Shown here in pieces: positions 1 to 64,000 of a stretch of DNA of 64,000 bases. The position numbers and the translations under genes were made by a program. Under the pieces are notes generated by a model. That model saw only the letters and a list, made by a program, of their open reading frames with translations. It made no database searches and had not been told where the DNA came from. Source of the stretch: Acerihabitans arboris (lineage in GTDB: Bacteria; Pseudomonadota; Gammaproteobacteria; Enterobacterales; Enterobacteriaceae). Each line of letters starts with the position of its first letter. Position 1 is the first letter of the stretch. The stretch lies in contig NZ_WUBS01000017.1 in assembly GCF_010131535.1 (NCBI RefSeq), positions 1 to 64,000 on the forward strand, given 5' to 3'.

Positions 1-45
1 AATAACGGCCAGGATCTGGTGCTCGGTAAAACGGGCTTTGCGCAT
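1..45 (-). mobile_element. IS3-family transposase OrfA, N-terminal fragment (cut by window edge)
   Basis: Reading leftwards from the ATG at 45-43 gives MRKARFTEHQILAVI, the standard opening of OrfA in the IS3 family (IS407-like group), which carries the helix-turn-helix that binds the IS ends. A GAGGAG ribosome site lies just upstream. Only 15 codons are inside the window, so it cannot be said whether the element is intact. It sits downstream of the primase gene. Confidence 0.75.
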
Positions 46-125
46 AGTGATCTCCTCGTTGGCATCTTCATTATGCCGGAAGATCTCTAAAAGTAACTGG
101 CTCTGTTATACGGGATACTTACACA
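46..125 (-). repeat. Candidate left end of the IS3-family element
   Basis: The leader between the OrfA start and position 125 would end, read on the minus strand, in TGTGTAAGTATCCC, matching the TG...CA rule for IS3-family tips. The right end is outside the window, so the inverted repeat cannot be confirmed. Confidence 0.35.
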
Positions 126-192
126 ATCATCTGGTCCCGTTGTTGTTAGTTGCGGGCCCCACGGATGCCGTCGGAGGGTCCTTGAAATAGCC

Positions 193-2256
193 CTACCGCT
201 TTGTTGGTATTGTTAAATAAATATTTTCACCATCCAGCGTAATCACCCCCTCTTTTTCCAGCTTGAGCAGCCAGCGAGAAAACTTCTTATCGGCGCTGAT
301 ACCCTTGGGGCGCAGTGCCTGACGAAGCTGCGAGCGGGTGCAGTCTCCGAGGTCGAGGAGCGCCTGCCAGACGGCGATATGATTGCCCGTCAGATGCGAC
401 ACTCCTGCCAACTCCGGGTAAACAGCGGTCGGGTCCTGTGCCGCCCTGGACTGGTCATGCAACACCAGGGAATCCACAGGTTCACCGTCCTCATCGACAT
501 ACACCGTGACCGGGCTCAGGTCATACGCCGCCGGCTCGGGTGGCTCCGCGTCCTTCATCTTAGTGCAGCTCAATACCAGGGCATGCCCTTCGCCTTCACG
601 CCGGACGTTAAACTCCGCGTCCAGCGCCGCCTGAAATGCGCTGGAGCCCCGTGCGCCCCGGTCCTGGTCCTTGCCGGAGTGATGGACAATCAGCACCGAG
701 GCCTGCGTGGCGGTGCGAATGGCGTCACAGCCCTGAATGAACGCGCCCATGTCGCGTGCGGCGTTTTCGTCCGAGCCGCCAAAGCAGCGCGCCAGGGTAT
801 CAAGGATAATCAGCCGCACCGGCATGGTGGTCAGACGGTTCACGTCCGCCGCCGCCTGAATGACCTGATTGACGCTTTCCGGGCTGGCGGGGAATACGGC
901 ACAGTCCACCCGGAACAGGCCGTCCACCGGGCTATTGCCGTTGAGCGTCTGTTCCCAGGCCCGTATACGGCGCGGGACGCCGATACCGCCTTCACCGGCC
1001 ACGTAAATCACCGCGCCCTGATTCACCCGCTGCTGCGCCCAGGGCTTGCCGGTAGCAATATGGCAGGCCCAGGAGACCGCCAGGAAAGACTTAAACGAGC
1101 CGCCCGGCCCGTAAATACTGCTGAGCGAGTTGCCGGGGATATGGCCCTTAATCAGGTAGTTCTGCGGGGTATCATATCCCTCCGAGCCCCGGCGCAGCGG
1201 CAGGGAGGTGGTGAGTTCAGGGGAATGACGGTCAACGGACGTGATACCGGGTTTCATGGTGGCGCTCTCCTGGTGAAAATCAGAATGGGAAATGAAAAGC
1301 TGGCGGTAAAAATCGCGGTGGGCCTGTTCGGGGCCGTACAGGCGCAGGGCATCATCGTGGTCGGTTGCCTCACCGAGCGGCAGCACGACCACCCCGTTTA
1401 CGGCGCGGGCGGCGCGTACTGCCTGCAGTTTTCCGGGGTTGTCTGGATGAGTTCGGTCGTTATCGGCGGCCAGAATAAGGCGTGCCTGCGGATAGGCCTC
1501 GCGCAGGGCACCGGCCACATTCAGCAGGTTATTGGCTGACAGGGCGGCGCAGATGCGCATGCCGGTCATAGCCCGGACCGCCAGCGCGGTGGCGTAACCT
1601 TCGGTAATGGCGATGTCTTCAGTGGCTGGAGCGGTAAAACCGGCTGGAGGGCAGACAGTGGCATCCGGCGGCAGCGCCACAAAAGCGCCTTTCAGGTGCG
1701 AGCTCGGGAGCAGATGTTTGGTGCCCAGCGGACTGACCAACTGGGCGCCGGTCAATTGTCCTGTTGTATCCTGAAGGGGTAACACCAGCGAGCCAGGGGG
1801 AAAGATGTCTCCGGCCACGGTGATGGTCTGTCCCGCCGGCAACACCGGTCCGGCCAGGTCATAGCCCTTCGCCTTCAGGTAAGGGGACTCCCCCGTGACA
1901 CAGCAGGCCAGCAGGGAACTGACCCGGGCGGTGATATTGACGGTCGGCCGGGCTTTTTCCCTGGCTGGCGGGGTTGACGTTGCGCCCTCCAGAGAGGCCA
2001 CTCTTCTGGCCGCTTCAGCAAGTGAACAACGGTGGACGCGGGCCACCAGGTCCAGTCCGTCGCCGGCCCCGCAGCGATTGCAGTACCAAGTGCCCCGCCC
2101 TTCCCGGTCATCCATACGAAAGCGGTCCAGCCCGCCACAGACCGGACAGGGACCGTGCCGATGATGTGCCGGCACCGGTATCGACAGCGAGGACAGAATG
2201 GCGGGCCAGCGGTGCCGGGCCTGGCGGGTGATATCGGAAACAAAGGTGCTCGTCAC
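193..2256 (-). CDS. Primase-helicase of a mobile element (zinc ribbon, Toprim-like, RepA-type ATPase)
   Basis: A 687-residue replication protein in three parts. The N-terminus has a primase-type zinc ribbon with Cys37, Cys40, Cys59 and Cys62. A Toprim-like centre follows, with an ITEGYATALAV strand and an AADNDR acidic motif. The C-terminal half is a RepA-like hexameric ATPase with Walker A GPGGSFKS, Walker B LIILDTLAR and the motif VLIVHHSGKDQDRGARGSS. Such proteins prime and unwind phage satellites, integrative elements or plasmids. The start is GTG at 2256-2254, overlapping the recombinase stop as GTGA, so the two are translationally coupled. No plasmid or phage structural genes are visible in the window. 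Confidence 0.85.
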   Translation of the reverse strand: MTSTFVSDITRQARHRWPAILSSLSIPVPAHHRHGPCPVCGGLDRFRMDDREGRGTWYCNRCGAGDGLDLVARVHRCSLAEAARRVASLEGATSTPPAREKARPTVNITARVSSLLACCVTGESPYLKAKGYDLAGPVLPAGQTITVAGDIFPPGSLVLPLQDTTGQLTGAQLVSPLGTKHLLPSSHLKGAFVALPPDATVCPPAGFTAPATEDIAITEGYATALAVRAMTGMRICAALSANNLLNVAGALREAYPQARLILAADNDRTHPDNPGKLQAVRAARAVNGVVVLPLGEATDHDDALRLYGPEQAHRDFYRQLFISHSDFHQESATMKPGITSVDRHSPELTTSLPLRRGSEGYDTPQNYLIKGHIPGNSLSSIYGPGGSFKSFLAVSWACHIATGKPWAQQRVNQGAVIYVAGEGGIGVPRRIRAWEQTLNGNSPVDGLFRVDCAVFPASPESVNQVIQAAADVNRLTTMPVRLIILDTLARCFGGSDENAARDMGAFIQGCDAIRTATQASVLIVHHSGKDQDRGARGSSAFQAALDAEFNVRREGEGHALVLSCTKMKDAEPPEPAAYDLSPVTVYVDEDGEPVDSLVLHDQSRAAQDPTAVYPELAGVSHLTGNHIAVWQALLDLGDCTRSQLRQALRPKGISADKKFSRWLLKLEKEGVITLDGENIYLTIPTKR

Positions 2257-3134
2257 GGGCTCACCCCCTGGGCATACACCCGGCGGATATAACGCCCGCG
2301 CCCGTCACCATGTCCAAGGTCGGTGGACGTCAGGGCACAGGCTTCCCGCAGACTGAATCCCTTCGACCTATAATGGCGAAGCGCATCCTGCGCCCAGGCA
2401 TAACGCAGGCTGTGGGGGGAATACACCCCGGTCAGTCCGGCGCGAGTGGTCTGCGAGCGCCAGTAGTTCATGGCGGTTTTCAGGTCGGGTTTGGGGATTA
2501 ACCGTCCATGACGTGTGGCGGAAATATCCAGCGCCCGATTTACGGCGTGTGTCATCGCTTCACGGTCCAGTACCAGGGTCTGGCGCGGACGTCCGCCCTT
2601 GGTGCCGAAGACCACTGCCAGACGTTCATCGCCCCGCGCCAGCGCCGCGGCCCAGGTCGACAGCGACTGTGAACACTGCACGGCCTCCTGCGAGCGCAGC
2701 CCCATTAGCCGGGTCAGCTGTAGCGTGACGGCCAGTCCGGCATCCTTTTGCGTGCAGGTATCGAGGGCGGCCTGATAACGCGTCTGGCTGATGGCGACAC
2801 GGGTGCCGGCCCGGCTGGCGCCCTGGAGCCCCAAAGCCTGATTGCCGAGGCGGTCGGCGTCGGCCAGCTTGTCCCGCCCGGCTTCGCGCAGCATCACCCG
2901 CACGGCGGCCATCTCATTGTGCAGGGTGCGCAGACTGATGCCCTGCGCCTGGCGGTCAGCGATATAGGATTCAATATGTTTGGCTTTCAAGTGACTAACC
3001 GATTTCACCTGAATGTTAAGGTCCAGCAGATGGCGGCTGAGACGCTCGGCCATATGCAAACGGTCATGGACCGTCTTGTGACTGCCGCCGGCCTGGCGGG
3101 CCAGCTTTTGCAGTTCACGGCATAATGCTGTCAT
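2253..3134 (-). CDS. Tyrosine site-specific recombinase (Phage_integr_N / Integrase_1 type)
   Basis: A 293-residue tyrosine recombinase. Residues 1-110 look like the SAM-like core-binding domain. The catalytic domain shows the first Arg in LMGLRSQEA, the HSLRY box (H-x-x-R) and a C-terminal tyrosine near residue 282 in GRGRYIRRVY. It resembles recombinases that travel with integrative elements beside a primase gene. It is first in a two-gene unit with the primase-helicase. The upstream side is dyad-rich and non-coding, a plausible place for its promoter or for attachment or origin sequences. Confidence 0.85.
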   Translation of the reverse strand: MTALCRELQKLARQAGGSHKTVHDRLHMAERLSRHLLDLNIQVKSVSHLKAKHIESYIADRQAQGISLRTLHNEMAAVRVMLREAGRDKLADADRLGNQALGLQGASRAGTRVAISQTRYQAALDTCTQKDAGLAVTLQLTRLMGLRSQEAVQCSQSLSTWAAALARGDERLAVVFGTKGGRPRQTLVLDREAMTHAVNRALDISATRHGRLIPKPDLKTAMNYWRSQTTRAGLTGVYSPHSLRYAWAQDALRHYRSKGFSLREACALTSTDLGHGDGRGRYIRRVYAQGVSP

Positions 3135-3137
3135 GGT

Positions 3138-3476
3138 GATACCCCTGTCTCCGGCGCGCGATAGTCCGCGACACGGGGGTATCCCGTGCCGTGCTGAACA
3201 ATACCTGTGCGCCGGAGTGGCAGTGGTTGAGGTGTGGCGGGGAGTCGGTTATGCACTCGGTGCAACCGCCTGCGTCAGCAGGAAATCCCCTCAGGCGGTA
3301 AAGCCTGCCTCAGGTATTGATTCAGTCCTCCTTTGGTGAATGGATGAGAAGAATTGACGCAGAAAAGCGTGCGTCAGATGACAGGGATGCTCAGTCAGGC
3401 AGCATAATTTCAGCGTTGGTGCGGTGGTCGGGTGCGGCGTCACTTTCACCCGTTAGCACGGGAAAAGTGACGCCGC
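3138..3476. repeat. Dyad-rich non-coding region upstream of the recombinase
   Basis: This gap contains several perfect inverted repeats: GATACCCC (3138-3145) with GGGGTATC (3176-3183); CTCCGGCGC (3149-3157) with GCGCCGGAG (3209-3217); CACGGG (3172-3177) with CCCGTG (3183-3188); TGACGCA (3355-3361) with TGCGTCA (3370-3376); and a strong hairpin with a 13-bp stem GCGGCGTCACTTT (3434-3446) pairing with 3464-3476. Interleaved dyads beside a recombinase and a primase suggest an origin, transfer origin, attachment site or control region. Which one cannot be told here. Confidence 0.55.
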
Positions 3477-3479
3477 TGC

Positions 3480-3959
3480 CTCATGGAAACATCAATTGAG
3501 GCAAAAAAGGCCACGGCCACGACGAATGCGCCAGGGTGGAACGAGGAATAACACACACCAGCCAGGGAAAGGGCATGGCATTGGGGATACATCAGATAAA
3601 TGACCGCCGGCAAAAGCCAGGCATCAATGAGAGATGAATATCAGCACCGGATTGGCGCAGAGGGAGAAATTAGCCACCACCGCCGAAGCGATACCCGCGC
3701 TGCCGGTGACGAAGCGGGCTAGGGATTGACCACTCAGATTATCCCTGAGCGTTGCCTTGCAGGACGTGGCAACCTGGGGTGTTGTCCTCAGACAACAGGT
3801 ACAAAATAATCCTACACCGGCAATTATCCGCTGGCAAGGCTGACGCGCTTCGCTTGTCGTCTCCGGTCTGCCCATGCAAATAAGTTGTATGGGCAGACCG
3901 GAGATTGAAATGATCTCATAAGATGTCGCCCTACACATAATGTTATATGTCTTGAACAC
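3480..3959 (-). pseudogene. Decayed membrane-protein remnant (frameshifted)
   Basis: One minus frame ends with a hydrophobic stretch (SLARFVTGSAGIASAVVAN) and then stops at 3624. A second minus frame picks up hydrophobic segments such as AWLLPAVIYLMYP and GAFVVAVAFFASI directly after it. Together they look like two or three transmembrane helices of a carrier split by a frameshift. The family cannot be named and no start is convincing. It could also be chance hydrophobicity. Confidence 0.3.
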
Positions 3960-4021
3960 ATGGGGCCAGACTATTAACTGATGGAATTCCCGTCTAAAAC
4001 CGGGGGTACTTCTTTATAGGA

Positions 4022-4501
4022 TTACCCTGCTTTGGATATGCCTTTTATCGGATAGGTGACTAGTGGTTTTATTTCCTTCAGGACAAACATACTTTGCATC
4101 GCTTTTATACCAGGCAGGCGGCGAACGACCGACATGGCAAAATCAGCATAGGAGTCCAGGTCATTTGCGACGACCTGCAATAAAAAATCAGCATCTCCAC
4201 CTATGCTATAACAGGCTACTACGTCTTCGAGAGCCGTAACCTCTTCTTCAAATTTTTTAGCTTCAGCCTCACTGTGACTATCGATGGCAACGCGCACAAA
4301 AACCATGACACCAAGCCCGATTTTTTTCCTGTCCAGTACCGCCCTGTACCCCTGGATGACTTCATCTTCCTCAAGCTTCCGCACTTTGCGCCAGCATGGG
4401 GAAGCAGAAAGACCGATCTTATCTGCCAATACTTGGTTGGTAATGCGAGCGTCATCCTGTAGAAGCCGCAAAATTTTCATTTCTGTCTTATCCAGTGCCA
4501 T
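4022..4501 (-). CDS. Lrp/AsnC-family transcriptional regulator
   Basis: A 159-residue protein of full Lrp length. Residues 1-60 form the AsnC-type winged helix-turn-helix (LDKTEMKILRLLQDDARI, then IGLSASPCWRKVRKLEEDEVI). Residues 70-150 form the RAM effector-binding domain. These regulators usually sense an amino acid or related metabolite and often control a divergent gene. This one diverges from the prephenate-decarboxylase cluster starting at 4665 and is AT-rich like it. It is therefore the likely local regulator, and the ligand may be the pathway product. Confidence 0.88.
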   Translation of the reverse strand: MALDKTEMKILRLLQDDARITNQVLADKIGLSASPCWRKVRKLEEDEVIQGYRAVLDRKKIGLGVMVFVRVAIDSHSEAEAKKFEEEVTALEDVVACYSIGGDADFLLQVVANDLDSYADFAMSVVRRLPGIKAMQSMFVLKEIKPLVTYPIKGISKAG

Positions 4502-4551
4502 AAAAGCAAATCTCTTTCTGAAATAGCGTTCATTTGGGTAAAACTATCCTA

Positions 4552-4579
4552 TTGACATCAGAAATGAAAGGCAGATAGG
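4552..4579 (+). promoter_or_regulatory. Candidate sigma-70 promoter for the biosynthetic cluster
   Basis: A perfect TTGACA at 4552-4557 is followed after 16 bp by GATAGG (4574-4579), a poor -10 match. It lies in the 163-bp gap between the divergent Lrp gene and the first cluster gene. The weak -10 could fit activator-dependent expression. Confidence 0.35.
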
Positions 4580-4664
4580 TAACAAATTTCCGCCAACCGC
4601 AGGCATAATAATTACTCAGTCTAATAATTCAAAGCCTAAGAATGGCATGGTATTTGAGGTGAAA

Positions 4665-5027
4665 ATGCTGCTACACATTGTCTTGTTCACTTTTAAAAGT
4701 CCCTGGAACTGGTCATCGCTTGAAGCTATCGATGCAGAACGGGCTACCCGGAGACACCATCATTACATCAGAGAGATAAAAGGGTGGATTTCTGGCCGAA
4801 ACGTTACCCACCGCAGCATTGCTGCCGATTTTGCTGTCGTTGGCCTATTTGAAAACAAAGAAGATATGAATGCTTACCTTGTCCATCCCGATCATCAGGC
4901 CGGGGTAGACAAATGGAAGATCATTGCGAACTGGTCAATTGTAGATCTTGAACTGAATAGTGACTTTACGCTTAATACGGGCTTATTTGAATCGCTTAGT
5001 TCTATCTGCCACTTTCCCCAGGAATAA
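4665..5027 (+). CDS. Dabb-family (stress-responsive alpha/beta-barrel) protein
   Basis: A 120-residue protein opening with MLLHIVLFTFK, the hallmark first strand of Dabb ferredoxin-like dimeric barrels. Later HRSIAADFAVVGLFENKED and the HPDHQ segment are also typical. The start at 4665 is preferred over an ATG six codons upstream because GAGGTG lies just before it. Dabb proteins include small cyclases and isomerase-like enzymes of natural-product pathways as well as proteins of unknown role, so the substrate is unknown. It is the first gene of the eight-gene run, 11 bp before the DUF2000 gene. The C-terminal 25 residues are not typical of the family. Confidence 0.7.
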   Translation: MLLHIVLFTFKSPWNWSSLEAIDAERATRRHHHYIREIKGWISGRNVTHRSIAADFAVVGLFENKEDMNAYLVHPDHQAGVDKWKIIANWSIVDLELNSDFTLNTGLFESLSSICHFPQE

Positions 5028-5038
5028 AAGGACTAAAT

Positions 5039-5461
5039 ATGAAATTTGATGCCAGTATTCATCGCTGCACCATCATCATTCACAGCGACCTTCCCACCGG
5101 CTTGGCAATGAATGCCGCCAGTGTGATCGGTATAAGTTTCGGGAAAACTATCGAAAATCTCGTCGGCCCGGATATGCAGAGCCTTGACGGTCTGAATTAT
5201 CCGGGTGTGATTCACTCTCCTCTGCCAGTACTCCTCTCTTCTGGAGATTATTTACAGGAGCTGCAGCGTACAGCTAAAGAAGACGCAGATATTTATGCAA
5301 TGCCGTTCAGTGCGCTTGCACAATCCTGTAAAACATATGATGAATATGGGGAACGCATTTCTTCCGTCAGCAGCACAAACATAGAATTGGTGGCTATAGG
5401 CTTGATTGGCCCCAAAAAGAAAATAACCGGACTTACGGGTAACCTTCCCCTTTACAAATAA
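5039..5461 (+). CDS. DUF2000-family protein
   Basis: A 140-residue protein that looks like the DUF2000 family: the CTIIIHSDLPTGLAMNAASV opening, a central MPFSALAQSCKTYDEY stretch and a late IELVAIGLIGPKKKI strand. No biochemical function is known to me for this family. It lies between the Dabb gene and the adenylate-forming enzyme gene on the same strand, which suggests a small accessory or tailoring role. No signal peptide or membrane segment is seen. Confidence 0.65.
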   Translation: MKFDASIHRCTIIIHSDLPTGLAMNAASVIGISFGKTIENLVGPDMQSLDGLNYPGVIHSPLPVLLSSGDYLQELQRTAKEDADIYAMPFSALAQSCKTYDEYGERISSVSSTNIELVAIGLIGPKKKITGLTGNLPLYK

Positions 5462-5568
5462 TGAAGTAAGCACAACTTATTCAAGTAATCTCAGAATAGT
5501 TTAAATCCTGAGCCGAACTATGCCATTAAAGTGATGGTGTGATTTTTTTAACACGAGAGGTTTTTATT

Positions 5569-6981
5569 ATGTATGCTGTTTTCAAAGACGACCTCCTCCT
5601 GAAAGCCAGGAATGTGTATCAGCAACATAGGGATTTCGAAGCAGGAAAAATTAGCCGGAGTCAGCTGATTAAACATCAAAACGACAGTTTTAAAGATGTG
5701 CTGAATTATGTGTCTTCAAATTCGCAATTTTATAAAAATCATCTTTCTGGAATAACAAATCATGACATCGAAAACATTACCCTTAATGAAATAAACTCAC
5801 TCCCGTTTACCACAAAGGATGACTTAAGAAAATATGGGGCATCGCTGGCGTCAGCCCCTCTTCGTGATAGCTGGATCTATTATGAAACGACTGGAACGAC
5901 GGGATCTCCGACGCCATGTCCACGAAATGAGATCGACTCAATACATAATAACACACCTCTGATCATTCATTACCGTAACATATTTAATCAACATGGTACC
6001 GGACATATAGTAGGCGTAATGGGGCCAAGCGAACTGCATTCAACTGGTGATACTTTTGAAGATGTTTTACGCAGCTTAGGCCACAGCGTTGTAAAAATGT
6101 GGCCGCGTTCGCCCGTCGTTGGCATGAAGCGTGTGATGGCACTGATTGATGAACTGAAAATCACGGCTTTAGTCTGCACTCCTGCTGTCGCCATTTCGCT
6201 GGCCCGCTTTATGAGGCAATGCGGTCGTTCTCCCGCCGAGAGCAGCATCCGTTTGATACTCACCGTCGGTGAGCTCACCACTCCCGCCCTATTAAGAAAC
6301 ATTGGCGACGTTTGGAACGCCCAGATATATAACTGCATGTATGCTTCACAGGAATCCTCCATTCTCGCGGTCTGCAACCATGATGGCTATCTGTATACCG
6401 TTCCGCTGAACAACTACTATGAAATCATCGAGCCTGTCAGTGGTAAACCTTTTGATAGCGCCAGCGGACAGGTCACAGGTGAACTGGTCATTACCCATCT
6501 TTATAAGGGACAAAAGCCCCTGATACGCTATAGAACCGGTGACATGGTGCGTTCAACGTTAATGCCGAATGGATGTCAGAGGCTTGTTCCGATAGGGCGT
6601 GTGCGCGATGTCCTCAATCTCAACGGGACCCAATACTGTGCGTGGGACCTTGAGGCTGCATTACTCGACAGGTTGACCGGCTGCCTCGATTTCGCCATCC
6701 AGATTGAACGCCATCAAAGAACGGACACGCTCAATATCACTGTGGAATTATTTGATTCCACTACAGACTCCGCTGCCCTGCTCTCTGAAGTCAAAAAACA
6801 TATGGAAGGCAAATTAAATGGCGTGAGAGTCAACCTCGCAACAGGCGAGACCACAGCCATCACCGGAACCTCAGCGATGGTGAGCTGGAAAGCCGCACGG
6901 TTGCATGATCGCAGACCTGAAGGGGATAACACCGACCGGGATGCGGCGCTGGACTTAATCACTGGTGGGTTTAAATCATGA
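5569..6981 (+). CDS. PaaK-like adenylate-forming enzyme (AMP-dependent ligase)
   Basis: A 470-residue member of the ANL superfamily nearest to phenylacetate-CoA ligase. Residues 106-115 read ETTGTTGSPT, the AMP-binding P-loop-like motif. RYRTGD near residue 320 is the A8-type motif, and GRVRDVLNLNG leads into the C-terminal lid. The start at 5569 follows GAGAGG; the more upstream ATG has no ribosome site. It would activate a carboxylate as an acyl-adenylate, then transfer to CoA or another nucleophile. No carrier protein or NRPS gene is nearby, so a free CoA thioester or amide product is likely. It overlaps the aminotransferase gene as ATGA. Confidence 0.8.
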   Translation: MYAVFKDDLLLKARNVYQQHRDFEAGKISRSQLIKHQNDSFKDVLNYVSSNSQFYKNHLSGITNHDIENITLNEINSLPFTTKDDLRKYGASLASAPLRDSWIYYETTGTTGSPTPCPRNEIDSIHNNTPLIIHYRNIFNQHGTGHIVGVMGPSELHSTGDTFEDVLRSLGHSVVKMWPRSPVVGMKRVMALIDELKITALVCTPAVAISLARFMRQCGRSPAESSIRLILTVGELTTPALLRNIGDVWNAQIYNCMYASQESSILAVCNHDGYLYTVPLNNYYEIIEPVSGKPFDSASGQVTGELVITHLYKGQKPLIRYRTGDMVRSTLMPNGCQRLVPIGRVRDVLNLNGTQYCAWDLEAALLDRLTGCLDFAIQIERHQRTDTLNITVELFDSTTDSAALLSEVKKHMEGKLNGVRVNLATGETTAITGTSAMVSWKAARLHDRRPEGDNTDRDAALDLITGGFKS

Positions 6982-7949
6982 ACATCCCGGTTCGCCACAC
7001 ATCATCAATAGAAACTAAAACTGCACATCATCCCTTGGTTTATCTCAATGGTGAGATTGTCGAAACTCAAAACGCCACGCTGCCGGTGACTACTCAAGCA
7101 TTTAATTATGGGACGGGAGTATTTGAAGGAATACGTGGATATATCAGCCATGAGGGAGAAAACGTAAATATTTTCCGGCTGGATGAGCACATAAGACGGC
7201 TACTTAATTCTGCATCATTGCTCCTGATTGACGATATCCCCACCGCTGATGAAATACAGAAATCAATTCTCAACTTATTGCGTCTCAATAATGCCCGGAG
7301 CGATTGCTACATTCGGCCTCTGGCATTTAAGCAGCATTTACTGCCAGGCAGCGGCTTTGGTGTAAAGCTTTCAGGTGTAAGCAGCGGTTTATCTATAAAC
7401 ACCTTAAATATGCGTTCTTATGTAAAACAGGATGGAATACGCTGCACTTTTTCCAGTTGGCGGAGGATTGCAGACAACGCCATTCCTGTGCGTGCAAAAA
7501 TAACAGGAAGTTATGTTAACTCTGCGCTGGCGATAGAGTCTGCCCGGCTGAGCGGTTTTGACGATGCATTTATGTTAAACACGCATGGTAATCTGTCAGA
7601 AGCGACAACATCAAACATTTTCATTGTAAAAGAGAACAAAATAATTACTCCTCCGGTTAATGCTCATATTCTAGAAGGCATTACACGTGCTACCGTTATA
7701 ATCCTGGCAAAGGAACGGTTGGGATTAGAAGTAGAAGAGAGAGATATCTTGCCTTCAGAAGTACTTATGGCGGATGAATGTTTTCTCTCCGGAACAGGTG
7801 TGGAAATCTCCCCGGTTATACAAATCGATCACCACCATCTTAAAAGCATCAATGATGAAAGTACTACTTTGTCGATAAGAAATATTTATCAACAGGTCGT
7901 GCGTGGCGAAATAGATAATTTCAGTTCCTGGTTAACGCCCGTTTATTAA
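6978..7949 (+). CDS. Class IV (IlvE-like) PLP aminotransferase
   Basis: A 323-residue fold-type IV aminotransferase. It has the QAFNYGTGVFEGIRGY opening motif, the PLP lysine Lys174 in VRAKITGSY, and GNLSEATTSNIF, which holds the cofactor. The overall length and motifs match branched-chain aminotransferases. The gene is in the middle of a prephenate-decarboxylase cluster, and a housekeeping role in isoleucine/valine synthesis is not supported by any ilv neighbours. It more likely aminates the 2-oxo acid made by the BacA-like enzyme. This role is inferred from context. Confidence 0.88.
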   Translation: MNIPVRHTSSIETKTAHHPLVYLNGEIVETQNATLPVTTQAFNYGTGVFEGIRGYISHEGENVNIFRLDEHIRRLLNSASLLLIDDIPTADEIQKSILNLLRLNNARSDCYIRPLAFKQHLLPGSGFGVKLSGVSSGLSINTLNMRSYVKQDGIRCTFSSWRRIADNAIPVRAKITGSYVNSALAIESARLSGFDDAFMLNTHGNLSEATTSNIFIVKENKIITPPVNAHILEGITRATVIILAKERLGLEVEERDILPSEVLMADECFLSGTGVEISPVIQIDHHHLKSINDESTTLSIRNIYQQVVRGEIDNFSSWLTPVY

Positions 7950-7971
7950 TTCGTCCTTATAGAGAGAATGA

Positions 7972-8559
7972 ATGATGAAAACTTATTTCATGGATATGGG
8001 GTTAGAACGAGCATTAAATTTACCTATTTACACGCTTGGTCCGTCAGGTACAAGCAGCGAATATGCATCGCGGTTTTTCAGTAAATGGATGGTTGATACT
8101 TACAACCGTAGCATTCACGCTTTGGTCCTTAATGACACCTATGAATTGGCGCGTGAAAATCTCAATAAGGAGAAAGGATTATTAGTTGTTGCCAATGCCT
8201 ATCCCGCAATTAATGATTTTTATATGGATACACGGCTGTCGCTCCTGGCGACATTCGTTTTTGATACTCCCCTGTACGGTCTTGCTGTCAAAGGTCCATT
8301 ACCCTATCGTCCACTGTGTATAGCTTCACACCCTGCCCCCATTCCATTAATCAGTGAATTGCTTCCCGAGGGGCTTTTTATCGCACGAATTGTCGAGATG
8401 GACTCTACCAGCGCTGCTGCCATAGCAGTGGCAAATGGTGAAGTCGATATGGCGCTAACGACGGAAATCGCCGTTGGGTTACACAACCTGAAATTCGTAT
8501 CCAGCACCCGACCGATCCATATGCTCTGGTCTGTATTCGGCTCTCAGACTCAACACTAA
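7972..8559 (+). CDS. BacA-like prephenate decarboxylase
   Basis: A 195-residue protein that matches what I recall of Bacillus BacA (about 204 residues) along its length. Shared blocks are LGPSGTSSEYAS (residues 22-33), an INDFYMDTRLSLL segment, FDTPLYGLAV, a SHPAPIPLI segment, DSTSAAA and MLWSVFG at the end. BacA-family enzymes resemble the catalytic domain of prephenate dehydratase but decarboxylate prephenate without aromatising it, giving dihydro-hydroxyphenylpyruvate. That compound is the entry to anticapsin and to dihydrophenylalanine-type amino acids. There is no ACT domain, so feedback by phenylalanine is unlikely. ATG at 7972 or 7975 both fit the AGAGAG ribosome site. Confidence 0.85.
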   Translation: MMKTYFMDMGLERALNLPIYTLGPSGTSSEYASRFFSKWMVDTYNRSIHALVLNDTYELARENLNKEKGLLVVANAYPAINDFYMDTRLSLLATFVFDTPLYGLAVKGPLPYRPLCIASHPAPIPLISELLPEGLFIARIVEMDSTSAAAIAVANGEVDMALTTEIAVGLHNLKFVSSTRPIHMLWSVFGSQTQH

Positions 8560-8575
8560 TAAGGTAAGAATAAAA

Positions 8576-9127
8576 ATGGACATATTGAAACCGCATACTC
8601 CGCAAAGCGCTCCCTCAGCCAGCCGGGCGCTATTGCAGAGTTCTGTTGACAGTTTTGGCTGGGTTCCCAGGCAGAGTGCTTACATGGCCGAATCTCCAGC
8701 GCTTCTTTCATCCTATCAGTTTGCTCACGATACTTTTTCGCAATGTTCATTGCAGGAAGAGGAACGAGCCGTGGTGTGGATCACCACCGGCATTATTAAT
8801 GGATGCAGCTATACCGTTCAGGCTCATAAATGGATAGCAATGCACAAGGGCGTACCCGCTCAAATTCTGGATCAGTTGATATATGACCCACGTGATTTAC
8901 CGGAACGACTATCTGCGCTTTATCACTTTACGCGTGCGGTAATACTGGCGCATGGACAGATCCCTGCGGAAAAGGTGGCCGCATTCCTTGACGCCGGTTT
9001 TACCCGTGAAAATATGCTGGACGTGATCCTCGGCGTCTCACAGAAAACCATGTCCACACTGCTTAATAGCATTGCCGGAACTGAGGTGGAACCTCAGTTT
9101 ATGGACGTCGGCACCGAAATTGAATGA
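8576..9127 (+). CDS. AhpD/carboxymuconolactone-decarboxylase-fold protein lacking the second cysteine
   Basis: A 183-residue all-helical protein of the AhpD-like fold. The usual C-x-x-C-x-x-x-H active site is present as GCSYTVQAHK, with Cys77 and His84 kept but the second cysteine replaced by Thr80. A thiol-disulfide peroxidase role is therefore unlikely. In biosynthetic loci this fold sometimes works as an isomerase, lyase or decarboxylase-like enzyme, so it may process the dihydro-oxo acid or its amino acid. It is 16 bp after the BacA-like gene and 15 bp before the dehydrogenase gene, fitting one transcript. Confidence 0.75.
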   Translation: MDILKPHTPQSAPSASRALLQSSVDSFGWVPRQSAYMAESPALLSSYQFAHDTFSQCSLQEEERAVVWITTGIINGCSYTVQAHKWIAMHKGVPAQILDQLIYDPRDLPERLSALYHFTRAVILAHGQIPAEKVAAFLDAGFTRENMLDVILGVSQKTMSTLLNSIAGTEVEPQFMDVGTEIE

Positions 9128-9142
9128 AAGGTCCTCTCCGCT

Positions 9143-10090
9143 ATGCGCTATTTTGATCGACAGAGTGTCGAGAATACCTTGCCACCCGAGCTGTGCCTGC
9201 AACTGAGCAGAGAAGCTTTTATGCTTTTCAGTCAGGGTAAAATCATGCAATCCCCACGCGACATCATCGCGGCTGAAGACGGCTGCATTATGGGAACCAT
9301 GCCGGCATGTATCCGGGAAGGAGACTGGAAAGGCTTTGGCTTAAAAACGGTGAAAGTTGATTTCAGCCATGCCGATGGACGAGCTTCGCATGAGGGGGTA
9401 ATACTGCTGTATGACGCCCTGCCGGACGGAGGAATGGCGGTTATTGACGCCGGTGCCATCACGGAATTAAGAACGGCGGCAGCATCCGCATGGGCAACTG
9501 AACAACTTTCTTCTCCTTACTCCTCCCGGCTTGCCATACTGGGCAATGGCGTACAGGCCAGAAAGCATGTGCAGATGATGCGATTCATCAGACCAATAGA
9601 AAGCATTACAATCTGGGGTAGGGACAGCGCCCATACCGGCCTGTTTGCCGCCTGGTGCCGCGAAAAAACGGGCTTGCGTATTGAAGTAAAACAAACACCT
9701 GAAGAGGCGGTCAGTGGCACAGACATTATTTGTACTGTGACTGCGTCAAAATCCCCATTGCTCCGGCTAAAGGATCTTAAACCGCATTGCCATGTCAATG
9801 CCGTGGGCGCATCTGCACCGGGTTTTCAAGAGCTTGATGCAGATGTTTATGCCGGGGTTGAGCTGTATGTCGACTCACGCGATGCCGCCTGGCAAGCCTC
9901 GTCTTGCCTTCAGGAGGCCAGGAAAAATCGGCTAATCAGTGCGCAATATCCTATCAGCGAAATCGGTGAGCTGGGCGATGCCTTATCATCCCGCCGGACA
10001 TCACGCTCAAAACCCACGGTGTTCAAATCGGTAGGAATTGCTGCGCAAGATTTGGTTTTTGCCCGAGCTGTAGTCAGGATGTGCCCATAA
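9143..10090 (+). CDS. Ornithine cyclodeaminase / mu-crystallin family NAD(P)-dependent enzyme
   Basis: A 315-residue protein with the OCD fold: substrate domain at both ends, Rossmann motif ILGNGVQARKH near residue 135, then VGASAPGFQELD and KSVGIAAQDL, all family landmarks. Members include true ornithine cyclodeaminases, ketimine reductases and opine-type dehydrogenases such as SbnB. With an aminotransferase and a prephenate decarboxylase beside it, imine reduction or oxidative deamination of the product amino acid is more likely than ornithine metabolism. The substrate is not visible in the sequence. Confidence 0.82.
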   Translation: MRYFDRQSVENTLPPELCLQLSREAFMLFSQGKIMQSPRDIIAAEDGCIMGTMPACIREGDWKGFGLKTVKVDFSHADGRASHEGVILLYDALPDGGMAVIDAGAITELRTAAASAWATEQLSSPYSSRLAILGNGVQARKHVQMMRFIRPIESITIWGRDSAHTGLFAAWCREKTGLRIEVKQTPEEAVSGTDIICTVTASKSPLLRLKDLKPHCHVNAVGASAPGFQELDADVYAGVELYVDSRDAAWQASSCLQEARKNRLISAQYPISEIGELGDALSSRRTSRSKPTVFKSVGIAAQDLVFARAVVRMCP

Positions 10091-10157
10091 TTAATTTTTC
10101 AATTTTCATCTGTTGATGGACAGGGACATCAATGAACTTACGAAACAGGAACACAAC

Positions 10158-10784
10158 ATGTTAGGAATCACGCAGATTTTAACTTATGTCGCGGCTCTCG
10201 GGCTGGCCGCCGCCATTCCGGGACCGGGAATGACGGCCCTGGTTGCCCGCAGCGTCAGCGGCGGGGCTATTTCGGGCTTTACCATGCTGGGCGGTCTTAT
10301 TATTGGCGACCTTGTTTACCTGTCTTTTGCTGTATTCGGACTGGCGGTGATTGCGCACAATTACAGCTCTGTTTTTATATTGATAAACTGGGCAGCAGCC
10401 CTGTATTTATGCTGGCTCGCCTGGCAGTTCCTTAAATACCAGCCGCAGGCTATCAGTATCGGAAAACCGGCGTCGCGGCACGAGCTTGCATCTGCCTGGC
10501 TGTCAGGTTTTACCATCACCCTGGGTAATCCCAAAACGGTGGCATTTTACCTTGCCATCCTTCCTCTGGTTATCTCCCTTGATAATGTGTCGCTGATGAC
10601 GTGGGGGATGATGCTGGTGCCGTTGACAATCCTCGTTCTTTTAAGCGTAGGCGCTGTATTTATTCTGGCCGCGCTGAAAATCCGCCATTTTCTTACCAGC
10701 GCAAAAGCGCAAAGGAGACTGTTCCGTTCGGCAGGAGTAATCATGCTGTTGGCCGCGGCGGGAATGGTCATGAAGACTTTCTGA
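10158..10784 (+). CDS. LysE/RhtB-family amino-acid exporter
   Basis: A 208-residue inner-membrane protein with about six hydrophobic segments. The first carries AAIPGPGMTALVARSVSGG, the signature of LysE/RhtB exporters, and the centre carries the conserved GNPKTVAFYLAILP. The start at 10158 has AGGA seven bases before it; the ORF can be extended to 10113 but without a ribosome site. As last gene of the run it probably exports the amino-acid product or protects the cell from it. An Lrp-type regulator plus a LysE exporter is a familiar pairing for amino-acid efflux. Confidence 0.85.
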   Translation: MLGITQILTYVAALGLAAAIPGPGMTALVARSVSGGAISGFTMLGGLIIGDLVYLSFAVFGLAVIAHNYSSVFILINWAAALYLCWLAWQFLKYQPQAISIGKPASRHELASAWLSGFTITLGNPKTVAFYLAILPLVISLDNVSLMTWGMMLVPLTILVLLSVGAVFILAALKIRHFLTSAKAQRRLFRSAGVIMLLAAAGMVMKTF

Positions 10785-11038
10785 GCTAGTCAATTTCGCG
10801 CATTGATTCGCTGTATTTGTTTACGGGAACAGGCCGTTAGTCAGGTGGAGGGATGATGTCCCTATTTCGTATAGCAAATAAATGCGATAATTGTGACGAT
10901 GCTCAAATATTTTTCGATCTATTTTTTAGGCATTGATTTAGGCATATTTTCATGATGTGTAATTTAATTTTTCATTATTTTACAATTAGATAGTGATTTA
11001 ATATTAACCCTCTCATGCCGACCAAATATCCTGAAGAA
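10785..11038. other. AT-rich intergenic region, no gene seen
   Basis: About 250 bases between the exporter and the terminator at 11039. The stretch is strongly AT-rich, and I found no supported coding or RNA gene in it. Confidence 0.5.
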
Positions 11039-11066
11039 AACCAACCAGTTATGGTTGGTTTTTTTT
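11039..11066 (+). terminator. Rho-independent terminator after the biosynthetic cluster
   Basis: Perfect 8-bp stem AACCAACC (11039-11046) and GGTTGGTT (11053-11060), six-base loop, followed by a run of T to 11066. It is the first strong terminator after the exporter gene. Confidence 0.8.
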
Positions 11067-11122
11067 CGCCCGTAATTTGCTTAGGGAAAAATGAGGGAAA
11101 AACTCAGGTTTTTTCGATGCAG

Positions 11123-11433
11123 TTACATCACCGGGCTATCATCAAATTCTCCTGTCCGCATATCGTTCAGCACATACGTGACCACACCGAAGCACACGCC
11201 CCCTCTTCCTCATCAAAAAGCTCTAACCGCCCTGGAAAATCAAGTTGCTCCAGCAGCCCGCGCGCTGGGTAAAGTTTGTAACGTCGTAGCCTAAACCCGC
11301 CGTCAATTTTCAAGATGACAATGCTGCCGTCTACCGGTGCCAGGGAGCGGTCAACGATGAGCGCTGCGCCCTGATGGATGCCATGGCGGAGATTGACTGC
11401 CCCTGGGATTGTGGACATTCCAGTCTCCGGCAC
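11123..11433 (-). pseudogene. umuD-like (S24 peptidase) pseudogene, frameshifted and N-terminally degraded
   Basis: The open part contains GIHQGAALIVDRSLAPVDGS and GGFRLRRYKLYPA, close to the UmuD/ImpA/RulA self-cleaving domain. After DEEEG the frame shifts: the adjacent minus frame continues as CFGVVTYVLNDMRTGEF and ends at 11123 in the family's usual C-terminus. The nucleophilic Ser-Met region is not recognisable, since NLRHGIHQG takes its place, and no umuC partner follows. It is probably a remnant of a plasmid- or phage-borne mutagenesis operon. Confidence 0.7.
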
Positions 11434-11778
11434 CGGCCATCGACCTGATATGACCGATGGCGTTGGAGCCTATGGCCTCGCGCGTCTTCGGTTGCGCTTG
11501 TTTAAGGGCCAGTCTCACACCGCCTCGAAGGTTGGCAGTCTCGTTTCCGTTGCGCTAGCCAGGATCCGGAGGCCTGGCCGGCAGCAACAGGCGAAATCAT
11601 CATTTTCAGCTATAGAAATCCAAAAATAATATTTTAATTTTTTTTTCATGCGTAATAAGGTGGTTAACCGTTTGTAATAGAGCTGTTTTGATTTTGGAAT
11701 AATATCAGGGCGCGATACAGGTTTGCGTCCCGGTTAGCCAGACCGATCAGAATATGATTTTTATTTTAAGGAGCCGCA
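11434..11778. other. Intergenic region before the organosulfur locus
   Basis: No supported gene. The left part looks like degraded coding DNA continuing from the umuD remnant. The right part (from about 11610) is AT-rich and is the likely promoter region for the flavin reductase gene at 11779. Confidence 0.45.
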
Positions 11779-12342
11779 ATGAATGTGATTACCCTGGCCG
11801 GTAGCCCGCGTGTCCCCTCCAGATCCGCGGCGTTGTTGACTATCGCCCAGCGTTGGCTGGAGGGGCAAGGCATTGACGTTACACCCTGGAATCTGTTTAA
11901 TTTCAATCCGCAAGATTTGCTTTACGCACGCTTTGACAGCCCCGCGCTGCAGGTTTTTATCGGGCAGATTGCCGCAGCCGATGGGGTGATTATCAGCACG
12001 CCTATTTATAAAGCCTCGTTTAGCGGCGCGCTGAAAACCCTGCTGGACCTGCTGCCGGAACGCGCCTTCGAGCATAAGGTCGTGTTGCCGATAGCCACCG
12101 GCGGCTCGGTCGGACATATGCTGGCGCTCGACTATGCGCTCAAACCGGTGCTCAATGCGCTGAAGGCCCAGGAAATCCTGCACGGCGTTTTTTCCGAAGA
12201 CAGCCAGATATCCCATTACGACAGCGATCCGCTGTTAAGCGCCCCGCTTGAAACCAGACTTATAGACTCCCTCGAGACGTTTATTCGCGCGCTGGAAAGG
12301 CAGTCGCAATTCCACGCCCTGAGCATTTCATCCGCGTCGTAG
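11779..12342 (+). CDS. NAD(P)H-dependent FMN reductase, SsuE-like
   Basis: A 187-residue flavodoxin-fold protein. It begins VITLAGSPRVPSRSAALL (phosphate-binding loop of NADPH:FMN reductases) and has DGVIISTPIYKASFSGALK and the PIATGGSVGHMLALDY region typical of SsuE. Such enzymes supply FMNH2 to two-component monooxygenases. The locus contains six predicted flavin-dependent oxygenases and no other reductase, so this gene is the likely common electron source. TAAGGAG precedes the ATG. Named ssuE-like because the partner oxygenases are not classical SsuD. Confidence 0.85.
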   Translation: MNVITLAGSPRVPSRSAALLTIAQRWLEGQGIDVTPWNLFNFNPQDLLYARFDSPALQVFIGQIAAADGVIISTPIYKASFSGALKTLLDLLPERAFEHKVVLPIATGGSVGHMLALDYALKPVLNALKAQEILHGVFSEDSQISHYDSDPLLSAPLETRLIDSLETFIRALERQSQFHALSISSAS

Positions 12343-12466
12343 GCAATATCATCAGCGCCGGCCAACGACCGGTTAAGCGCGGAGAATGTGGTAGATATTA
12401 TGATGTTAATTCTATTTAATTATGGCAAAGACACCGGGTCCTGGTTTTTTATAAGAGGGATAGGTG

Positions 12467-13453
12467 ATGCAGGGTAGAATCGGTTATATAGGTTGGCGGT
12501 TGTTCCAGATTGTGCCAACCACATTTACCATTGTCCTTTTGGCCTTTGTATTAATGAAATTGGCGCCCGGCGATGTCATTGATGTCGTCGCGGGAGAATC
12601 GGGAGGCGCCACGCCTGAATATATGGCGGAAATGCGCGAATTATATGGGCTGAATATTCCGATCTGGCAGCAATTTGTTCATTATATTGTTTCCCTGGTT
12701 CATTTTGATTTGGGCTATTCATTTCGGGAAAATATGCCCGTTGCCGATTTAATCCTCAGCCGGCTGCCCGCGACAATTAGCCTATCGCTGACGGCAATAA
12801 TTTTTGCCCTGGTCGTCGGGGTAATGCTGGGCATTATCGCCGCGCGCTACCGTGGCTCTTTTCTTGACGGGATGATTTCGGTTTTTTCCACCATTGGTTT
12901 TGCCACGCCGCTATTTTGGATTGGCCTGCTGCTGATCGTATTATTTTCCATTAATTTACGCTGGTTTCCGGTAAGCGGCATCACCACGGTGGGCGCGGAC
13001 TATGCCAATGATCTTTCTTATCTGCTGGATGTGACGCGGCATTTGATATTGCCGGCGTTCTCACTCAGCCTGTTCTTTTTATCGATGTATGTCAGGATCA
13101 CGCGTTCATCGATGCTTGAAGTCTATGGGCAGGACTTCGTGCGCACGGCCAGGGCGAAAGGGTTAAGCGAATGGCGGGTTATCTTCGGCCATATCCTGCG
13201 TAATGCCGCGCTGCCCATTATTACCATTACCGGATTGGAAATCGGCGGATTGCTTAGCGGCTCGGTGGTGGTGGAAACCGTTTTCGGCTGGCCGGGTATC
13301 GGCCGGCTGGCGTACGACGCGGTATTTTCCCGTGACCTGAACCTGTTGCTGGGTATTTTCCTGTTCAGTTCCTTTCTGGTGGTGCTGATGAACCTCGTGG
13401 TTGATTTATTGTATGTCGCGCTGGATCCGCGCATCGGGGGACGCCGCTCATGA
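12467..13453 (+). CDS. Dipeptide/nickel-type ABC transporter permease (DppB family)
   Basis: A 328-residue inner-membrane permease with about six helices. The N-terminal FQIVPTTFTIVLLAFVLMKL is typical of DppB/OppB proteins. The EAA loop region reads RTARAKGLSEWRVIFGHILR. ATG at 12467 follows GAGGG at the right distance. Its stop overlaps the next permease start as ATGA. With the DppC-like permease and fused ATPase it forms a complete importer, and two cognate binding proteins are encoded at 22.2-25.6 kb. The gene neighbourhood points to a sulfur compound rather than peptides. Confidence 0.9.
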   Translation: MQGRIGYIGWRLFQIVPTTFTIVLLAFVLMKLAPGDVIDVVAGESGGATPEYMAEMRELYGLNIPIWQQFVHYIVSLVHFDLGYSFRENMPVADLILSRLPATISLSLTAIIFALVVGVMLGIIAARYRGSFLDGMISVFSTIGFATPLFWIGLLLIVLFSINLRWFPVSGITTVGADYANDLSYLLDVTRHLILPAFSLSLFFLSMYVRITRSSMLEVYGQDFVRTARAKGLSEWRVIFGHILRNAALPIITITGLEIGGLLSGSVVVETVFGWPGIGRLAYDAVFSRDLNLLLGIFLFSSFLVVLMNLVVDLLYVALDPRIGGRRS

Positions 13454-14292
13454 TATCCCGTCGTTTTTTCACGCGCCTGGCAAGCTCGTATTCTACCCAG
13501 ACAGGCCTGTTGTTATTGTTGCTGGTCCTGTTCGGCGCGGTATCGGCTTCTTATTTTTTCCCCGGCGACCCGCGCAATATGGTCGCCAGCCCGACGCTGT
13601 GGCCGGGGGCCGATGCCAGGTTCCCGCTGGGCACCGACATGATGGGCCGCGATATGCTTTCCGGCCTGCTCTACGGCGCGCGCGCCTCGTTGCTGATCGG
13701 CCTGTTTGCCACCGCGCTTTCCGTTATGCTCGGCATTATCATCGGCGTTATCGCGGGGTATTTTGGCGCGTCCTGGATAGACGATATCCTGATGCGCCTG
13801 ACCGAAGTGTTCCTGACCATGCCGCGTTTGCTGTTCGCCATTGCGCTGGTGATGGTATTGGGGCCCTCGACGTTCAGTATTTCACTGGCGCTGGGGGCGA
13901 CATCCTGGCCGCAAATCGCGCGCCTGGTGCGCGGCGAGGCGCTGCGCGTGCGTGAAATGGAATTTGTGCGCGCCGCCGCGACCATCGGGCTGGGACACGT
14001 ACGCATTATTACCCGCCATGTACTGCCCAACAGCATTGCGCCGGTGATGGTGGCTTCATCGGTGCTGGTGGCGCAGGTCATTTTGTCCGAGGCCTCGTTA
14101 TCCTTTCTCGGCCTCGGCGATCCCAGCGTGGTGACCTGGGGAGGCATGGTGGGCTCCGGGCGCGAGGTGCTGCGCACCGCGTGGTATATGACCGCCCTGC
14201 CGGGCCTGGCCATTTTCCTCACCGTGATGGGCTTTATGCTGATAGGCAACGGCCTGAACGATATTTATAACCCACGCCTGCAAAGGAATTAA
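13450..14292 (+). CDS. Dipeptide/nickel-type ABC transporter permease (DppC family)
   Basis: A 280-residue partner permease. It contains the family motif PLGTDMMGRDMLSGLLYGAR near the first extracytoplasmic segment and an EAA loop with FVRAAATIGLGHVRIITRHV. About six transmembrane helices are expected. ATGA overlap with the preceding gene and a 6-bp gap to the ATPase gene show a tight operon. Confidence 0.9.
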   Translation: MISRRFFTRLASSYSTQTGLLLLLLVLFGAVSASYFFPGDPRNMVASPTLWPGADARFPLGTDMMGRDMLSGLLYGARASLLIGLFATALSVMLGIIIGVIAGYFGASWIDDILMRLTEVFLTMPRLLFAIALVMVLGPSTFSISLALGATSWPQIARLVRGEALRVREMEFVRAAATIGLGHVRIITRHVLPNSIAPVMVASSVLVAQVILSEASLSFLGLGDPSVVTWGGMVGSGREVLRTAWYMTALPGLAIFLTVMGFMLIGNGLNDIYNPRLQRN

Positions 14293-14298
14293 ATTACG

Positions 14299-15945
14299 AT
14301 GGCCACAGAAGACAGAGATACCGCCGCCGTCGAAGGACCGATACCGCTGAAGTTGCTTGACGTGCGGGATTTACGCATCGGGTTCAACGGCGAGGAGATC
14401 GTGCACGGCATTTCTTTTCATATCAAACCGCATGAAAAGGTGGCCCTGGTGGGCGAGTCGGGATCGGGCAAAAGCGTGAGCGCCATGAGTTTGCTACGCC
14501 TGATCCCGGGTGCCCGGGTGTCGGGACAGGCGCTGTACGGCGATACCGATTTGCTCAAGCTGCGGGAGGCGGAAATACGCGCCGTCAGCGGCAAGGATAT
14601 TTCGATGATTTTCCAGGAGCCGATGACGGCGCTCAACCCCCTGCATACCATTGGGGATCAAATCGCCGAAGTCTACCGGCTTAAACGCCATATGGGGCGC
14701 AAAGACGCCTGGAAACATGCCGTGGCCCGCCTCGCGGAGACCGGCATCGCCGAGCCGGAACGGCGCGCCAATGCCTATCCGCACCAGCTTTCCGGCGGCC
14801 AGCGCCAGCGCGCCATGATAGCCATGGCGCTGGCCGGCGAGCCGAAGCTGCTGCTGGCGGACGAACCGACCACCGCGCTGGATGTTACCCTGCGGCTGCA
14901 AATCCTTGAGCTGCTGTCGGCCCTGCAGCGCAAGAACGGTTTATCCATCCTGCTGATTACCCACGACCTGCATCTGGTGCGCCGTTTCGCCGATCGGGTC
15001 ATTGTCATGGAAGCCGGCAATATCGTGGAGGTCGCCCCCACCGAGCAGCTGTTCCAGGCGCCGGGGCACCCTTATACCCGCCAACTCATCAACAGCCGTC
15101 CGCAACGGGACATCGGCGCCGTCGCCGCGGGCGACGGGCAACACCCGCGCCTGGAAGGCAAAGCCCTGCATATCAGCTACCCCATCTCGCAACCGGGGAT
15201 CAACAACTGGTTCCGGCGCCATCGTTTCCAGGCGGTCAAGGATGCCGATGTTGTCTTGCAGCGCGGCCAGACGTTGGGCGTGATCGGCGAATCCGGTTCG
15301 GGCAAAAGCACGCTGGCGTCCGCCGTGCTGGGACTTATCGGCCATGAGGGCTCCCTGCTCATCGACGGGCAGTCATGGCAGCAGGCCAATGCGCACTCTT
15401 CCCTGGCGCGCCGGACGCAGCGCCGTAAAATCCAGGCGGTGTTCCAGGATCCCTTTTCTTCCCTCTCCCCGCGCCTGGATATTTCCCAGGTGGTGGGCGA
15501 GGGACTGCATTTCCATCATCCTGAACTGTCGGCGCGGGAGCGGGAGCGGCGCATTATCGCCATGCTCGCCGAGGTTGGGTTGAGCGAAGCCCAGTTTCCC
15601 GGCCTGCTGCGCCGCTACCCCCATGAATTTTCCGGCGGCCAGCGCCAGCGCATCGCCATTGCGCGGGCATTGATTATCAACCCCGACATCCTGGTGCTCG
15701 ATGAGCCGACCAGCGCCCTGGACGTCACCATCCAGCGGCAGATCATCACCTTGCTGCAGCGCCAGCAGCGGGAGCATGGATTAAGCTATCTGATTATTAC
15801 CCATGATGTGGCGGTCGTGGCCGCCATGGCCCATCGCATCATCGTGATGAAAGAGGGCAACGTGGTCGAGTCGGGGGACGCGATGACGATACTGAGCGCC
15901 CCCCTCCATCCCTATACGCGCAGCCTGATCCTGGCGGCCGCATGA
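14299..15945 (+). CDS. Fused double ATPase of the dipeptide-type ABC transporter (DppD-DppF fusion)
   Basis: A 548-residue protein with two complete ABC cassettes. Cassette 1 has Walker A GESGSGKS, signature LSGGQRQR and Walker [13 protein letters not shown]. Cassette 2 has [16 protein letters not shown] and [12 protein letters not shown]. Both carry the HPYTR motif after the cassette, typical of the peptide/nickel subfamily. One polypeptide thus replaces the usual DppD/DppF pair, as in YejF or GsiA. The ATG at 14299 has AAGGA somewhat far upstream. Confidence 0.92.
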
Positions 15946-15993
15946 TATCGATACCCGATCCGGCCCCCTCGCCGGGCCGGGAGGCCCGCGCGG

Positions 15994-16815
15994 CTAGAAG
16001 ACCGTATGCTGCCCGCCGTCCACCGAGATAAACGCGCCCACCACATAGCTGGCGCGCTCGCTGGCCAGGAACAACACCACATCGGCAATTTCCTCGGGGC
16101 GACCGAAGCGCCGCAGCGGCAGCCCGGCGCTTAGCCGGTCCAGCGCTTCCCCGGGCGTCACGCCCAAACGCCGGGCTTCATGGCCGACGGTGTGATCGAT
16201 GCGATCGGTTAAGGTATAGCCCGGATTCACGGCGTTCAGCCTGATGCCGTAACGCGCGTAATACTGCCCCAGTCCCAGCGTGGACAACAGCAGCGCCGCA
16301 TTGGCCGCCCCGCCCGCCACATGGGAAGGATGCGGCACGCGCGCGCCGGTGCCGATGATATTGACCACCGCGCCAACCTGGCGCGCCGGCGGGCCGTCCC
16401 CGTTCCCGGCCCGCGCCACCCAACGCTTGAGCACCGCGTCCTGGGCGTGGATATAGGTAAAGTATTTGGCGTCCATCGCGGCACGCCAGGCGACGCTGTC
16501 GAGGGATTCCGGCGGGTTGCGCCGGGCGGCGCCGGCGCTGTTCACCAGGATATCAATGGGCCCCAGCTGCCGGACGATCTGCTCGACGGCGGCCTCCGCC
16601 TCATCGCTTTGGCCCAGGTCGGCCCGCGCCACGGCAACCCCGGCCCCGTCGTCCGCCAGCGCCAGCCGCGCCTGCTTCAGGTTGCGCGTATCGCGCGACA
16701 CTATGCCCACCCGCGCGCCCTCGCGCAAAAAGGCGCGGGCGACGGCCAGGCCGATGCCTTTGCTGCCGCCGGTCACCAGCACCACTTTCCCCGCCAAACC
16801 GAGTTCCATAACCAT
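15994..16815 (-). CDS. SDR-fold protein with a non-canonical active site
   Basis: A 273-residue short-chain dehydrogenase/reductase-fold protein. Cofactor motif TGGSKGIG and NSAGAARRNPPE (NAG-like) are present, as is the C-terminal SYVVGAFISVDGGQ. The catalytic Y-x-x-x-K position, just before the segment leading to GIRLNAVNPG, reads HVAGGAANAAL, so Tyr and Lys are both absent. It may bind nucleotide without classical hydride chemistry, or belong to an SDR subgroup with altered residues. It is last in a minus-strand run with the flavin oxygenases, 5 bp after the first of them. Confidence 0.8.
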   Translation of the reverse strand: MVMELGLAGKVVLVTGGSKGIGLAVARAFLREGARVGIVSRDTRNLKQARLALADDGAGVAVARADLGQSDEAEAAVEQIVRQLGPIDILVNSAGAARRNPPESLDSVAWRAAMDAKYFTYIHAQDAVLKRWVARAGNGDGPPARQVGAVVNIIGTGARVPHPSHVAGGAANAALLLSTLGLGQYYARYGIRLNAVNPGYTLTDRIDHTVGHEARRLGVTPGEALDRLSAGLPLRRFGRPEEIADVVLFLASERASYVVGAFISVDGGQHTVF

Positions 16816-16820
16816 GCCCC

Positions 16821-18056
16821 TTAGATTTTGGTGTTGATCGGCGGCAGCGCGCCGTTTAAATAGAAATCGCCCACCGCCCGCGCCTTGTACGCCACCGGAT
16901 CGTGGGTGGTATGCGTGCGCGCGTTGCGCCAGTGCCGGTCAAGGTTAAGCGCGGCCGACGTCGCCGAAGCCCCACCGATGCGGTAGATCATTTCGCTTAC
17001 CCTGACGGCGGCTTCGGAAGTGGCGTACTTGGCCTCGGCCACCGCAATCGAGGCTTCCCCCAGCAGGCGATCGCTTTCCGCCCCGCCGGCCCATTCCGCC
17101 CGCAGGGCGTTATCCAGCAGAAGCGCCCCGCGCTCAAGCAGGGTTTCGGCGCCGTGCGCGATGATGGCCATTTCGCCGACGGTATGCAGCACATAAGGAT
17201 CGGCGGTGGCGCCGCCTACCCCGCTTTCGCGCGGCGCCCGCGCCTGTTTGCGTCCGTAGGCGCACGCGTCCTCCAGCGCCGCCAGGGCGATGCCGGCGTC
17301 AATGGAGGCATGGATCAGCTGCGCGAATCCTCCTTCATGGGTACGGCGATGGCCGTAGGCCGGGATACGCAAGATCTCGCCCTCGTCGACGCGCACATTA
17401 TCGAACTCCGATGTGCCGCTGGCGGTGGTGCGTTGCCCCATGCCGTCCCAGTCATCGCCGACGGTCACCCCGGGACGATCCACCGGCACAAACACCGCCG
17501 CCCGGCCCCCTTCCTCATGCTGCGCGGTGACCAGGATAATGCTGGAAAACAGGCTGCCGGTGCTGTAGTACTTGCGCCCGCGCAGGCGCCAAATCCCGTT
17601 ATCCCTCACCAGCCGGGTCGCCACATCGCCGATAAAGACGCCTTCGCGTTCGGCGGCGGCGTTGCTCATCATGGCCCCGTCCAGCGCCAGATCGAAATAG
17701 CGCCGCTGCTGCGCGGGGGTGCCGTATAAACGCAGTTTTTCCAGATTGGCGAACTGCGGCGCGATCGCCTGGGCGATATTGGGATCGCCCGCCGCCAGCA
17801 GGCGTATCACACGGGAGAAGGTCACCAAATCCGCTTCCCGGCCGCCGTATTCCCGCGGCACCCGCATCGACAGCAGGCCGCTTTGCCGCAGCGCCTGGAT
17901 TTCCTCGTGGGGCAGCGCGCGTTGGCTATCGCGCCGCGCCGCGCCGGCGGCAAAACGCCGCCTGAATCCCTCGGCCAAGGCGATGAAGCCGTCCCTGCTG
18001 TCTTTGTCATGCCCGTCGGAGCCTAAGCCGTTTTCCTGGTCGTGATTAACCGACAT
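16821..18056 (-). CDS. Acyl-CoA-dehydrogenase-fold flavin monooxygenase (SfnB/DszC-like), copy 1
   Basis: A 411-residue protein of the acyl-CoA dehydrogenase fold, in the branch that uses FMNH2 to oxidise sulfur compounds. The N-terminal helical region has LLSMRVPREYGG, the middle RKYYSTGSLFSS and DDWDGMGQRTTASGTSEF, and the C-terminus HWRNARTHTTHDPVAYK, all hallmarks of SfnB/DszC proteins. It has two paralogues in the window (20832 and 26453). GGGAG lies before the ATG. It sits 1-2 bp from the next monooxygenase gene, so co-translation and a joint pathway are likely. The exact substrate is unknown. Confidence 0.85.
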   Translation of the reverse strand: MSVNHDQENGLGSDGHDKDSRDGFIALAEGFRRRFAAGAARRDSQRALPHEEIQALRQSGLLSMRVPREYGGREADLVTFSRVIRLLAAGDPNIAQAIAPQFANLEKLRLYGTPAQQRRYFDLALDGAMMSNAAAEREGVFIGDVATRLVRDNGIWRLRGRKYYSTGSLFSSIILVTAQHEEGGRAAVFVPVDRPGVTVGDDWDGMGQRTTASGTSEFDNVRVDEGEILRIPAYGHRRTHEGGFAQLIHASIDAGIALAALEDACAYGRKQARAPRESGVGGATADPYVLHTVGEMAIIAHGAETLLERGALLLDNALRAEWAGGAESDRLLGEASIAVAEAKYATSEAAVRVSEMIYRIGGASATSAALNLDRHWRNARTHTTHDPVAYKARAVGDFYLNGALPPINTKI

Positions 18057-18057
18057 G

Positions 18058-19425
18058 TTATTCTCCCGCCGTTAGGCGATGATTTACCGGCGCCGCATAG
18101 CGGCCGGCCGGTCGAGCCAGACCCATGATGTCCCGCGTGGTGGCGCCCTGGTAGCGGCGGCGGAATACCCCCCGCCGCTGTAGTTCCGGCACCACCAGAT
18201 CGACAAAATCCGCCAGGCCGCCCGGCAGCCAGCCGGGCATGATGTTAAAGCCGTCCGCGCCGCCTTCCTGGAACCAGGCGGTCATCATATCGGCGATATC
18301 CGTCGCGGTGCCGATCAGCACCGGATGGCCCCGGGCGATGGCCACCTGCAAATATAAATCCCGGATGGTCAGGTTATCGCGCCGGGCGACATGCTGGAGC
18401 AGGGCTATCCGGCTGGTGGGGTTATCCCCGGCCTGGGGCAGCTCGGGCAAAGGTCCGTCCAGCGGATATCCGGACAGGTCAACGCCGCCCAAATGGTGCT
18501 CAAGCTGGGCCAGTCCCACGTCCGGATGAATAAGCGATTGCAGGTAGTCGAATTTTTCCCGCGCCTCGTCCCGGGTCCGGCCCACGACCGGGAACAGTCC
18601 CGGCAGGATACGCATCGCGTCCGGGGATCGCCCCGCCGCCTGCGCCTGTTCCTTTAATTGGCGATAAAAAGACCGCGCGTCCGCCAGGGTGGTCTGGGCG
18701 GTATAGATGACCTCACCCACGCTGGCGCCGAGCGCCATGCCGGCCACCGACGATCCGGCCTGCACCAGCAGGGGGTGGCCCTGCGGCGGCCGGGCGATGT
18801 TCAGCGGGCCGCGCACGGCAAAGAACTCGCCCCGGTGGTTCAGGGCATGCAGGCCGTCCGGCCGGAAATAAACCCCTGATGCCGGATCGGCGACGATGGC
18901 GTCGTCGTCCCAGCTGTCCCACAGGCCGCGCACGACCTCGACAAATTCAGCGGCGCGGCGGTAGCGCTCCCGGGCGGCGGGTATGGGGTCGGCGCCGAAG
19001 TTTTCCGCTTCGGCGTCGCTGGACGAGGTAACGATATTCCATCCCGCCCGTCCGCCGCTTAGAAAATCCAGCGAGGCGAATTTACGGGCAATATGAAAAG
19101 GTTGGTTAAAGGTGGTCGACGCCGTGGCGATCAGCCCGATATGGCGGGACGCCATGCTCAGGGCCGACAGCAGCGTCAGGGGCTCAAAATGCGCTTTTGG
19201 ACCCCGGCCCAGGCGTTCGGCCGAACGATCGCGGATGGCCAGCCCGTCGGCCAGGAAAAACAGATCGAACAGGCCGCGCTCCGCTATTTCCATCACCCGC
19301 CGGTAATGCCCGAAGTCCAGCGGCGCCAGGGGATTGACCTGCTGGTGGCGCCAACTGGCGAGGTGCCGGCCGGTGGTCTCGACAAACACGCCAAGGTTCA
19401 TTTCACGCCGTGCCCCGCCGCTCAT
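18058..19425 (-). CDS. FMN-dependent monooxygenase of the NtaA/SnaA/DszA family, copy 1
   Basis: A 455-residue luciferase-like monooxygenase. It shows HLASWRHQQVNPLAPLDFGH near the N-terminus, FEPLTLLSALSM, FASLDFLSGGRAGWNIVTS and the C-terminal GADGFNIMPGWLPGG, all typical of NtaA/DszA. These enzymes take FMNH2 from a separate reductase and cleave C-N or C-S bonds; DszA acts on a sulfone. It overlaps copy 2 as ATGA. The ATG at 19425 is used by overlap; a second Met eight residues in is possible. Confidence 0.87.
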   Translation of the reverse strand: MSGGARREMNLGVFVETTGRHLASWRHQQVNPLAPLDFGHYRRVMEIAERGLFDLFFLADGLAIRDRSAERLGRGPKAHFEPLTLLSALSMASRHIGLIATASTTFNQPFHIARKFASLDFLSGGRAGWNIVTSSSDAEAENFGADPIPAARERYRRAAEFVEVVRGLWDSWDDDAIVADPASGVYFRPDGLHALNHRGEFFAVRGPLNIARPPQGHPLLVQAGSSVAGMALGASVGEVIYTAQTTLADARSFYRQLKEQAQAAGRSPDAMRILPGLFPVVGRTRDEAREKFDYLQSLIHPDVGLAQLEHHLGGVDLSGYPLDGPLPELPQAGDNPTSRIALLQHVARRDNLTIRDLYLQVAIARGHPVLIGTATDIADMMTAWFQEGGADGFNIMPGWLPGGLADFVDLVVPELQRRGVFRRRYQGATTRDIMGLARPAGRYAAPVNHRLTAGE

Positions 19426-20777
19426 GACGCGCCCCCCGGCGCCCGATCGGCATAACGGTTGGCCGGCCGCGCCAGCCCCAGGTTCTCGCGCAGGGTAGCG
19501 CCGGCATATTCATGGCGAAATAAACCGCGCCGGCGCAGCTCCGGCACTACCTGGTCAATGAACTCCAGCAGGCCTCCGGGCAGCCAGGGCGCCATGATAT
19601 TAAAACCGTCCGCCCCGCCGCCGGTAAAACGTTCCTCAAGCTGGTCGGCAATTTGCGCCGCCGTGCCGAAAATCGCCCAGTGGCCGCGCGTGCCGGTGAC
19701 GTGCCAGTAGAGTTGGCGGATCGTGAGGTTTTCCCGCCGGGCGAAATCCACCAGCAACCCCTGCCGGCTCTGGTTGCCCTGGGTCAGCGGCAGTTCCGGC
19801 AACGGTCCGTCGACGGGATAGGACGACAGGTCGATACCGCCCAAATGACGGGCCAGCACCGGCCAGCCGATTTCCGGGTCGACCCATGACTGCAGTTGTT
19901 CGAATTTTTCCCGGGCATGGGCCTCGGACTCGCCGATAATGGGGAATACGCCCGGCATGATCTTAAGCCGATCGGGATGGCGGCCATAGGCCGCCATTTT
20001 TTCTTTGACGCCGCGGTAAAACGCCTGGGCGTCCGTGAGCGAGCGCTGGGCGGTAAAAATCACCTCCGCGCTGCGGGCGGCCAGGTCCTGGCCGTCGGAC
20101 GAAGAGCCCGCCTGCACCAGCACCGGCTGCCCCTGGACCGACCGCGAAATATTCAGCGGTCCCCGCACCTTGAAAAACCGCCCCTGATGATCGAGGACAT
20201 GCAGCTTGCGGGGGTCGAAAAAGTGCCCCGTGCTTTTGTCATTAAGCAACGCGTCGTCTTCCCAACTGTCCCACAGTCCCTGCACCACCTCCACGAATTC
20301 CTGGGCGCGCTGGTAACGCAGGCCGTGCTCCATCACCTCGTCACGGTTAAAGTTCAGCGCCTCGCCCAGGGTCCAGGAGGTGACCACGTTCCAGCCCGAC
20401 CGTCCCCCGCTGATATGATCCAGCGACGCAAACTTGCGCGCGACGTTAAACGGCTCGTTATAGCTGGTGGAAGCGGTGGCCACCAGGCCTATCTTTTCGG
20501 TGATCATCGCCAGGGCGGACAGCAGGGTAAGCGGCTCGAAATTTACCGTGCGGGTGGTGCGGCCGATATGCTCGTCCTCCCCGTATTGGAAGGTCATCTG
20601 ATCGCCAAGGAAAATCATATCGAATTTGGCGGCCTCGGCCCGGCGCGCCAGCAGCTTGAAATGTTCCAGGTTCATGCCGGCGTTTAGCGGGGCGTCGGGA
20701 TGACGCCAGGCGCCGATATGATGGCCGACATCCTGCAAAAAAGCGCCCAGGCGCAGCTGTTTTTTCTGTTGTTTCAT
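19422..20777 (-). CDS. FMN-dependent monooxygenase of the NtaA/SnaA/DszA family, copy 2
   Basis: A 451-residue paralogue of the gene at 18058. Shared landmarks are HIGAWRHPDAPLNAG, TVNFEPLTLLSALAMITEKI, FASLDHISGGRSGWNVVTS and GADGFNIMAPWLPGG, and both end in GLARPA-x-RYA. The pair is clearly an old tandem duplication that has diverged widely, so the two probably use different substrates. It is flanked by the two acyl-CoA-dehydrogenase-like oxygenases. It would need FMNH2 from the reductase at 11779. Confidence 0.87.
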   Translation of the reverse strand: MKQQKKQLRLGAFLQDVGHHIGAWRHPDAPLNAGMNLEHFKLLARRAEAAKFDMIFLGDQMTFQYGEDEHIGRTTRTVNFEPLTLLSALAMITEKIGLVATASTSYNEPFNVARKFASLDHISGGRSGWNVVTSWTLGEALNFNRDEVMEHGLRYQRAQEFVEVVQGLWDSWEDDALLNDKSTGHFFDPRKLHVLDHQGRFFKVRGPLNISRSVQGQPVLVQAGSSSDGQDLAARSAEVIFTAQRSLTDAQAFYRGVKEKMAAYGRHPDRLKIMPGVFPIIGESEAHAREKFEQLQSWVDPEIGWPVLARHLGGIDLSSYPVDGPLPELPLTQGNQSRQGLLVDFARRENLTIRQLYWHVTGTRGHWAIFGTAAQIADQLEERFTGGGADGFNIMAPWLPGGLLEFIDQVVPELRRRGLFRHEYAGATLRENLGLARPANRYADRAPGGAS

Positions 20778-20831
20778 CGTTACCGTTCCGATTGTTAACC
20801 CCGGGTCCGGCCGCCGCCCGTCATCAAGGCG

Positions 20832-22094
20832 TCAGTCATACATGGTGATGGGGGGCGGCGTCTGGTTAAGGTAATAGTTGCCGACCACACGATAGCGGTG
20901 ATTGATCGGATCGTGGGTGGTATGGGTGCGCGCGTTGCGCCAGTGACGGTCAAAATTATTTTCACGCAGGGTCGAGGAAGAGCCGCCGACCTCGTAAATC
21001 AGCTCGGCCGCCCGCAGGGCCGCGCCGTTGCAAACGATTTTGGCCTCGGCCGTCGCGATGGAACCTTCTATCAGCCGCTGTTCCAGTTCCTCGCCGGCGA
21101 CGCCGCCGTGCCAGGCCGCCACCGCCGTATCGACCAGCGCGGCGGCGCGTAGCAGGGCCGCCTCGGCGCCGTGCGCGTGGGCAATAATATTGCCGATGGT
21201 ATGCTGGACAAACCAGTCGTCGACGGAACGCTGCACCCCGGAATCGGCGCGCGGCCGCGCGCCGCGATGCGCCCAGGCCACGGCGTCGTCCAGCACCGCC
21301 AGGGCAATGCCCACCTCGATGGTGGAATGCAGCATTTGGGTGGCCGCCGGCTGGTAATTGCGTTTTTTGCCCGCGTCGCTGGCGTAGAACATCACCTCGT
21401 CGTCCGCCACTTCGACATCAAGGAATTCGGTGGTGCCGCTGGCGGTCAACCGTTGCCCCATGCCGTCCCAGTCGTCGTGCTGCACGATGCCCGCGCGCGC
21501 GCGGTGCACAATGGCCGAGACCGTATCCCCCCGGTCGTCCCTGGCGGTAACGCGCAGCCGATCCGCCATCAGGCCGCCGGTGCTGTAGAATTTTTTCCCG
21601 CGCAGCCGCAGCCCCTGCGGCGTCTGCACCAGGCGGGTGGTCATATCCGCGACGAACTTACCGCCGCGCTCGCCGGTCGCGCCGCTGATTAAATCACCGT
21701 GCAGCAGTCCGTGGAAATAGCGCTCCTGCTGGGCGGCGGTGCCGGTCAGGCGGATACGCTCCACCGAGGTAAAATGCGGGATCAGCACCTGGGCCACGTT
21801 GGGATCGCCCTTGGCCAGCAGGATGGCTATCCGCGCCAGGTCCGAATAGGACAATTCAGGGCCGCCGAACGCCTTGGGCACCCGCGCCGCGCCGATGCCC
21901 GCCCGCAGCACCAGGTCCAGTTCCGCATGCGGTAAAATACGCTCCTGATCCCGCCTCGAGGCGTCGACCGCCAGCCTGGCGCCGAGTTCCCCGGCCTGGG
22001 TTATCACATCGCGCGCGGCGGTATCACGCCCGGCGACCGGCTCGGTAAACCTGCCGGCCGGTCCGGCGTTGATGGTGGAAAACGATAAAGACAT
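20832..22094 (-). CDS. SfnB/DszC-like flavin monooxygenase, copy 2
   Basis: A 420-residue second member of the acyl-CoA-dehydrogenase-fold oxygenases. It has RVPKAFGGPELSYSDLARIA, KFYSTGGLMADRLRV, DDWDGMGQRLTASGTTEF and the family C-terminus HWRNARTHTTHDPINHRY. The start at 22094 is chosen because AGAGGA lies upstream; one more codon upstream would be TTG. It leads the minus-strand oxygenase run; the binding-protein gene at 22150 lies just upstream on the same strand with a 55-bp gap. Confidence 0.85.
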   Translation of the reverse strand: MSLSFSTINAGPAGRFTEPVAGRDTAARDVITQAGELGARLAVDASRRDQERILPHAELDLVLRAGIGAARVPKAFGGPELSYSDLARIAILLAKGDPNVAQVLIPHFTSVERIRLTGTAAQQERYFHGLLHGDLISGATGERGGKFVADMTTRLVQTPQGLRLRGKKFYSTGGLMADRLRVTARDDRGDTVSAIVHRARAGIVQHDDWDGMGQRLTASGTTEFLDVEVADDEVMFYASDAGKKRNYQPAATQMLHSTIEVGIALAVLDDAVAWAHRGARPRADSGVQRSVDDWFVQHTIGNIIAHAHGAEAALLRAAALVDTAVAAWHGGVAGEELEQRLIEGSIATAEAKIVCNGAALRAAELIYEVGGSSSTLRENNFDRHWRNARTHTTHDPINHRYRVVGNYYLNQTPPPITMYD

Positions 22095-22149
22095 CAAGAT
22101 CCTCTCTTATGACCGTTAAGGGATGGCATCGATACCCGGGTGGACGGTA

Positions 22150-23754
22150 TCAGGGCTGTGCGGCAATCCAGGCGTCGCGAAAACCGGAATGCGCCCCCGC
22201 CGGCGAAAAATCCAAACCCTGCAATTTACGGTTGTAGACGGTGAAAAAAGGCGCCTCCATTACCGGCAACAGCGGTAAATCAGTCAGCGTCTGCCGCTGG
22301 AATTGGTGGAAAACATCGATCCGCCGCTGTGGATCGACCTCGTTTTGATAGGCGGTGATTAGCCGGTCTGTTGCCGGGCTGGAATACGCGAACGCGTTGG
22401 CATAAGGCACGCCGGGGGACTGCGCTTTAGAATCAAATACCCGCGTCAATCCCATTTGCGGATCGAGCATCACGCCAAAACCCTGGAAAATAATATCGTA
22501 GTCGTAATCCGAATAGACTTTTTTCAGGAACGTGGCGTTATCCAGCGGCGAGAAGGCGATATCGATACCGATTTTACTGAATTCCTGGCGCAGGAATTCT
22601 CCCGCCAACAGGAATTGCCCGGAGCTGGGATCGGTATACAGGCGCAGCGTAAAGCGCTTGCCTCCGGCTTTCACCGGATAACCCGCCTCATCCAATAATG
22701 CGCCCGCCTTCGCCACGTCGTAAGCGTAACGGGGAATATCCGACGTGTAGAATCGGGTCAGGGACTCGGGAACCACGCTGTATTCCGGCTTGCTTTGCCC
22801 ATACCAGACGGTGTCGATTAAGCGCTGGCGATCGATGATATGGGCGATGGCCTGGCGGACGTTCAGATTGGACAGAACAGGCGAGCGCAAATTAAAGCCG
22901 ATAAAATAGGTCTGCGCCGCATAGGCATAACCACGGGATTCAAATTTAAGCTCGGGATTTTTTTTCAACCGCGCAATATCTGAAAACGGCACGCCGGCAT
23001 AAGGGATGTACGACACTTCGCCCGATTCCAGCGCGCCGCTGCGGGCGGCCGCGTCGGGGATAAAACGGTAGATAACCCGATCGAGGTAAGGTTTGCCTTT
23101 ATCCCAATAGTCCGGATTTTTTTCCAGCACCACGTATTGTCCCCGTTTCCATTCCTTGAAACGAAAAGGTCCGGTGCCGATCGGCCGCGCGTTTTCAGGG
23201 CTTTTGCGGATATCGCCGCCGTCGAAAATATGCTTTGGCACCACTTGGGATTCCGCGCCGTCCAGGGCGCTTAATATCACCTGGGACGGCGAGCTCAGGC
23301 GAAAAATCGCCGTGTCGTCATCGGGGGTTTCCACATCCTTTAACGCGGAAAAGGTCGACCGGCCGCGCGAGTGCACTTTTTTCCATACTTCCAGGGCGGA
23401 ATATTTTACATCCGCCGAGGTAAAGGGAACGCCGTCGTGCCATGTTACGCCTTTGCGCAAATGAAAGGTGATGCTCAGGCCGTCCGCCGCCACTTCCCAG
23501 GAGGTGGCCAGGCGGGGCCGCGGCTGGAATTTATCGTCGTAATAGACCAGGCCGTCAAAAATATTGGCTGAAATCACACGATTGGCATACTGATTGTTAT
23601 AGGTCGCCGTCAGCGTGACCGGCTCGGGATAAATAGCGGCAATCAGGGTTCCACCCCTAACCGGCGTCGGCTCGCCCGCCATGGACGCTCCCAGGAAACT
23701 TGACGCGAGCAGGAGTATTCCCACGGATAAGGCGGACAGGCATGTTCTCGACAT
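22150..23754 (-). CDS. Periplasmic binding protein of the dipeptide/nickel ABC type (SBP_bac_5), copy 1
   Basis: A 534-residue exported solute-binding protein. From Met at 23754 the N-terminus is a clear signal peptide (ALSVGILLLASSFLGASMA). The upstream GTG would add 16 residues before it. Family landmarks are ATSWEVAADGLSITFHLRKG, GTGPFRFKEWKRGQYVVLEK and NVRQAIAHIIDRQ. It should serve the permeases encoded at 12.5-15.9 kb, since no other dipeptide-type permease is present. One 115-bp block is identical to the divergent paralogue at 24039. Confidence 0.87.
   Translation of the reverse strand: MSRTCLSALSVGILLLASSFLGASMAGEPTPVRGGTLIAAIYPEPVTLTATYNNQYANRVISANIFDGLVYYDDKFQPRPRLATSWEVAADGLSITFHLRKGVTWHDGVPFTSADVKYSALEVWKKVHSRGRSTFSALKDVETPDDDTAIFRLSSPSQVILSALDGAESQVVPKHIFDGGDIRKSPENARPIGTGPFRFKEWKRGQYVVLEKNPDYWDKGKPYLDRVIYRFIPDAAARSGALESGEVSYIPYAGVPFSDIARLKKNPELKFESRGYAYAAQTYFIGFNLRSPVLSNLNVRQAIAHIIDRQRLIDTVWYGQSKPEYSVVPESLTRFYTSDIPRYAYDVAKAGALLDEAGYPVKAGGKRFTLRLYTDPSSGQFLLAGEFLRQEFSKIGIDIAFSPLDNATFLKKVYSDYDYDIIFQGFGVMLDPQMGLTRVFDSKAQSPGVPYANAFAYSSPATDRLITAYQNEVDPQRRIDVFHQFQRQTLTDLPLLPVMEAPFFTVYNRKLQGLDFSPAGAHSGFRDAWIAAQP
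23399..23513 (-). repeat. 115-bp block identical to 24271-24385 (inverted copy A)
   Basis: On the minus strand this stretch of the first binding-protein gene equals 24271-24385 base for base. It encodes the segment running from A-T-S-W-E-V to D-V-K-Y-S. Identity stops abruptly on both sides: GGCCCC versus AGCCCA upstream, CGCC versus GGCG downstream. Such a block in otherwise diverged paralogues suggests gene conversion. Confidence 0.85.
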
Positions 23755-24038
23755 CTGATTAAACCTTTTATTATAACGACTATTGCAGGCGATGTTATTC
23801 ACAAACTGAACGAGTCTATCCCGCTAGGCAGGATTTAATTAAATAACAATACCTACTGTTTATAGCCAACTTTGTGATATCGGGTTTATTACCATGCTGG
23901 TTCTAAGTTAATTCAAAAAAAGCATTGGATTAAGGCGGTCTTAATTTATATTTTATGGTGTTTCATAATTGTTAATAAAAAAGTATTTTTATTACCAGCG
24001 CCGGATATACAGTTACCGAGGATGCAAGGTCATCATTT
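23755..24038. promoter_or_regulatory. Divergent promoter region between the two binding-protein genes
   Basis: An AT-rich gap of 284 bases with start codons pointing away on both sides. It must hold promoters for both transcripts and is a likely operator for a sulfur-starvation regulator (CysB/Cbl type). I could not identify a confident -10/-35 pair or regulator site by eye. Confidence 0.5.
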
Positions 24039-25640
24039 ATGTCAATTTTTAACCTGCCTTTGCCACGTTATTTACTCGCTGCCGTCGGCATATGTTTCAC
24101 GCTAACCGCCGGCTCCGCCACGGCTGCCGGCGGTAATCTGGTCGCACTGGTTCAACCTGAACCCGTGGCGCTTAATACCGCGTTTAACACTAATTTCCCC
24201 AATGGCGTGGTATACAATAATATTTACGAGGGACTGGTATCTTATAACCAGGACATGCTGCCGCAGCCCAGCCTGGCCACCTCCTGGGAAGTGGCGGCGG
24301 ACGGCCTGAGCATCACCTTTCATTTGCGCAAAGGCGTAACATGGCACGACGGCGTTCCCTTTACCTCGGCGGATGTAAAATATTCGGCGCTGGAGCTGTG
24401 GAAAAAAGTCCATCCGCGCGGACGCACCACCTTTGCCGCGCTGGAGGATGTGGAAACGCCGGATGACCATACCGCCGTGTTTCGCCTTAAGCATCCTTCG
24501 CTGGTTATCATGAGCTCGCTTAACGCTAACGAGGCGCAGATTTTACCGGCGCATCTGTTTGCCGGCACGGATGTGCGCACCAGCCCGTATAACGCCAAAC
24601 CGGTGGGCACCGGCCCCTTCAGGTTCGTGAAATGGCAGCGGGGACAGTATATTGAGCTGGAACGCAATCCCGACTATTGGGAGAGCGGCAAGCCGAAAGT
24701 CGACAAAGTCATCTTCAGCATTATCCCCGACGCGGGGTCGCGCGCCGCCGCGCTGGAAACCGGCGATGTACTCTATGCCCCCTATGATTCGGTCCCCCTT
24801 TCCGATGTGCGGCGCTTAAGCCAGAACCCACAGTTGGTGGTGACCAGGCAGGGGTATGACACGTCGGCGGCCTATACGTTTTTAGAGTTCAACCTGCGTA
24901 ATCCCATTTTAGCCAACCTGAAAGTACGCCAGGCCATCGCCCGGGCCATCGATAAACAGGCGCTGGTGGACGTGGTCTGGTATGGCCTGGGCAAACCAGC
25001 CACCGGCCCCATCCCCTCCTCCCTGAAGCGTTTTTATACCCAGGACGGCGTCCCGCAATATGCCTACGATCCGGCCGCCGCGGAAAAATTACTCGATCAG
25101 GCGGGCTATCCAAGGAAAGACGGCGGCGTGCGTTTCCGGCTCGCCATCGACTATTTCCCGGTCAATGACGGCTTCAAGAACCAGGCGGAATTTATTCGCC
25201 AGAGCCTGAGCAAGGTCGGCATCGAGCTGAGGGTACGCAACCAGGACCTGGCGACCTTTATCAAGCGGATCTACAGCGATTACGACTTTGATATCGAGAC
25301 CGGCCGTTGGGTGCCGATGATGGATCCGCAAATCGGCGGACTGCGTCATTACTGGAGCAAGAACATTGCCCAGGGCACGCCCTGGTCCAATGCCTCGGGT
25401 TACACCAACCCAGGAATGGATCAGATCATCGAGGCGCTGCAGGTGGAAATCGACCCCGGCAAACGCGCCGGGGAATTCAATGAATTCCAGCGCCTGGCCC
25501 AAACCGACCTGCCGGTTATCCCCCTGGTCGAACAGCAAAACTTTACCGTCTACAGCTCGCGGCTCGCGGGCGTCAGCACCGCGCCGGACGGCGCCTTATC
25601 GTCGTTAAAAGACGTTTCTTTGTTACCTGAAGGAAAATAA
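24039..25640 (+). CDS. Periplasmic binding protein of the dipeptide/nickel ABC type (SBP_bac_5), copy 2
   Basis: A 533-residue paralogue of the protein at 22150, exported by a signal peptide (YLLAAVGICFTLTAGSATAA). Landmarks are ATSWEVAADGLSITFHLRKG, GTGPFRFVKWQRGQYIELER and KVRQAIARAIDKQ. It begins the plus-strand half of the locus, 1 bp before the aldolase gene. Two binding proteins with one set of permeases suggests two related substrates or two affinities. Confidence 0.88.
   Translation: MSIFNLPLPRYLLAAVGICFTLTAGSATAAGGNLVALVQPEPVALNTAFNTNFPNGVVYNNIYEGLVSYNQDMLPQPSLATSWEVAADGLSITFHLRKGVTWHDGVPFTSADVKYSALELWKKVHPRGRTTFAALEDVETPDDHTAVFRLKHPSLVIMSSLNANEAQILPAHLFAGTDVRTSPYNAKPVGTGPFRFVKWQRGQYIELERNPDYWESGKPKVDKVIFSIIPDAGSRAAALETGDVLYAPYDSVPLSDVRRLSQNPQLVVTRQGYDTSAAYTFLEFNLRNPILANLKVRQAIARAIDKQALVDVVWYGLGKPATGPIPSSLKRFYTQDGVPQYAYDPAAAEKLLDQAGYPRKDGGVRFRLAIDYFPVNDGFKNQAEFIRQSLSKVGIELRVRNQDLATFIKRIYSDYDFDIETGRWVPMMDPQIGGLRHYWSKNIAQGTPWSNASGYTNPGMDQIIEALQVEIDPGKRAGEFNEFQRLAQTDLPVIPLVEQQNFTVYSSRLAGVSTAPDGALSSLKDVSLLPEGK
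24271..24385 (+). repeat. 115-bp block identical to 23399-23513 (inverted copy B)
   Basis: This is the plus-strand partner of the block at 23399-23513. The two copies are inverted and their near ends are about 760 bp apart. Inversion of the intervening divergent promoter by recombination between them is possible in principle. Confidence 0.85.
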
Positions 25641-25641
25641 G

Positions 25642-26427
25642 ATGAGTACTTTCACACCCGGCGATCCCACCGCCCTGGCCCGGCACGAGGCCCGGCTGGA
25701 CCTCGCCGCTGCGCACCGGCTCGCGGTCTGGCACGATTTCAGCGAAGGCATCTACAATCATTTCACCCTGGCGGTGCCGGGCAGCGGCGATCGTTTCCTG
25801 CTGCCCCCGTTCGGCCTGCACTGGTCGGAAGTGCGGGCCAGCGAACTGATGACCATAGGTTTCGACGGCAAACAGCTGGCGGGCGAAGGCATCATCCAGC
25901 GTTCCGCTTACTGTATCCACGCGCCGATACACGCCGCCCACGCCAAACACCAGGCGGTATTCCATACCCATATGCCCTATGCCGGCGCGCTGACCCGTCT
26001 GGAAAACCAGCACCTGTTGGCGCTAGGCCAGACCGAGGCGCTGCTGCTCGATCAAATCGCCTATGACGACGGCTACGACGGCCTGGCGCGCGATCCCCTG
26101 GAGGGGGAACGGCTGGCGAAGATTTTGGGCGAAAAAACCATCCTGTTCATGGGCAATCACGGCGTGTTGGTTACCGGCCGCTCCACCGCCGAAGCCTACG
26201 ACCGCCTGTATACCCTCGAGCGCGCCGCGCGGGTGCAGCTGTTTGCCCTGTGGACCGGCCAGCGCCTGCGGGGTCTTAACGCCGGGCAGGTAGACAAGGT
26301 ACAAGACCAAATCCATAACACCCCGCTGCACGATTCGCCGGGCGCGCAATACAAACCCGGCTATCAGCTGCATTTTGACGCGCTGCGGCGCCTGCTTGAC
26401 CGTCGTGAGCCCGATTATCGTGATTGA
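25642..26427 (+). CDS. Class II aldolase/adducin-family protein
   Basis: A 261-residue protein of the class II aldolase/adducin fold. Metal-binding histidines are seen in HAPIHAAHAKHQAVFHTHMP (the H-x-H pair), and the later FMGNHGVLVTGRSTAEAYDR holds another conserved histidine. Such enzymes do retro-aldol cleavage or decarboxylation on hydroxy-acid or sugar-phosphate substrates. Here it is tightly packed between a binding protein and a flavin oxygenase, so it may act on the carbon skeleton left after desulfurisation. The substrate is unknown. GAAGGA precedes the ATG. Confidence 0.83.
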   Translation: MSTFTPGDPTALARHEARLDLAAAHRLAVWHDFSEGIYNHFTLAVPGSGDRFLLPPFGLHWSEVRASELMTIGFDGKQLAGEGIIQRSAYCIHAPIHAAHAKHQAVFHTHMPYAGALTRLENQHLLALGQTEALLLDQIAYDDGYDGLARDPLEGERLAKILGEKTILFMGNHGVLVTGRSTAEAYDRLYTLERAARVQLFALWTGQRLRGLNAGQVDKVQDQIHNTPLHDSPGAQYKPGYQLHFDALRRLLDRREPDYRD

Positions 26428-26452
26428 CCTGACCCGGACGGACAAGAACCCC

Positions 26453-27631
26453 ATGACGTTTTCCCGGCTGCTGGCCGCCGCCGGGCAGTTCGGCGCGCTC
26501 TTTGGCGCCGGCGCCGCCCGGCGCGACCAGGAGCGACAGTTGCCCAGGGAGGAAATCGCATCCCTGGCCGGCGCCGGCCTGCTGGCGGCCCGCGTGCCGC
26601 GGGAATATGGCGGCAGCGGGGTGAGCCTCTCTGAATGGGTGCGCCTGATGCTGCCCCTGGCCCAGGGCGATCCTAATATCGCCCAGGCCATCCAGCCCCA
26701 TGCCTGCGGCATTGAAAAGCTGCGTATCTACGGTACCCCGGCGCAGCGGCGGCGCTATCTGGGCGTTATCGGCGACGGCGCCCTGATAACCAACGCGTCG
26801 GCCGAGCGCGATACCGGCGTGGTCGGGCAGATCGCCACGCGCCTGGCGCGGGAAGGCGCCGGCTGGCGGCTGGACGGCACCAAGCACTATGCCACCGGCA
26901 GCCTGTTCGCCCAATATTTCTATGTATTGGCCAATGATGATAACGGCGGGCGGGCGCTGGCGCTGCTGCCGGTGGACCGGCGCGGCGTGCATATCAAGGA
27001 CGACTGGAACGGCATGGGGCAACGCACCACCGCCAGCGGCAGCGTGACCTTTGACCATGTATTGCTGGCCGACGACGAAATCCTGCCGCTGCCGGAATGG
27101 AAAACCCGCCGCACCTATGAAGGCGCCTTTGCCCAACTGCTGCACGCGGTTATCGACACCGGCATCGCGCTGGGCGCGCTGGAGGATGCCGCCGAATACG
27201 GCCGCAGCCGCGCCAGGCCCGTGAGCGACGCCAGGGTCGACCGGGCCGGCGACGATCCTTACGTTCAGCAGGCGGTGGGTGAAATGTCGGTGCTGGCGCA
27301 CGGCGCCGAGGCGTTGGTCGGGCGCGCCGCCGGGCGGCTTGAGCAGGCCATGGCGTTATTTTGGCGCGGCGCGGACGCCGAACGCGCCCTGGGCGAGGCC
27401 TCGGTTGCCGTCGCCGAAGCCAAGGTCGCGGCCGAGCAGGCGGCGCTGCGCGTGAGCGAAATGCTTTACCGCGTCGGCGGCGCCGGCGCGACGGTGCAGA
27501 CGCTGAACCTGGATCGGCACTGGCGCAACGCGCGCACCCACACCACCCATGATCCGATCGCCTACAAGACCAAGACTATCGGCGATTTCGTGCTAAACGA
27601 TCGCCTGCCGCCGATCGGCACTAAAATTTGA
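26453..27631 (+). CDS. SfnB/DszC-like flavin monooxygenase, copy 3
   Basis: A protein of about 392 residues, the third acyl-CoA-dehydrogenase-fold oxygenase in the locus. It has LLAARVPREYGGSGVSLSEW, KHYATGSLFAQYFYVL, DDWNGMGQRTTASGSVTF and the C-terminal HWRNARTHTTHDPIAYK. It is closer to copy 1 than to copy 2. The start is uncertain: ATG 26453 fits the paralogues, while an in-frame GTG at 26420 would overlap the aldolase stop. Neither has a strong ribosome site. Confidence 0.83.
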   Translation: MTFSRLLAAAGQFGALFGAGAARRDQERQLPREEIASLAGAGLLAARVPREYGGSGVSLSEWVRLMLPLAQGDPNIAQAIQPHACGIEKLRIYGTPAQRRRYLGVIGDGALITNASAERDTGVVGQIATRLAREGAGWRLDGTKHYATGSLFAQYFYVLANDDNGGRALALLPVDRRGVHIKDDWNGMGQRTTASGSVTFDHVLLADDEILPLPEWKTRRTYEGAFAQLLHAVIDTGIALGALEDAAEYGRSRARPVSDARVDRAGDDPYVQQAVGEMSVLAHGAEALVGRAAGRLEQAMALFWRGADAERALGEASVAVAEAKVAAEQAALRVSEMLYRVGGAGATVQTLNLDRHWRNARTHTTHDPIAYKTKTIGDFVLNDRLPPIGTKI

Positions 27632-27639
27632 GGTTGCCC

Positions 27640-28785
27640 ATGCACTATCCCATTTTACCGCCGCTGCCGCCGGATAGCCCGTTGGGCATTGCGATGAAAC
27701 AGCCGCTGATGCTCGGACTGTTTTTACCGATCCACAATGGCGGCTGGACCATGTCCTCCTACCCCAGGTCCACCGACTGGACCTTTGATTACAACGCCGC
27801 GCTGACCCGTCAGGCCGAGGCATTGGGTTTCGAGCTGGTCTTCGGCCCGGCGCACTGGCTGCCCAAAGGCGGCTTCGGCGGGGAAATCCGCTATCGCGAA
27901 ACCGCGCTCGACACCTTGATGACCGCGGCCGGCCTGGCGGCCGTCACCGAGCGCATCCTGCTGATTGCCACGGTGCATATTTTCTACGGTCCCTGGCATC
28001 CCCTGCATCTGGCCAAGTTCGGCGCGACGCTTGATCATATGTCGGGCGGCCGCTGGGGACTGAATGTCGTCACCGGTTTTCGTAAAGACGAATGGGCGAT
28101 GTTCGGCCAGGAGCAGCCCGGCCATGATCGGCGCTATGCGCTAGCCGACGAATATGTCTCGCTGCTCCAGCGGCTCTGGGCAGGGACGGATAACCTGGAT
28201 TACAAAAGCGAACACTGGGAGCTGAACCAGGCGTTTGTGACGCCAAAACCCCGTTATGGCCGTCCCGTGATGGTCAGCGCCACCAGTTCGACGGCCGGCA
28301 TAATCCATGCGGTACGCCAGGCCGATTTAATCTTCGTGACCAGCCCGGCCGGCGCGTCGTTCGAGGCGGCCATCGCCGCGCTGCCGGACATTACCCGCCA
28401 GGTCAGGGCGGCGGCGCAGGCTATCGACCGCGACGTGCGTATCCTGATCAACCCGATGATTATCGCGCGCGATACCGAGGCCGAGGCGCGCGCGGTCTAT
28501 CGGTCGATCCTTGATCGGGCAGACCAGGGGGCGGTGGACGGTTTTTTCCATTCCCACGCCACCGGCGACAGCCGTTCCTGGCGCGGCCACCAGCGGGATG
28601 AGCGTATCGTCGGCGGCAATATCCAGCTGGTCGGCACGCCGGAGCAGATTGTCGAACAAATCATCCGGCTTAAGGCTATCGGCTGTGACGGACTGCAGTT
28701 GTGTTTTGTCGACTATCAACCCGAGCTGGCTTATTTCGGCCAGCGGATCCTGCCGCTGCTCAAACAGGCGGGCCTGCGTATCTGA
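27640..28785 (+). CDS. SsuD/SfnG-like FMN-dependent monooxygenase
   Basis: A 381-residue luciferase-like monooxygenase, shorter than the two NtaA-type enzymes and closer to alkanesulfonate and dimethylsulfone monooxygenases. Landmarks are LGLFLPIHNGGW, a LDHMSGGRWGLNVVTGF segment, KSEHWELNQAFVTPKPRYG and GTPEQIVEQI. The ATG at 27640 follows TGAGG, which overlaps the stop of the upstream oxygenase gene. It would release sulfite from a sulfonate or sulfone using FMNH2. It is followed by the rhodanese gene. Confidence 0.87.
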   Translation: MHYPILPPLPPDSPLGIAMKQPLMLGLFLPIHNGGWTMSSYPRSTDWTFDYNAALTRQAEALGFELVFGPAHWLPKGGFGGEIRYRETALDTLMTAAGLAAVTERILLIATVHIFYGPWHPLHLAKFGATLDHMSGGRWGLNVVTGFRKDEWAMFGQEQPGHDRRYALADEYVSLLQRLWAGTDNLDYKSEHWELNQAFVTPKPRYGRPVMVSATSSTAGIIHAVRQADLIFVTSPAGASFEAAIAALPDITRQVRAAAQAIDRDVRILINPMIIARDTEAEARAVYRSILDRADQGAVDGFFHSHATGDSRSWRGHQRDERIVGGNIQLVGTPEQIVEQIIRLKAIGCDGLQLCFVDYQPELAYFGQRILPLLKQAGLRI

Positions 28786-28812
28786 TGTTTCTTTTCCTAA
28801 AACAGGTAATCT

Positions 28813-30402
28813 ATGACTCTACGACATGACTTCGGGCGGCCTGTGGCGCTGCCCGCCCTGCTGGACTGGCTTGACGATGGCGAGGAGCTGGCGTTTATCG
28901 ATATCCGGGAAGAAGGCCCCTATGGCGAAGGGCATCCGCTGCTGGCGGTAAACGTTCCCTACAGCCTGCTCGAAACCGCCCTGCCTCCGCTGGTGCCGCG
29001 CGCCGGCACGCGCCTGGTGGTGCTGGGAGACGATGCGGCCGTGGCGGCGCGGGCGCTAGAACGCCTGTCCGTCCTGGGGTATGACGCGCTTTATTTTCTG
29101 GCCGGGGGGATACAGGCCTGGGAACAAGGCGGCCAGCCGTTATTCAAGGGTGTCAATGTGCCCTATAAGGCCTTTGCCGAGTTTGTCGAACACCTGCTGC
29201 ATACGCCGGATATCGCTCCGGCCGAACTGGCGCGCCTGATTGAACAACAGGAGGATTACATCCTGCTGGACAGCCGCACGGCCGAGGAGTACGACCGCTT
29301 CCATGTGCCCAGCGCCATCTCCGTGCCCAGCGCCGAACTGCTCTACCGCTTCGATGATCTGGTGCCTTCGCCCGATACGCTGGTGGTTATCTCGTGCGCC
29401 GGCCGTACCCGCGGCATCATCGGCGCGCAGACCCTGATCAACGCCGGCGTGCCCAATAAAGTGGTCGCGCTGTCCGGCGGCACCCAGGGATGGCGCCTGG
29501 CCGATCTGGCGACGGTACGGGACGATGCCCGCTATTTCCCGCCGTTAAGCGCCAGGGCGGAGAAATCTTCCCGCGACCGGGCGGCAAAACTTGCGCAGCG
29601 CTACGGCGTGAGGACTGTCGACGCGGCCACGCTAGGACAATGGCAGTCGGACCCGGAACGCACCACGTACCTATTTGATGTGCGCAATCATGACGAATAT
29701 CTGCGCGGCCACCGGGCCGGCGCCCGCTGGGCGCCGGGCGGACAGCTGGTGCAATCCCTGGATAAATGGGCGGGCACGCGCAACGCGCGCATCGTGCTCA
29801 ATGATAATGACGGCGTACGGGCCACCACCACCGCCCACTGGCTGCTGCAGCTTGGCTGGGACGCCGTGGTGTTGCCAGGGTTCGATGCGGCGCAGGCATC
29901 GTCACCCCCACCGGCGCCCTTATCGTTGCCGTCCGTCCCGGTTATCGACGCGGCCACGGCCCGGCAACAGCTGGACGCCGGCGCCCTGGGGCTGAGCGCC
30001 GATCGCAGTTGGGACTACCGCCGCGCCCACCCCGCCGGGACCCGCTGGGTAAACCGGTCGCGGCTGACGGATGCCCTGCCAGTCCCGGTGGAACCGTCCG
30101 CCGAGATACTGGTCTTTGCCGGTCAAGGGCCGTTGGCCGAAGGCGTGGCGCGCGATTTAATCGCCGCCGGGTACGATGCCAAACGCGTGGCCGGCAAGCC
30201 GCAGGAGTGGCAGGCCGCGGGTTTGACCGTGCAAAGCAGCCCACAGGATCCGTCCGACGCCCAACAAATCGATTATTTGTTCTGGGTGCATGACCGTCAT
30301 GGCGGCAACGCCGCCGCCAGCGCCGCCTACCTTGCCTGGGAAGCCGACCTGCCGCGTCAGGTGGCCGACCCCGCCGTCGCGCATTTCAATATCCGCAGCT
30401 AA
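28813..30402 (+). CDS. Multidomain rhodanese-like sulfurtransferase (four domains, one active Cys)
   Basis: A 529-residue cytoplasmic protein with four rhodanese-like repeats, roughly residues 1-115, 120-235, 250-360 and 370-470. Only the second keeps an active-site loop with a cysteine, Cys195 in VISCAGRTRGI. The corresponding loops of the others read LGDDAAV, LNDNDGVRA and FAGQGPLAE. Rhodaneses move sulfane sulfur to acceptors such as cyanide, sulfite or thioredoxin. As last gene of the organosulfur operon it probably handles the released sulfur. AACAGG precedes the ATG. Confidence 0.85.
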   Translation: MTLRHDFGRPVALPALLDWLDDGEELAFIDIREEGPYGEGHPLLAVNVPYSLLETALPPLVPRAGTRLVVLGDDAAVAARALERLSVLGYDALYFLAGGIQAWEQGGQPLFKGVNVPYKAFAEFVEHLLHTPDIAPAELARLIEQQEDYILLDSRTAEEYDRFHVPSAISVPSAELLYRFDDLVPSPDTLVVISCAGRTRGIIGAQTLINAGVPNKVVALSGGTQGWRLADLATVRDDARYFPPLSARAEKSSRDRAAKLAQRYGVRTVDAATLGQWQSDPERTTYLFDVRNHDEYLRGHRAGARWAPGGQLVQSLDKWAGTRNARIVLNDNDGVRATTTAHWLLQLGWDAVVLPGFDAAQASSPPPAPLSLPSVPVIDAATARQQLDAGALGLSADRSWDYRRAHPAGTRWVNRSRLTDALPVPVEPSAEILVFAGQGPLAEGVARDLIAAGYDAKRVAGKPQEWQAAGLTVQSSPQDPSDAQQIDYLFWVHDRHGGNAAASAAYLAWEADLPRQVADPAVAHFNIRS

Positions 30403-30407
30403 GTGGC

Positions 30408-30442
30408 ATGCCTGTCGCGTCGCCCGCCGCCGCGACAGGCAT
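30408..30442. terminator. Hairpin between convergent rhodanese and LuxR-type genes
   Basis: A perfect 12-bp stem ATGCCTGTCGCG (30408-30419) pairs with CGCGACAGGCAT (30431-30442) across an 11-base loop. The following T-run is short. It lies between two convergent genes and may end both transcripts. Confidence 0.6.
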
Positions 30443-30469
30443 TTCTAAAATTGGTTGCGCAAATGGCCC

Positions 30470-31198
30470 CTACCGCAGGGACGGCGTATCAAATTCGATA
30501 TGGTCGGTCTGTAAAAAGCGTTTCGGCAGATAGCGGTGATAATGACGTTGTTCGCAAAACGCCCTGAAGTCGTCAATGTGGGTCGTGCCTGACTTGTTAT
30601 AGAGTTTTTGCATATAATTGTGCACGGTGTTTTCGGCGAGGTTTAACCGTTTCGCCACCTGTTTGGACTTCATGCCCTGCAAACGAAAAAACATCACCTC
30701 GCATTCCTTTTCAGTGAAAAAATCATCCGGCTTATTAAGCAATAACGAGCCGGGCATATGACCTTTTACATAGTCGTTAAGGGTATATACCTCCAGCTTT
30801 TTGGTGTAGACCAATACGCCGACGCACTTATCATCCATATCCTTGAAAGGAAGTTTATTGACCACGATGGGGTAATCTATGGCGTATGGATGATTTTCCA
30901 ATATATTATTTGCTTTCTCTGTGCTCATCACCCGCCGGTCTTGCTTCACAAATTCCCGCGGGTTATCAAATTCCTCTAGCGCAGAGTCTATTTCACAATC
31001 CAATTTACCGATTAACTCCTTGGTCGACTTGACATTAAACACCTCTCGCGCCATCGGTTCGTTAGCATAAATAATCCGGGACTCCCGATTTTTTATGCAA
31101 TACGGATCGGGCAAATGATCGAGCAATTTAATCATTTCTTGGTTTAGCGTTATTTCTGGAATTAAATCATCACTACCGCTTACGGCCGCATTCATCAT
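30470..31198 (-). CDS. PAS-domain LuxR-type transcriptional regulator
   Basis: A 242-residue regulator. The first half contains a PAS-like sensor (LLDHLPDPYCIKNRESRIIY). The C-terminal part is a LuxR-type helix-turn-helix (FFTEKECEVMFFRLQGMKSK, then VAKRLNLAENTVHNYMQKLY). There is no receiver aspartate pattern, so it is not a response regulator; it should bind a small ligand or cofactor. Its target is unknown. It is convergent with the organosulfur operon and transcribed alone, so autoregulation or a distant target is as likely as control of neighbours. Confidence 0.82.
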   Translation of the reverse strand: MMNAAVSGSDDLIPEITLNQEMIKLLDHLPDPYCIKNRESRIIYANEPMAREVFNVKSTKELIGKLDCEIDSALEEFDNPREFVKQDRRVMSTEKANNILENHPYAIDYPIVVNKLPFKDMDDKCVGVLVYTKKLEVYTLNDYVKGHMPGSLLLNKPDDFFTEKECEVMFFRLQGMKSKQVAKRLNLAENTVHNYMQKLYNKSGTTHIDDFRAFCEQRHYHRYLPKRFLQTDHIEFDTPSLR

Positions 31199-31561
31199 AA
31201 TATCATCCTGTTCAGTTAAAATATGGTTAACTAAGACAGGATAGCACCCTGTAACATTCGGTTATACTGACCTTTAGTCAAGTCGATATCCGCATCTGAC
31301 AATTATAATAGAATTTAATAAAACAGATGTAATAAACACCGATCTTACAATGGACCTGATTCAGCGCATGCCGCTGAATCCGTTATCCACGCTATCAATG
31401 CGCGATTTGCCGCTTCAGGCCGCCCAAGCGTTGGCGATGGACGCACTGCGGCGCCGCCGTCGCGTGGAGGGCCGCCGCCTTGCCCGCAATGGTTTACCCC
31501 GAGCGTAGAGTCAATGGCCGCCGGCCATAGGGCCATAACGGCGCCTGTGCGCCATGGGCAT
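31199..31561. other. Intergenic region with one doubtful small ORF
   Basis: An AT-rich left half probably carries the promoter of the LuxR-type gene. A 52-codon frame at 31350-31508 (ATG to TAG, arginine-rich middle) has no ribosome site and no recognisable family, so it is not called as a gene. Confidence 0.4.
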
Positions 31562-31589
31562 AAAAAAACCCCAGTCGGGTGGGGTTTTT
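31562..31589 (-). terminator. Bidirectional terminator of the lipoprotein gene
   Basis: An AAAACCCC ... GGGGTTTT stem with an 8-base loop, flanked by A on the left and T on the right, just past the stop of the DUF903 lipoprotein gene at 31612. Confidence 0.8.
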
Positions 31590-31611
31590 ACCTCTGCGCA
31601 AACGTTAAGGG

Positions 31612-31839
31612 TCAATGCTGGATTTCCATCATTTCCTTAACGTCGCCGCGATTGATCTGCTGCTTGGTACCATTAGCATCTTTATAGCTTATCATGCCGG
31701 TCTGGTCGTCAACCTTAGGTTTCCCTTCGCTGACGATGGTGCGTCCGTCATTGGTATGCATAGCATAATTATTATCGGCGCAACCCGCCAGCAGGGCGGT
31801 AAACATAAAAGCGGATAAAACACATAAGCTTTTTTTCAT
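31612..31839 (-). CDS. YgdI/YgdR-like DUF903 lipoprotein
   Basis: A 75-residue outer-membrane-type lipoprotein. MKKSLCVLSAFMFTALLAGC is a signal peptide ending in the lipobox LAGC. The mature part has the DUF903 SH3-like sequence (NDGRTIVSEGKPKVDDQTGM, then SYKDANGTKQQINRGDVKEM). The start at 31839 is set by AAGGAG six bases upstream. Small lipoproteins of this family occur across enterobacteria, often in several copies; their function is unclear. Confidence 0.9.
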   Translation of the reverse strand: MKKSLCVLSAFMFTALLAGCADNNYAMHTNDGRTIVSEGKPKVDDQTGMISYKDANGTKQQINRGDVKEMMEIQH

Positions 31840-32050
31840 AAACAACTCCTTTTTGTTAGGCCTAATACAGGTTTAGCACATGTCACCGAGGCCGCAAGCG
31901 GGAGCGCATCTTTAGCTCATTTTATCAATGGACCTTGATGCCGGTCACTTTAAAACGTCTGCGAACTCTTTATTTTAGCCGTAGCGAGCGATACGCGCGA
32001 CCCGGCCCCGGACTGCTGTTATCAGTCTTCTTTCATTGGAGGAACCCGCT

Positions 32051-32968
32051 GTGTCGAAAAAAAAACTTTTTTATTCTTCTACCGCCGAAATGACCTGCCT
32101 GTTCCGGGCCCAGTCGTTTGGCGAACAACGAAAACAGTTCAAAGGCGACGATTTTATCGCAGTGATGATTTGTAGCGCCTTGAACTCCTTCCTTTCGATG
32201 ATGCACAAATCTTTTCCGCCGGGTTCCGATATATTTAATTCTTTAGCGCCTCCGGGCGCCTATGAATATATCTCAGCCAGGACTAACTTCCTGGATAATT
32301 TATTCAGGACATTGCCAATGGAATGCCGGCAGGTATTTATTCTCGGCGCCGGCTTTGATTCCAGGGCCTGCCGGTTCCAGCAACAGCTTAAAAACTGCCA
32401 GGTTTACGAGTGCGATCATCCCGATATGCAACAAACCAAATTAGCTATATTTAAAAAAATTGATATTGATTTCCCTGATAATGTACATTTTGTCGCGGTG
32501 GATTTCTCCCGGCAATCGTTAAGCGATGCTTTTGCACAGCACGATATCCCGCGCGGGGAAAACTGTTTTTTTGTCCTGGAGGGGCTGACGTATTACCTTG
32601 ATCCGCCACGTGTCGCGGACATTTTCGCCGCTATCAGCGCACACGGCTGCCCGGGGAGCCAGGTTTTTTTTGATTTTCCGGATGCCGGGGTTATCACCGG
32701 TGAAAATGATAACCATGATTCACAGGCGTGCGCTGAAGAGGTGAAAAAACTGGGTGAAATATGGAAATTCGGCATTGCGCCCGGTATGGCGGCTCAATTC
32801 CTGGGCAAATTCAATTTCGATATTATCGAGCTGTTGACCTCGGACGAGATGGAACAGCGCTATTTTACCGATGAAAATCATCACCGGCTGGCCAAGGTAA
32901 TGAGTTCACTTACGCTGGCGCTAGCCCAGCGGGCACGCACGGGGTCTACACCCGGCCATGGCCGCTGA
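32051..32968 (+). CDS. SAM-dependent methyltransferase, LCMT (leucine carboxyl methyltransferase) family
   Basis: A 305-residue class I methyltransferase. QVFILGAGFDSRACRF is the SAM-binding motif I of the LCMT/PPM1 family, and the acidic VYECDHPDMQ and FVLEGLTYYL segments also match. Family members methylate carboxylates of small molecules or peptides, often in secondary metabolism. GTG at 32051 is the likely start because GGAGG lies eight bases upstream. It stands alone between the lipoprotein and pagP, so its substrate is not hinted at by context. Confidence 0.8.
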   Translation: MSKKKLFYSSTAEMTCLFRAQSFGEQRKQFKGDDFIAVMICSALNSFLSMMHKSFPPGSDIFNSLAPPGAYEYISARTNFLDNLFRTLPMECRQVFILGAGFDSRACRFQQQLKNCQVYECDHPDMQQTKLAIFKKIDIDFPDNVHFVAVDFSRQSLSDAFAQHDIPRGENCFFVLEGLTYYLDPPRVADIFAAISAHGCPGSQVFFDFPDAGVITGENDNHDSQACAEEVKKLGEIWKFGIAPGMAAQFLGKFNFDIIELLTSDEMEQRYFTDENHHRLAKVMSSLTLALAQRARTGSTPGHGR

Positions 32969-33006
32969 AGTCCCGCCGCCAGGACGGAAAATCAGGATCG
33001 CCAAGA

Positions 33007-33591
33007 TTAAATTTGCCATCTTAACCAGGCAAAAAATACGTTGCCGTTATTGCGGGTTCCGGGGATATAAGTGCCCTGGAAAGTGAATTTCTGATAGCTC
33101 ACCGACGCCAGCGGCAATACCGCCGGGATGGGATAATAACCCCAGTTATGCCGGGCCGTGACCCCGAGGGTAAAACCCGCCCCCACCCTGAACGCCTTAT
33201 CAGCCAGCGGTCGCCACCGCGATTCCCAGGCATATCCGGCGAAAGGCTCCCAGCGATTGAATGAGTCCTTGAAGGCCATCATATATAGTGCATGCCAATT
33301 ATCACGTTCGTCCAGGCGCGAAACGCCATATCCAGCCCCCCAGGGGCGTTCATTATATCGCCGGATATGTTCGTCACTATAAAAATATCTGTTATGCCAG
33401 GATATCGCCGGCAAGTAAATATCCTGATCGGGTGAAGCATGCCATGTTTTAGCCACATTGGCGGTAAAGCTCCGCCACAAGCCGTTATCCCGCGCCGGCA
33501 TGGGATCATTAGCGAAATTTAATGCAATCGCCTCAGGTAATATACCCGCCACCAGCAGCGGGACTGCCACCCATTTATTAAACAACGTCAC
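33007..33591 (-). CDS. pagP: Lipid A palmitoyltransferase PagP
   Basis: A 194-residue outer-membrane enzyme that moves palmitate from phospholipid to lipid A. The N-terminus is a signal peptide ([17 protein letters not shown]). The mature protein shows [20 protein letters not shown] with the family's essential His, [20 protein letters not shown] with the Asp/Ser region, and beta-barrel strands to the end FAWLRWQI. Length and order match enterobacterial PagP. It is usually PhoP-controlled; I could not locate a PhoP box with confidence. Confidence 0.93.
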
Positions 33592-33882
33592 ATTACTGCT
33601 CCCTGATGGCGATATTTCGCACCATCATTAACAACAAGCATTGTATATTATTAAGCGTAGGTCATACACAGGCTACCCGTAGGATCACGCGTGATGAAAT
33701 TCTCGAAGCGCAGTTTATGCCACACTTTGTATAAACCTAATATAAATAAACATAAAAAGATGCCGATGGCCGCGGTCGATTTTTATCACCCCGCGCGGGC
33801 CTCGGCGGCCAAGGACAGGAAGATTGTTCCTAGGGCGCCGTTGCAAGCGGCCGGTGGCGATAAGCCACGGCTCCACGGCCGC

Positions 33883-34830
33883 TCACTTTCCTAAACGGCT
33901 GGTAACCGTGGGATTGTTGTCGGAGGCTTGCGCTCCCGCGTCCCACGGCAGGCCACCGGCGAACAGCCGGGTGATCCACTGGATGAAGGCCCCGGTCCGC
34001 GCGGGCGTGAACTGCCTGGATGGACGGACCAGATAAATCCCCTCGTCTATCGCGAAATGCCATTGCGGCAAGACCTGGATCAGGGTGCCCACGGCAAAGT
34101 CGCGGGCCATTGACCAGTCGCCGAAGCCGACGATGCCGATCCCCTGGCGCGCCGCTTCGAGCAGGGCGCCGATGTCGTTCGAACGATAGCTCCCCGCGGG
34201 CAGGATCGTCTCGCGCAGATTGCCCCTGCGCATGCGCCATTCGGGCGTCGAGACCGGCCCGGTATACCGTAGCAGATTGTGGGCCGCCAACGCGCCAGGG
34301 GAGGCGGGAACCCCGTGGCGTTCCAGATAATCCGGCGAAGCGCCAAGGACGATCCGGTGGTCGCCGAGCTTGCGGGCAACCAGCCGACTGTCGCCCAGCG
34401 TGCCGAGACGCAACGCGGCATCGAACCCCTCCCCGACGAGATCGACATAGCGCTCGGCATAGTCGACCTCGATATCGAGGCCGGGATAGCGACGCGCGAA
34501 GTCTGGCAGCGCCGGCGCGAGCCATTGTCGCCCCATCGCCGCCGGGAAGGCCAGGCGCAACCGGCCCCGCAGCTCGACTCCGCCGGCCGCGGCCTCCTGC
34601 TCGGCCTCGAAAATGGCGTCGGTCGCGATCCGAAGGCGTTCGGCGAATCGCGCGCCTGCTTCCGTCAGGCGCACCCGCCGCGTCCCGAGACGTCGCTCCA
34701 GCGCGCCGATGCGCTTGGAAATGACCGTCGAATGACGTTGGAGCGCCGAGGCCGCCGCGACGAACGAACCTTCCCGCGCGACAGCGAGTAATGCCGCGAA
34801 CTCATCGGCTTGCCTCTTGTCCAGATTCAT
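33883..34830 (-). CDS. LysR-family transcriptional regulator
   Basis: A 315-residue LysR-type regulator. Residues 1-60 hold the winged helix-turn-helix (DEFAALLAVAREGSFVAAAS, then ALQRHSTVISKRIGALERRL), and the rest is the two-lobe effector domain. The start MNLDKRQADEF at 34830 fits the family, although the frame is open to 34938. The start region is duplicated (see 34813-34872). It diverges from the nitroreductase gene at 35082 and probably controls it. Confidence 0.87.
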   Translation of the reverse strand: MNLDKRQADEFAALLAVAREGSFVAAASALQRHSTVISKRIGALERRLGTRRVRLTEAGARFAERLRIATDAIFEAEQEAAAGGVELRGRLRLAFPAAMGRQWLAPALPDFARRYPGLDIEVDYAERYVDLVGEGFDAALRLGTLGDSRLVARKLGDHRIVLGASPDYLERHGVPASPGALAAHNLLRYTGPVSTPEWRMRRGNLRETILPAGSYRSNDIGALLEAARQGIGIVGFGDWSMARDFAVGTLIQVLPQWHFAIDEGIYLVRPSRQFTPARTGAFIQWITRLFAGGLPWDAGAQASDNNPTVTSRLGK

Positions 34831-34872
34831 AGCGCTAGCATCACCCTTTGTCCAGATCCATGACGCTAGCAT
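34813..34872 (-). repeat. Imperfect tandem duplication across the LysR start codon
   Basis: Read on the minus strand, two about 28-base copies (34872-34845 and 34841-34813) share ATGCTAGCG and ATCTGGACAA. The upstream copy carries its own ATG that opens a six-codon frame (MDLDKG, then stop) imitating the true N-terminus MNLDK. It may be a mini upstream ORF. Confidence 0.7.
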
Positions 34873-35081
34873 AGGCTCGGCGTTGCGTCGCCACAACCCT
34901 CCGATTGCTGCATGACTTGCAGCATTGTCCTGCACCAACCCCGGCTTTACCCGTGCTACAGTGCTGCTATTATTTAGCGGGATCCCCTTCTCGCCGTTCG
35001 CCGGAGAGCGCTGAGGCCGACGCTACACCACCCGGCGGGACAGGATCCCTGCCGGCAAATTCAAACCTGAAGGAAAACGAG

Positions 35082-35720
35082 ATGACGACCGTAAATGAAA
35101 GACTGGCATGGCGCTATGCAACCAAGAAGTTCGATGCGACGAAAAGCGTGCCTGCCGAAAGGCTCGAACGTATCGTTGAAGCCGTGCGGCTGGCGCCTAC
35201 CTCAAGCGGGCTCCAGCCATTTGAGTTGTTGGTGGTGAGCAATGCGGATGTCCGCGCAAGGATTCGGAACGTGGCGTGGAACCAGGCGCAAATTACCGAC
35301 TGTTCGCACCTGCTGGTATTTGCCGCATGGGACGACATCACTGACGATCGCGTTAATATGATGTTCGACCTGACCAACGACGTCCGGGGTTTTAAAAACG
35401 AGGGTTGGGAAAATTATCGCCAAATGTTGCTGGGCATCGTCGCCGATCGGGGAACCGAGGCTAACTATCAGGCGGCCGCGCGCCAAGCTTACATCGGCCT
35501 GGGCGCCGCCTTGATTGCCGCGGCTTTCGAAGAGGTCGACGCTACGCCGATGGAAGGATTCGACCCGGCGGCGGTCGATGATATCCTCGATTTGCAATCG
35601 AAGCACCTGCGTAGCGTCGTCATGCTGCCGCTTGGTTATCGGGCGGCCGAGGGTGACTGGCTGGTGAACCTGAAGAAAGTCCGGCGCAGCCGCGATAGCT
35701 TCGTCACTGAAATTAAGTGA
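35082..35720 (+). CDS. NAD(P)H-dependent nitroreductase-family oxidoreductase
   Basis: A 212-residue FMN-dependent nitroreductase-fold enzyme. RYATKKFDATKSVP and VRLAPTSSGLQPFELLVVS are the FMN-binding opening of the NfsB group, and the C-terminal RSVVMLPLGYRAAEGDW is also typical. The start at 35082 follows AAGGA; the open frame upstream lacks a ribosome site. It reduces quinones or nitroaromatics in related proteins. The divergent LysR gene is the likely regulator. Confidence 0.88.
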   Translation: MTTVNERLAWRYATKKFDATKSVPAERLERIVEAVRLAPTSSGLQPFELLVVSNADVRARIRNVAWNQAQITDCSHLLVFAAWDDITDDRVNMMFDLTNDVRGFKNEGWENYRQMLLGIVADRGTEANYQAAARQAYIGLGAALIAAAFEEVDATPMEGFDPAAVDDILDLQSKHLRSVVMLPLGYRAAEGDWLVNLKKVRRSRDSFVTEIK

Positions 35721-35737
35721 ACCATACGGTGCCGTCC

Positions 35738-36523
35738 TTAGAGCGTATGGGCGGCGGCGGTATAGGCCGCGATGGCATTTTGCACCGGCTGCGCGCGGCT
35801 GTTGTTTACCGGGCTGACCATGGCGTAATTGTATTTATTATCGCTCCAGTACTGCGCCAGCAGGTTGCCGGCCTCGCGTTTTCCGCTCCTCAGGCCGTTG
35901 TGGCCCGATGGCCGGATATAATAGGTCACCCGTACCCCCTGGCGATCCTGGTAAACAATCAGCGCCGACGGCCCGGCATCGGTGGCCATCAGACGGCCGC
36001 CTAACAGGGTGAAGCCATACTCCTCCAGGTTGGGCGGCATGGCGCCGTTGATAAAATAGCGGCTGAGCCAGTTATTCATTGCGCCGCGGTTATCTGCCAC
36101 CACGTCCAGCACCGGCAGCTTATCCCGGCTAAACATTTGGTAGGCGCGGACCGCGTCCTCCATGGGCAGGACATGACGCTGCATGTCCATGTCGCGGAGC
36201 TGCCAGCCGGCAACGCCGCCGCCGCCCAGGGACAATATCAGCGTAAAGGCCAGCGCCCAACGCATCTGACGCCGGGACCGGATTTGACGGCGAATTACCT
36301 GGGGTTGCGAGTATTGGGGTTGCGGACCTTGCGCCTGCGCCAAGGATTCGTCGCCGGCCAAGGCCACCCGCAGCCGCTGCGTTTCGGATTGCCAATCGGC
36401 GACCCTTTTTGCCGCCTCGGGATGCTGCGCCAGGTAACGCTCTACCCACAGACGTCGCGACTCATCGAGCTGATTGTCCACATAGGCCTGCAGATCGTTT
36501 TCGGTGGGCGTCCGGGTCATCAT
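35738..36523 (-). CDS. Anti-sigma factor (single-pass membrane protein)
   Basis: A 261-residue protein. The N-terminal NDLQAYVDNQLDESRRLWVE is the anti-sigma domain of the ECF partner family, although no His-x3-Cys-x2-Cys zinc motif is present. One membrane helix lies at WALAFTLILSLGGGGVAGW, and a periplasmic domain of about 150 residues follows. It overlaps the sigma gene as ATGA, so the pair is co-expressed. It should hold the sigma factor at the membrane until a signal arrives. Confidence 0.87.
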   Translation of the reverse strand: MMTRTPTENDLQAYVDNQLDESRRLWVERYLAQHPEAAKRVADWQSETQRLRVALAGDESLAQAQGPQPQYSQPQVIRRQIRSRRQMRWALAFTLILSLGGGGVAGWQLRDMDMQRHVLPMEDAVRAYQMFSRDKLPVLDVVADNRGAMNNWLSRYFINGAMPPNLEEYGFTLLGGRLMATDAGPSALIVYQDRQGVRVTYYIRPSGHNGLRSGKREAGNLLAQYWSDNKYNYAMVSPVNNSRAQPVQNAIAAYTAAAHTL

Positions 36524-37047
36524 TTCAATCTCCTCAACGACGGGTTCACTGGCGCGGTGGCGCCTTCCGCCAGCTCGTGCAATTGCCTGCGCGCGCGCGA
36601 TAGCCGCGACATGACGGTACCGAGCGGGATATTTAATGTATCGGCCACTTCCCTGTAGCGCAAACCCTCGACGCCGACCAGCAGCAGGATGGCACGTTGA
36701 TCGGTGGGCAGCGAGGCGAAGCCCGCCAGCACGGCATCGGTCAGCGCCAGCTCTTCCGGCGAGGAGGAATATTCCGCCTCGCCTTTAAACAACGATAAAA
36801 TACGCATATAGCGTTTTTTGCGGCGCTCGCCGTCGATAAACTGCCGGTACAGTATGGAGAACAACCATATCCGCAGGTTCTCTTCACGCTGCAGGGTCGC
36901 ATAGGAGGTCAACGCCTTCTCGAGGCCGGACTGCACCAAATCATCGGCCCCAGCGGGATTACGGGTTAGCCACAGGGCGAAGCGCCGCAGCTGCGGCAGC
37001 ACCTCCCTTATCTGGTCATCGGTAAGCTCATGCATCGTCATCGGCAT
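36520..37047 (-). CDS. ECF-type RNA polymerase sigma factor
   Basis: A 175-residue sigma-70 family protein with region 2 (LRRFALWLTRNPAGADDLVQ, then SGLEKAL; WLFSILYRQFID) and region 4 (LPTDQRAILLLVGVEGLRYR, then EVADTLNIPLGTVMSRLSRA). It lacks regions 1 and 3, as ECF sigma factors do. It is co-transcribed with its anti-sigma factor. A ruined DUF305-propeller gene lies directly upstream on the same strand and may have been a regulon member. Confidence 0.9.
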   Translation of the reverse strand: MPMTMHELTDDQIREVLPQLRRFALWLTRNPAGADDLVQSGLEKALTSYATLQREENLRIWLFSILYRQFIDGERRKKRYMRILSLFKGEAEYSSSPEELALTDAVLAGFASLPTDQRAILLLVGVEGLRYREVADTLNIPLGTVMSRLSRARRQLHELAEGATAPVNPSLRRLK

Positions 37048-37071
37048 CCTTTTATTCGCGCAAGCGGCGCG

Positions 37072-38227
37072 TTACAGCGCCTGGATTTGCACCGGCGCGC
37101 CATAGCTATCGGCAGTGCCCTTCACCACCACCAGATAGCGGCGTTAAGCCTTCCGGCCCTGGCGCACGATCTGGCGAATCGGCCCGATGGCGTTGACAAT
37201 CGCCGCCCCGGCCGGATTGGTCATAAACGCGCTTAACGGCTGGAGGCTGCCGCTGCCGTCGGGACGCGAGGCCAAGGCCAGCACATAACCCTGTTTGGGC
37301 TGCGGCCCGGTGACCGCCGCCTGCAGCACCTGCGTCAGGCCTTGTTCAAACAGCGTTACCGTGGTCGGCGGATGGGCGTCGGCCGCCGCGCCGGCGTTGT
37401 TCAGCACCAGGGTTGAGTCCGCCGACCGTAATATAGGCGAAGACGCCGTGGACATTATGCGCGATATTGACGTGATTGGTAATCGGCCCGGTATCAAGGG
37501 TTTTCAGCAGCTGAAACGGCGGCCGCGCGGCAAAGACCTGCATGCCGGGGCCGGCCGGCACCTTGATGCGCAGCTTTTCTTGATAACTGGCCGCGTCCAG
37601 TACGGCAATATAATCCTCGCCGCGCACCGTGACCCACACTTCCTTGCCGTCCGGCGTATAGAATGCCTCATGGGGAGCCCGCCCCAGGTAAGTAGTGTGC
37701 CTGACGCTATTGGTGGCGGTGTCGATAAAGGTGACTGGATTGGTGCCGATGGCCACCACGGCCAGGGTTTTGCCGTCCGGCGAGAACCCCAGGCCGTGCA
37801 CCAGCACCTGGCCGCGATAAAGCGGGCTCAGGTTGCCCGGCTGCGGGTCGCCCAGCGCCTGGCGCATGGCGGTGATCTCCTGCTGCCGGGTGACGATGAT
37901 TTCCTGTGCCAAACGGAGCAGCCGTTCGTTGTGGCCATGGCGCAGCTCCGCCTGGGCCATGGCGATGGCGCCCTGGTGATGCGGGATCATCATGGCGACA
38001 AAATCACGATCGACATCGCCGCTGGGCGAGAGCGCCATATCATTCATCATTTGTGTCATGGCGGCGTCGTTTTCCCGCAGGAACGGCGCTTCCTCGGCCG
38101 TGCGAGAGGGTTCGGCGCCGGCGGCCGGCACCGGGTGATGATCGCCATGGGCATGGGAGGCTGCGGCCATCAGCAGGCCCGCGAGAGCGGCGGCGGCCGG
38201 CCGGCGTGCGGATGTAAGGAAAGTCAT
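37072..38227 (-). pseudogene. DUF305 + beta-propeller (YncE-like) secreted protein, broken by deletion/frameshift and nonsense codon
   Basis: The first frame (38227-37346) has a signal peptide, a DUF305 domain (HHQGAIAMAQAELRHGHNER) and propeller blades (GLGFSPDGKTLAVVAIGTNP; TPDGKEVWVTVRGEDYIAVL). Near 37430 the sense passes to another frame (VLNNAGAAADAHPPTTVTLF, then SAFMTNPAGAAIVN). The blades expected in between are missing, so a deletion accompanied the shift. An in-frame TAA at 37144-37146 then cuts off the last 23 codons, which still read RRYLVVVKGTADSYGAPVQ and end at 37072. Two independent lesions make a sequencing error unlikely. Confidence 0.78.
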
Positions 38228-38550
38228 CTTATCTCCGGCGAATCAGTGCATAGGTACGGATAAGACGCACGGAAGAGCGGACTATTCCACGGCGGCGGGA
38301 TTTATTTTGCCGATAAGCGCGGGGACAATAAAAACCGCCGATTGGGATTACCGGCAGCCGGGTAAAATATACGCCCGGCTGACGCTCAATCCCTACCGGG
38401 CGTGGCAAAACGCCGCCATGGCCGATTTTTTACGCAAGGCGCAATCCGTTGACTGAATTGAGGGTTATTGATTAAGCAAAATGTTTCATCAGTCACAATC
38501 GTTTTCGCCGAACTGGACCATGCTAAGGCCAGATGGGCGGGAGGTGACTG
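38228..38550. other. Intergenic region, no supported gene
   Basis: Only chance open frames without ribosome sites were found here. The end nearest 38228 probably carried the promoter of the broken DUF305-propeller gene. Confidence 0.4.
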
Positions 38551-38628
38551 ATGCAAACCAACGACATTACGTTTCTCGCGGCGCTGGCCGTAATCATTAT
38601 CGGTTTTGTTTCGTTTATGTATGCGTGA
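38551..38628 (+). CDS. Putative 25-residue single-pass membrane peptide
   Basis: The frame MQTNDITFLAALAVIIIGFV plus five residues is almost wholly one transmembrane helix. GGAGG lies seven bases before the ATG, a strong ribosome site for so short a frame. Small membrane peptides of this sort are often stress-regulated or modulate larger membrane proteins. No homologue is recognised. Confidence 0.5.
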   Translation: MQTNDITFLAALAVIIIGFVSFMYA

Positions 38629-38721
38629 CCGGCGGCGGGAATCTTGACAGAGAAGCGCACCGACAACCTTTGCTGTACTCCCTCTTTCGAGGAGGTAAGT
38701 AGCCGATGCGCTTTTCTGAGG

Positions 38722-38744
38722 AAAAAAGCCCCGGATATCGGGGC
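38722..38744 (-). terminator. Rho-independent terminator (minus strand)
   Basis: Minus-strand stem GCCCCG (38744-38739) pairs with CGGGGC (38733-38728) and is followed by six T. It probably ends the yidH-yidG transcript, about 170 bases past the yidG stop. Confidence 0.65.
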
Positions 38745-38914
38745 CGTCATCTATTGACGTTATCCTTTCCGGCGCTTATCTCCGGCGCTCATGGCCGGGG
38801 CCAAGGCGTTAGCTCTGTGAAGGATGGGCTGCATATTAAGATTACTCTTAATATAATTCAGTGATAAACATCACAGTTCCCTAGAATCGATAGTTATTAT
38901 GCCCTGAAAGTGGA

Positions 38915-39259
38915 TCATCCCAGGAAAGCCAGCGCCGCCAGCAGGCTGACCACCAGCACTGTCGCCGTCGTCAACGCCATCATCCATCGGCTTTGCCCGG
39001 CGGGACGCGTCCAATGCGGATCGGGTAGCCTCAATCGACCATATCCCCACAGCCACATAATCCCGGCCTGCATCAGCAGGATCACGCCGCCGGCCAGCAT
39101 CAGCCGGTGGCCGCCCGTCGCCGCCCCGCGCAGCAGCAATAAGGCGTTAATTACCAAGATAAAAGCGGTGCGCGACCAGGCCAGGCAGGTGCGCTCCGGC
39201 TGCAGGCCGGGATCCGCCGGCGGCGGCCGGCCGGTGCCGGGCAACGACGGTATGGTCAT
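38915..39259 (-). CDS. yidG: DUF202 inner-membrane protein, YidG-like
   Basis: A 114-residue membrane protein of the DUF202 family. GLQPERTCLAWSRTAFILVI is the family's conserved opening (E-R-T-x-L-A-W-x-R-T), followed by two more helices. Its ATG overlaps the stop of the yidH-like gene as ATGA. The pair order matches yidH-yidG in enterobacteria. Function is unknown. Confidence 0.85.
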   Translation of the reverse strand: MTIPSLPGTGRPPPADPGLQPERTCLAWSRTAFILVINALLLLRGAATGGHRLMLAGGVILLMQAGIMWLWGYGRLRLPDPHWTRPAGQSRWMMALTTATVLVVSLLAALAFLG

Positions 39260-39651
39260 GACATCAGGATAAGAAAGGCCAGGGCCAGGGCGATGCCCGC
39301 CACAAACAGCGCCATCATCATCAACAGCGGGGTTTGCGGCAGGGAAGCGCCGGTGCGCATGGCCAGTTCGCTGGCCGCCCAACGGCGGTACGCCATGATG
39401 CCGAGGGTCGCCGCCATCACGGACAGCAACACCGCCAGCCCCGTGCGCACCTGTTGCGGCCCCAGGCTCGGGGCGAACTGATCGATGCCTACCGCGCCCG
39501 CCAGGCACGCCAGCGCCGTGCGGATCCAGGCCAGGAAGGTGCGTTCGTTGGCCAGGGAAAAGCGGTAGTCAGGAGTTTGACCCCGCTGCCACCAGCGACC
39601 GACGCCCTTGGGCGCGGCGGCATGCGGCTGATTGTCGGTGTGATTGTCCAT
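39256..39651 (-). CDS. yidH: DUF202 inner-membrane protein, YidH-like
   Basis: A 131-residue membrane protein. DYRFSLANERTFLAWIRTAL is the DUF202 signature; helices follow around residues 42-55, 68-85 and 108-130. It is co-transcribed with the yidG-like gene downstream. Confidence 0.87.
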   Translation of the reverse strand: MDNHTDNQPHAAAPKGVGRWWQRGQTPDYRFSLANERTFLAWIRTALACLAGAVGIDQFAPSLGPQQVRTGLAVLLSVMAATLGIMAYRRWAASELAMRTGASLPQTPLLMMMALFVAGIALALAFLILMS

Positions 39652-39919
39652 AGCGGCCTGTAACCGGCGGAACCGCGTCCCGCCGGTGTTAACAATAGGG
39701 GTACCGCACCCAAGATAGCCTAAACCGGCCGGAACCTGAAGCGGCGGTTAAATCCTGGTTCGTTGCCGGCTCCGGCCGTGGCCCGGGCCGCCGGGCAATA
39801 ATATATTCACCGGCGGCGCCCGGTCGCCCATCATTTCATTACAGCACGATTTAAGTGATTTATCCTAACATCATCATTTTATGCCGGTTTTTTTGTGGGA
39901 TCAAAATTATGGGAGTGCC

Positions 39920-40570
39920 ATGGATATGAATAACAATTACGCGGGCCTGAAAAACTTCACGTGCGACCATTCATCAACCTACCGACAAGGCGAAACATAC
40001 GCATCGTCGATTAATTCTCCCCACTGCTGGGGCGCGGCATCCCGACGACGATCCCCTGCCTTTCCCTATGGCCGCGGCGAGCCGTCATCGATTAACTCCA
40101 GCGCCATCCCCTATAATCACGGCGGGCCGGCATCGATTAACGCGCACGCCCTTTTCCTGGCGAAACCGGTGCAAAACACCCCGCTGGCCCCCTCGTCATC
40201 GGTCAAAACCCCGTGCGGCGCCGCCTCCGCGTCCCCTGCCAGACAGTCCGCTCCGGCCAAACCCACACCGACGGCGCCGGGAAAAATCAACAATGACCCG
40301 CGCCGCAATCCGCCCAAACGCGGGAAACAAATGCCGTCCCCAGGCCCGTTGCGCCGGTCGTTACCCGGCCAGATCCTGAACACCTCCAGGTTGAATAATA
40401 CGCCGACGGTCTCCGGCCGGTTTACCATTCTGCGCGTGGCCGACGACTGCCATGGCGGCGGTGTTCTGCCCTCGGATGAGCCGCCGCCCTATTCGAAACA
40501 CGATCCGCTGGCGAAGAAACACGGCAATATCTTCTTAGACTGCCTGTCCTTTTGTTGTCACGACGAATAA
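39920..40570 (+). CDS. Orphan proline/serine-rich protein with SIN repeats and a PPxY motif
   Basis: About 216 residues, not recognised as any family. The N-terminal third has three imperfect repeats built on Y-x-x-G...S-I-N at residues 21-33, 50-60 and 65-75. The middle is rich in Pro, Ser, Ala and Lys and looks disordered. Near the C-terminus is PPPY (188-191), a PPxY motif that in eukaryotes binds WW domains. The end, LDCLSFCCHDE, is cysteine-rich. No signal peptide or membrane helix is seen. GGGA lies just before ATG 39920; ATG 39926 is also possible. It is a single gene followed by a hairpin. It could be a type III-secreted effector, but no secretion genes are in the window. Confidence 0.6.
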   Translation: MDMNNNYAGLKNFTCDHSSTYRQGETYASSINSPHCWGAASRRRSPAFPYGRGEPSSINSSAIPYNHGGPASINAHALFLAKPVQNTPLAPSSSVKTPCGAASASPARQSAPAKPTPTAPGKINNDPRRNPPKRGKQMPSPGPLRRSLPGQILNTSRLNNTPTVSGRFTILRVADDCHGGGVLPSDEPPPYSKHDPLAKKHGNIFLDCLSFCCHDE

Positions 40571-40572
40571 TT

Positions 40573-40605
40573 AAAACGCCCCGGCCGGGCAACGGCGCGG
40601 GGCGT
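40573..40605 (-). terminator. Terminator of the ExuT-like gene (also between convergent genes)
   Basis: On the minus strand the stem ACGCCCCG (40605-40598) pairs with CGGGGCGT (40583-40576) and is followed by TTTTAATT. It lies just past the stop of the MFS gene and between convergent genes. Confidence 0.7.
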
Positions 40606-40648
40606 AGCGAACAACTGGCGCGGGCGCTGCCCGCGCCATCGCCTGGAG

Positions 40649-41932
40649 TTACACCGCCGGTGTCGGGGTGAGCTCCTTTTTATCAGGACGGCCCTTTACG
40701 ACGGTCCAGACGATGATCATTGCCGTGATTTCAAATATTGACAACATCAGGAACAGCGGCGAGAAGCCGATAATGCCCACCAGCGCGCCGACCACCAGCG
40801 TAAACAAGGTCGACCCGCCCCAGCCGATCATACCGGTCAGGCCGTTGGCGGTGGCGACTTCGTTGCGCCCGAACAGATCCGAGGAGAGCGTAATCAGCGC
40901 GCCGGACAGCGTTTGGTGGGCAAAACCACCAAAGCAGAGCATGGCGATGGCAAAATAGGGGCTGTGATATAAGCCGATAAGCCCTGGGCCAATCATGCAC
41001 AGCGCGCCGACCGTCACCACCAGCTTACGCGAAACGATAAGCGTAACGCCAAAATGCTTTTGGAAAAACCCCGGCATATAACCGCCCAGGACACAGCCCA
41101 GGTCGGCAAACAGCAGCGGCATCCAGGCAAACATGGCGATATGTTTCAGATCGAAGCCATAGACTTTATACAAAAACAACGGCACCCAGGCATTAATCGT
41201 GCCCCACGCAGGCTCGGCTAAAAAACGCGGAATGGCGATCCCCCAGAATTGACTGTCCTTCAATAATTGACTGACCGGCACCTTCTGTTTATTGCTGCTG
41301 TGGTGGCGAGACTCCTGCCCGGCATAAATATACTCACGTTCTTCCGCAGAGATATTTTTATGTTTATCCGGCGTATTATATAATTTATACCAGCCCACCG
41401 CCCAAATTAAGCTTACCCCGCCGGTCAACAAAAACGCAAAGTTCCAGCTATGCACCATGATTGCCCACGCCACCAGCGGCGGCGCCAGCACCCCGCCGAT
41501 CGCGGCGCCGGCGTTAAACCACCCCACGGCCACCGGACGCTCATTAGCCGGGAACCATTCGGAAGAAGCCTTGAGACCCGCCGGGATCACGGCGGCTTCC
41601 GCCATGCCCAGCGCGCCGCGCAGGATACCCAGCGCCACCCAACTGCCGGCGAAGGCGTGGGCCATATTCAGCACCGCCCAGGCAATGGCGAATAACAGAT
41701 ACCCCACCTTGGTGCCCAGGAGATCCAGTATGTAGCCCGCTACGGGTTGCGTCAGGGTATAACAGCCTTTAAAAATAGCGTCGATATAGGAATATTGCTG
41801 CACGGTAAAATGCATTTCTTCCATGATGGTCGGAGCCGCCACAGCCAGAGAATTTCGCGCCAGATAGTTAAGCACCGTGGCCAACATCACCATCCCAATC
41901 ATATACCAACGTAAATTTTTTATTATCCTCAT
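40649..41932 (-). CDS. MFS anion:cation symporter, ExuT/hexuronate-type
   Basis: A 427-residue inner-membrane carrier of the ACS family with twelve predicted helices. It has LNYLARNSLAVAAPTIMEE in helix 1, LGILRGALGMAEAAVIPAGL, WFPANERPVAVGWFNAGAAI and a long central loop near residue 200. The motifs fit ExuT-like hexuronate or galactonate carriers. There is no catabolic gene beside it, so the sugar acid is unknown. Confidence 0.83.
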   Translation of the reverse strand: MRIIKNLRWYMIGMVMLATVLNYLARNSLAVAAPTIMEEMHFTVQQYSYIDAIFKGCYTLTQPVAGYILDLLGTKVGYLLFAIAWAVLNMAHAFAGSWVALGILRGALGMAEAAVIPAGLKASSEWFPANERPVAVGWFNAGAAIGGVLAPPLVAWAIMVHSWNFAFLLTGGVSLIWAVGWYKLYNTPDKHKNISAEEREYIYAGQESRHHSSNKQKVPVSQLLKDSQFWGIAIPRFLAEPAWGTINAWVPLFLYKVYGFDLKHIAMFAWMPLLFADLGCVLGGYMPGFFQKHFGVTLIVSRKLVVTVGALCMIGPGLIGLYHSPYFAIAMLCFGGFAHQTLSGALITLSSDLFGRNEVATANGLTGMIGWGGSTLFTLVVGALVGIIGFSPLFLMLSIFEITAMIIVWTVVKGRPDKKELTPTPAV

Positions 41933-42478
41933 CTTTTTACCATCCCGGAGAAATTGTTGGGGTTATCGAGAATGAAAGCTTGGGAAACACAAAAAGAAAT
42001 CAATATTCATTAAAATTGAAATGATGTTTCTATTTCGAGCGGAGTATATTATCGCCTTAGACGGTTTGACGTGACTAGCTTCACAAAATGTGGAGGTTTT
42101 AAGCGGATTTTTAGCAGATTTTTTTAGAATTTAAAAAAAATTGCAGTTATATGGACAAATATTTGGGACATGTTACCGCTGGCGAAATGACAGAAAACGA
42201 TGATAAAGATAACAAGTGATATCCGCTTTGCAGTATTTGGCAAAAATTTAACAGATGTTTCTGCCATTATTAACACGGTTATCACAACCCTGCCATTAGA
42301 CGGCAAACATATGGACTGAACGGTTATTTACTGTCTCTGGCCGCGAAGCCTAACGCCTAACGCCTATCGCCGGGCGTGCGCATCTTCCGTCGGTTGCAAC
42401 CCGGCCCGTCGTATTACACTATGTGTTAGCTTTAACGCCTGGGCATGACCAGGCTCGTTATCCTGAACAACCTGGAGA
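41933..42478. other. AT-rich intergenic region between divergent genes
   Basis: About 545 bases without a convincing gene. It should contain promoters for the MFS carrier and the SDR. A small repeat, CCTAACG twice then CCTATCG, occurs near 42352-42372. A 60-codon minus frame at 42124-42306 is hydrophobic but has no support. Confidence 0.45.
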
Positions 42479-42481
42479 ATG

Positions 42482-43336
42482 ATGATGACGCAACAAGAAA
42501 AACCAGTATGGTTCATTACCGGCTGCTCCACGGGCTTTGGCCGCGAACTGGCCGACTATACCCTGTCTTTGGGTTATCCGACGGTCGTTACCGCGCGCAA
42601 TCCGGATCAGGTCAAGGATCTGGTCGCCGGCCATGAGGATCATGCGCTGGTATTGGCATTGGACGTTACCAGGCAGGAGCAGGTCGACGCCGCCGTGAGC
42701 GCCGCGCTGGCAAAGTTCGGCCGTATCGACGTGCTGGTGAACAATGCCGGCATCGGTTATTTCGGTTCGTTCGAAGAGAGCAATATGGACGATGTGCACC
42801 GGATGTTCGATATCAACGTCTGGGGACTGACCGCCATGACCCGGGCCGCCCTGCCGGCCATGCGTAAGCGGCGCAGCGGCACCGTGGTCAATATTTCGTC
42901 AATCGGCGGCATTACCACCTTCCCTTCCCTGAGTTTTTACCACGCCACTAAATTCGCGGTGGAGGCGCTGTCCGAATCACTGGCGCAGGAAGTGGAACCG
43001 TTAGGCATCAAGGTACTGATCGTCGAGCCGGGACCGTTTCGCACCGACTGGGCCGGGCGCTCGGCCAATGAGGCGCCGCAGACCATTGCGGACTATGCCG
43101 AGACCGCGCACGTGCGCGCCCGCGCCAGCCGCGACAACAGCGGCAAGCAGGCGGGGGATCCGGTACGCGCCGTCAAAGCCATCGTCAAGGCGGTCGAGGC
43201 CAAACAACCGCCGCTGCGTTTGCTGCTGGGCAATCCGGCGCTGGAAAACGCCCATAAAAAAATCAAACTCCTGCAACGGGATTTTGACGGCTGGGCCGAC
43301 GTCACCCGCGGCGCGGATTTCCCCAAGGACGAATAA
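42482..43336 (+). CDS. Short-chain dehydrogenase/reductase (canonical)
   Basis: A 284-residue SDR with TGCSTGFGRELA for cofactor binding, NNAGIGYFGSFE, catalytic Ser in NISSIGG and Tyr-x-x-x-Lys as YHATK. The nearest relatives I recall are oxidoreductases of unknown substrate. Three ATG codons in a row follow GGAGA; the second or third has the better spacing. It is transcribed alone and is followed by a GC-rich hairpin. Confidence 0.87.
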   Translation: MMTQQEKPVWFITGCSTGFGRELADYTLSLGYPTVVTARNPDQVKDLVAGHEDHALVLALDVTRQEQVDAAVSAALAKFGRIDVLVNNAGIGYFGSFEESNMDDVHRMFDINVWGLTAMTRAALPAMRKRRSGTVVNISSIGGITTFPSLSFYHATKFAVEALSESLAQEVEPLGIKVLIVEPGPFRTDWAGRSANEAPQTIADYAETAHVRARASRDNSGKQAGDPVRAVKAIVKAVEAKQPPLRLLLGNPALENAHKKIKLLQRDFDGWADVTRGADFPKDE

Positions 43337-43399
43337 GCGTCGGCGGCAGCTTATTTCAGACCGCTGGTAAAATAGTTTATAAGCCTCAGCAAACGTTTA

Positions 43400-43419
43400 G
43401 GGGCCGGAAACGGCCCCCT
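43400..43419 (+). terminator. Hairpin after the SDR gene
   Basis: A perfect GGGGCCG-GAAA-CGGCCCC hairpin with a tetraloop, 64 bases past the SDR stop. The T-run is only two bases, so termination may be weak. Confidence 0.5.
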
Positions 43420-43537
43420 TCCGGCCATCATACCTGATGGCTATGTAATATAACCGAACAGTATTTACTGCGATTTAACATACCCGCTAAGATAATTTCT
43501 ATCCGCTATTTTTTATCTAACAAAAGGGTCATACCCT

Positions 43538-44707
43538 ATGTCCGGCAATATTGCTGAAAAATTGATTAGCTGTCGACGCGAGCTGCACGCCTACCCTGAA
43601 TTGTCGAACCAGGAGTTCGCCACCACGGAAAAAATCACCCGCTGGCTGCAGGACGCGGGCATCCGGATGTTACCTTTAGGATTAAAGACCGGCGTGGTCG
43701 CCGAAATCGGCCGGCAAAAAGCGCCGCTGATTGCCCTGCGCGCGGATATCGACGCACTGCCGATCGAGGAGCTTTCCGGCGTGCCGTTCAGCTCGCGCCA
43801 TGAGGGGGTGATGCACGCCTGCGGTCATGATGTCCATACCTCGGTGATGCTGGGGGCCGCGCTGTTGTTGAAAGCACGCGAAGCCACCCTGCCGGGCGCG
43901 GTGCGGATATTGTTCCAGCCGGCGGAGGAAAACTTCAACGGCGCGTGCCATCTGATCGACGCCGGCGCGCTGGAGAATGTGTCGGCGGTATTCGGCATGC
44001 ATAACGCGCCCGAGCTGCCGGTGGGCACCTTTGCCACCCGGCGCGGCGCCTTTTACGCCCATATCGACCGTTTCCAGATTACGGTGACCGGCAAAGGGGC
44101 CCATGCGGCCAAACCCGAACAGGGCATCGACACCATCGTTACCGCCAGCCAGATCGTGAACGCGCTGCAAACCCTGCCGAGCCGTAACTTCAGTTCGCTG
44201 GAATCCCTGGTGGTCAGCGTGACGCGCATCCAGGGCGGCAATACCTGGAACGTGCTGCCGCAGACGGTGGAGCTGGAAGGCACCGTGCGTACCCATAATG
44301 TGAAAGTGCGGGAAAGGGTGCCGGATATCCTGACCCGGGTGATTGACGGCGTGGCCAGCGCCATGGGCGCCGAAGCGCGCCTCGCCTGGTATCCGGGTCC
44401 GCCGGCGGTGGTGAATACGCCGTTCTGGGCGGATTTCAGCCAGCGGGTGGCGGCGGACGCCGGTTACCAGGTGCAGGAAGCGGAGCTGCAAATGGGCGGG
44501 GAAGATTTTTCGCTGTACCTGCAGCAGGTGCCGGGAACCTTTGTCAGCATCGGTTCGGCCAGCGAGTTCGGGCTGCATCATCCGCGTTTTAATCCCAGCG
44601 AGCAGGCGATTTATCCTGCGGCGGCCTATTTTGCCCGCCTGGCCGACGAGGCGCTCTCCGCGCTGCTGCTAGCGCAAACCGCAGCCCCGGCTGAATCGAT
44701 GGGTTAA
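43538..44707 (+). CDS. M20-family amidohydrolase (hippurate/N-acyl amino acid type)
   Basis: A 389-residue metallopeptidase-like hydrolase. HACGHDVHTSVMLGAA and QPAEENFNGA carry the metal ligands and the general base. KGAHAAKPEQGID is the dimerisation-domain histidine motif and EDFSLYLQQVPGTF holds the last ligand region. Enzymes of this group hydrolyse N-acyl amino acids or amino-acid conjugates. It lies next to Cbl and the second sulfur locus, so it might release a sulfur-containing amino acid, but that is only proximity. Confidence 0.88.
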   Translation: MSGNIAEKLISCRRELHAYPELSNQEFATTEKITRWLQDAGIRMLPLGLKTGVVAEIGRQKAPLIALRADIDALPIEELSGVPFSSRHEGVMHACGHDVHTSVMLGAALLLKAREATLPGAVRILFQPAEENFNGACHLIDAGALENVSAVFGMHNAPELPVGTFATRRGAFYAHIDRFQITVTGKGAHAAKPEQGIDTIVTASQIVNALQTLPSRNFSSLESLVVSVTRIQGGNTWNVLPQTVELEGTVRTHNVKVRERVPDILTRVIDGVASAMGAEARLAWYPGPPAVVNTPFWADFSQRVAADAGYQVQEAELQMGGEDFSLYLQQVPGTFVSIGSASEFGLHHPRFNPSEQAIYPAAAYFARLADEALSALLLAQTAAPAESMG

Positions 44708-44793
44708 CGGCCTGTCGCGCCATGGGGCGCGTTCCCTTGAACACGACTGATTTAAGTTTAGCGGCGGCGGGCCGGGCGGCCTGCCGAAGATGA

Positions 44794-44858
44794 GATTTGC
44801 CCGGGGTGGGATTTGCCCGGGGTAAGATTTGCCAGTGGTTAAATTTGCCAGTAGTTAA
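44794..44858. repeat. Four imperfect 16-17 bp tandem repeats at the cbl 3' end
   Basis: Units start at 44794, 44810, 44826 and 44842. The first two read GATTTGCCCGGGG plus TGG or TAA; the last two read ATTTGCCAGTGGTTAA and ATTTGCCAGTAGTTAA. The last copy overlaps the cbl stop codon. No further coding function is apparent. Confidence 0.8.
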
Positions 44859-45811
44859 ATCTGATAGTCCAGCGCAGTCTCGAGGGCGTGGGGCGACAGC
44901 ACCTGTTCCTCAATCTCGCTCAGCGAGAGCTGCGGATTGCAGAGCTGGATAAAGCGCCAGGCGTATTTCCGTTGCAGCTGCCCGCGTTTAACCCCCAGCC
45001 AAACGGTGCTGGCTTCAAATAAATGCTCGGCGTTAATGCTGACCAGCCCGATATCGCGCTCGCGGTTATAAGACATATCCGCCAGCAGGCCGACGCCCAG
45101 CCCCAGCTCCACATAGGTTTTAATCACATCGGAATCCTGGGCGCTCAACACCACTTCCGGCTTCAGGCCGGCGGCCTGGAACGCCACGTCCAGCCTGGAA
45201 CGGCCGGTGATGCCGCGCCGGTAGGTGACCAGCGGATACTCGCTCAACGTCTCCAGGGTCAGTTCGCCCTGCTGGGTCAGCGGATGGCCTTCCGGCACCA
45301 GCACCGCGTGATGCCAACGGTAATAAGGAAACGCCGCCAGCTGCTCTTCGCTCATCAGCTTTTCACTGGCAATGCCCACATCCGCCTCGCCCGACTGCAG
45401 CATGGAGACAATCTCCTCGGGGCTGCCCTGGTTCAGCACCAGGCGCACGCGCGGATAAAGCTCGCGGAATTCCTTGATCACTCCCGGCAGACTATAGCGC
45501 GCCTGGGTATGGGTGGTCACGATGGACAGTTCGCCGGAATCGTTATTGGCGAATACATCGGCGATACGGCGAATGTTATTGGCATCGCTTAATATCCGCT
45601 CCGCCACCACCAGCAGGGCTTTACCCGGTTCGGTCATGCCGATTAAACGTTTGCCGCGCCGGATAAATATTTCCACGCCGAGTTCTTCTTCCAGCTCACG
45701 AATATGACGGCTAACGCCGGACTGGGAGGTAAATAACATACTGGCCACGTCGGTCAGGTTATAATTGCACCGGGCGGATTCCCGAATAATACGTAGTTGC
45801 TGAAAGTTCAC
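44855..45811 (-). CDS. cbl: CysB-family regulator Cbl
   Basis: A 318-residue LysR-type activator of the CysB/Cbl pair. It begins VNFQQLRIIRESARCNYNLT, then MLFTSQSGVSRHIRELEEEL in the DNA-binding helix, and the effector domain contains TTHTQARYSLP. In enterobacteria Cbl turns on tau and ssu sulfonate genes when sulfate is short. GTG at 45811 is the start because AGGAGG lies eight bases upstream; the frame is open to 45850 without a ribosome site. It is close to the second sulfur locus and likely controls it and perhaps the first one. Confidence 0.88.
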   Translation of the reverse strand: MNFQQLRIIRESARCNYNLTDVASMLFTSQSGVSRHIRELEEELGVEIFIRRGKRLIGMTEPGKALLVVAERILSDANNIRRIADVFANNDSGELSIVTTHTQARYSLPGVIKEFRELYPRVRLVLNQGSPEEIVSMLQSGEADVGIASEKLMSEEQLAAFPYYRWHHAVLVPEGHPLTQQGELTLETLSEYPLVTYRRGITGRSRLDVAFQAAGLKPEVVLSAQDSDVIKTYVELGLGVGLLADMSYNRERDIGLVSINAEHLFEASTVWLGVKRGQLQRKYAWRFIQLCNPQLSLSEIEEQVLSPHALETALDYQI

Positions 45812-46217
45812 GCGACGCCCCTCCTTTATCTTTAATATAGCTATATTCATACCGAGTAATAACTAAAGGGACAAATAAGAAAAAACGGTAACTTATAGTT
45901 TTTTATACTAAGGAAAATCGCGATAAAGCGCCGGGATAAATATTATTTAAAATATCATTAAAAACAAATGGTTAGAATTTATCTTTTTTATCCAATCCAT
46001 TTTTTCCACGCCAAAGGGCCGGGCTAAAGTCAAAACTTATCTAAGCTTCTGCTTTTTAGCTCTAAAGGCCAAGACCTGCTTTGCCCCCAAGGCATGTTTG
46101 CCGGGCGGGCGTATTGACGAGCCGGGATAAGGAAACAGGCGCGGGGAAACGGCGGGGAGCTCATATCATTGGCGCGGGTTTGCCGGGGATGCCGGCGGGG
46201 GAAGGCCGCCGGGGAAT
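45812..46217. other. Intergenic region between the racemase gene end and cbl
   Basis: About 400 bases. The AT-rich part to about 46000 is the likely cbl promoter region; the GC-rich part next to the racemase stop has no supported gene. Confidence 0.45.
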
Positions 46218-46937
46218 TTACGCCATGGCCGCGCGATCCCGGTGATCCCGCCACAGCCGCGCGGCGGCCCGCGCCAGCGCCCGGGTCGGATCAATGCCGA
46301 TCGATTGCCAAGGCGAGTCGATGGCCGCCAGCGCCGGCGGCACCTCGGTGCAGGCAAGAATCAAGCGCCCGGCGCCGCGCTCCGTCAGCGACGCGGCCAG
46401 CAGGGACAACAGCTCGCCCCCTTTACGCAGTTCGCCGCGTTTTACCGCGTAACAGCCGGGCACAAACCACGCGCGCATTTCCTCCGGCAAAGGCGCCAGC
46501 GTCTGGCCGCCGAGCGCGGTTATGCGCTGCTGGAACCAGCCGGCGTCCAGCGTGCCCTGGGTGGCGATTAACCCGATGCGCTCGCCCTGCACCGGTCGCA
46601 GGCTATCCATGGTGGCGTCGGCGATATGCAGCAGCGGCGCCCGGCTGGCCGCCGCTAGCGCCGCGTACCAGTGGTGGGCGGTATTGCAGGCGATCAGTAT
46701 ATGGCTGGCGCCGGCCCGGTTAAGCTGCGCCAGGCCATACAGCAAATCCGGCAGCGGCGACGGGCCTAAGCCTGCCAGCGCCTGCTGCCGGTCGGCGATT
46801 TGCGGCACATTCCAGGCCACCACCGGCGCATGCTCCTGATCGCGTTGCGCGGGGGTTTCCTGGATGATTTTTTGCATCAGATCGACGGTGGCCAGCGGCC
46901 CCATGCCGCCCAGGATCCCCAACAGGAATGGACTCAT
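46218..46937 (-). CDS. Aspartate/glutamate racemase-family protein
   Basis: A 239-residue cofactor-independent racemase. [19 protein letters not shown] opens the protein. The two catalytic cysteines are in IACNTAHH and LACTEVPPA, both kept. The family racemises Asp or Glu and related acidic amino acids. It overlaps the sulfo-lyase-like gene as ATGA. Cysteate is a sulfonate analogue of aspartate, so racemisation of D-cysteate for the next enzyme is a reasonable inference. Confidence 0.85.
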
Positions 46938-47947
46938 TGCGCCGCCTGTTGCTCCAGCAGCTGGCGATAGCCGAACAGCCCCGCCGAACCGCCGGTATGG
47001 ATAAACACCACGTTTTCACCCTGTTTGAACTGCCCTTTGCGGATCAGATCGATAAGCCCCGCCATGCCTTTGCCGGTATAGACGGGATCTAATAGAATGC
47101 CCTCCAGCCGGGCCAGCAGCCGCAGGGCTTCCAGGGTGCCCGCGGTAGGCAGGCCGTAGCCTTCGCCCACATAGTCGCTGTTAACCGCCACCCGGGCGCG
47201 GTCCAGTTCGCCGCGTGCGCCCAGCAGCTGCCAGGTGCGCGCGGCCAGCGCGTAGACATTTTCCTCCTGCCTGGCCTTGGGCGCGCGCACGCTGATGCCC
47301 AGTACCGGAATGCCGCTGTTGCTGGCCTCCAGGCCGCTGAGCAGTCCGGCCTGGGTGCCGGTGCTGCCGGTGGCATGGACGATATGATCAATACGCAGCC
47401 GCTGTTGGCTGGACTGGTAAAGCAGTTCTTCGGCGCAGGCGACATAGCCGAGCGCGCCGATGGCGTTGGAACCGCCGCCCGGGATCACGTAGGGCCGGCG
47501 GCCCTGGGCGCGCAGGTTGTCGGCCAGGTTTTCCATGGCCAGTTGCATATCGGTGCCGGCCGGCAGATGTTCGACGATGGTGCCGCCAAGCAGGTTATCC
47601 AACAATATATTGCCGGAACGCTGGTATTCCTCGCCGAATTTATCCACCCGCGTCTCCAGCAGCACCTGGGTTTTCAGGCCGAGTTTAGCGGCGCCGGCGA
47701 TAGTCTGGCGCACATGATTGGATTGCGTCGCTCCCTGGGTAATGATCACATCGGCCTCCTGGCGTACGGCGTCGGCCAGCAGGAACTCCAGTTTGCGCGT
47801 TTTATTGCCGCCGCTGGCCAGGCCGGTATTATCGTCACGTTTGATATACAGGGTCGGGCCGCCAAGGTAACGGCTTAAATTGGGTAACGCCTCCAAGGGT
47901 GTCGGGAACTGGCCTAAGGCCAGGCGTGGGAAACGGGCCAGATGCAT
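46934..47947 (-). CDS. PLP-dependent L-cysteate sulfo-lyase / D-cysteine desulfhydrase family (CuyA-like)
   Basis: A 337-residue fold-type II PLP enzyme. [10 protein letters not shown] holds the PLP lysine, [13 protein letters not shown] binds the cofactor phosphate side, and the C-terminal [17 protein letters not shown] is conserved. MHLARFPR at the start, [13 protein letters not shown] and [17 protein letters not shown] resemble CuyA (L-cysteate sulfo-lyase) more than E. coli DcyD, from memory. CuyA converts L-cysteate to pyruvate, ammonia and sulfite; DcyD acts on D-cysteine. The neighbouring Cbl gene and sulfonate-type importer favour cysteate. Confidence 0.8.
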
Positions 47948-47979
47948 AATAGTTTTCCTGGATTAATGAAAGAGAAGAA

Positions 47980-49014
47980 TCAAAAAGTCGCGGCGCCCTG
48001 TTTTTCCAGGGCGGCTAACTGCGCCCAGCTGGTAGCGTCGATGTCAATACCCTCGCGCAGTCGTTGTTCATATTTTTCCTGCTCGGCATCCCCGGGCAAT
48101 AATAAGGCTCCATCCTCGCGGGAACTGCGCACCCAATCCAGCAGGCCGGCGATCTCCTGTTGATAATTGCCCGCCCCCCCCAGTTTTTCCGGGTCGATGA
48201 TAATCGACAGCATGCTGTTGAGGATGCGCTTTTTATCACGGTTGTCATGCCGCTCGGTCATGCCGCCGGTCAGCGCCGCGCCCAGCAGCGAACAGACCAC
48301 CGACAGGCCGGACCCTTTGTGTTCGCCGAACGGCAGCAGCGCGCCGAAAGGTTCCGTCATCAGCCAGCGCGGATCGACGGCGGGCTGGCCCCGATCGTCG
48401 ACAATACAGCCCGGGGCCAACGGCCGGCCGGCGTTCCAGGCCAGCCGCGCCTTATTGCCGGCGATAATACTGGTGGCAAAATCCAGGATCAGCGGATGGC
48501 GGCCGTCCGCAACCGGAATGCCGACGCAAAAAGGGTTGGTGCCCAGGCGCGGCTGTTGTCCCTGCCAGGGCATCACCGGCGAGCGGCTGTTGACATTGGC
48601 GAAGTGGATGGAAACCAGCCCGGCCCGTGCCGCCTGTTCCGCCCAGGCGCCGATACGGCCAAGATGGTGGGCATCGGCCAGGCCGATCACCGCCACGCCA
48701 TATTCCTTTGCCCGCGCTATGCCGGCGGTTATCGCCTGACGGCCCACGACCTGGCCGAAACCCTGGCCGCCGTTAAACGACAGCACGGCGCCGGCGTCAA
48801 GGGTCACCACGGCCTGGGCCTGGGGACGCAGCCCGCCTTCGCTTATGGCGGCAATATAACGCGGCAGCATGGTCACGCCGTGGGAGTCATGGCCTTTCAG
48901 GCAGGCGTCCACCAGGTTATCCGCCACCGTGGCGGCCACGTCCGGCGTAACCTGGATATCCGTCAGCCGGGCGGCGACATAGTCTCTTAAAAAGGGGTGC
49001 TGGAAAATCGGCAC
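47980..49014 (-). CDS. Malate/L-lactate dehydrogenase family (Ldh2) NAD(P)-dependent enzyme
   Basis: A 344-residue member of the Ldh2 family, unrelated to classical lactate dehydrogenase. GHDSHGVTMLPRY is the catalytic motif and GLADAHHLGRIG, PRLGTNPFCVGIP and FGEHKGSGLSV are also diagnostic. Members include sulfolactate dehydrogenases (ComC type), so interconversion of sulfolactate and sulfopyruvate fits this locus; ureidoglycolate, malate and diketogulonate enzymes are alternatives. The start is GTG at 49014 with AGGAGA eight bases before it. It is first in the minus-strand transcript with sulfo-lyase and racemase. Confidence 0.85.
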   Translation of the reverse strand: MPIFQHPFLRDYVAARLTDIQVTPDVAATVADNLVDACLKGHDSHGVTMLPRYIAAISEGGLRPQAQAVVTLDAGAVLSFNGGQGFGQVVGRQAITAGIARAKEYGVAVIGLADAHHLGRIGAWAEQAARAGLVSIHFANVNSRSPVMPWQGQQPRLGTNPFCVGIPVADGRHPLILDFATSIIAGNKARLAWNAGRPLAPGCIVDDRGQPAVDPRWLMTEPFGALLPFGEHKGSGLSVVCSLLGAALTGGMTERHDNRDKKRILNSMLSIIIDPEKLGGAGNYQQEIAGLLDWVRSSREDGALLLPGDAEQEKYEQRLREGIDIDATSWAQLAALEKQGAATF

Positions 49015-49309
49015 GTTTTATTCTCCTGCCTTAAGGCGGTGTATAACTCTATTTGGCATGGCGTTATTGCCCTGCGTGGTTGTCGTCACTATATCGCCGA
49101 AGAACTTGTCGCCAAACGACAAGAATTAACTATGGATAGACGAAAATTAACTTTAGGCCAATTTTACCAATGCCGAAAATAAACTAAATAAAGTCAAATA
49201 TCGCATAAACATCTGCTTCTAATTTATTCCAAAAAACACTTTAACAATTTGGGTCGCATCAATTTATGATAGAGCGAATAATATGCCTCACTATTTTGGG
49301 ATAACATGA
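49015..49309. promoter_or_regulatory. Divergent control region of the second sulfur locus
   Basis: A 295-bp AT-rich gap between the start of the dehydrogenase gene (minus) and the binding-protein gene (plus). The arrangement matches Cbl/CysB-controlled divergent promoters, but I could not define a binding site by eye. Confidence 0.5.
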
Positions 49310-50314
49310 ATGAATGCACTTTTTAAAGGCATCGGCATTGTTGCCGCCTTCGGTTTATTGTTTGGCACTGCCCCGGCGCGGGCGGAGGGAACCATCAGTA
49401 TCGCGCAGCAGTTTGGCATCGGTTATCTGATCCTGGATGTGGTGCGCGACCAGAAGCTGATTGAGAAACACGGTAAAGAACAGGGCCTGGACATCAAGGT
49501 GGACTGGCATAGCATCTCCGGCGCCACCGCGATGAACGAGGCTTTGCTGACCGGCGCGCTGGACGTGGCTTCCGCCGGGGTGCCGCCGGCGCTGACCGTG
49601 TGGGACCGTACGCGCGGCAAACAGAATGTCAAGGCGGTGGCCGCGCTCGGCTCGATGCCCAACTATCTGCTGAGCAATAATCCGGCGGTGAAAAGCGTTC
49701 GCGATTTGACCGATAAAGACCGGATCGCCGTTCCCGCCGCCGGGGTGGGTTTTCAATCCCGCACCCTGCAAATCGAAACCGCCCGCCTGTACGGCAACGC
49801 GGAATATAAAAAATTCGATAACATTACCCTCAGCCTGCCGCATCCCGACGCCACCAGCGCGCTTATCTCCGGCGGCGCGGAAATCACCGCTCATTTCTCC
49901 AGCCCGCCGTTCCAGTACCAGGCGCTGGAACATCCCAATATCCATAAGATCCTGAGCTCTTACGATGTGCTCGGCGGCAAAGGCAGTTTTAACCTGCTGT
50001 ACGCCACCGAAAAGTTCCATGACGAAAACCCGAAGACCTACCGTGCTTTTTTCGACGCCCTGGCCGAGGCGGAGCAGATTATCAAAGCGGATAAAAACGC
50101 GGCGGCCAAGACCTATATCCGCGTAGAGCAGTCCCATCTGCCGCTGGAGCTTATCGAGAAGATTGTCAACGATCCGGAAAATGACTTTACCATCGCGCCG
50201 CAGAAGACCTTTGTTTACGCGGAGAAACTGCATGAGCTGGGTATCCTGAAAAACAGCGCCGGCTCGTGGAAGGATTACTTTTTCCCCGAAGCCTACGCCC
50301 TGCCCGGCAGTTGA
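49310..50314 (+). CDS. ABC transporter periplasmic binding protein, sulfonate/nitrate (SsuA/TauA) type, 1
   Basis: A 334-residue exported protein. GIVAAFGLLFGTAPARAEG is a signal peptide. The mature protein resembles NMT1/SsuA-like proteins: ISGATAMNEALLTGALDVAS and SALISGGAEITAHFSSPPF. It leads an operon with ATPase and permease. The substrate is inferred from the neighbouring enzymes to be a sulfonated acid such as cysteate or sulfolactate. Confidence 0.86.
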   Translation: MNALFKGIGIVAAFGLLFGTAPARAEGTISIAQQFGIGYLILDVVRDQKLIEKHGKEQGLDIKVDWHSISGATAMNEALLTGALDVASAGVPPALTVWDRTRGKQNVKAVAALGSMPNYLLSNNPAVKSVRDLTDKDRIAVPAAGVGFQSRTLQIETARLYGNAEYKKFDNITLSLPHPDATSALISGGAEITAHFSSPPFQYQALEHPNIHKILSSYDVLGGKGSFNLLYATEKFHDENPKTYRAFFDALAEAEQIIKADKNAAAKTYIRVEQSHLPLELIEKIVNDPENDFTIAPQKTFVYAEKLHELGILKNSAGSWKDYFFPEAYALPGS

Positions 50315-50344
50315 GTCGCCGGGATCCCGAGTTAAAGGAAACAC

Positions 50345-51202
50345 ATGATGACATTACATATCCAGCAGGCTCCAGATGGCGCGCCGCTGTTGCGGGTCGG
50401 CGCGTTGAATCTTGAATATCGCACGCACCATCGCGTCGTGCGGGCCACCCATGATGTCAGTTTTGATGTCTTTCCGGCCGACCGGTTCGTGCTGCTCGGG
50501 CCGTCGGGCTGCGGCAAATCGAGCCTGCTGAAGGCGGTCGGCGGTTTCCTGCCGGCCATGAGCGGCAGCATAATGCTGGATGGGGAACGCGTCACGCAGC
50601 CTGGCCCGGACCGTCTGATGGTGTTTCAGGAATTCGATCAGTTGCCGCCCTGGAAAACCGTCTTGGAAAACGTCATGTTCCCGCTGCTGGCGAGCGGCAA
50701 GGCCCGGCGGGCGGAAGCCCGCGAGCGTGCCGGTTATTTCCTCGACAAGGTCGGCCTGGCGGCCTTTGCCGACGCCTATCCTCATACCCTGTCGGGCGGC
50801 ATGAAGCAGCGGGTGGCCATTGCCCGGGCGCTGGCCATGGAACCCAAGGTGCTGCTGATGGACGAACCCTTCGCCGCCCTAGACGCCCTGACGCGGCGCA
50901 AAATGCAGGAAGAGCTACTGGCGCTGTGGGAAGAGGTGCGCTTTACGCTGTTATTCGTTACCCATTCCATAGAGGAAGCGCTGGTAGTGGGCAGCCGCAT
51001 ACTGCTGCTGTCGCCTCATCCGGGCCGGGTGCGGGCGGAGATCAATAGTCACCAGTTCGGCATCAACGATGTTGGCGGCGGCGACTTCCAGCACACCGCC
51101 CAGCGCATCCACGATGTGTTGTTCAGCGATCCCGCGGCGGCGCAGCCTGACCGGGACGCGGTGGCCAAACCCCGGTTTAAAGTCGTCGGCGGCGCCAGGT
51201 GA
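50345..51202 (+). CDS. ABC transporter ATP-binding protein, SsuB/TauB type
   Basis: A 285-residue single-cassette ATPase: Walker A GPSGCGKSS, Q-loop in VFQEFDQLPPWKTVLENV, signature LSGGMKQR, Walker B VLLMDEPFAALD. The sequence is typical of taurine/sulfonate/nitrate importers. Two ATG codons in tandem follow AAAGGA. It works with the permease at 51243. Confidence 0.9.
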   Translation: MMTLHIQQAPDGAPLLRVGALNLEYRTHHRVVRATHDVSFDVFPADRFVLLGPSGCGKSSLLKAVGGFLPAMSGSIMLDGERVTQPGPDRLMVFQEFDQLPPWKTVLENVMFPLLASGKARRAEARERAGYFLDKVGLAAFADAYPHTLSGGMKQRVAIARALAMEPKVLLMDEPFAALDALTRRKMQEELLALWEEVRFTLLFVTHSIEEALVVGSRILLLSPHPGRVRAEINSHQFGINDVGGGDFQHTAQRIHDVLFSDPAAAQPDRDAVAKPRFKVVGGAR

Positions 51203-51242
51203 TCGCTGTTTATGTAACACCACAATGCCAGGAATTTCTGCC

Positions 51243-52109
51243 ATGAGCATGCATCCACCCATTCGTCCAGAGTATCAGCTGGAACTGCCGCCGATTGCCG
51301 AGCTGAGCCTGGCAACGCCGCTGCCGTGGCCCACGCGGCTGTGGAACCGGGCCTGGCTGCGCAAGTCGGTTATTCTGCTGGTGCTGATTGCCCTGTGGGA
51401 AGGCGCGGCCCGCTGGCAAAACAATGATTTGTTATTACCCGGTTTTATCCAGACCTTTACCGCCTTCGCGCAGGATATGGCCAGCGGGGAACTGCCGGCC
51501 AAAATCGGCATGTCGCTCGGCACCCTGGTAAAAGGCTACGCGATCGGCACCGTGCTGGCGCTGGCGTTAAGCTCGCTGGCGGTATCGACGCGCGTCGGCC
51601 GGGATATATTAGGCACCCTGACCTCGATGTTTAACCCCTTGCCCGCCATCGCCCTGCTGCCGCTGTCGCTGCTGTGGTTCGGCCTGGGGGAAAACAGCCT
51701 GATTTTTGTGCTGGTGCATTCGGTGATGTGGCCGATGGCGGTAAATACCTATACCGGTTTCCTGGGCGTTTCCGACACCCTGCGCATGACCGGCCGCAAC
51801 TACGGGCTACGGGGCCTGCGGTACGTCTGGCATATCCTGATCCCCGCCGCCCTGCCCTCCATCCTGTCCGGCCTGAAAATCGGCTGGGCCTTTGCGTGGC
51901 GTACCCTGATTGCCGCCGAGCTGGTGTTCGGCGCGTCGAGCGGTAAAGGCGGCTTGGGCTGGTACATTTTCCAGAATCGCAACGAACTCTATACCGACCG
52001 GGTGTTTGCCGGGCTGATCTCGGTGATCATCATCGGTTTATTGGTCGAAGGCCTGATTTTTACCACGCTTGAGCGGGTTACCGTCAAGCGGTGGGGCATG
52101 CAGAAATAG
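51243..52109 (+). CDS. ABC transporter permease, SsuC/TauC type
   Basis: A 288-residue inner-membrane protein with about six helices; ALPSILSGLKIGWAFAWRTL is the EAA loop of this family. ATG at 51243 has AGGA nine bases upstream; the open frame extends to 51069 across the end of the ATPase gene but without a ribosome site. Confidence 0.88.
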   Translation: MSMHPPIRPEYQLELPPIAELSLATPLPWPTRLWNRAWLRKSVILLVLIALWEGAARWQNNDLLLPGFIQTFTAFAQDMASGELPAKIGMSLGTLVKGYAIGTVLALALSSLAVSTRVGRDILGTLTSMFNPLPAIALLPLSLLWFGLGENSLIFVLVHSVMWPMAVNTYTGFLGVSDTLRMTGRNYGLRGLRYVWHILIPAALPSILSGLKIGWAFAWRTLIAAELVFGASSGKGGLGWYIFQNRNELYTDRVFAGLISVIIIGLLVEGLIFTTLERVTVKRWGMQK

Positions 52110-52184
52110 CCTGGCACCCTGGTGTCCGGGCGCATCGGCGCAGACCCGCGCCGATCGTGTCGGCAGGATAAGGAGACGCATATC

Positions 52185-53369
52185 GTGATTGTGGTTAAAG
52201 CACCCCAGAATTACCTGAACGAGGCGGGACTGATTAAACGCATCGGCGAATTTGTCGCGCCGATAACGCGCGATCGGGTGATGATCATCACCAGTCCCCG
52301 CGCCTGGCAGGCGACGCGGCAGGCCCTGGAGACCAGTTTCGGCGACCAGGGCATTAGCTGCCAGCACTATTTTCTACAGGGCGAATGCACTCGCGCCACC
52401 ATCGGCGCCTTTAGCGCGCAGGCGGCGGCCCAGGGCATCCGGCTGGTTATCGGCATCGGCGGCGGTAAAGTGCTGGATACGGCCAAGGGCATTGCCGAAT
52501 CCAGCGGGCGGCTGCCGCTGATTACCGTGCCCACCATTGCCGCCACCTGCGCCGCCTGGTCGCCCATCTCGGTGTTATACACCGAGGCCGGCGGCCACCT
52601 GAACTCCATGCCCTTGCAGCGCACGCCGGAATGGGTGCTGGTGGACAGCGGCATTATCGCCGCCACGCCGGTGCGCTACCTGAAAGCCGGCATCGTGGAC
52701 GCGCTGGCCAAATGGTATGAGTTCGAGCCTTACCTGCGCCGGGACGACAGCAGCCTGTCGCTGGCGCTCAAGGCGCAGGCGGCCAGGCTGGCGCTGGATA
52801 TCTTTGAACAGTCGGGGGCGCAGGCGCTGGCCGATAACGAGGCCGGCGTCGCCACGCCGGTGTTCGTAAAGGTGGTGGACGCGGTGATTGCCCTGGCCGG
52901 CATGGCCAATAGCATGCGCGATGAATTTCCCCGCATCGGCATCGCCCATGCGGTACACAACAGCATGACCTACCATCCCGATCTGCATGGTTTTTTGCAT
53001 GGCGAACTGGTGGGATTCGGGCTGGTGGTCCAGTCCTTCCTGGATGAGGACCGGCCGCAGGCGCAGGACCATTTACTGCAGTTGCTGAGATCGTTTTCCA
53101 CGCCGCTGACCCTGCGTCAGCTGGGCGTGGCCGGATCGGTTGCCGAGCGGATTAAACAGATTGCCCTGGGGATAAAGATTTCCCAGGACAACGCGGCGCG
53201 GCTGCCTTTTGCATTGGGCACGGAGCGCATTGAGCGGGCGCTGGCGCAAACCGCCCGGCTTGACGAGCCCGATGCCGGGCGGGATCAGCTCAGCCCGCTA
53301 CCGGCGCCAAACGCCGCGCTGTTCGAGCCGCGCCCGGGATATCGTGCCGGGACGCGGGCCAGGGCATAA
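52185..53369 (+). CDS. Iron-containing / glycerol-dehydrogenase-like alcohol dehydrogenase
   Basis: A 394-residue group III (GldA-like) dehydrogenase. GIGGGKVLDTAKGIAE binds NAD, VPTIAATCAAWSPISVLYTE follows, and metal ligands are expected in DALAKWYE, GIAHAVHNSMTYHP and LHGFLHGE. GTG at 52185 is the likely start since AAGGAG is just upstream. Within a sulfonate locus it might oxidise a hydroxyalkane-sulfonate such as a sulfopropanediol or isethionate-like alcohol. The substrate is inferred only. Confidence 0.83.
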   Translation: MIVVKAPQNYLNEAGLIKRIGEFVAPITRDRVMIITSPRAWQATRQALETSFGDQGISCQHYFLQGECTRATIGAFSAQAAAQGIRLVIGIGGGKVLDTAKGIAESSGRLPLITVPTIAATCAAWSPISVLYTEAGGHLNSMPLQRTPEWVLVDSGIIAATPVRYLKAGIVDALAKWYEFEPYLRRDDSSLSLALKAQAARLALDIFEQSGAQALADNEAGVATPVFVKVVDAVIALAGMANSMRDEFPRIGIAHAVHNSMTYHPDLHGFLHGELVGFGLVVQSFLDEDRPQAQDHLLQLLRSFSTPLTLRQLGVAGSVAERIKQIALGIKISQDNAARLPFALGTERIERALAQTARLDEPDAGRDQLSPLPAPNAALFEPRPGYRAGTRARA

Positions 53370-53378
53370 CCGCCCGCT

Positions 53379-54380
53379 TTATTCCTGCGGCAGGAAGTCG
53401 TTGGTGTAGTATTGGGCGGCGGGCAGCGTCTGCTTGACGATGCCTACCCCGGTAATAGCGGTCAGCAGCGCGCTCCAGGCGTCGTCGTTCAGCCTGAGCT
53501 GATCCTTGTCCGGTTTACCCAGTATCGCCATGGTGTCCTGCCACTGCTGTTGCACAAAAGCGGGATCGTAGGCTTTGCTGTACTGGGCGGCAAACGCCGC
53601 GGTACCCTCGTCCGGATGCTCAATGGCATAACGGATGCTTTTGGCGGTGGCGCGCATAAAGGCCTTGGCCAACTCGGGATTTTTCTTCAGCCACTGCTGG
53701 TTGCCGGCAAACATAAAGATCGGCGTATCGGGCACGCCGTGCGCCGTGGCCGCCAGGAATTCCGGTTTTTGCCCGGTAGTCACGGCAATTTCCGTTCCTT
53801 CGGCGTTGGTAATGCCGGTGGTGGCGTCGACACGATTTTGCAGCAGCAGGGGCACCGTATCATCCGCGGCGGCGACCATTTGCACATCGTCCAGCGTCAT
53901 GCCGGCGCTTTTCAGCACCAGGGATAGCTGTGCCTTGGTCCAGGCGTCGTTATAGATGCCGATTTTCTTACCTTTCAGCTCCCTGACGGTTACCGGATGG
54001 CCCTGCGGGGTAAAGATGCCCCAGTTATTGCCGCTGCCATAGCGACCGATGGCGATCACCGGGGCGCCCTGCTCCTTGGCGAAGATAATATCCATCACCG
54101 TGGTAAACGCCACGTCGGCGCGGCCGGTGCCGAGGAATTTCATGGTATCGGCCACCGTGGGCGGCGCGACGATATTCAGATCGATACCTTCTTCCAGGTA
54201 AAAGCCCTTGGCTTTACCCAGCGTCCAGGGGATCCAGAAGCCGTCCGCCACCGGCCATTCCTGGACAAAGGTGACCTTGGCCGGTGTCGGCGCCGCCTGC
54301 GCCGCGAAGGCGGCGGCCAACGTCGTCATCAGTACCGCTGCGCAGAGCGACGCGCGACGAAATAATGCAGATAGTCTCAT
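53379..54380 (-). CDS. ABC transporter periplasmic binding protein (NMT1/SsuA-like), 2
   Basis: A 333-residue exported binding protein. ASLCAAVLMTTLAAAFAAQA is the signal peptide. KVTFVQEWPVADGFWIPWTL and RADVAFTTVMDIIFAKEQGA resemble the THI5/NMT1 group. It is convergent with the dehydrogenase gene and has no permease of its own nearby, so it may share the importer at 50-52 kb or belong to one elsewhere. Confidence 0.83.
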   Translation of the reverse strand: MRLSALFRRASLCAAVLMTTLAAAFAAQAAPTPAKVTFVQEWPVADGFWIPWTLGKAKGFYLEEGIDLNIVAPPTVADTMKFLGTGRADVAFTTVMDIIFAKEQGAPVIAIGRYGSGNNWGIFTPQGHPVTVRELKGKKIGIYNDAWTKAQLSLVLKSAGMTLDDVQMVAAADDTVPLLLQNRVDATTGITNAEGTEIAVTTGQKPEFLAATAHGVPDTPIFMFAGNQQWLKKNPELAKAFMRATAKSIRYAIEHPDEGTAAFAAQYSKAYDPAFVQQQWQDTMAILGKPDKDQLRLNDDAWSALLTAITGVGIVKQTLPAAQYYTNDFLPQE

Positions 54381-54683
54381 TAATCTTTTCCCTTAAGCCA
54401 TGATGGGGCCGTTCCCCGACGGGGTCATGCGCGACGTGGACTAACGGAGCATGTCCGCCGCGCCACCTATGTAGAATAGTGGATACTCATCGTTTTTGTC
54501 GTGGTTTTTAAACCGTTACAAATGACAAGGATATAGCGGGGTTTTTAGCTTAAAATGCTACTTTCACCCGGAATGGCACTAAACAGCCGGAATTTCTAAC
54601 TGGTAAACAGAATACTCTGATAGCCGGCGGGGGCAGATTCAAGGAAAATCCTCTTTTATTAAAAATAACAGAGGGCAAAGACA
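54381..54683. other. Intergenic region between divergent genes
   Basis: About 300 bases. It should hold the promoter of the second binding protein and that of the small ORF at 54684. No other gene is supported. Confidence 0.45.
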
Positions 54684-54794
54684 ATGCAGAATTTGATTCT
54701 CATCGCCGTATTGCTCGGCATCGCGGTATTTTCGTTGGTTATGGCTGTTAAAGAAACGCGTAAGAAGTCGCTGATTCGCCAGCGCCACCGTTAG
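54684..54794 (+). CDS. Putative 36-residue single-pass membrane peptide
   Basis: MQNLILIAVLLGIAVFSLVM forms one transmembrane helix, followed by a strongly basic tail KETRKKSLIRQRHR that would face the cytoplasm. GAGG lies nine bases before the ATG. No family is recognised. The helix plus basic tail is common in enterobacterial small membrane proteins. Confidence 0.55.
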   Translation: MQNLILIAVLLGIAVFSLVMAVKETRKKSLIRQRHR

Positions 54795-54904
54795 CAGACC
54801 GGTGGCGGGCACAGTGCGGGCAGGATAGCCTGCATGCCGGCCTGCCGCTACTAACGTGGACCGGACACCGAACCTAGGCCCGGCCCGATGGTATAGTTGC
54901 CCTG

Positions 54905-56011
54905 TCAGAACTGATACACCATTCCCACCGCGACGATATTATTACGCTTGATATCCGCCCGTTCGCTAAACTCGTTGCCGTCCAGCAGGTTGATTTGATA
55001 ATCGACATGAGCCGCCAGATTTTTATTGAAACTATAGGTGGCGCCGACATCAACGTATTTTCTCAGAGGCTGACGACCGTATTTTTCTATATCGACACCC
55101 GTGGTCTGGAGATAAGCCAATGAAGGGGTGAGGCCGAAATCAAACATATATTGCGCCACCACCTCCAGGGTTTGGGCTTTGTGCGCAAATCCGCTGATTT
55201 TGCCGTCATCCTCGAAATCACCAAACCGCGCCAGGTTGTAGCTTTGGGTATACATCACCGCTAAGTACAGGTTTTGCGCGTCATATTTTAGCGCGCCCGA
55301 GTAGGCGTTAACCTTATCGCCACCGCGGCCGTATTCCAGCTTTTTCTGCCCGCCGGTGCGGCTGGCGCTGCTGAACGCGCCCGCGGCGCTGATGCCATGG
55401 CCCAGGTCATAGGTCGCAGACATGCCATAGCCATTGCCGTTGGCCGCGCTAAGCCCGCGACCCTTGCCTTTTTTTTCACCGGCGGCGTTGGCCCCCTGGT
55501 ATTGCAGCGCCACGTCCAGTCCTTCCACCAGGCCAAAGAAGCCGGCATTACGGTAGGTTGCCAGGTTATTAGCCCGCTGGGACAGGTAATCGTCCGCCCC
55601 GAAGGCGTCGCCGCCAAACTCCGGCAGCCGGTCGGTCCAGGACAGCACATCGTACAGCACGCCCCAGTTGCGACCGTAATCAAACGATCCATAGTCGCCG
55701 AACTTCAGCCCGATAAATCCCAAACGCGTGGTCATATCACGGGATTCGTCTTTTTCATCCTGATCCAGCAAAGCCTGGTATTGCCACTGGGCGTAGCCGG
55801 TCAGCTGGTTGGTGACCTGTGTTTCACCGAGAAAACCGAACCGCATATAGGATTGATCGGTGTCGACATTATTATTTTTAAAATAATGTACCCCGGCCAA
55901 GGTACCGTTCAAATCCAGCTTATGGCCGTCCTTGTTGTAGATCTCGACCGCGCCCGCCGCGCCGGTAAAGACTAAAACCGGCATCAGGGCATAATTAAGA
56001 CATAGTTTCAT
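54905..56011 (-). CDS. Outer-membrane general porin (OmpC/OmpF family), copy 1
   Basis: A 368-residue trimeric porin. The start at 56011 begins MKLCLNYALMPVLVFTGAAG, a signal peptide, and follows a GAGGA ribosome site; the frame upstream to 56095 is not supported. The mature protein begins VEIYNKDGHKLDLNG, and the barrel ends in VGMVYQF with the C-terminal Phe needed for assembly. The eyelet-region signature [19 protein letters not shown] is present. It lies in tandem with a second porin. Confidence 0.92.
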   Translation of the reverse strand: MKLCLNYALMPVLVFTGAAGAVEIYNKDGHKLDLNGTLAGVHYFKNNNVDTDQSYMRFGFLGETQVTNQLTGYAQWQYQALLDQDEKDESRDMTTRLGFIGLKFGDYGSFDYGRNWGVLYDVLSWTDRLPEFGGDAFGADDYLSQRANNLATYRNAGFFGLVEGLDVALQYQGANAAGEKKGKGRGLSAANGNGYGMSATYDLGHGISAAGAFSSASRTGGQKKLEYGRGGDKVNAYSGALKYDAQNLYLAVMYTQSYNLARFGDFEDDGKISGFAHKAQTLEVVAQYMFDFGLTPSLAYLQTTGVDIEKYGRQPLRKYVDVGATYSFNKNLAAHVDYQINLLDGNEFSERADIKRNNIVAVGMVYQF

Positions 56012-56504
56012 TATAATATCCTCGGTGTATATAGTGCATTGCGCCACTGCCACGCCAATAAACGGATTGACGGCAGGCAAGAACAACCTGCTCAAAGAAT
56101 AGTTTCTGACATGAGTCGCGATAATACCTAATTGAATTTAGCGATTCAACCGACCGAAGGAAATATTAAAGCTGTAACCTCAATAAACAATAAATGAAAT
56201 CGCTTTTAAATTTAGATGAAAAAAGATTATTTTCGCATTGAATATTAAGTAATAAATATCAATTTATCATATAGTTAAAAATATACCGGATCATTTTACC
56301 CCCTCATCGCGCCCAAATTAAAACCACCACGCTAATTAGATTAGCATGCTCACTTATTGGTCATGTTTTTATTAAAACGGTATTGTCGGCAAGACGTTTA
56401 ATTGAGGTTTAGCTGCTGGCATAAAACAGGAGGAATAAATTATACTATTAATAATGAAATTAAAAACGGAACGGGACGCAAGCGCCTCCCGTTCCGCCCT
56501 GGCG
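56012..56504. promoter_or_regulatory. Intergenic region upstream of porin copy 1
   Basis: About 490 AT-rich bases between the two porin genes. It must contain the promoter and leader of copy 1. I did not find a clear OmpR site like the one before copy 2. Confidence 0.45.
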
Positions 56505-57641
56505 TCAGAACTGATATACCAAGCCTAACGCGACCACGTCGTCGGTATTGATACCGGCGGCATCGGTAAAGTTATCGTCATCCATCAGGTTGATTTTGTA
56601 ATCTACATAGGTAGAGAGGTTTTTATTGAAGTAATAGCTGGTGCCCACATCGACAAATTTCACTAAATCTTCATTCTGGTAGGTATTGTTGTCGCCACCC
56701 TGCCCCAGGTCCTTGCCGCGGGTCTGGTTATAGCCGACGAACGGCACCAGTCCGAAGTCGAATTTGTAGTCTGCATAGGCTTCGAAGCTCTGCGCTTTAT
56801 TCGCGTAACCGTAAACGCTTGAATCACTGGAGCCGAAAGGCGCCGCGTTATAGGACTGGGTAAACATGACCGCCACGTAAACCTGGTTGGCATCGTATTT
56901 TAACCCGCCGGAGTATCCTTCAGCCCGGTCGCCGCGTCCCATGATGGTATTATAGGTGCGGGCGCCGTTTTGATCGTCGGTGCGTTTCGAGTTGAAAAAT
57001 GCGCCCGCCGCGCTGACGCCCATGCCGAGATCGTAGCTTAGCGACATGCCGTAGCCTTCGCCGTTTTGCCCCAGCACGTCTCGCCCGTTGGCCGACTCTT
57101 CCGGGTCGGCATTCTTGCCCTGGTACTGCAGGGCAAATTTCAGGCCGTCCACCAGGCCGAAGAAATTATTATTGCGGTACGTCGCCACGCCGCTGGTGCG
57201 CTGGAACATAAACTGATCGGCGCCGTAGGTGGAGCCGTCGAATTCGGGCTGCATATCGGTGAAGGCGGCGACATCGTACAGCACGCCGTCATTACGACCG
57301 TAGTCAAAGGAACCATAGTCGCCAAATTTCAGGCCGGCGAAGCCATAGCGCGTGTGGTTGCCGTCGTTGGAATCGCTGCCCTCGGTATTGTTGGCCTTGA
57401 TTTCATATTCCCACTGGCCGTAGCCGGTGAGCTGGTCGTTGATCTGGGTCTCGCCTTTGAAGCCGAAACGGGTATAGGTCTTGTCGCCATCGTTGCCTTT
57501 ATTATCGGAGAAGTAGTGCAAGCCATGGAGCGAGCCGTACAGGTCCAGTTTATTACCGTCTTTATTGTAGATTTCCGCGGCGCCGGCCGAACCGGCTGCC
57601 AGCAACGCAGGGATGAGCAGGGATAGAACGTGGAGTTTCAT
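56505..57641 (-). CDS. ompC: Outer-membrane porin, OmpC-like
   Basis: A 378-residue porin. [20 protein letters not shown] is the signal peptide; the mature part begins [15 protein letters not shown] and ends in [26 protein letters not shown] is the loop 3/eyelet region. Its position, divergent from micF and beside rcsD, is that of ompC in E. coli, and the OmpR box upstream resembles the ompC C1 site. GAGGAT lies before the ATG. Confidence 0.9.
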
Positions 57642-57744
57642 TCTTTTATCCTCGAGTATTTATTATCTTTGCCACCATTGTTTCGGAGTGCTTAAAAGAT
57701 TTATTACGTCTCGATAAGCCATTTCATTTTGCAATAATTGCGAT

Positions 57745-57799
57745 ATTATACTAGCGTTAAAATGATACCAAATAGCTTACAGTGTTTCAAAATGCAAAG
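57745..57799 (-). promoter_or_regulatory. OmpR-type box and -10 of the ompC-like gene
   Basis: On the minus strand TTTGCATTTTGAAACACTGT (within 57799-57775) closely matches the OmpR C1 box of E. coli ompC as I recall it. A perfect TATAAT -10 lies at 57750-57745. The -35 is weak, as expected for an OmpR-dependent promoter. The predicted leader is about 100 bases. Confidence 0.75.
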
Positions 57800-57987
57800 T
57801 TTATATTTAATCATGTTACCACATGGGAACTTATCGCCTTTTAAGCAAACAATAAAAAATAGTCACCCAACGCAACAAATGGGTAAATTTAATATTTTAT
57901 TCATTAAAAAACAATAAGTTATTTAAGATAATCCGCAATAGCACTTTGTGTCAAAACGCGCTGTATTTTTAGACTATTATTAACAAC

Positions 57988-58079
57988 GCTATCATCATTG
58001 AATTTCATTGTTACTCTCATCATTACCTATCATCATTATTTATCTTTTCCCTCGCCGGTGACTTCCCCGGCTTTTTTTT
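57988..58079 (+). ncRNA. micF: MicF small regulatory RNA
   Basis: The 5' end GCTATCATCATTGAATTTC matches the E. coli MicF start GCTATCATCATTAACTTT. The RNA is about 92 bases and ends with the hairpin GCCGG-N8-CCGGC plus eight T. A TATTAT -10 ends at 57980. It is divergent from the ompC-like gene, as in E. coli. MicF pairs with porin mRNA start regions via Hfq. Confidence 0.88.
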
Positions 58080-58401
58080 GAGCCAAAATAAATTATTAAT
58101 ATCCATTAATAAATGTTAGCAAATAAAACATAATTTTTGTCCGATGGGCATATTCGCAAAATGTTTTTGGATAAATATCGACTTATCAGCGCGGGCACGC
58201 ATTATTTATAAGCGCCGCCGAAAAAAAACTAAAATACAAAAACCAGATATCAATCACATTAAAACGCATTTAACGCCTTTTTGTCCCCGCGGCCCTGTAC
58301 GGCGCACTTCGTCATCAGGCCCTGATTATGGTACACTTCATGCCGTCATTTTCCGGGGCCGTGGCCGCTTGCGCCATGGCCGCCGGACAGCGGGAGACCA
58401 C

Positions 58402-58773
58402 ATGCGGCAAGACCAGGATATCGACATCATCTGGGATCGCTTACAGCGATCCGCTTTCCGGTCAAAATTCCGACTCAATGAAAAAGACCTGGCCTACCTG
58501 CGTAATAAAGGTACGGCGGTCGTGCTTTCCCACGCGCGGGATTTTATCGCCGCCCGGCTGGCGCCGGCGCTGCCGGCCAAAGACGGTAAGCAGACGCCCT
58601 GGCGCGGCCATCCGGCGTTCGTCGCCCAGCATGCCACCGCCACCTGCTGCCGGGGGTGTCTCGAAAAATGGCATGGCATCCCCAAGGGGCAAGCGTTAGG
58701 CGCCGCTGAACAAGACTATGTCGTGCGGCTGATAGCGTTATGGCTTGAACGCCGGGGCGGCGGCATCGATTAA
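58402..58773 (+). CDS. DUF4186-family protein
   Basis: A 123-residue cytoplasmic protein. RSAFRSKFRLNEKDLAYLRN, TPWRGHPAFVAQHATATCCR, GCLEKWHGIPKG and a late RLIALWL are the DUF4186 landmarks, with a C-C-x-x-C cluster. ATG at 58402 follows GGAGA. The open frame back to 58144 has no ribosome site and is rejected. Function is unknown. Confidence 0.83.
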   Translation: MRQDQDIDIIWDRLQRSAFRSKFRLNEKDLAYLRNKGTAVVLSHARDFIAARLAPALPAKDGKQTPWRGHPAFVAQHATATCCRGCLEKWHGIPKGQALGAAEQDYVVRLIALWLERRGGGID

Positions 58774-58830
58774 CGATCGCGGCACTGCGTTTCTTTTATC
58801 TATTTCCAGGCGGGATATTCAGGAAGCTTA

Positions 58831-59979
58831 ATGACGACCGTAGATACACCACAGCACGCCGCCCTGCCGGTACGCATCGCCACACGTATTGTGTTCTTTA
58901 TTGCCGGCTTCGGCATGTCGGCCTGGGCGCCGCTGGTGCCCTTCGCCAAGCTGCGCCTGGATATCGGCGACGCCTCCCTCGGCCTGTTGCTGCTTTGCCT
59001 GGGCATCGGTTCCTTGATGGCCATGCCGCTGGCGGCGCCGCTGGCCGCCAGGCTGGGCTGCAAGCGGCTGATTATCGGCGCCGGCGTTTTGCTCTGCCTG
59101 GCGCTGCCGGCCCTGGCGCTGACGCACACCTTAGTTTCGCTGGGCCTGTCGCTGCTGCTGTTCGGTATCGGGCTGGGAGCGATGGATATCAGTATGAACA
59201 TCCAGGCGGTGGCGGTGGAAAAAGCCAGCGGCCGGGCGATGATGTCGGGATTTCACGGGTTTTTCAGTATCGGCGGCATCGCCGGCGCCGGTTTGGTCAG
59301 CATCCTGCTGTGGCTGGGCTGTACGCCGTTTTGGTCGATTGCCGTCGCCGACCTGCTGATCGTCGCCTTAATGCTGTATGCCGGGCGCGACCTGCTGTCG
59401 CAGCGCCAGGAAAACGATCCCGGCCCGCTGTTCGCGCGCCCGCGCGGCAAGGTCATGTTTATCGGACTGCTCTGCTTCATCCTGTTTTTAACCGAAGGCG
59501 CCATGCTTGACTGGAGCGCATTGTTCCTGACCGTCGAGCGCGGGCTCGATAGCGCCAAGGGCGGCTTGGGATATGCCCTGTTCTCCATCGCCATGACCAT
59601 CGGCCGGCTTAACGGCGACCGGCTGATCAACGCCATTGGGCGTTATCATACCCTGGCGGCCGGCAGCCTGTGCGCGTCGGCCGGCATTGGGCTGGCTATT
59701 TTTATCGACCAGCCGGCGGTGACGCTGCTGGGCTTCATGCTGGTGGGATTGGGCGCGTCGAACCTGGTGCCGCTGCTGTTCAGCGTGGTGGGCAGGCAAA
59801 CCGATATGCCGCCCAACCTGGCCCTGGCCGCTATTTCCGGCGTCGGCTACGCCGGCATCCTGGCCGGCCCGGCGCTGATTGGCTTTATTGCCCATTTGAC
59901 CAGCCTGTTCGCCGCGTTTGGCTGCGTCGCATTGTTACTTCTGGTGGTCACCCTGAGCGCGCGTCGGGTGACCCGGTAA
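58831..59979 (+). CDS. Major facilitator superfamily carrier (YbjJ-like)
   Basis: A 382-residue MFS protein with about twelve helices. It lacks the long central loop of sugar-acid carriers. FGIGLGAMDISMNIQAVAVE and MMSGFHGFFSIGGIAGAG are similar to YbjJ-type carriers. The substrate is unknown. AGGA precedes the ATG. It is followed 26 bp later by rcsD. Confidence 0.8.
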   Translation: MTTVDTPQHAALPVRIATRIVFFIAGFGMSAWAPLVPFAKLRLDIGDASLGLLLLCLGIGSLMAMPLAAPLAARLGCKRLIIGAGVLLCLALPALALTHTLVSLGLSLLLFGIGLGAMDISMNIQAVAVEKASGRAMMSGFHGFFSIGGIAGAGLVSILLWLGCTPFWSIAVADLLIVALMLYAGRDLLSQRQENDPGPLFARPRGKVMFIGLLCFILFLTEGAMLDWSALFLTVERGLDSAKGGLGYALFSIAMTIGRLNGDRLINAIGRYHTLAAGSLCASAGIGLAIFIDQPAVTLLGFMLVGLGASNLVPLLFSVVGRQTDMPPNLALAAISGVGYAGILAGPALIGFIAHLTSLFAAFGCVALLLLVVTLSARRVTR

Positions 59980-60004
59980 AAAAAGCCGGTGATGAAAAAC
60001 ACAT

Positions 60005-62716
60005 ATGCAAATTAAGAACCTGACCCTGACCTCGGCGGCGCTGACCCGCGGCCTGCTGGTATTTATTTTATTACTGCTGCTGTCGTTGTGGCTGTTCGGT
60101 TTCCATGCCGTCAATGCGTATATCATTGAGAAACAGCACAGCATGGCCACCATCACCCTGGCGCTGCAAAAACGCATCGATACCTACCGTTTCGTGGCGG
60201 ACCGGCTTTATGACGAATCTTCCAGCACCAGCGCGACGGACGTTATGTTGGGGAATATTCACGAAACCCGCCTGCGTCCGGAGGTGTTTTACATCGAAAA
60301 GCCGCATAAAAAAACCGACGGCCTGATCTTTGGCGCCCATGAGAACGCCACCCTGGCCACGGCGGTCAAGATGTCCGACTACCTGGATATCCTGTGGGGC
60401 GCCGAGAGCAATAATTATTCCCTGTTTTACCTCAACGGCGTCGATAACAGCCTGACGCTGATTTCCACGCAGGCGCTGCGGGATATCGCGCCGCGGTTCG
60501 AGGACAGCTATATCAGCGCCTTGGTCAAATCGCGCCGGGCCGAAATGCTGCAGCAGGCCAATATTCTCGACGAGCGCGAAAGTTTCTCGCCGCTGCGCAA
60601 GTTCCGCTTCCAAAACGACTATTTCTTTACCCAGCGGATTATCATCAACCAGCCGGGACACCTCGCCACCATTGTCGCCTTTGACCTGCCGATCAACGAT
60701 GTCATCCCGCTGAACATGGCGCGGGCCAATTTTTCCCTGGTGTCCGCCGATGAGTCCAGTGGCATCACCGACGACGGGCAGCAAGACGCGCAGTCCGTGA
60801 CCAACCGGATAGCCGGCTCGACGCTGGCCATCACCGCGCAGTTTGCCAATGCGCCGCTGAACCTGGTCTATCGCGTGCCGCTGGGCAGCCTGACCGTTGA
60901 TTTGCTGCGCAACAATATTTGGCCGCTTGCCATTGACCTGCTGTTGATTGCTCTCTCGCTGCTGGGCATTTACCTGGTGCGCCAGCATTTCCTGCGGCCG
61001 CGCGAGAATATGGCGCAGGCGCTGAAATCCCACCGCATCCTGGGCGAGGAAGTGATAGCCAACCTGCCCCTGGGTTTGCTGGTGTACAACTTCAGCGATA
61101 ACAGCCTGGTCGCCAGCAACAAAATTGGCGATCACCTGCTGCCCCATCTCAGCCTGCAAAAAATCGCCAACCTGGCCGAAAGCCACCAGGGCATCATCCA
61201 GGCGACGGTCAATAACGAAGTCTACGAAATCCGCATGTTCAAAAGCCAGCTGTCCCCTGAAACCTATCTGTTCCAGCTACTGGATCATGATAAAGAGGTG
61301 CTGGTGAATAAAAGGCTGCAGCAGGCGCAGCAGGAACTGGCGAAAAACCACCAGGCCCGCCGCGCCATCCTGACCAACTTCCAGGATGAATTAAACCAGC
61401 CGCTGGTGGCGATTAACGAACTGACCGATGCCCTGGCGAACGCCGCCACCGACCAGGACCGGGAACGTTGCCTGGCGGAGCTGAAAAACGAGTCGTCACG
61501 GCTGGCGGCGCTGTTTGACAACCTGCGCCTGATCACGGCGCTGGAAATCCAGGACTGGCAACCGGTCCCCGAGGTATTTTCCCTGCCAAAACTTATCGAC
61601 GCCCTGTTGGTGGAGCGTTTGCCCGCCCTGCGGCAAAAAGGCCTGAGCCTGTATAACCACTACCGTTTGCCGTTGAACCAACGGCAGATGGGCGACGCCG
61701 GCGCGGTAAAAAAAATCATCTCGCTGCTGCTGGATTACAGCATTATCAGTACCCGGTTCGGCAAGATTGCCTTATCGGTTGATCAAGACCCTTCCCGTCC
61801 CGATACCCTGCTGTGTACCATCAGCGATACCGGCAGCGGCATCAGCGCGGGGGAACTGGCCAATCTGCAGCAGCCGTTCGTCAGCCGGGCGCAGGAAGAT
61901 CATTACCAGCGCGGATCCGCCCTCTCCTGGTTCCTTTGCTCCCAATTATGCAAAAAGATGGGCGGCAGCCTGGATATCCACAGCAAAGCCGATATCGGCA
62001 CCCGTTATCGGGTCAGGCTGCGGCTGCCGCTGGCGGAAACCGGCGACGACGCGGACGATCGGGAGGACATCCTGGACGAAACCCTGGTGCTGCTGGATAT
62101 CGCCAATGAGGAAGTGCGGGTCATCGTCAGCGAAATGCTGACCCAGTGGGGGGCGGAGTGCCTGTATCCCGATGAGCATCACCTGGTGCAGGAGCACGAT
62201 CTGTTGCTGACCGACGATATTAACCGGCTGGAAGATTTTGCCGTGTTGCTGCACGGCGATGAACCGGCGATTACCACGCTGGCGCCGCACCGTCTGCGGG
62301 TAAACTACAACCTGAGCGGGCCGCTGCTTGACGGCATGCTACAATTGATGGAGCTCAGGCTGGCGCAAACCGATAACGGCAGGGACGTGGAACCGGCCGC
62401 GCCGTACGGCGAAGAAGCGGCCCTGGAGCAACTGATTTCCAGCGACTATTTTACCCTCTTTGCCGATACAGTACCCGATGACGTCAAGAGGCTGTATACT
62501 GAAGCCGAGAGCGGCGACCTGAGCGCTCTGGCCCAGACCGCGCACCGCCTCAAAGGCGTCTTTGCCATGCTGAACCTGGTCCCGGGCAAGTTGTTGTGTG
62601 AGACCCTGGAACAACATATAAAACAAGCTACTATACAAAATGATAATACAAAAATCGGCAACGATATCCACCAAATTGATGTTTTTGTCATTAAACTGCT
62701 ACAGCATGCAAGGTAG
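60005..62716 (+). CDS. rcsD: Rcs phosphotransfer protein RcsD
   Basis: A 903-residue inner-membrane phosphotransfer protein. It has an N-terminal helix (LLVFILLLLLSLWLFGF), a periplasmic domain, a second helix (WPLAIDLLLIALSLLGIYLV), a degenerate kinase-like region and a C-terminal HPt domain. The HPt histidine is in TAHRLKG, about residue 847. RcsD passes phosphate from RcsC to RcsB. The rcsB gene follows 8 bp downstream. Confidence 0.95.
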   Translation: MQIKNLTLTSAALTRGLLVFILLLLLSLWLFGFHAVNAYIIEKQHSMATITLALQKRIDTYRFVADRLYDESSSTSATDVMLGNIHETRLRPEVFYIEKPHKKTDGLIFGAHENATLATAVKMSDYLDILWGAESNNYSLFYLNGVDNSLTLISTQALRDIAPRFEDSYISALVKSRRAEMLQQANILDERESFSPLRKFRFQNDYFFTQRIIINQPGHLATIVAFDLPINDVIPLNMARANFSLVSADESSGITDDGQQDAQSVTNRIAGSTLAITAQFANAPLNLVYRVPLGSLTVDLLRNNIWPLAIDLLLIALSLLGIYLVRQHFLRPRENMAQALKSHRILGEEVIANLPLGLLVYNFSDNSLVASNKIGDHLLPHLSLQKIANLAESHQGIIQATVNNEVYEIRMFKSQLSPETYLFQLLDHDKEVLVNKRLQQAQQELAKNHQARRAILTNFQDELNQPLVAINELTDALANAATDQDRERCLAELKNESSRLAALFDNLRLITALEIQDWQPVPEVFSLPKLIDALLVERLPALRQKGLSLYNHYRLPLNQRQMGDAGAVKKIISLLLDYSIISTRFGKIALSVDQDPSRPDTLLCTISDTGSGISAGELANLQQPFVSRAQEDHYQRGSALSWFLCSQLCKKMGGSLDIHSKADIGTRYRVRLRLPLAETGDDADDREDILDETLVLLDIANEEVRVIVSEMLTQWGAECLYPDEHHLVQEHDLLLTDDINRLEDFAVLLHGDEPAITTLAPHRLRVNYNLSGPLLDGMLQLMELRLAQTDNGRDVEPAAPYGEEAALEQLISSDYFTLFADTVPDDVKRLYTEAESGDLSALAQTAHRLKGVFAMLNLVPGKLLCETLEQHIKQATIQNDNTKIGNDIHQIDVFVIKLLQHAR

Positions 62717-62724
62717 TCAACATT

Positions 62725-63375
62725 ATGAATAATCTGAACGTCATCATTGCCGATGACCATCCGATAGTCCTGTTTGGCATTCGCAAATCACTGGAATCCA
62801 TTGAATGGGTCAAAGTGGTTGGCGAATTTGAGGATTCCACCTCGTTAATCAACAGCCTTAGCAAACTGGACGCCAACGTCCTGGTGACCGATCTTTCGAT
62901 GCCCGGCGAGAAATACGGCGACGGCATTACCCTGATTAAATATATCAAACGCCATTACCCGCAGTTGGCGATCATCGTATTGACCATGAATAACAATCCG
63001 GCCATTTTAAGCGCGGTGCTGGAGCTGGATATCGACGGTATCGTGCTTAAGCAAGGCGCGCCTACCGATCTGCCCAAGGCGCTGGCTTCGCTGCAAAAGG
63101 GGAAAAAATATACCCCGGACAGCGTGGCTAAACTGCTTGAGCGGATAAGCGCCGGCGGTTATGGCGATAAACGCCTGTCGCCGAAAGAGAGCGAAGTGCT
63201 GCGGCTGTTCGCCGAGGGATTCCTGGTCACGGAAATCGCCAAAAAGCTGAATCGCAGCATCAAGACCATCAGCAGCCAGAAAAAATCGGCCATGCTGAAA
63301 CTGGGCGTGGAAAACGATATTGCGCTGCTTAATTATCTGTCGTCGGTCAGCATGGCCCCGGTGGATAAAGAATAA
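62725..63375 (+). CDS. rcsB: Response regulator RcsB
   Basis: A 216-residue response regulator of full family length. The receiver has the acidic pair Asp10/Asp11 and phosphorylated Asp56 in VTDLSMPG. The LuxR-type HTH is LSPKESEVLRLFAEGFLVTE with AKKLNRSIKTISSQKKSAM. It controls capsule, motility and envelope-stress genes. AAGG lies before the ATG. Confidence 0.97.
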   Translation: MNNLNVIIADDHPIVLFGIRKSLESIEWVKVVGEFEDSTSLINSLSKLDANVLVTDLSMPGEKYGDGITLIKYIKRHYPQLAIIVLTMNNNPAILSAVLELDIDGIVLKQGAPTDLPKALASLQKGKKYTPDSVAKLLERISAGGYGDKRLSPKESEVLRLFAEGFLVTEIAKKLNRSIKTISSQKKSAMLKLGVENDIALLNYLSSVSMAPVDKE

Positions 63376-63391
63376 TTCCCCATCCCTTGCC

Positions 63392-63429
63392 ATGGGCGAC
63401 GTTTTACGCCGCCCATACGGCACTTTTTT
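63392..63429 (+). terminator. Possible terminator between rcsB and rcsC
   Basis: ATGGGCG (63392-63398) pairs with CGCCCAT (63410-63416), and six T follow after seven bases. The gap between stem and T-run makes it a weak candidate. Confidence 0.4.
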
Positions 63430-63521
63430 GCCTTTGCCCGACATTCAGCCCATTTCCCGCCCCGGTGCCCGCGCCCCATCGGTTTTATCCGACATGGCGT
63501 CATCACCCGTCCAATTGACTA

Positions 63522-64000
63522 TTACCCGGCATCAGCGGGCGACTGTTGGCGCCGCTGGCGGGTGAGCTGGCTGAAATGCGCCAGGGTGGGCATGAGCACG
63601 CTCAGGGTAACCGGTTTGGACAAACAGCTATCCATGCCCGCATCCAGGCAGCGCTGTTTTTCCTCCGCCAGGGCATTGGCGGTAACGCCGATTACCGGCA
63701 GGCGGACGCCCTGCCCGCGTAAACGGCGGGTTAGCTGATAGCCGTCCATATTCGGCATATTGACATCGGTCAGGATGATATCCACCGACTGTTTTTGCAG
63801 CGTTCCCAGCGCATCCACCCCGTCGTTGGCGGTGATCACCTGATATCCCAGGGATTCAAGCTGATCCGCCAGCAGCCGGCGGTTGATCGGATGATCGTCC
63901 ACCACCAGGATGCGGATATCGTTATTCAGATCCTGGGCGGTTTGCTGCACGGCGGCCGGTGACGGCAGCGCCGGGAGCAGCGCCTGGTCGCCACGGTAGA
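63522..64000 (-). CDS. rcsC: Hybrid sensor kinase RcsC, C-terminal part (continues beyond window)
   Basis: The minus frame is open from the window edge to the stop at 63522 and encodes the RcsC receiver domain: ILVVDDHPINRRLLADQL, phosphorylated Asp in ILTDVNMPNMDGYQL, and the lysine in SCLSKPVTL. The codons between 63951 and 64000 continue the frame as linker. RcsC faces rcsB from the opposite strand, the usual order. Confidence 0.93.
   Translation of the reverse strand, partial: YRGDQALLPALPSPAAVQQTAQDLNNDIRILVVDDHPINRRLLADQLESLGYQVITANDGVDALGTLQKQSVDIILTDVNMPNMDGYQLTRRLRGQGVRLPVIGVTANALAEEKQRCLDAGMDSCLSKPVTLSVLMPTLAHFSQLTRQRRQQSPADAG

Follow-up and report, generated by a model that had tools for sequence, protein, structure and literature searches.

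What does a compact, AT-rich gene cluster of Acerihabitans arboris make? Within the window, the 64,000-nucleotide stretch of DNA analysed here, positions 4022-10784 hold an Lrp-type regulator gene on the minus strand and eight divergent plus-strand genes, and the open reading frames, family matches and base composition all bear out this earlier description (Table 1). Homologues point to later starts than called for the Dabb, PaaK-like and LysE reading frames, at ATG codons at 4665, 5569 and 10158. GC content is 42-53% in the nine genes against about 60-68% in the flanks, and the low-GC stretch extends past the cluster to about 13.5 kb. A scan of ten proteins at E 0.01 detected neither a cupin nor an ATP-grasp family, in agreement with the initial annotation, which had described a set without a BacB cupin or BacD ATP-grasp ligase. 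Judging from sequence comparison, the window probably carries a horizontally acquired, mobile pathway of the 2,5-dihydrophenylalanine (H2Phe) type, a relative of that in Photorhabdus. The genes would most likely turn a phenylalanine precursor into an exported, non-aromatic phenylalanine look-alike used as a weapon.

Table 1. Features of the cluster, with positions in the window and the basis of each assignment.
Feature	Position	Strand	Basis
Lrp/AsnC-family regulator	4022..4501	-	PF13412, PF01037
Divergent control region	4502..4664	.	intergenic alignment; putative function
Dabb (ferredoxin-like barrel) protein	4665..5027	+	PF07876
DUF2000, peptidyl-tRNA-hydrolase-2 fold; candidate self-protection protein	5039..5461	+	
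Acyl-AMP ligase, benzoxazolinate-ligase type (annotated PaaK-like)	5569..6981	+	AMP-binding; tree, identities, presumed ANL motifs
Class IV (IlvE-like) aminotransferase	6978..7949	+	PF01063
BacA-family non-aromatising prephenate decarboxylase, predicted	7972..8559	+	PDT fold in model, TRF Thr not kept
CMD/AhpD-fold protein, one cysteine	8576..9127	+	PF02627
OCD/mu-crystallin-family NAD(P)H reductase	9143..10090	+	PF02423, 182 bits
LysE-family amino-acid exporter	10158..10784	+	PF01810, 81.6 bits

All eight plus-strand genes recur in the same order in three Photorhabdus-like genomes, and five of the eight precede the contig end in a fourth, at 41-62% identity to those of the window. The luxCDABE genes were read in one of these genomes and LuxC-family matches above 500 bits were found in all four, a match that alone is not diagnostic of the genus, occurring also in 9 of 14 control genomes. 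From the lux genes and the family, we infer that the luminous genus with the same eight-gene order is Photorhabdus. No Lrp match was found in the three complete loci. The H2Phe locus of Photorhabdus luminescens, reportedly described by Crawford and colleagues in 2011, is said to span plu3042-3044, in which we take Plu3043 to be the non-aromatising prephenate decarboxylase. The BacA-family match is the only one in each of the four Photorhabdus-like genomes and should therefore be Plu3043. The BacA-like protein of the window is presumably its counterpart, the aminotransferase presumably that of Plu3042 and, by gene order, the CMD protein the probable counterpart of Plu3044, the third gene that the pathway is said to need. 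The cluster had been called undescribed and said to match none of the known pathways; this claim falls with the same eight-gene order around the lone BacA-family match, and the search for the same order at the locus of a known metabolite ended at the presumed H2Phe locus of the Photorhabdus-like genomes. An H2Phe-type pathway would be expected to lack BacB, BacD and stilbene genes.

The BacA-like protein matches the prephenate dehydratase (PDT) family only below the Pfam cut-off (17.6 versus 25.2 bits), and its predicted model (pLDDT 88.6) has prephenate dehydratase 6vh5 as its best PDB match (E 2.3e-8). Aligned to the genome's own PheA, the column of the dehydratase TRF threonine holds Met in 21 of 21 BacA-family rows, an alignment uncertain by four columns; the other register places Thr in 11 of the 21 rows, none of them from Vibrio, Photobacterium or the Photorhabdus-like genomes. 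Of these rows, 20 keep LGP, 19 keep [ST]HP and 17 keep ST. The dehydratase fold with the conserved TRF threonine absent supports the earlier proposal of a prephenate-derived pathway of decarboxylation, transamination, activation or reduction, and export. A tree of the BacA proteins left most branching unresolved and does not enter our conclusions; no BacA-protein match was found in phage records. The aminotransferase gene lies directly upstream of the BacA-like gene, as in all four Photorhabdus-like genomes. Its family label alone suggests another substrate, because the protein passes the NCBIfam cut-offs for branched-chain transaminases (PRK06606, 309 versus 279 bits; TIGR01122, 265 versus 246).

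The dihydro-amino acid of the BacA-type route is 2,5-dihydrotyrosine. According to a review (PMC5897657), the route begins with decarboxylation of prephenate by a BacA-family enzyme that leaves the ring non-aromatic, after which an aminotransferase yields the dihydro-amino acid. In the pathway that we propose, the Dabb protein, perhaps with the one-cysteine CMD protein, would determine where the double bonds of the ring lie. Activation of the carboxylate would fall to the acyl-AMP ligase, which would probably also close this group onto the allylic 4-hydroxyl, converting the latter into a leaving group, and the OCD-type reductase would donate a hydride and free the acid. The net loss of oxygen from dihydrotyrosine would give H2Phe or a close non-aromatic phenylalanine analogue, which would be exported by LysE and sensed by Lrp while DUF2000 would protect the producer. 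The roles of the ligase, Dabb and CMD proteins are those suggested by gene context, and the product could instead be tetrahydro (cyclohexenylalanine) or retain the hydroxyl.

For the ligase, the label of PaaK-like proved misleading. The protein is 24-26% identical to phenylacetate-CoA ligase, scores 84.8 bits against the TIGR02155 cut-off of 646.3 bits, and falls outside the PaaK clade in the tree; it groups with benzoxazolinate-type acyl-AMP ligases, in the same clade as the Photorhabdus-like ligase (support 95/91). Its TTGTTG, YRTGD and SWKAAR motifs, which we take to be ANL motifs, are conserved. Ligase DNA was not found in E. coli genomes. Among solved structures, the OCD protein is best matched by thiomorpholine-carboxylate dehydrogenase, mu-crystallin and alanine dehydrogenase, and the reductase is a candidate for the deoxygenating hydride transfer. 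That the ligase and the reductase may together carry out the final deoxygenation is proposed here as new; we know of no published enzyme pair for such a reaction, and the steps of the H2Phe pathway beyond the dihydro-amino acid are not known to have been solved. Because the shared gene core names a concrete ligase and reductase, two purified proteins would now suffice to test this later step.

The Dabb protein may isomerise double bonds of the BacA product or act as its chaperone; a BacA homologue is also present in 18 of 20 plasmid records with this Dabb type. The CMD protein has CxYT in place of CxxC, as do 11 of 11 rows compared and, with the L123 row left out, two Photorhabdus-like rows, and it matches TIGR01926 below the cut-off. 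Its gene is 57-60% identical to the Photorhabdus-like counterparts at the same place in the order.

DUF2000 adopts the PTH2 fold. The PTH2 catalytic signature is GKxxxQxxH, and by eye the window protein has GLAxNAASV where the PTH2 protein L057 has RGKEIAQGSHA, in a stretch that is gapped in the alignment. In six loci (L030, L031, L034, L062, L063 and L064), a divergent Lrp-DUF2000 pair stands with no other cluster genes in the stretch read, and the idea that DUF2000 is a BacA-specific isomerase was rejected on these grounds. An IS3 element sits between the two genes in L030. The L062 copy of DUF2000 may be damaged, as its end is split over two reading frames in the alignment. A weak 23-residue Dabb match (E 0.01) between lrp and DUF2000 in L062 was also seen and is not relied on. 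The occurrence of DUF2000 beside Lrp without biosynthetic genes suggests an immunity role, and self-protection is the function we favour. Among the best-scoring 30 of 99 DUF2000 places listed, an AraC-type gene is near DUF2000 in all 30, within about 300 bases in 29, and 23 of these DUF2000 proteins align to that of the window or of Amycolatopsis at 22-34% identity; such pairing would equally suit a protein for sensing or detoxification. Of 12 other class-sample loci, 3 have LysE next to DUF2000. The family name gave no match in the 5.39 million open papers searched, and the immunity reading would give DUF2000 its first testable role.

Compared with the Lrp proteins of 11 other clusters that carry this gene, that of the window is 74-92% identical. 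When 11 intergenic regions are aligned, that of the window included, a candidate operator stands out at 4544-4583, with the arms CTATC...GATAG and a block resembling TATAGGTAAC, in two variants among the relatives. The regulator probably senses the amino-acid product, and the presence of both Lrp and an exporter fits such a product.

In nine of ten BacA loci returned by a pattern scan of species genomes, all nine genes keep their order and orientation, with identities of 43-90%, and the grouping is therefore not chance. The ten named loci belong to Pantoea, Vibrio, Photobacterium, Pseudomonas, Vreelandella and Thiopseudomonas, and the neighbourhood search that the initial annotation had called for thus returned PaaK-like and OCD neighbours of BacA homologues in nine of them. 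Conservation of the nine genes spans four families of Gammaproteobacteria and that of the core reaches Actinomycetota, in a patchy distribution. All nine genes also lie in this order on plasmids of Pantoea and P. aeruginosa, one of them from a clinical P. aeruginosa isolate. Among the papers listed by the literature searches, none deals with this gene set. The known Pantoea products were rejected as the identity of the cluster, PNP-3 less firmly than the others: PNP-1 was described as 4-formylaminooxyvinylglycine and PNP-5 as holomycin-like, the PNP-2 set comprises six genes, among them one for a ferredoxin reductase, and that of PNP-4 comprises 14, while PNP-3 has eight genes in 8.5 kb (PMC11350110, PMC7744662).

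Could the product be free L-3-cyclohex-2'-enylalanine, the tetrahydro building block of salinosporamide, and not H2Phe? The BacA-like protein is presumably the counterpart of SalX. SalX is required for cyclohexenylalanine, and salinosporamide is built with this unit (PMC2866466). On a Streptomyces plasmid, a Dabb-ligase-aminotransferase-BacA-OCD cassette adjoins a SalC homologue (934.7 bits), and the same five-gene core also accompanies a second, different NRPS/PKS line. This core order is common to the window, L014 and L022, with two additional genes in the window: DUF2000 separates Dabb from the ligase, and CMD separates BacA from OCD. However, the Streptomyces cassettes contain DUF1330 and PhzF and no CMD or DUF2000, whereas all eight genes are shared with the Photorhabdus-like set and the review names H2Phe as a product for which Photorhabdus is known (PMC5897657). 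We therefore consider cyclohexenylalanine an unlikely product and prefer H2Phe. A bolder joint reading, which we hold to be rather doubtful as a whole, adds to the H2Phe-type pathway an unprecedented traceless deoxygenation and a new class of self-immunity. The ligase would join the amino acid's own carboxylate to the ring hydroxyl and the OCD hydride would displace that carboxylate, so that free-living bacteria would obtain H2Phe, and producers of salinosporamide cyclohexenylalanine; DUF2000, being peptidyl-tRNA-hydrolase-like, would clear tRNA charged with the analogue, and non-producers would retain it with an Lrp sensor.

A bacilysin- or anticapsin-like product (an epoxyketone amino acid or tetrahydrotyrosine) seems improbable; in such a pathway, BacB would be replaced by DUF2000 or Dabb, and BacD by the ligase, which would make a dipeptide. 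In Priestia, BacA and DUF2000 do lie beside ATP-grasp, MFS and aminotransferase genes with no annotated cupin in the stretch viewed, and a Streptomyces BacA-cupin-SDR cluster contains Dabb, but the cluster proteins of the window include no SDR oxidoreductase, cupin or ATP-grasp, the ligase type also occurs where an NRPS makes the peptide bonds, and the gene order instead matches the Photorhabdus-like set. It is very improbable that the genes form an ordinary operon for catabolism or stress, made up of a branched-chain transaminase, a PaaK-type ligase, a peroxidase and OCD, in which the PDT-like protein is misannotated: the single-gene labels are of common families and the aminotransferase scores suit it, but nine genes kept together so widely, with a patchy, partly plasmid-borne distribution, a ligase far from PaaK and a core beside an antibiotic assembly line, argue against it.

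Compared with the presumed Photorhabdus H2Phe locus, the preferred relative of the cluster, the window has a divergent Lrp gene and differs in replicon and host. With bacilysin (bacABCDEFG), it has a BacA-family protein, an aminotransferase and an exporter in common. Bacilysin uses the bicupin isomerase BacB, the ATP-grasp ligase BacD and an MFS exporter, whereas no BacB cupin, SDR or BacD ATP-grasp was found in the window and its exporter is LysE. The ligase belongs to the same subfamily as the benzoxazolinate acyl-AMP ligase of C-1027, the counterpart of XsbC according to PMC10098953, with 36-37% identity and the TPCPR and SWKxAR motifs in common; unlike that system, the window has no ADIC synthase or dehydrogenase partner, and the substrate is expected to derive from prephenate, not ADIC. 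The five-gene core is shared with the supply genes of salinosporamide and cinnabaramide, as read in the Streptomyces plasmid with the SalC homologue and not in the sal cluster itself; relative to that cassette, the window is without assembly line, DUF1330 and PhzF and adds DUF2000, CMD, LysE and Lrp. To our knowledge, the H2Phe and cyclohexenylalanine pathways are known only as separate. Taken together, these comparisons suggest that one gene core links the H2Phe antibiotic of Photorhabdus with the cyclohexenylalanine unit of salinosporamide-type proteasome inhibitors.

The divergent lrp gene and eight plus-strand genes reported in the initial annotation do form a cluster. We scanned a species-genome collection for the BacA-like protein with exact peptide patterns, which recover close relatives only. 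Ten BacA loci were returned, and in nine of them the whole set of nine genes is present with order and strands unchanged (Pantoea sp. A4, Vibrio ruber, Vibrio sp. MEBiC08052, Photobacterium halotolerans, Pseudomonas weihenstephanensis, P. brassicacearum, two Vreelandella and Thiopseudomonas); the tenth, from Amycolatopsis, matches DUF2000 and BacA only. The Pfam families of the row are Dabb, DUF2000, AMP-binding, class IV aminotransferase, CMD, OCD/mu-crystallin and LysE, and the BacA-like protein scores only marginally with the prephenate dehydratase model.

Coordinates of the cluster and neighboring genes in the window
Feature	Position	Strand	Remark
Phage-type primase/helicase and integrase genes	193-3134		left of cluster, near contig start
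Lrp gene	4022-4501	minus	divergent from the eight-gene row
Eight-gene row	up to 10784	plus	
Dabb start	4665	plus	from homologue starts
Ligase start	5569	plus	from homologue starts
LysE start	10158	plus	from homologue starts

The strongest BacA-family matches after the window's own come from four genomes of a single genus (5.1-5.4 Mb; 225-228 bits), with one match per genome. In three of the four, Dabb, DUF2000, ligase, aminotransferase, BacA, CMD, OCD and LysE follow one another in the window's order with 41-62% identity to the window genes, and no Lrp match is present at any of these complete loci; in the fourth, five of the eight genes are found before the contig ends. All four have LuxC-family matches above 500 bits, which alone prove little since the family also matches in 9 of 14 control genomes. 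In G619, the one genome examined for lux, LuxD, LuxA, LuxB and LuxE come after the LuxC gene, and all four exceed their NCBIfam cut-offs. Photorhabdus is the luminous terrestrial genus of the window's family, and we take plu3042-3044 to be required for 2,5-dihydrophenylalanine (H2Phe), Plu3042 serving as transaminase and Plu3043 as decarboxylase. Photorhabdus is known for H2Phe (review PMC5897657). Because each genome has one BacA-family match, the luminous-genus locus should be this H2Phe locus, and gene order would make Plu3044 the CMD protein. The pathway had been called undescribed; given the same eight genes in the same order in three luminous-genus genomes, the cluster most likely belongs, judged by its gene content, to the H2Phe kind and not to a pathway hitherto unknown.

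The predicted model of the BacA-like protein (pLDDT 88.6) best matches prephenate dehydratase 6vh5 (E 2.3e-8), closely followed by 3mwb and 3luy (titled putative chorismate mutase); matches extend to many periplasmic-binding and LysR effector domains, which have the same fold. In 21 BacA-family rows aligned against the genome's own PheA, the motifs LGP (20/21), [ST]HP (19/21) and ST (17/21) are kept. The column of the TRF threonine holds Met in all 21 rows in one register, which a gap of four makes uncertain, and Thr in 11 of 21 in the other (not in the Vibrio ruber, Photobacterium and two Photorhabdus-like rows read); the threonine is therefore conserved in neither. Such a lack of conservation would suit decarboxylation without dehydration.

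The cluster has a GC content of 42-53% versus about 60-68% outside, and the low-GC stretch extends past it to about 13.5 kb. The window starts at base 1 of the contig, and the phage-type genes are possibly the vehicle of the island. A BacA homologue is found in 35 plasmid records, and the full nine-gene set on those of Pantoea sp. MT58 and P. aeruginosa pNY8709-IMP (L013), the latter from a human blood strain. At 1e-5, the BacA profile matches 19 of 392 genomes of the window's own family; ten score only 27-32 bits and probably represent ordinary dehydratase domains, nine of these ten sitting in open frames 389-432 codons long. No BacA match was found in 39 other relatives (first sample, E 0.001) or in 368 other genomes (class sample, E 1e-12). 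The patchy occurrence, low GC and presence on plasmids are consistent with a mobile pathway. Thiopseudomonas (L008 10001-11250) has no stop between the BacA and CMD frames, reflecting a fusion or a lost stop, and in P. vagans (NZ_CP022517.1 97345-98278) the cluster aminotransferase aligns as two pieces, with no annotated gene, and is perhaps broken.

BacA genes were also observed in other settings. On a Priestia aryabhattai plasmid (L018, 6044-7010 with 2097-5862), BacA lies beside DUF2000, accompanied by genes of the ATP-grasp, MFS and aminotransferase types; the 13.6 kb viewed has no annotated cupin, and the set is possibly a bacilysin-like variant. A Vibrio halioticoli plasmid (L020 5686-11826) carries PhzF, BacA, DUF2000, an FGE-sulfatase-type protein, molybdopterin oxidoreductase, LysE and AraC, and genome G756 (L115 4383-8416) a related MFS-BacA-DUF2000 set. 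RraA-like, PDT-like (BacA-family), cupin and DAHP synthase genes keep one order in Proteus (L019 5268-8457) and three relatives (L116, L117, L118). BacA adjoins DUF6421 in Pseudoalteromonas (L021 7076-15097), with three ATP-grasps, an LLM oxidoreductase and its own DAHP synthase/chorismate mutase, and on a 16-kb Serpentinimonas plasmid (L024 3502-6410), with LysE.

Cluster-type Dabb occurs in 20 of 72,556 plasmid records (E 1e-3), 18 of which also have BacA. The remaining two are partial matches on Klebsiella plasmids; the one viewed has no annotated gene there and no BacA. Of the 35 BacA plasmid records, 17 have no Dabb of this type. A minimal Streptomyces set consists of exporter, aminotransferase, Dabb and BacA. 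This set and the plasmid co-occurrence tie Dabb to the BacA product, on which it probably acts as an isomerase. In each of the 30 loci L065-L094, the best-scoring of 99 DUF2000 places, DUF2000 has an AraC-type gene nearby (in 29 of them no more than about 300 bases away), and such pairing may be common across the family; a second DUF2000 in the window genome (L042) is also AraC-paired.

In Blast comparisons the window ligase reaches 242-276 bits against ligases encoded next to anthranilate-synthase-like genes, that of the C-1027 cluster among them, versus 69-76 bits against the true PaaK proteins of relatives. In our ligase tree it groups with that of a Streptomyces cassette (93/96), and the two in turn join the benzoxazolinate type, separate from PaaK (100/100); with luminous-genus rows included, the window type and Streptomyces join at 100/99, both trees carrying a long-branch warning. 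For XsbC of benzoxazolinate synthesis, the published account describes intramolecular amide closure, probably through acyl-AMP (PMC10098953). The window set has no evident partner that would use a thioester, so closure within one molecule is a reasonable guess for its ligase as well. A P. syringae pv. actinidiae conjugative plasmid (L026 4370-13014) carries an anthranilate-synthase-like pair, benzoxazolinate-type ligase, iron redox enzyme, flavodoxin and EamA; similar ligases occur on other P. syringae-group plasmids.

By formula, dihydrotyrosine to H2Phe is the loss of one oxygen, requiring activation and two electrons. We propose the ligase and OCD for this loss because, within the set, theirs are the families that perform activation and electron delivery. 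Decarboxylation and then transamination, both shown elsewhere, would come first; Dabb and CMD would control double-bond position, the ligase would activate the carboxyl, and OCD would deliver hydride with loss of the hydroxyl. LysE would export the product, Lrp sense it and DUF2000 protect the producer. The initial annotation had read this chemistry well, from decarboxylation and transamination through activation or reduction to export.

In Streptomyces sp. WZ-12 the gene order is PKS, NRPS, 596-aa ketosynthase, P450, MbtH, Dabb, ligase, aminotransferase, BacA, OCD, DUF1330 and PhzF; strain NBC_00464 has the same cassette inside a different NRPS/PKS cluster. Among the 14 records listed of 1017 in an OCD search, three Streptomyces cassettes come right after six Gram-negative cluster records in listing order, two of the three leading by bits; in the aminotransferase search they occupy rows 8, 9 and 11 of 248. 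The core therefore tends to travel together. The WZ-12 ketosynthase aligns with SalC along its entire length (934.7 bits; next entry 518.7), and cyclohexenylalanine needs SalX, the salinosporamide BacA homologue (PMC2866466). Taken together, the cluster is of interest for its candidate enzymes for the missing steps, for the DUF2000 hypothesis and for its tie to salinosporamide.
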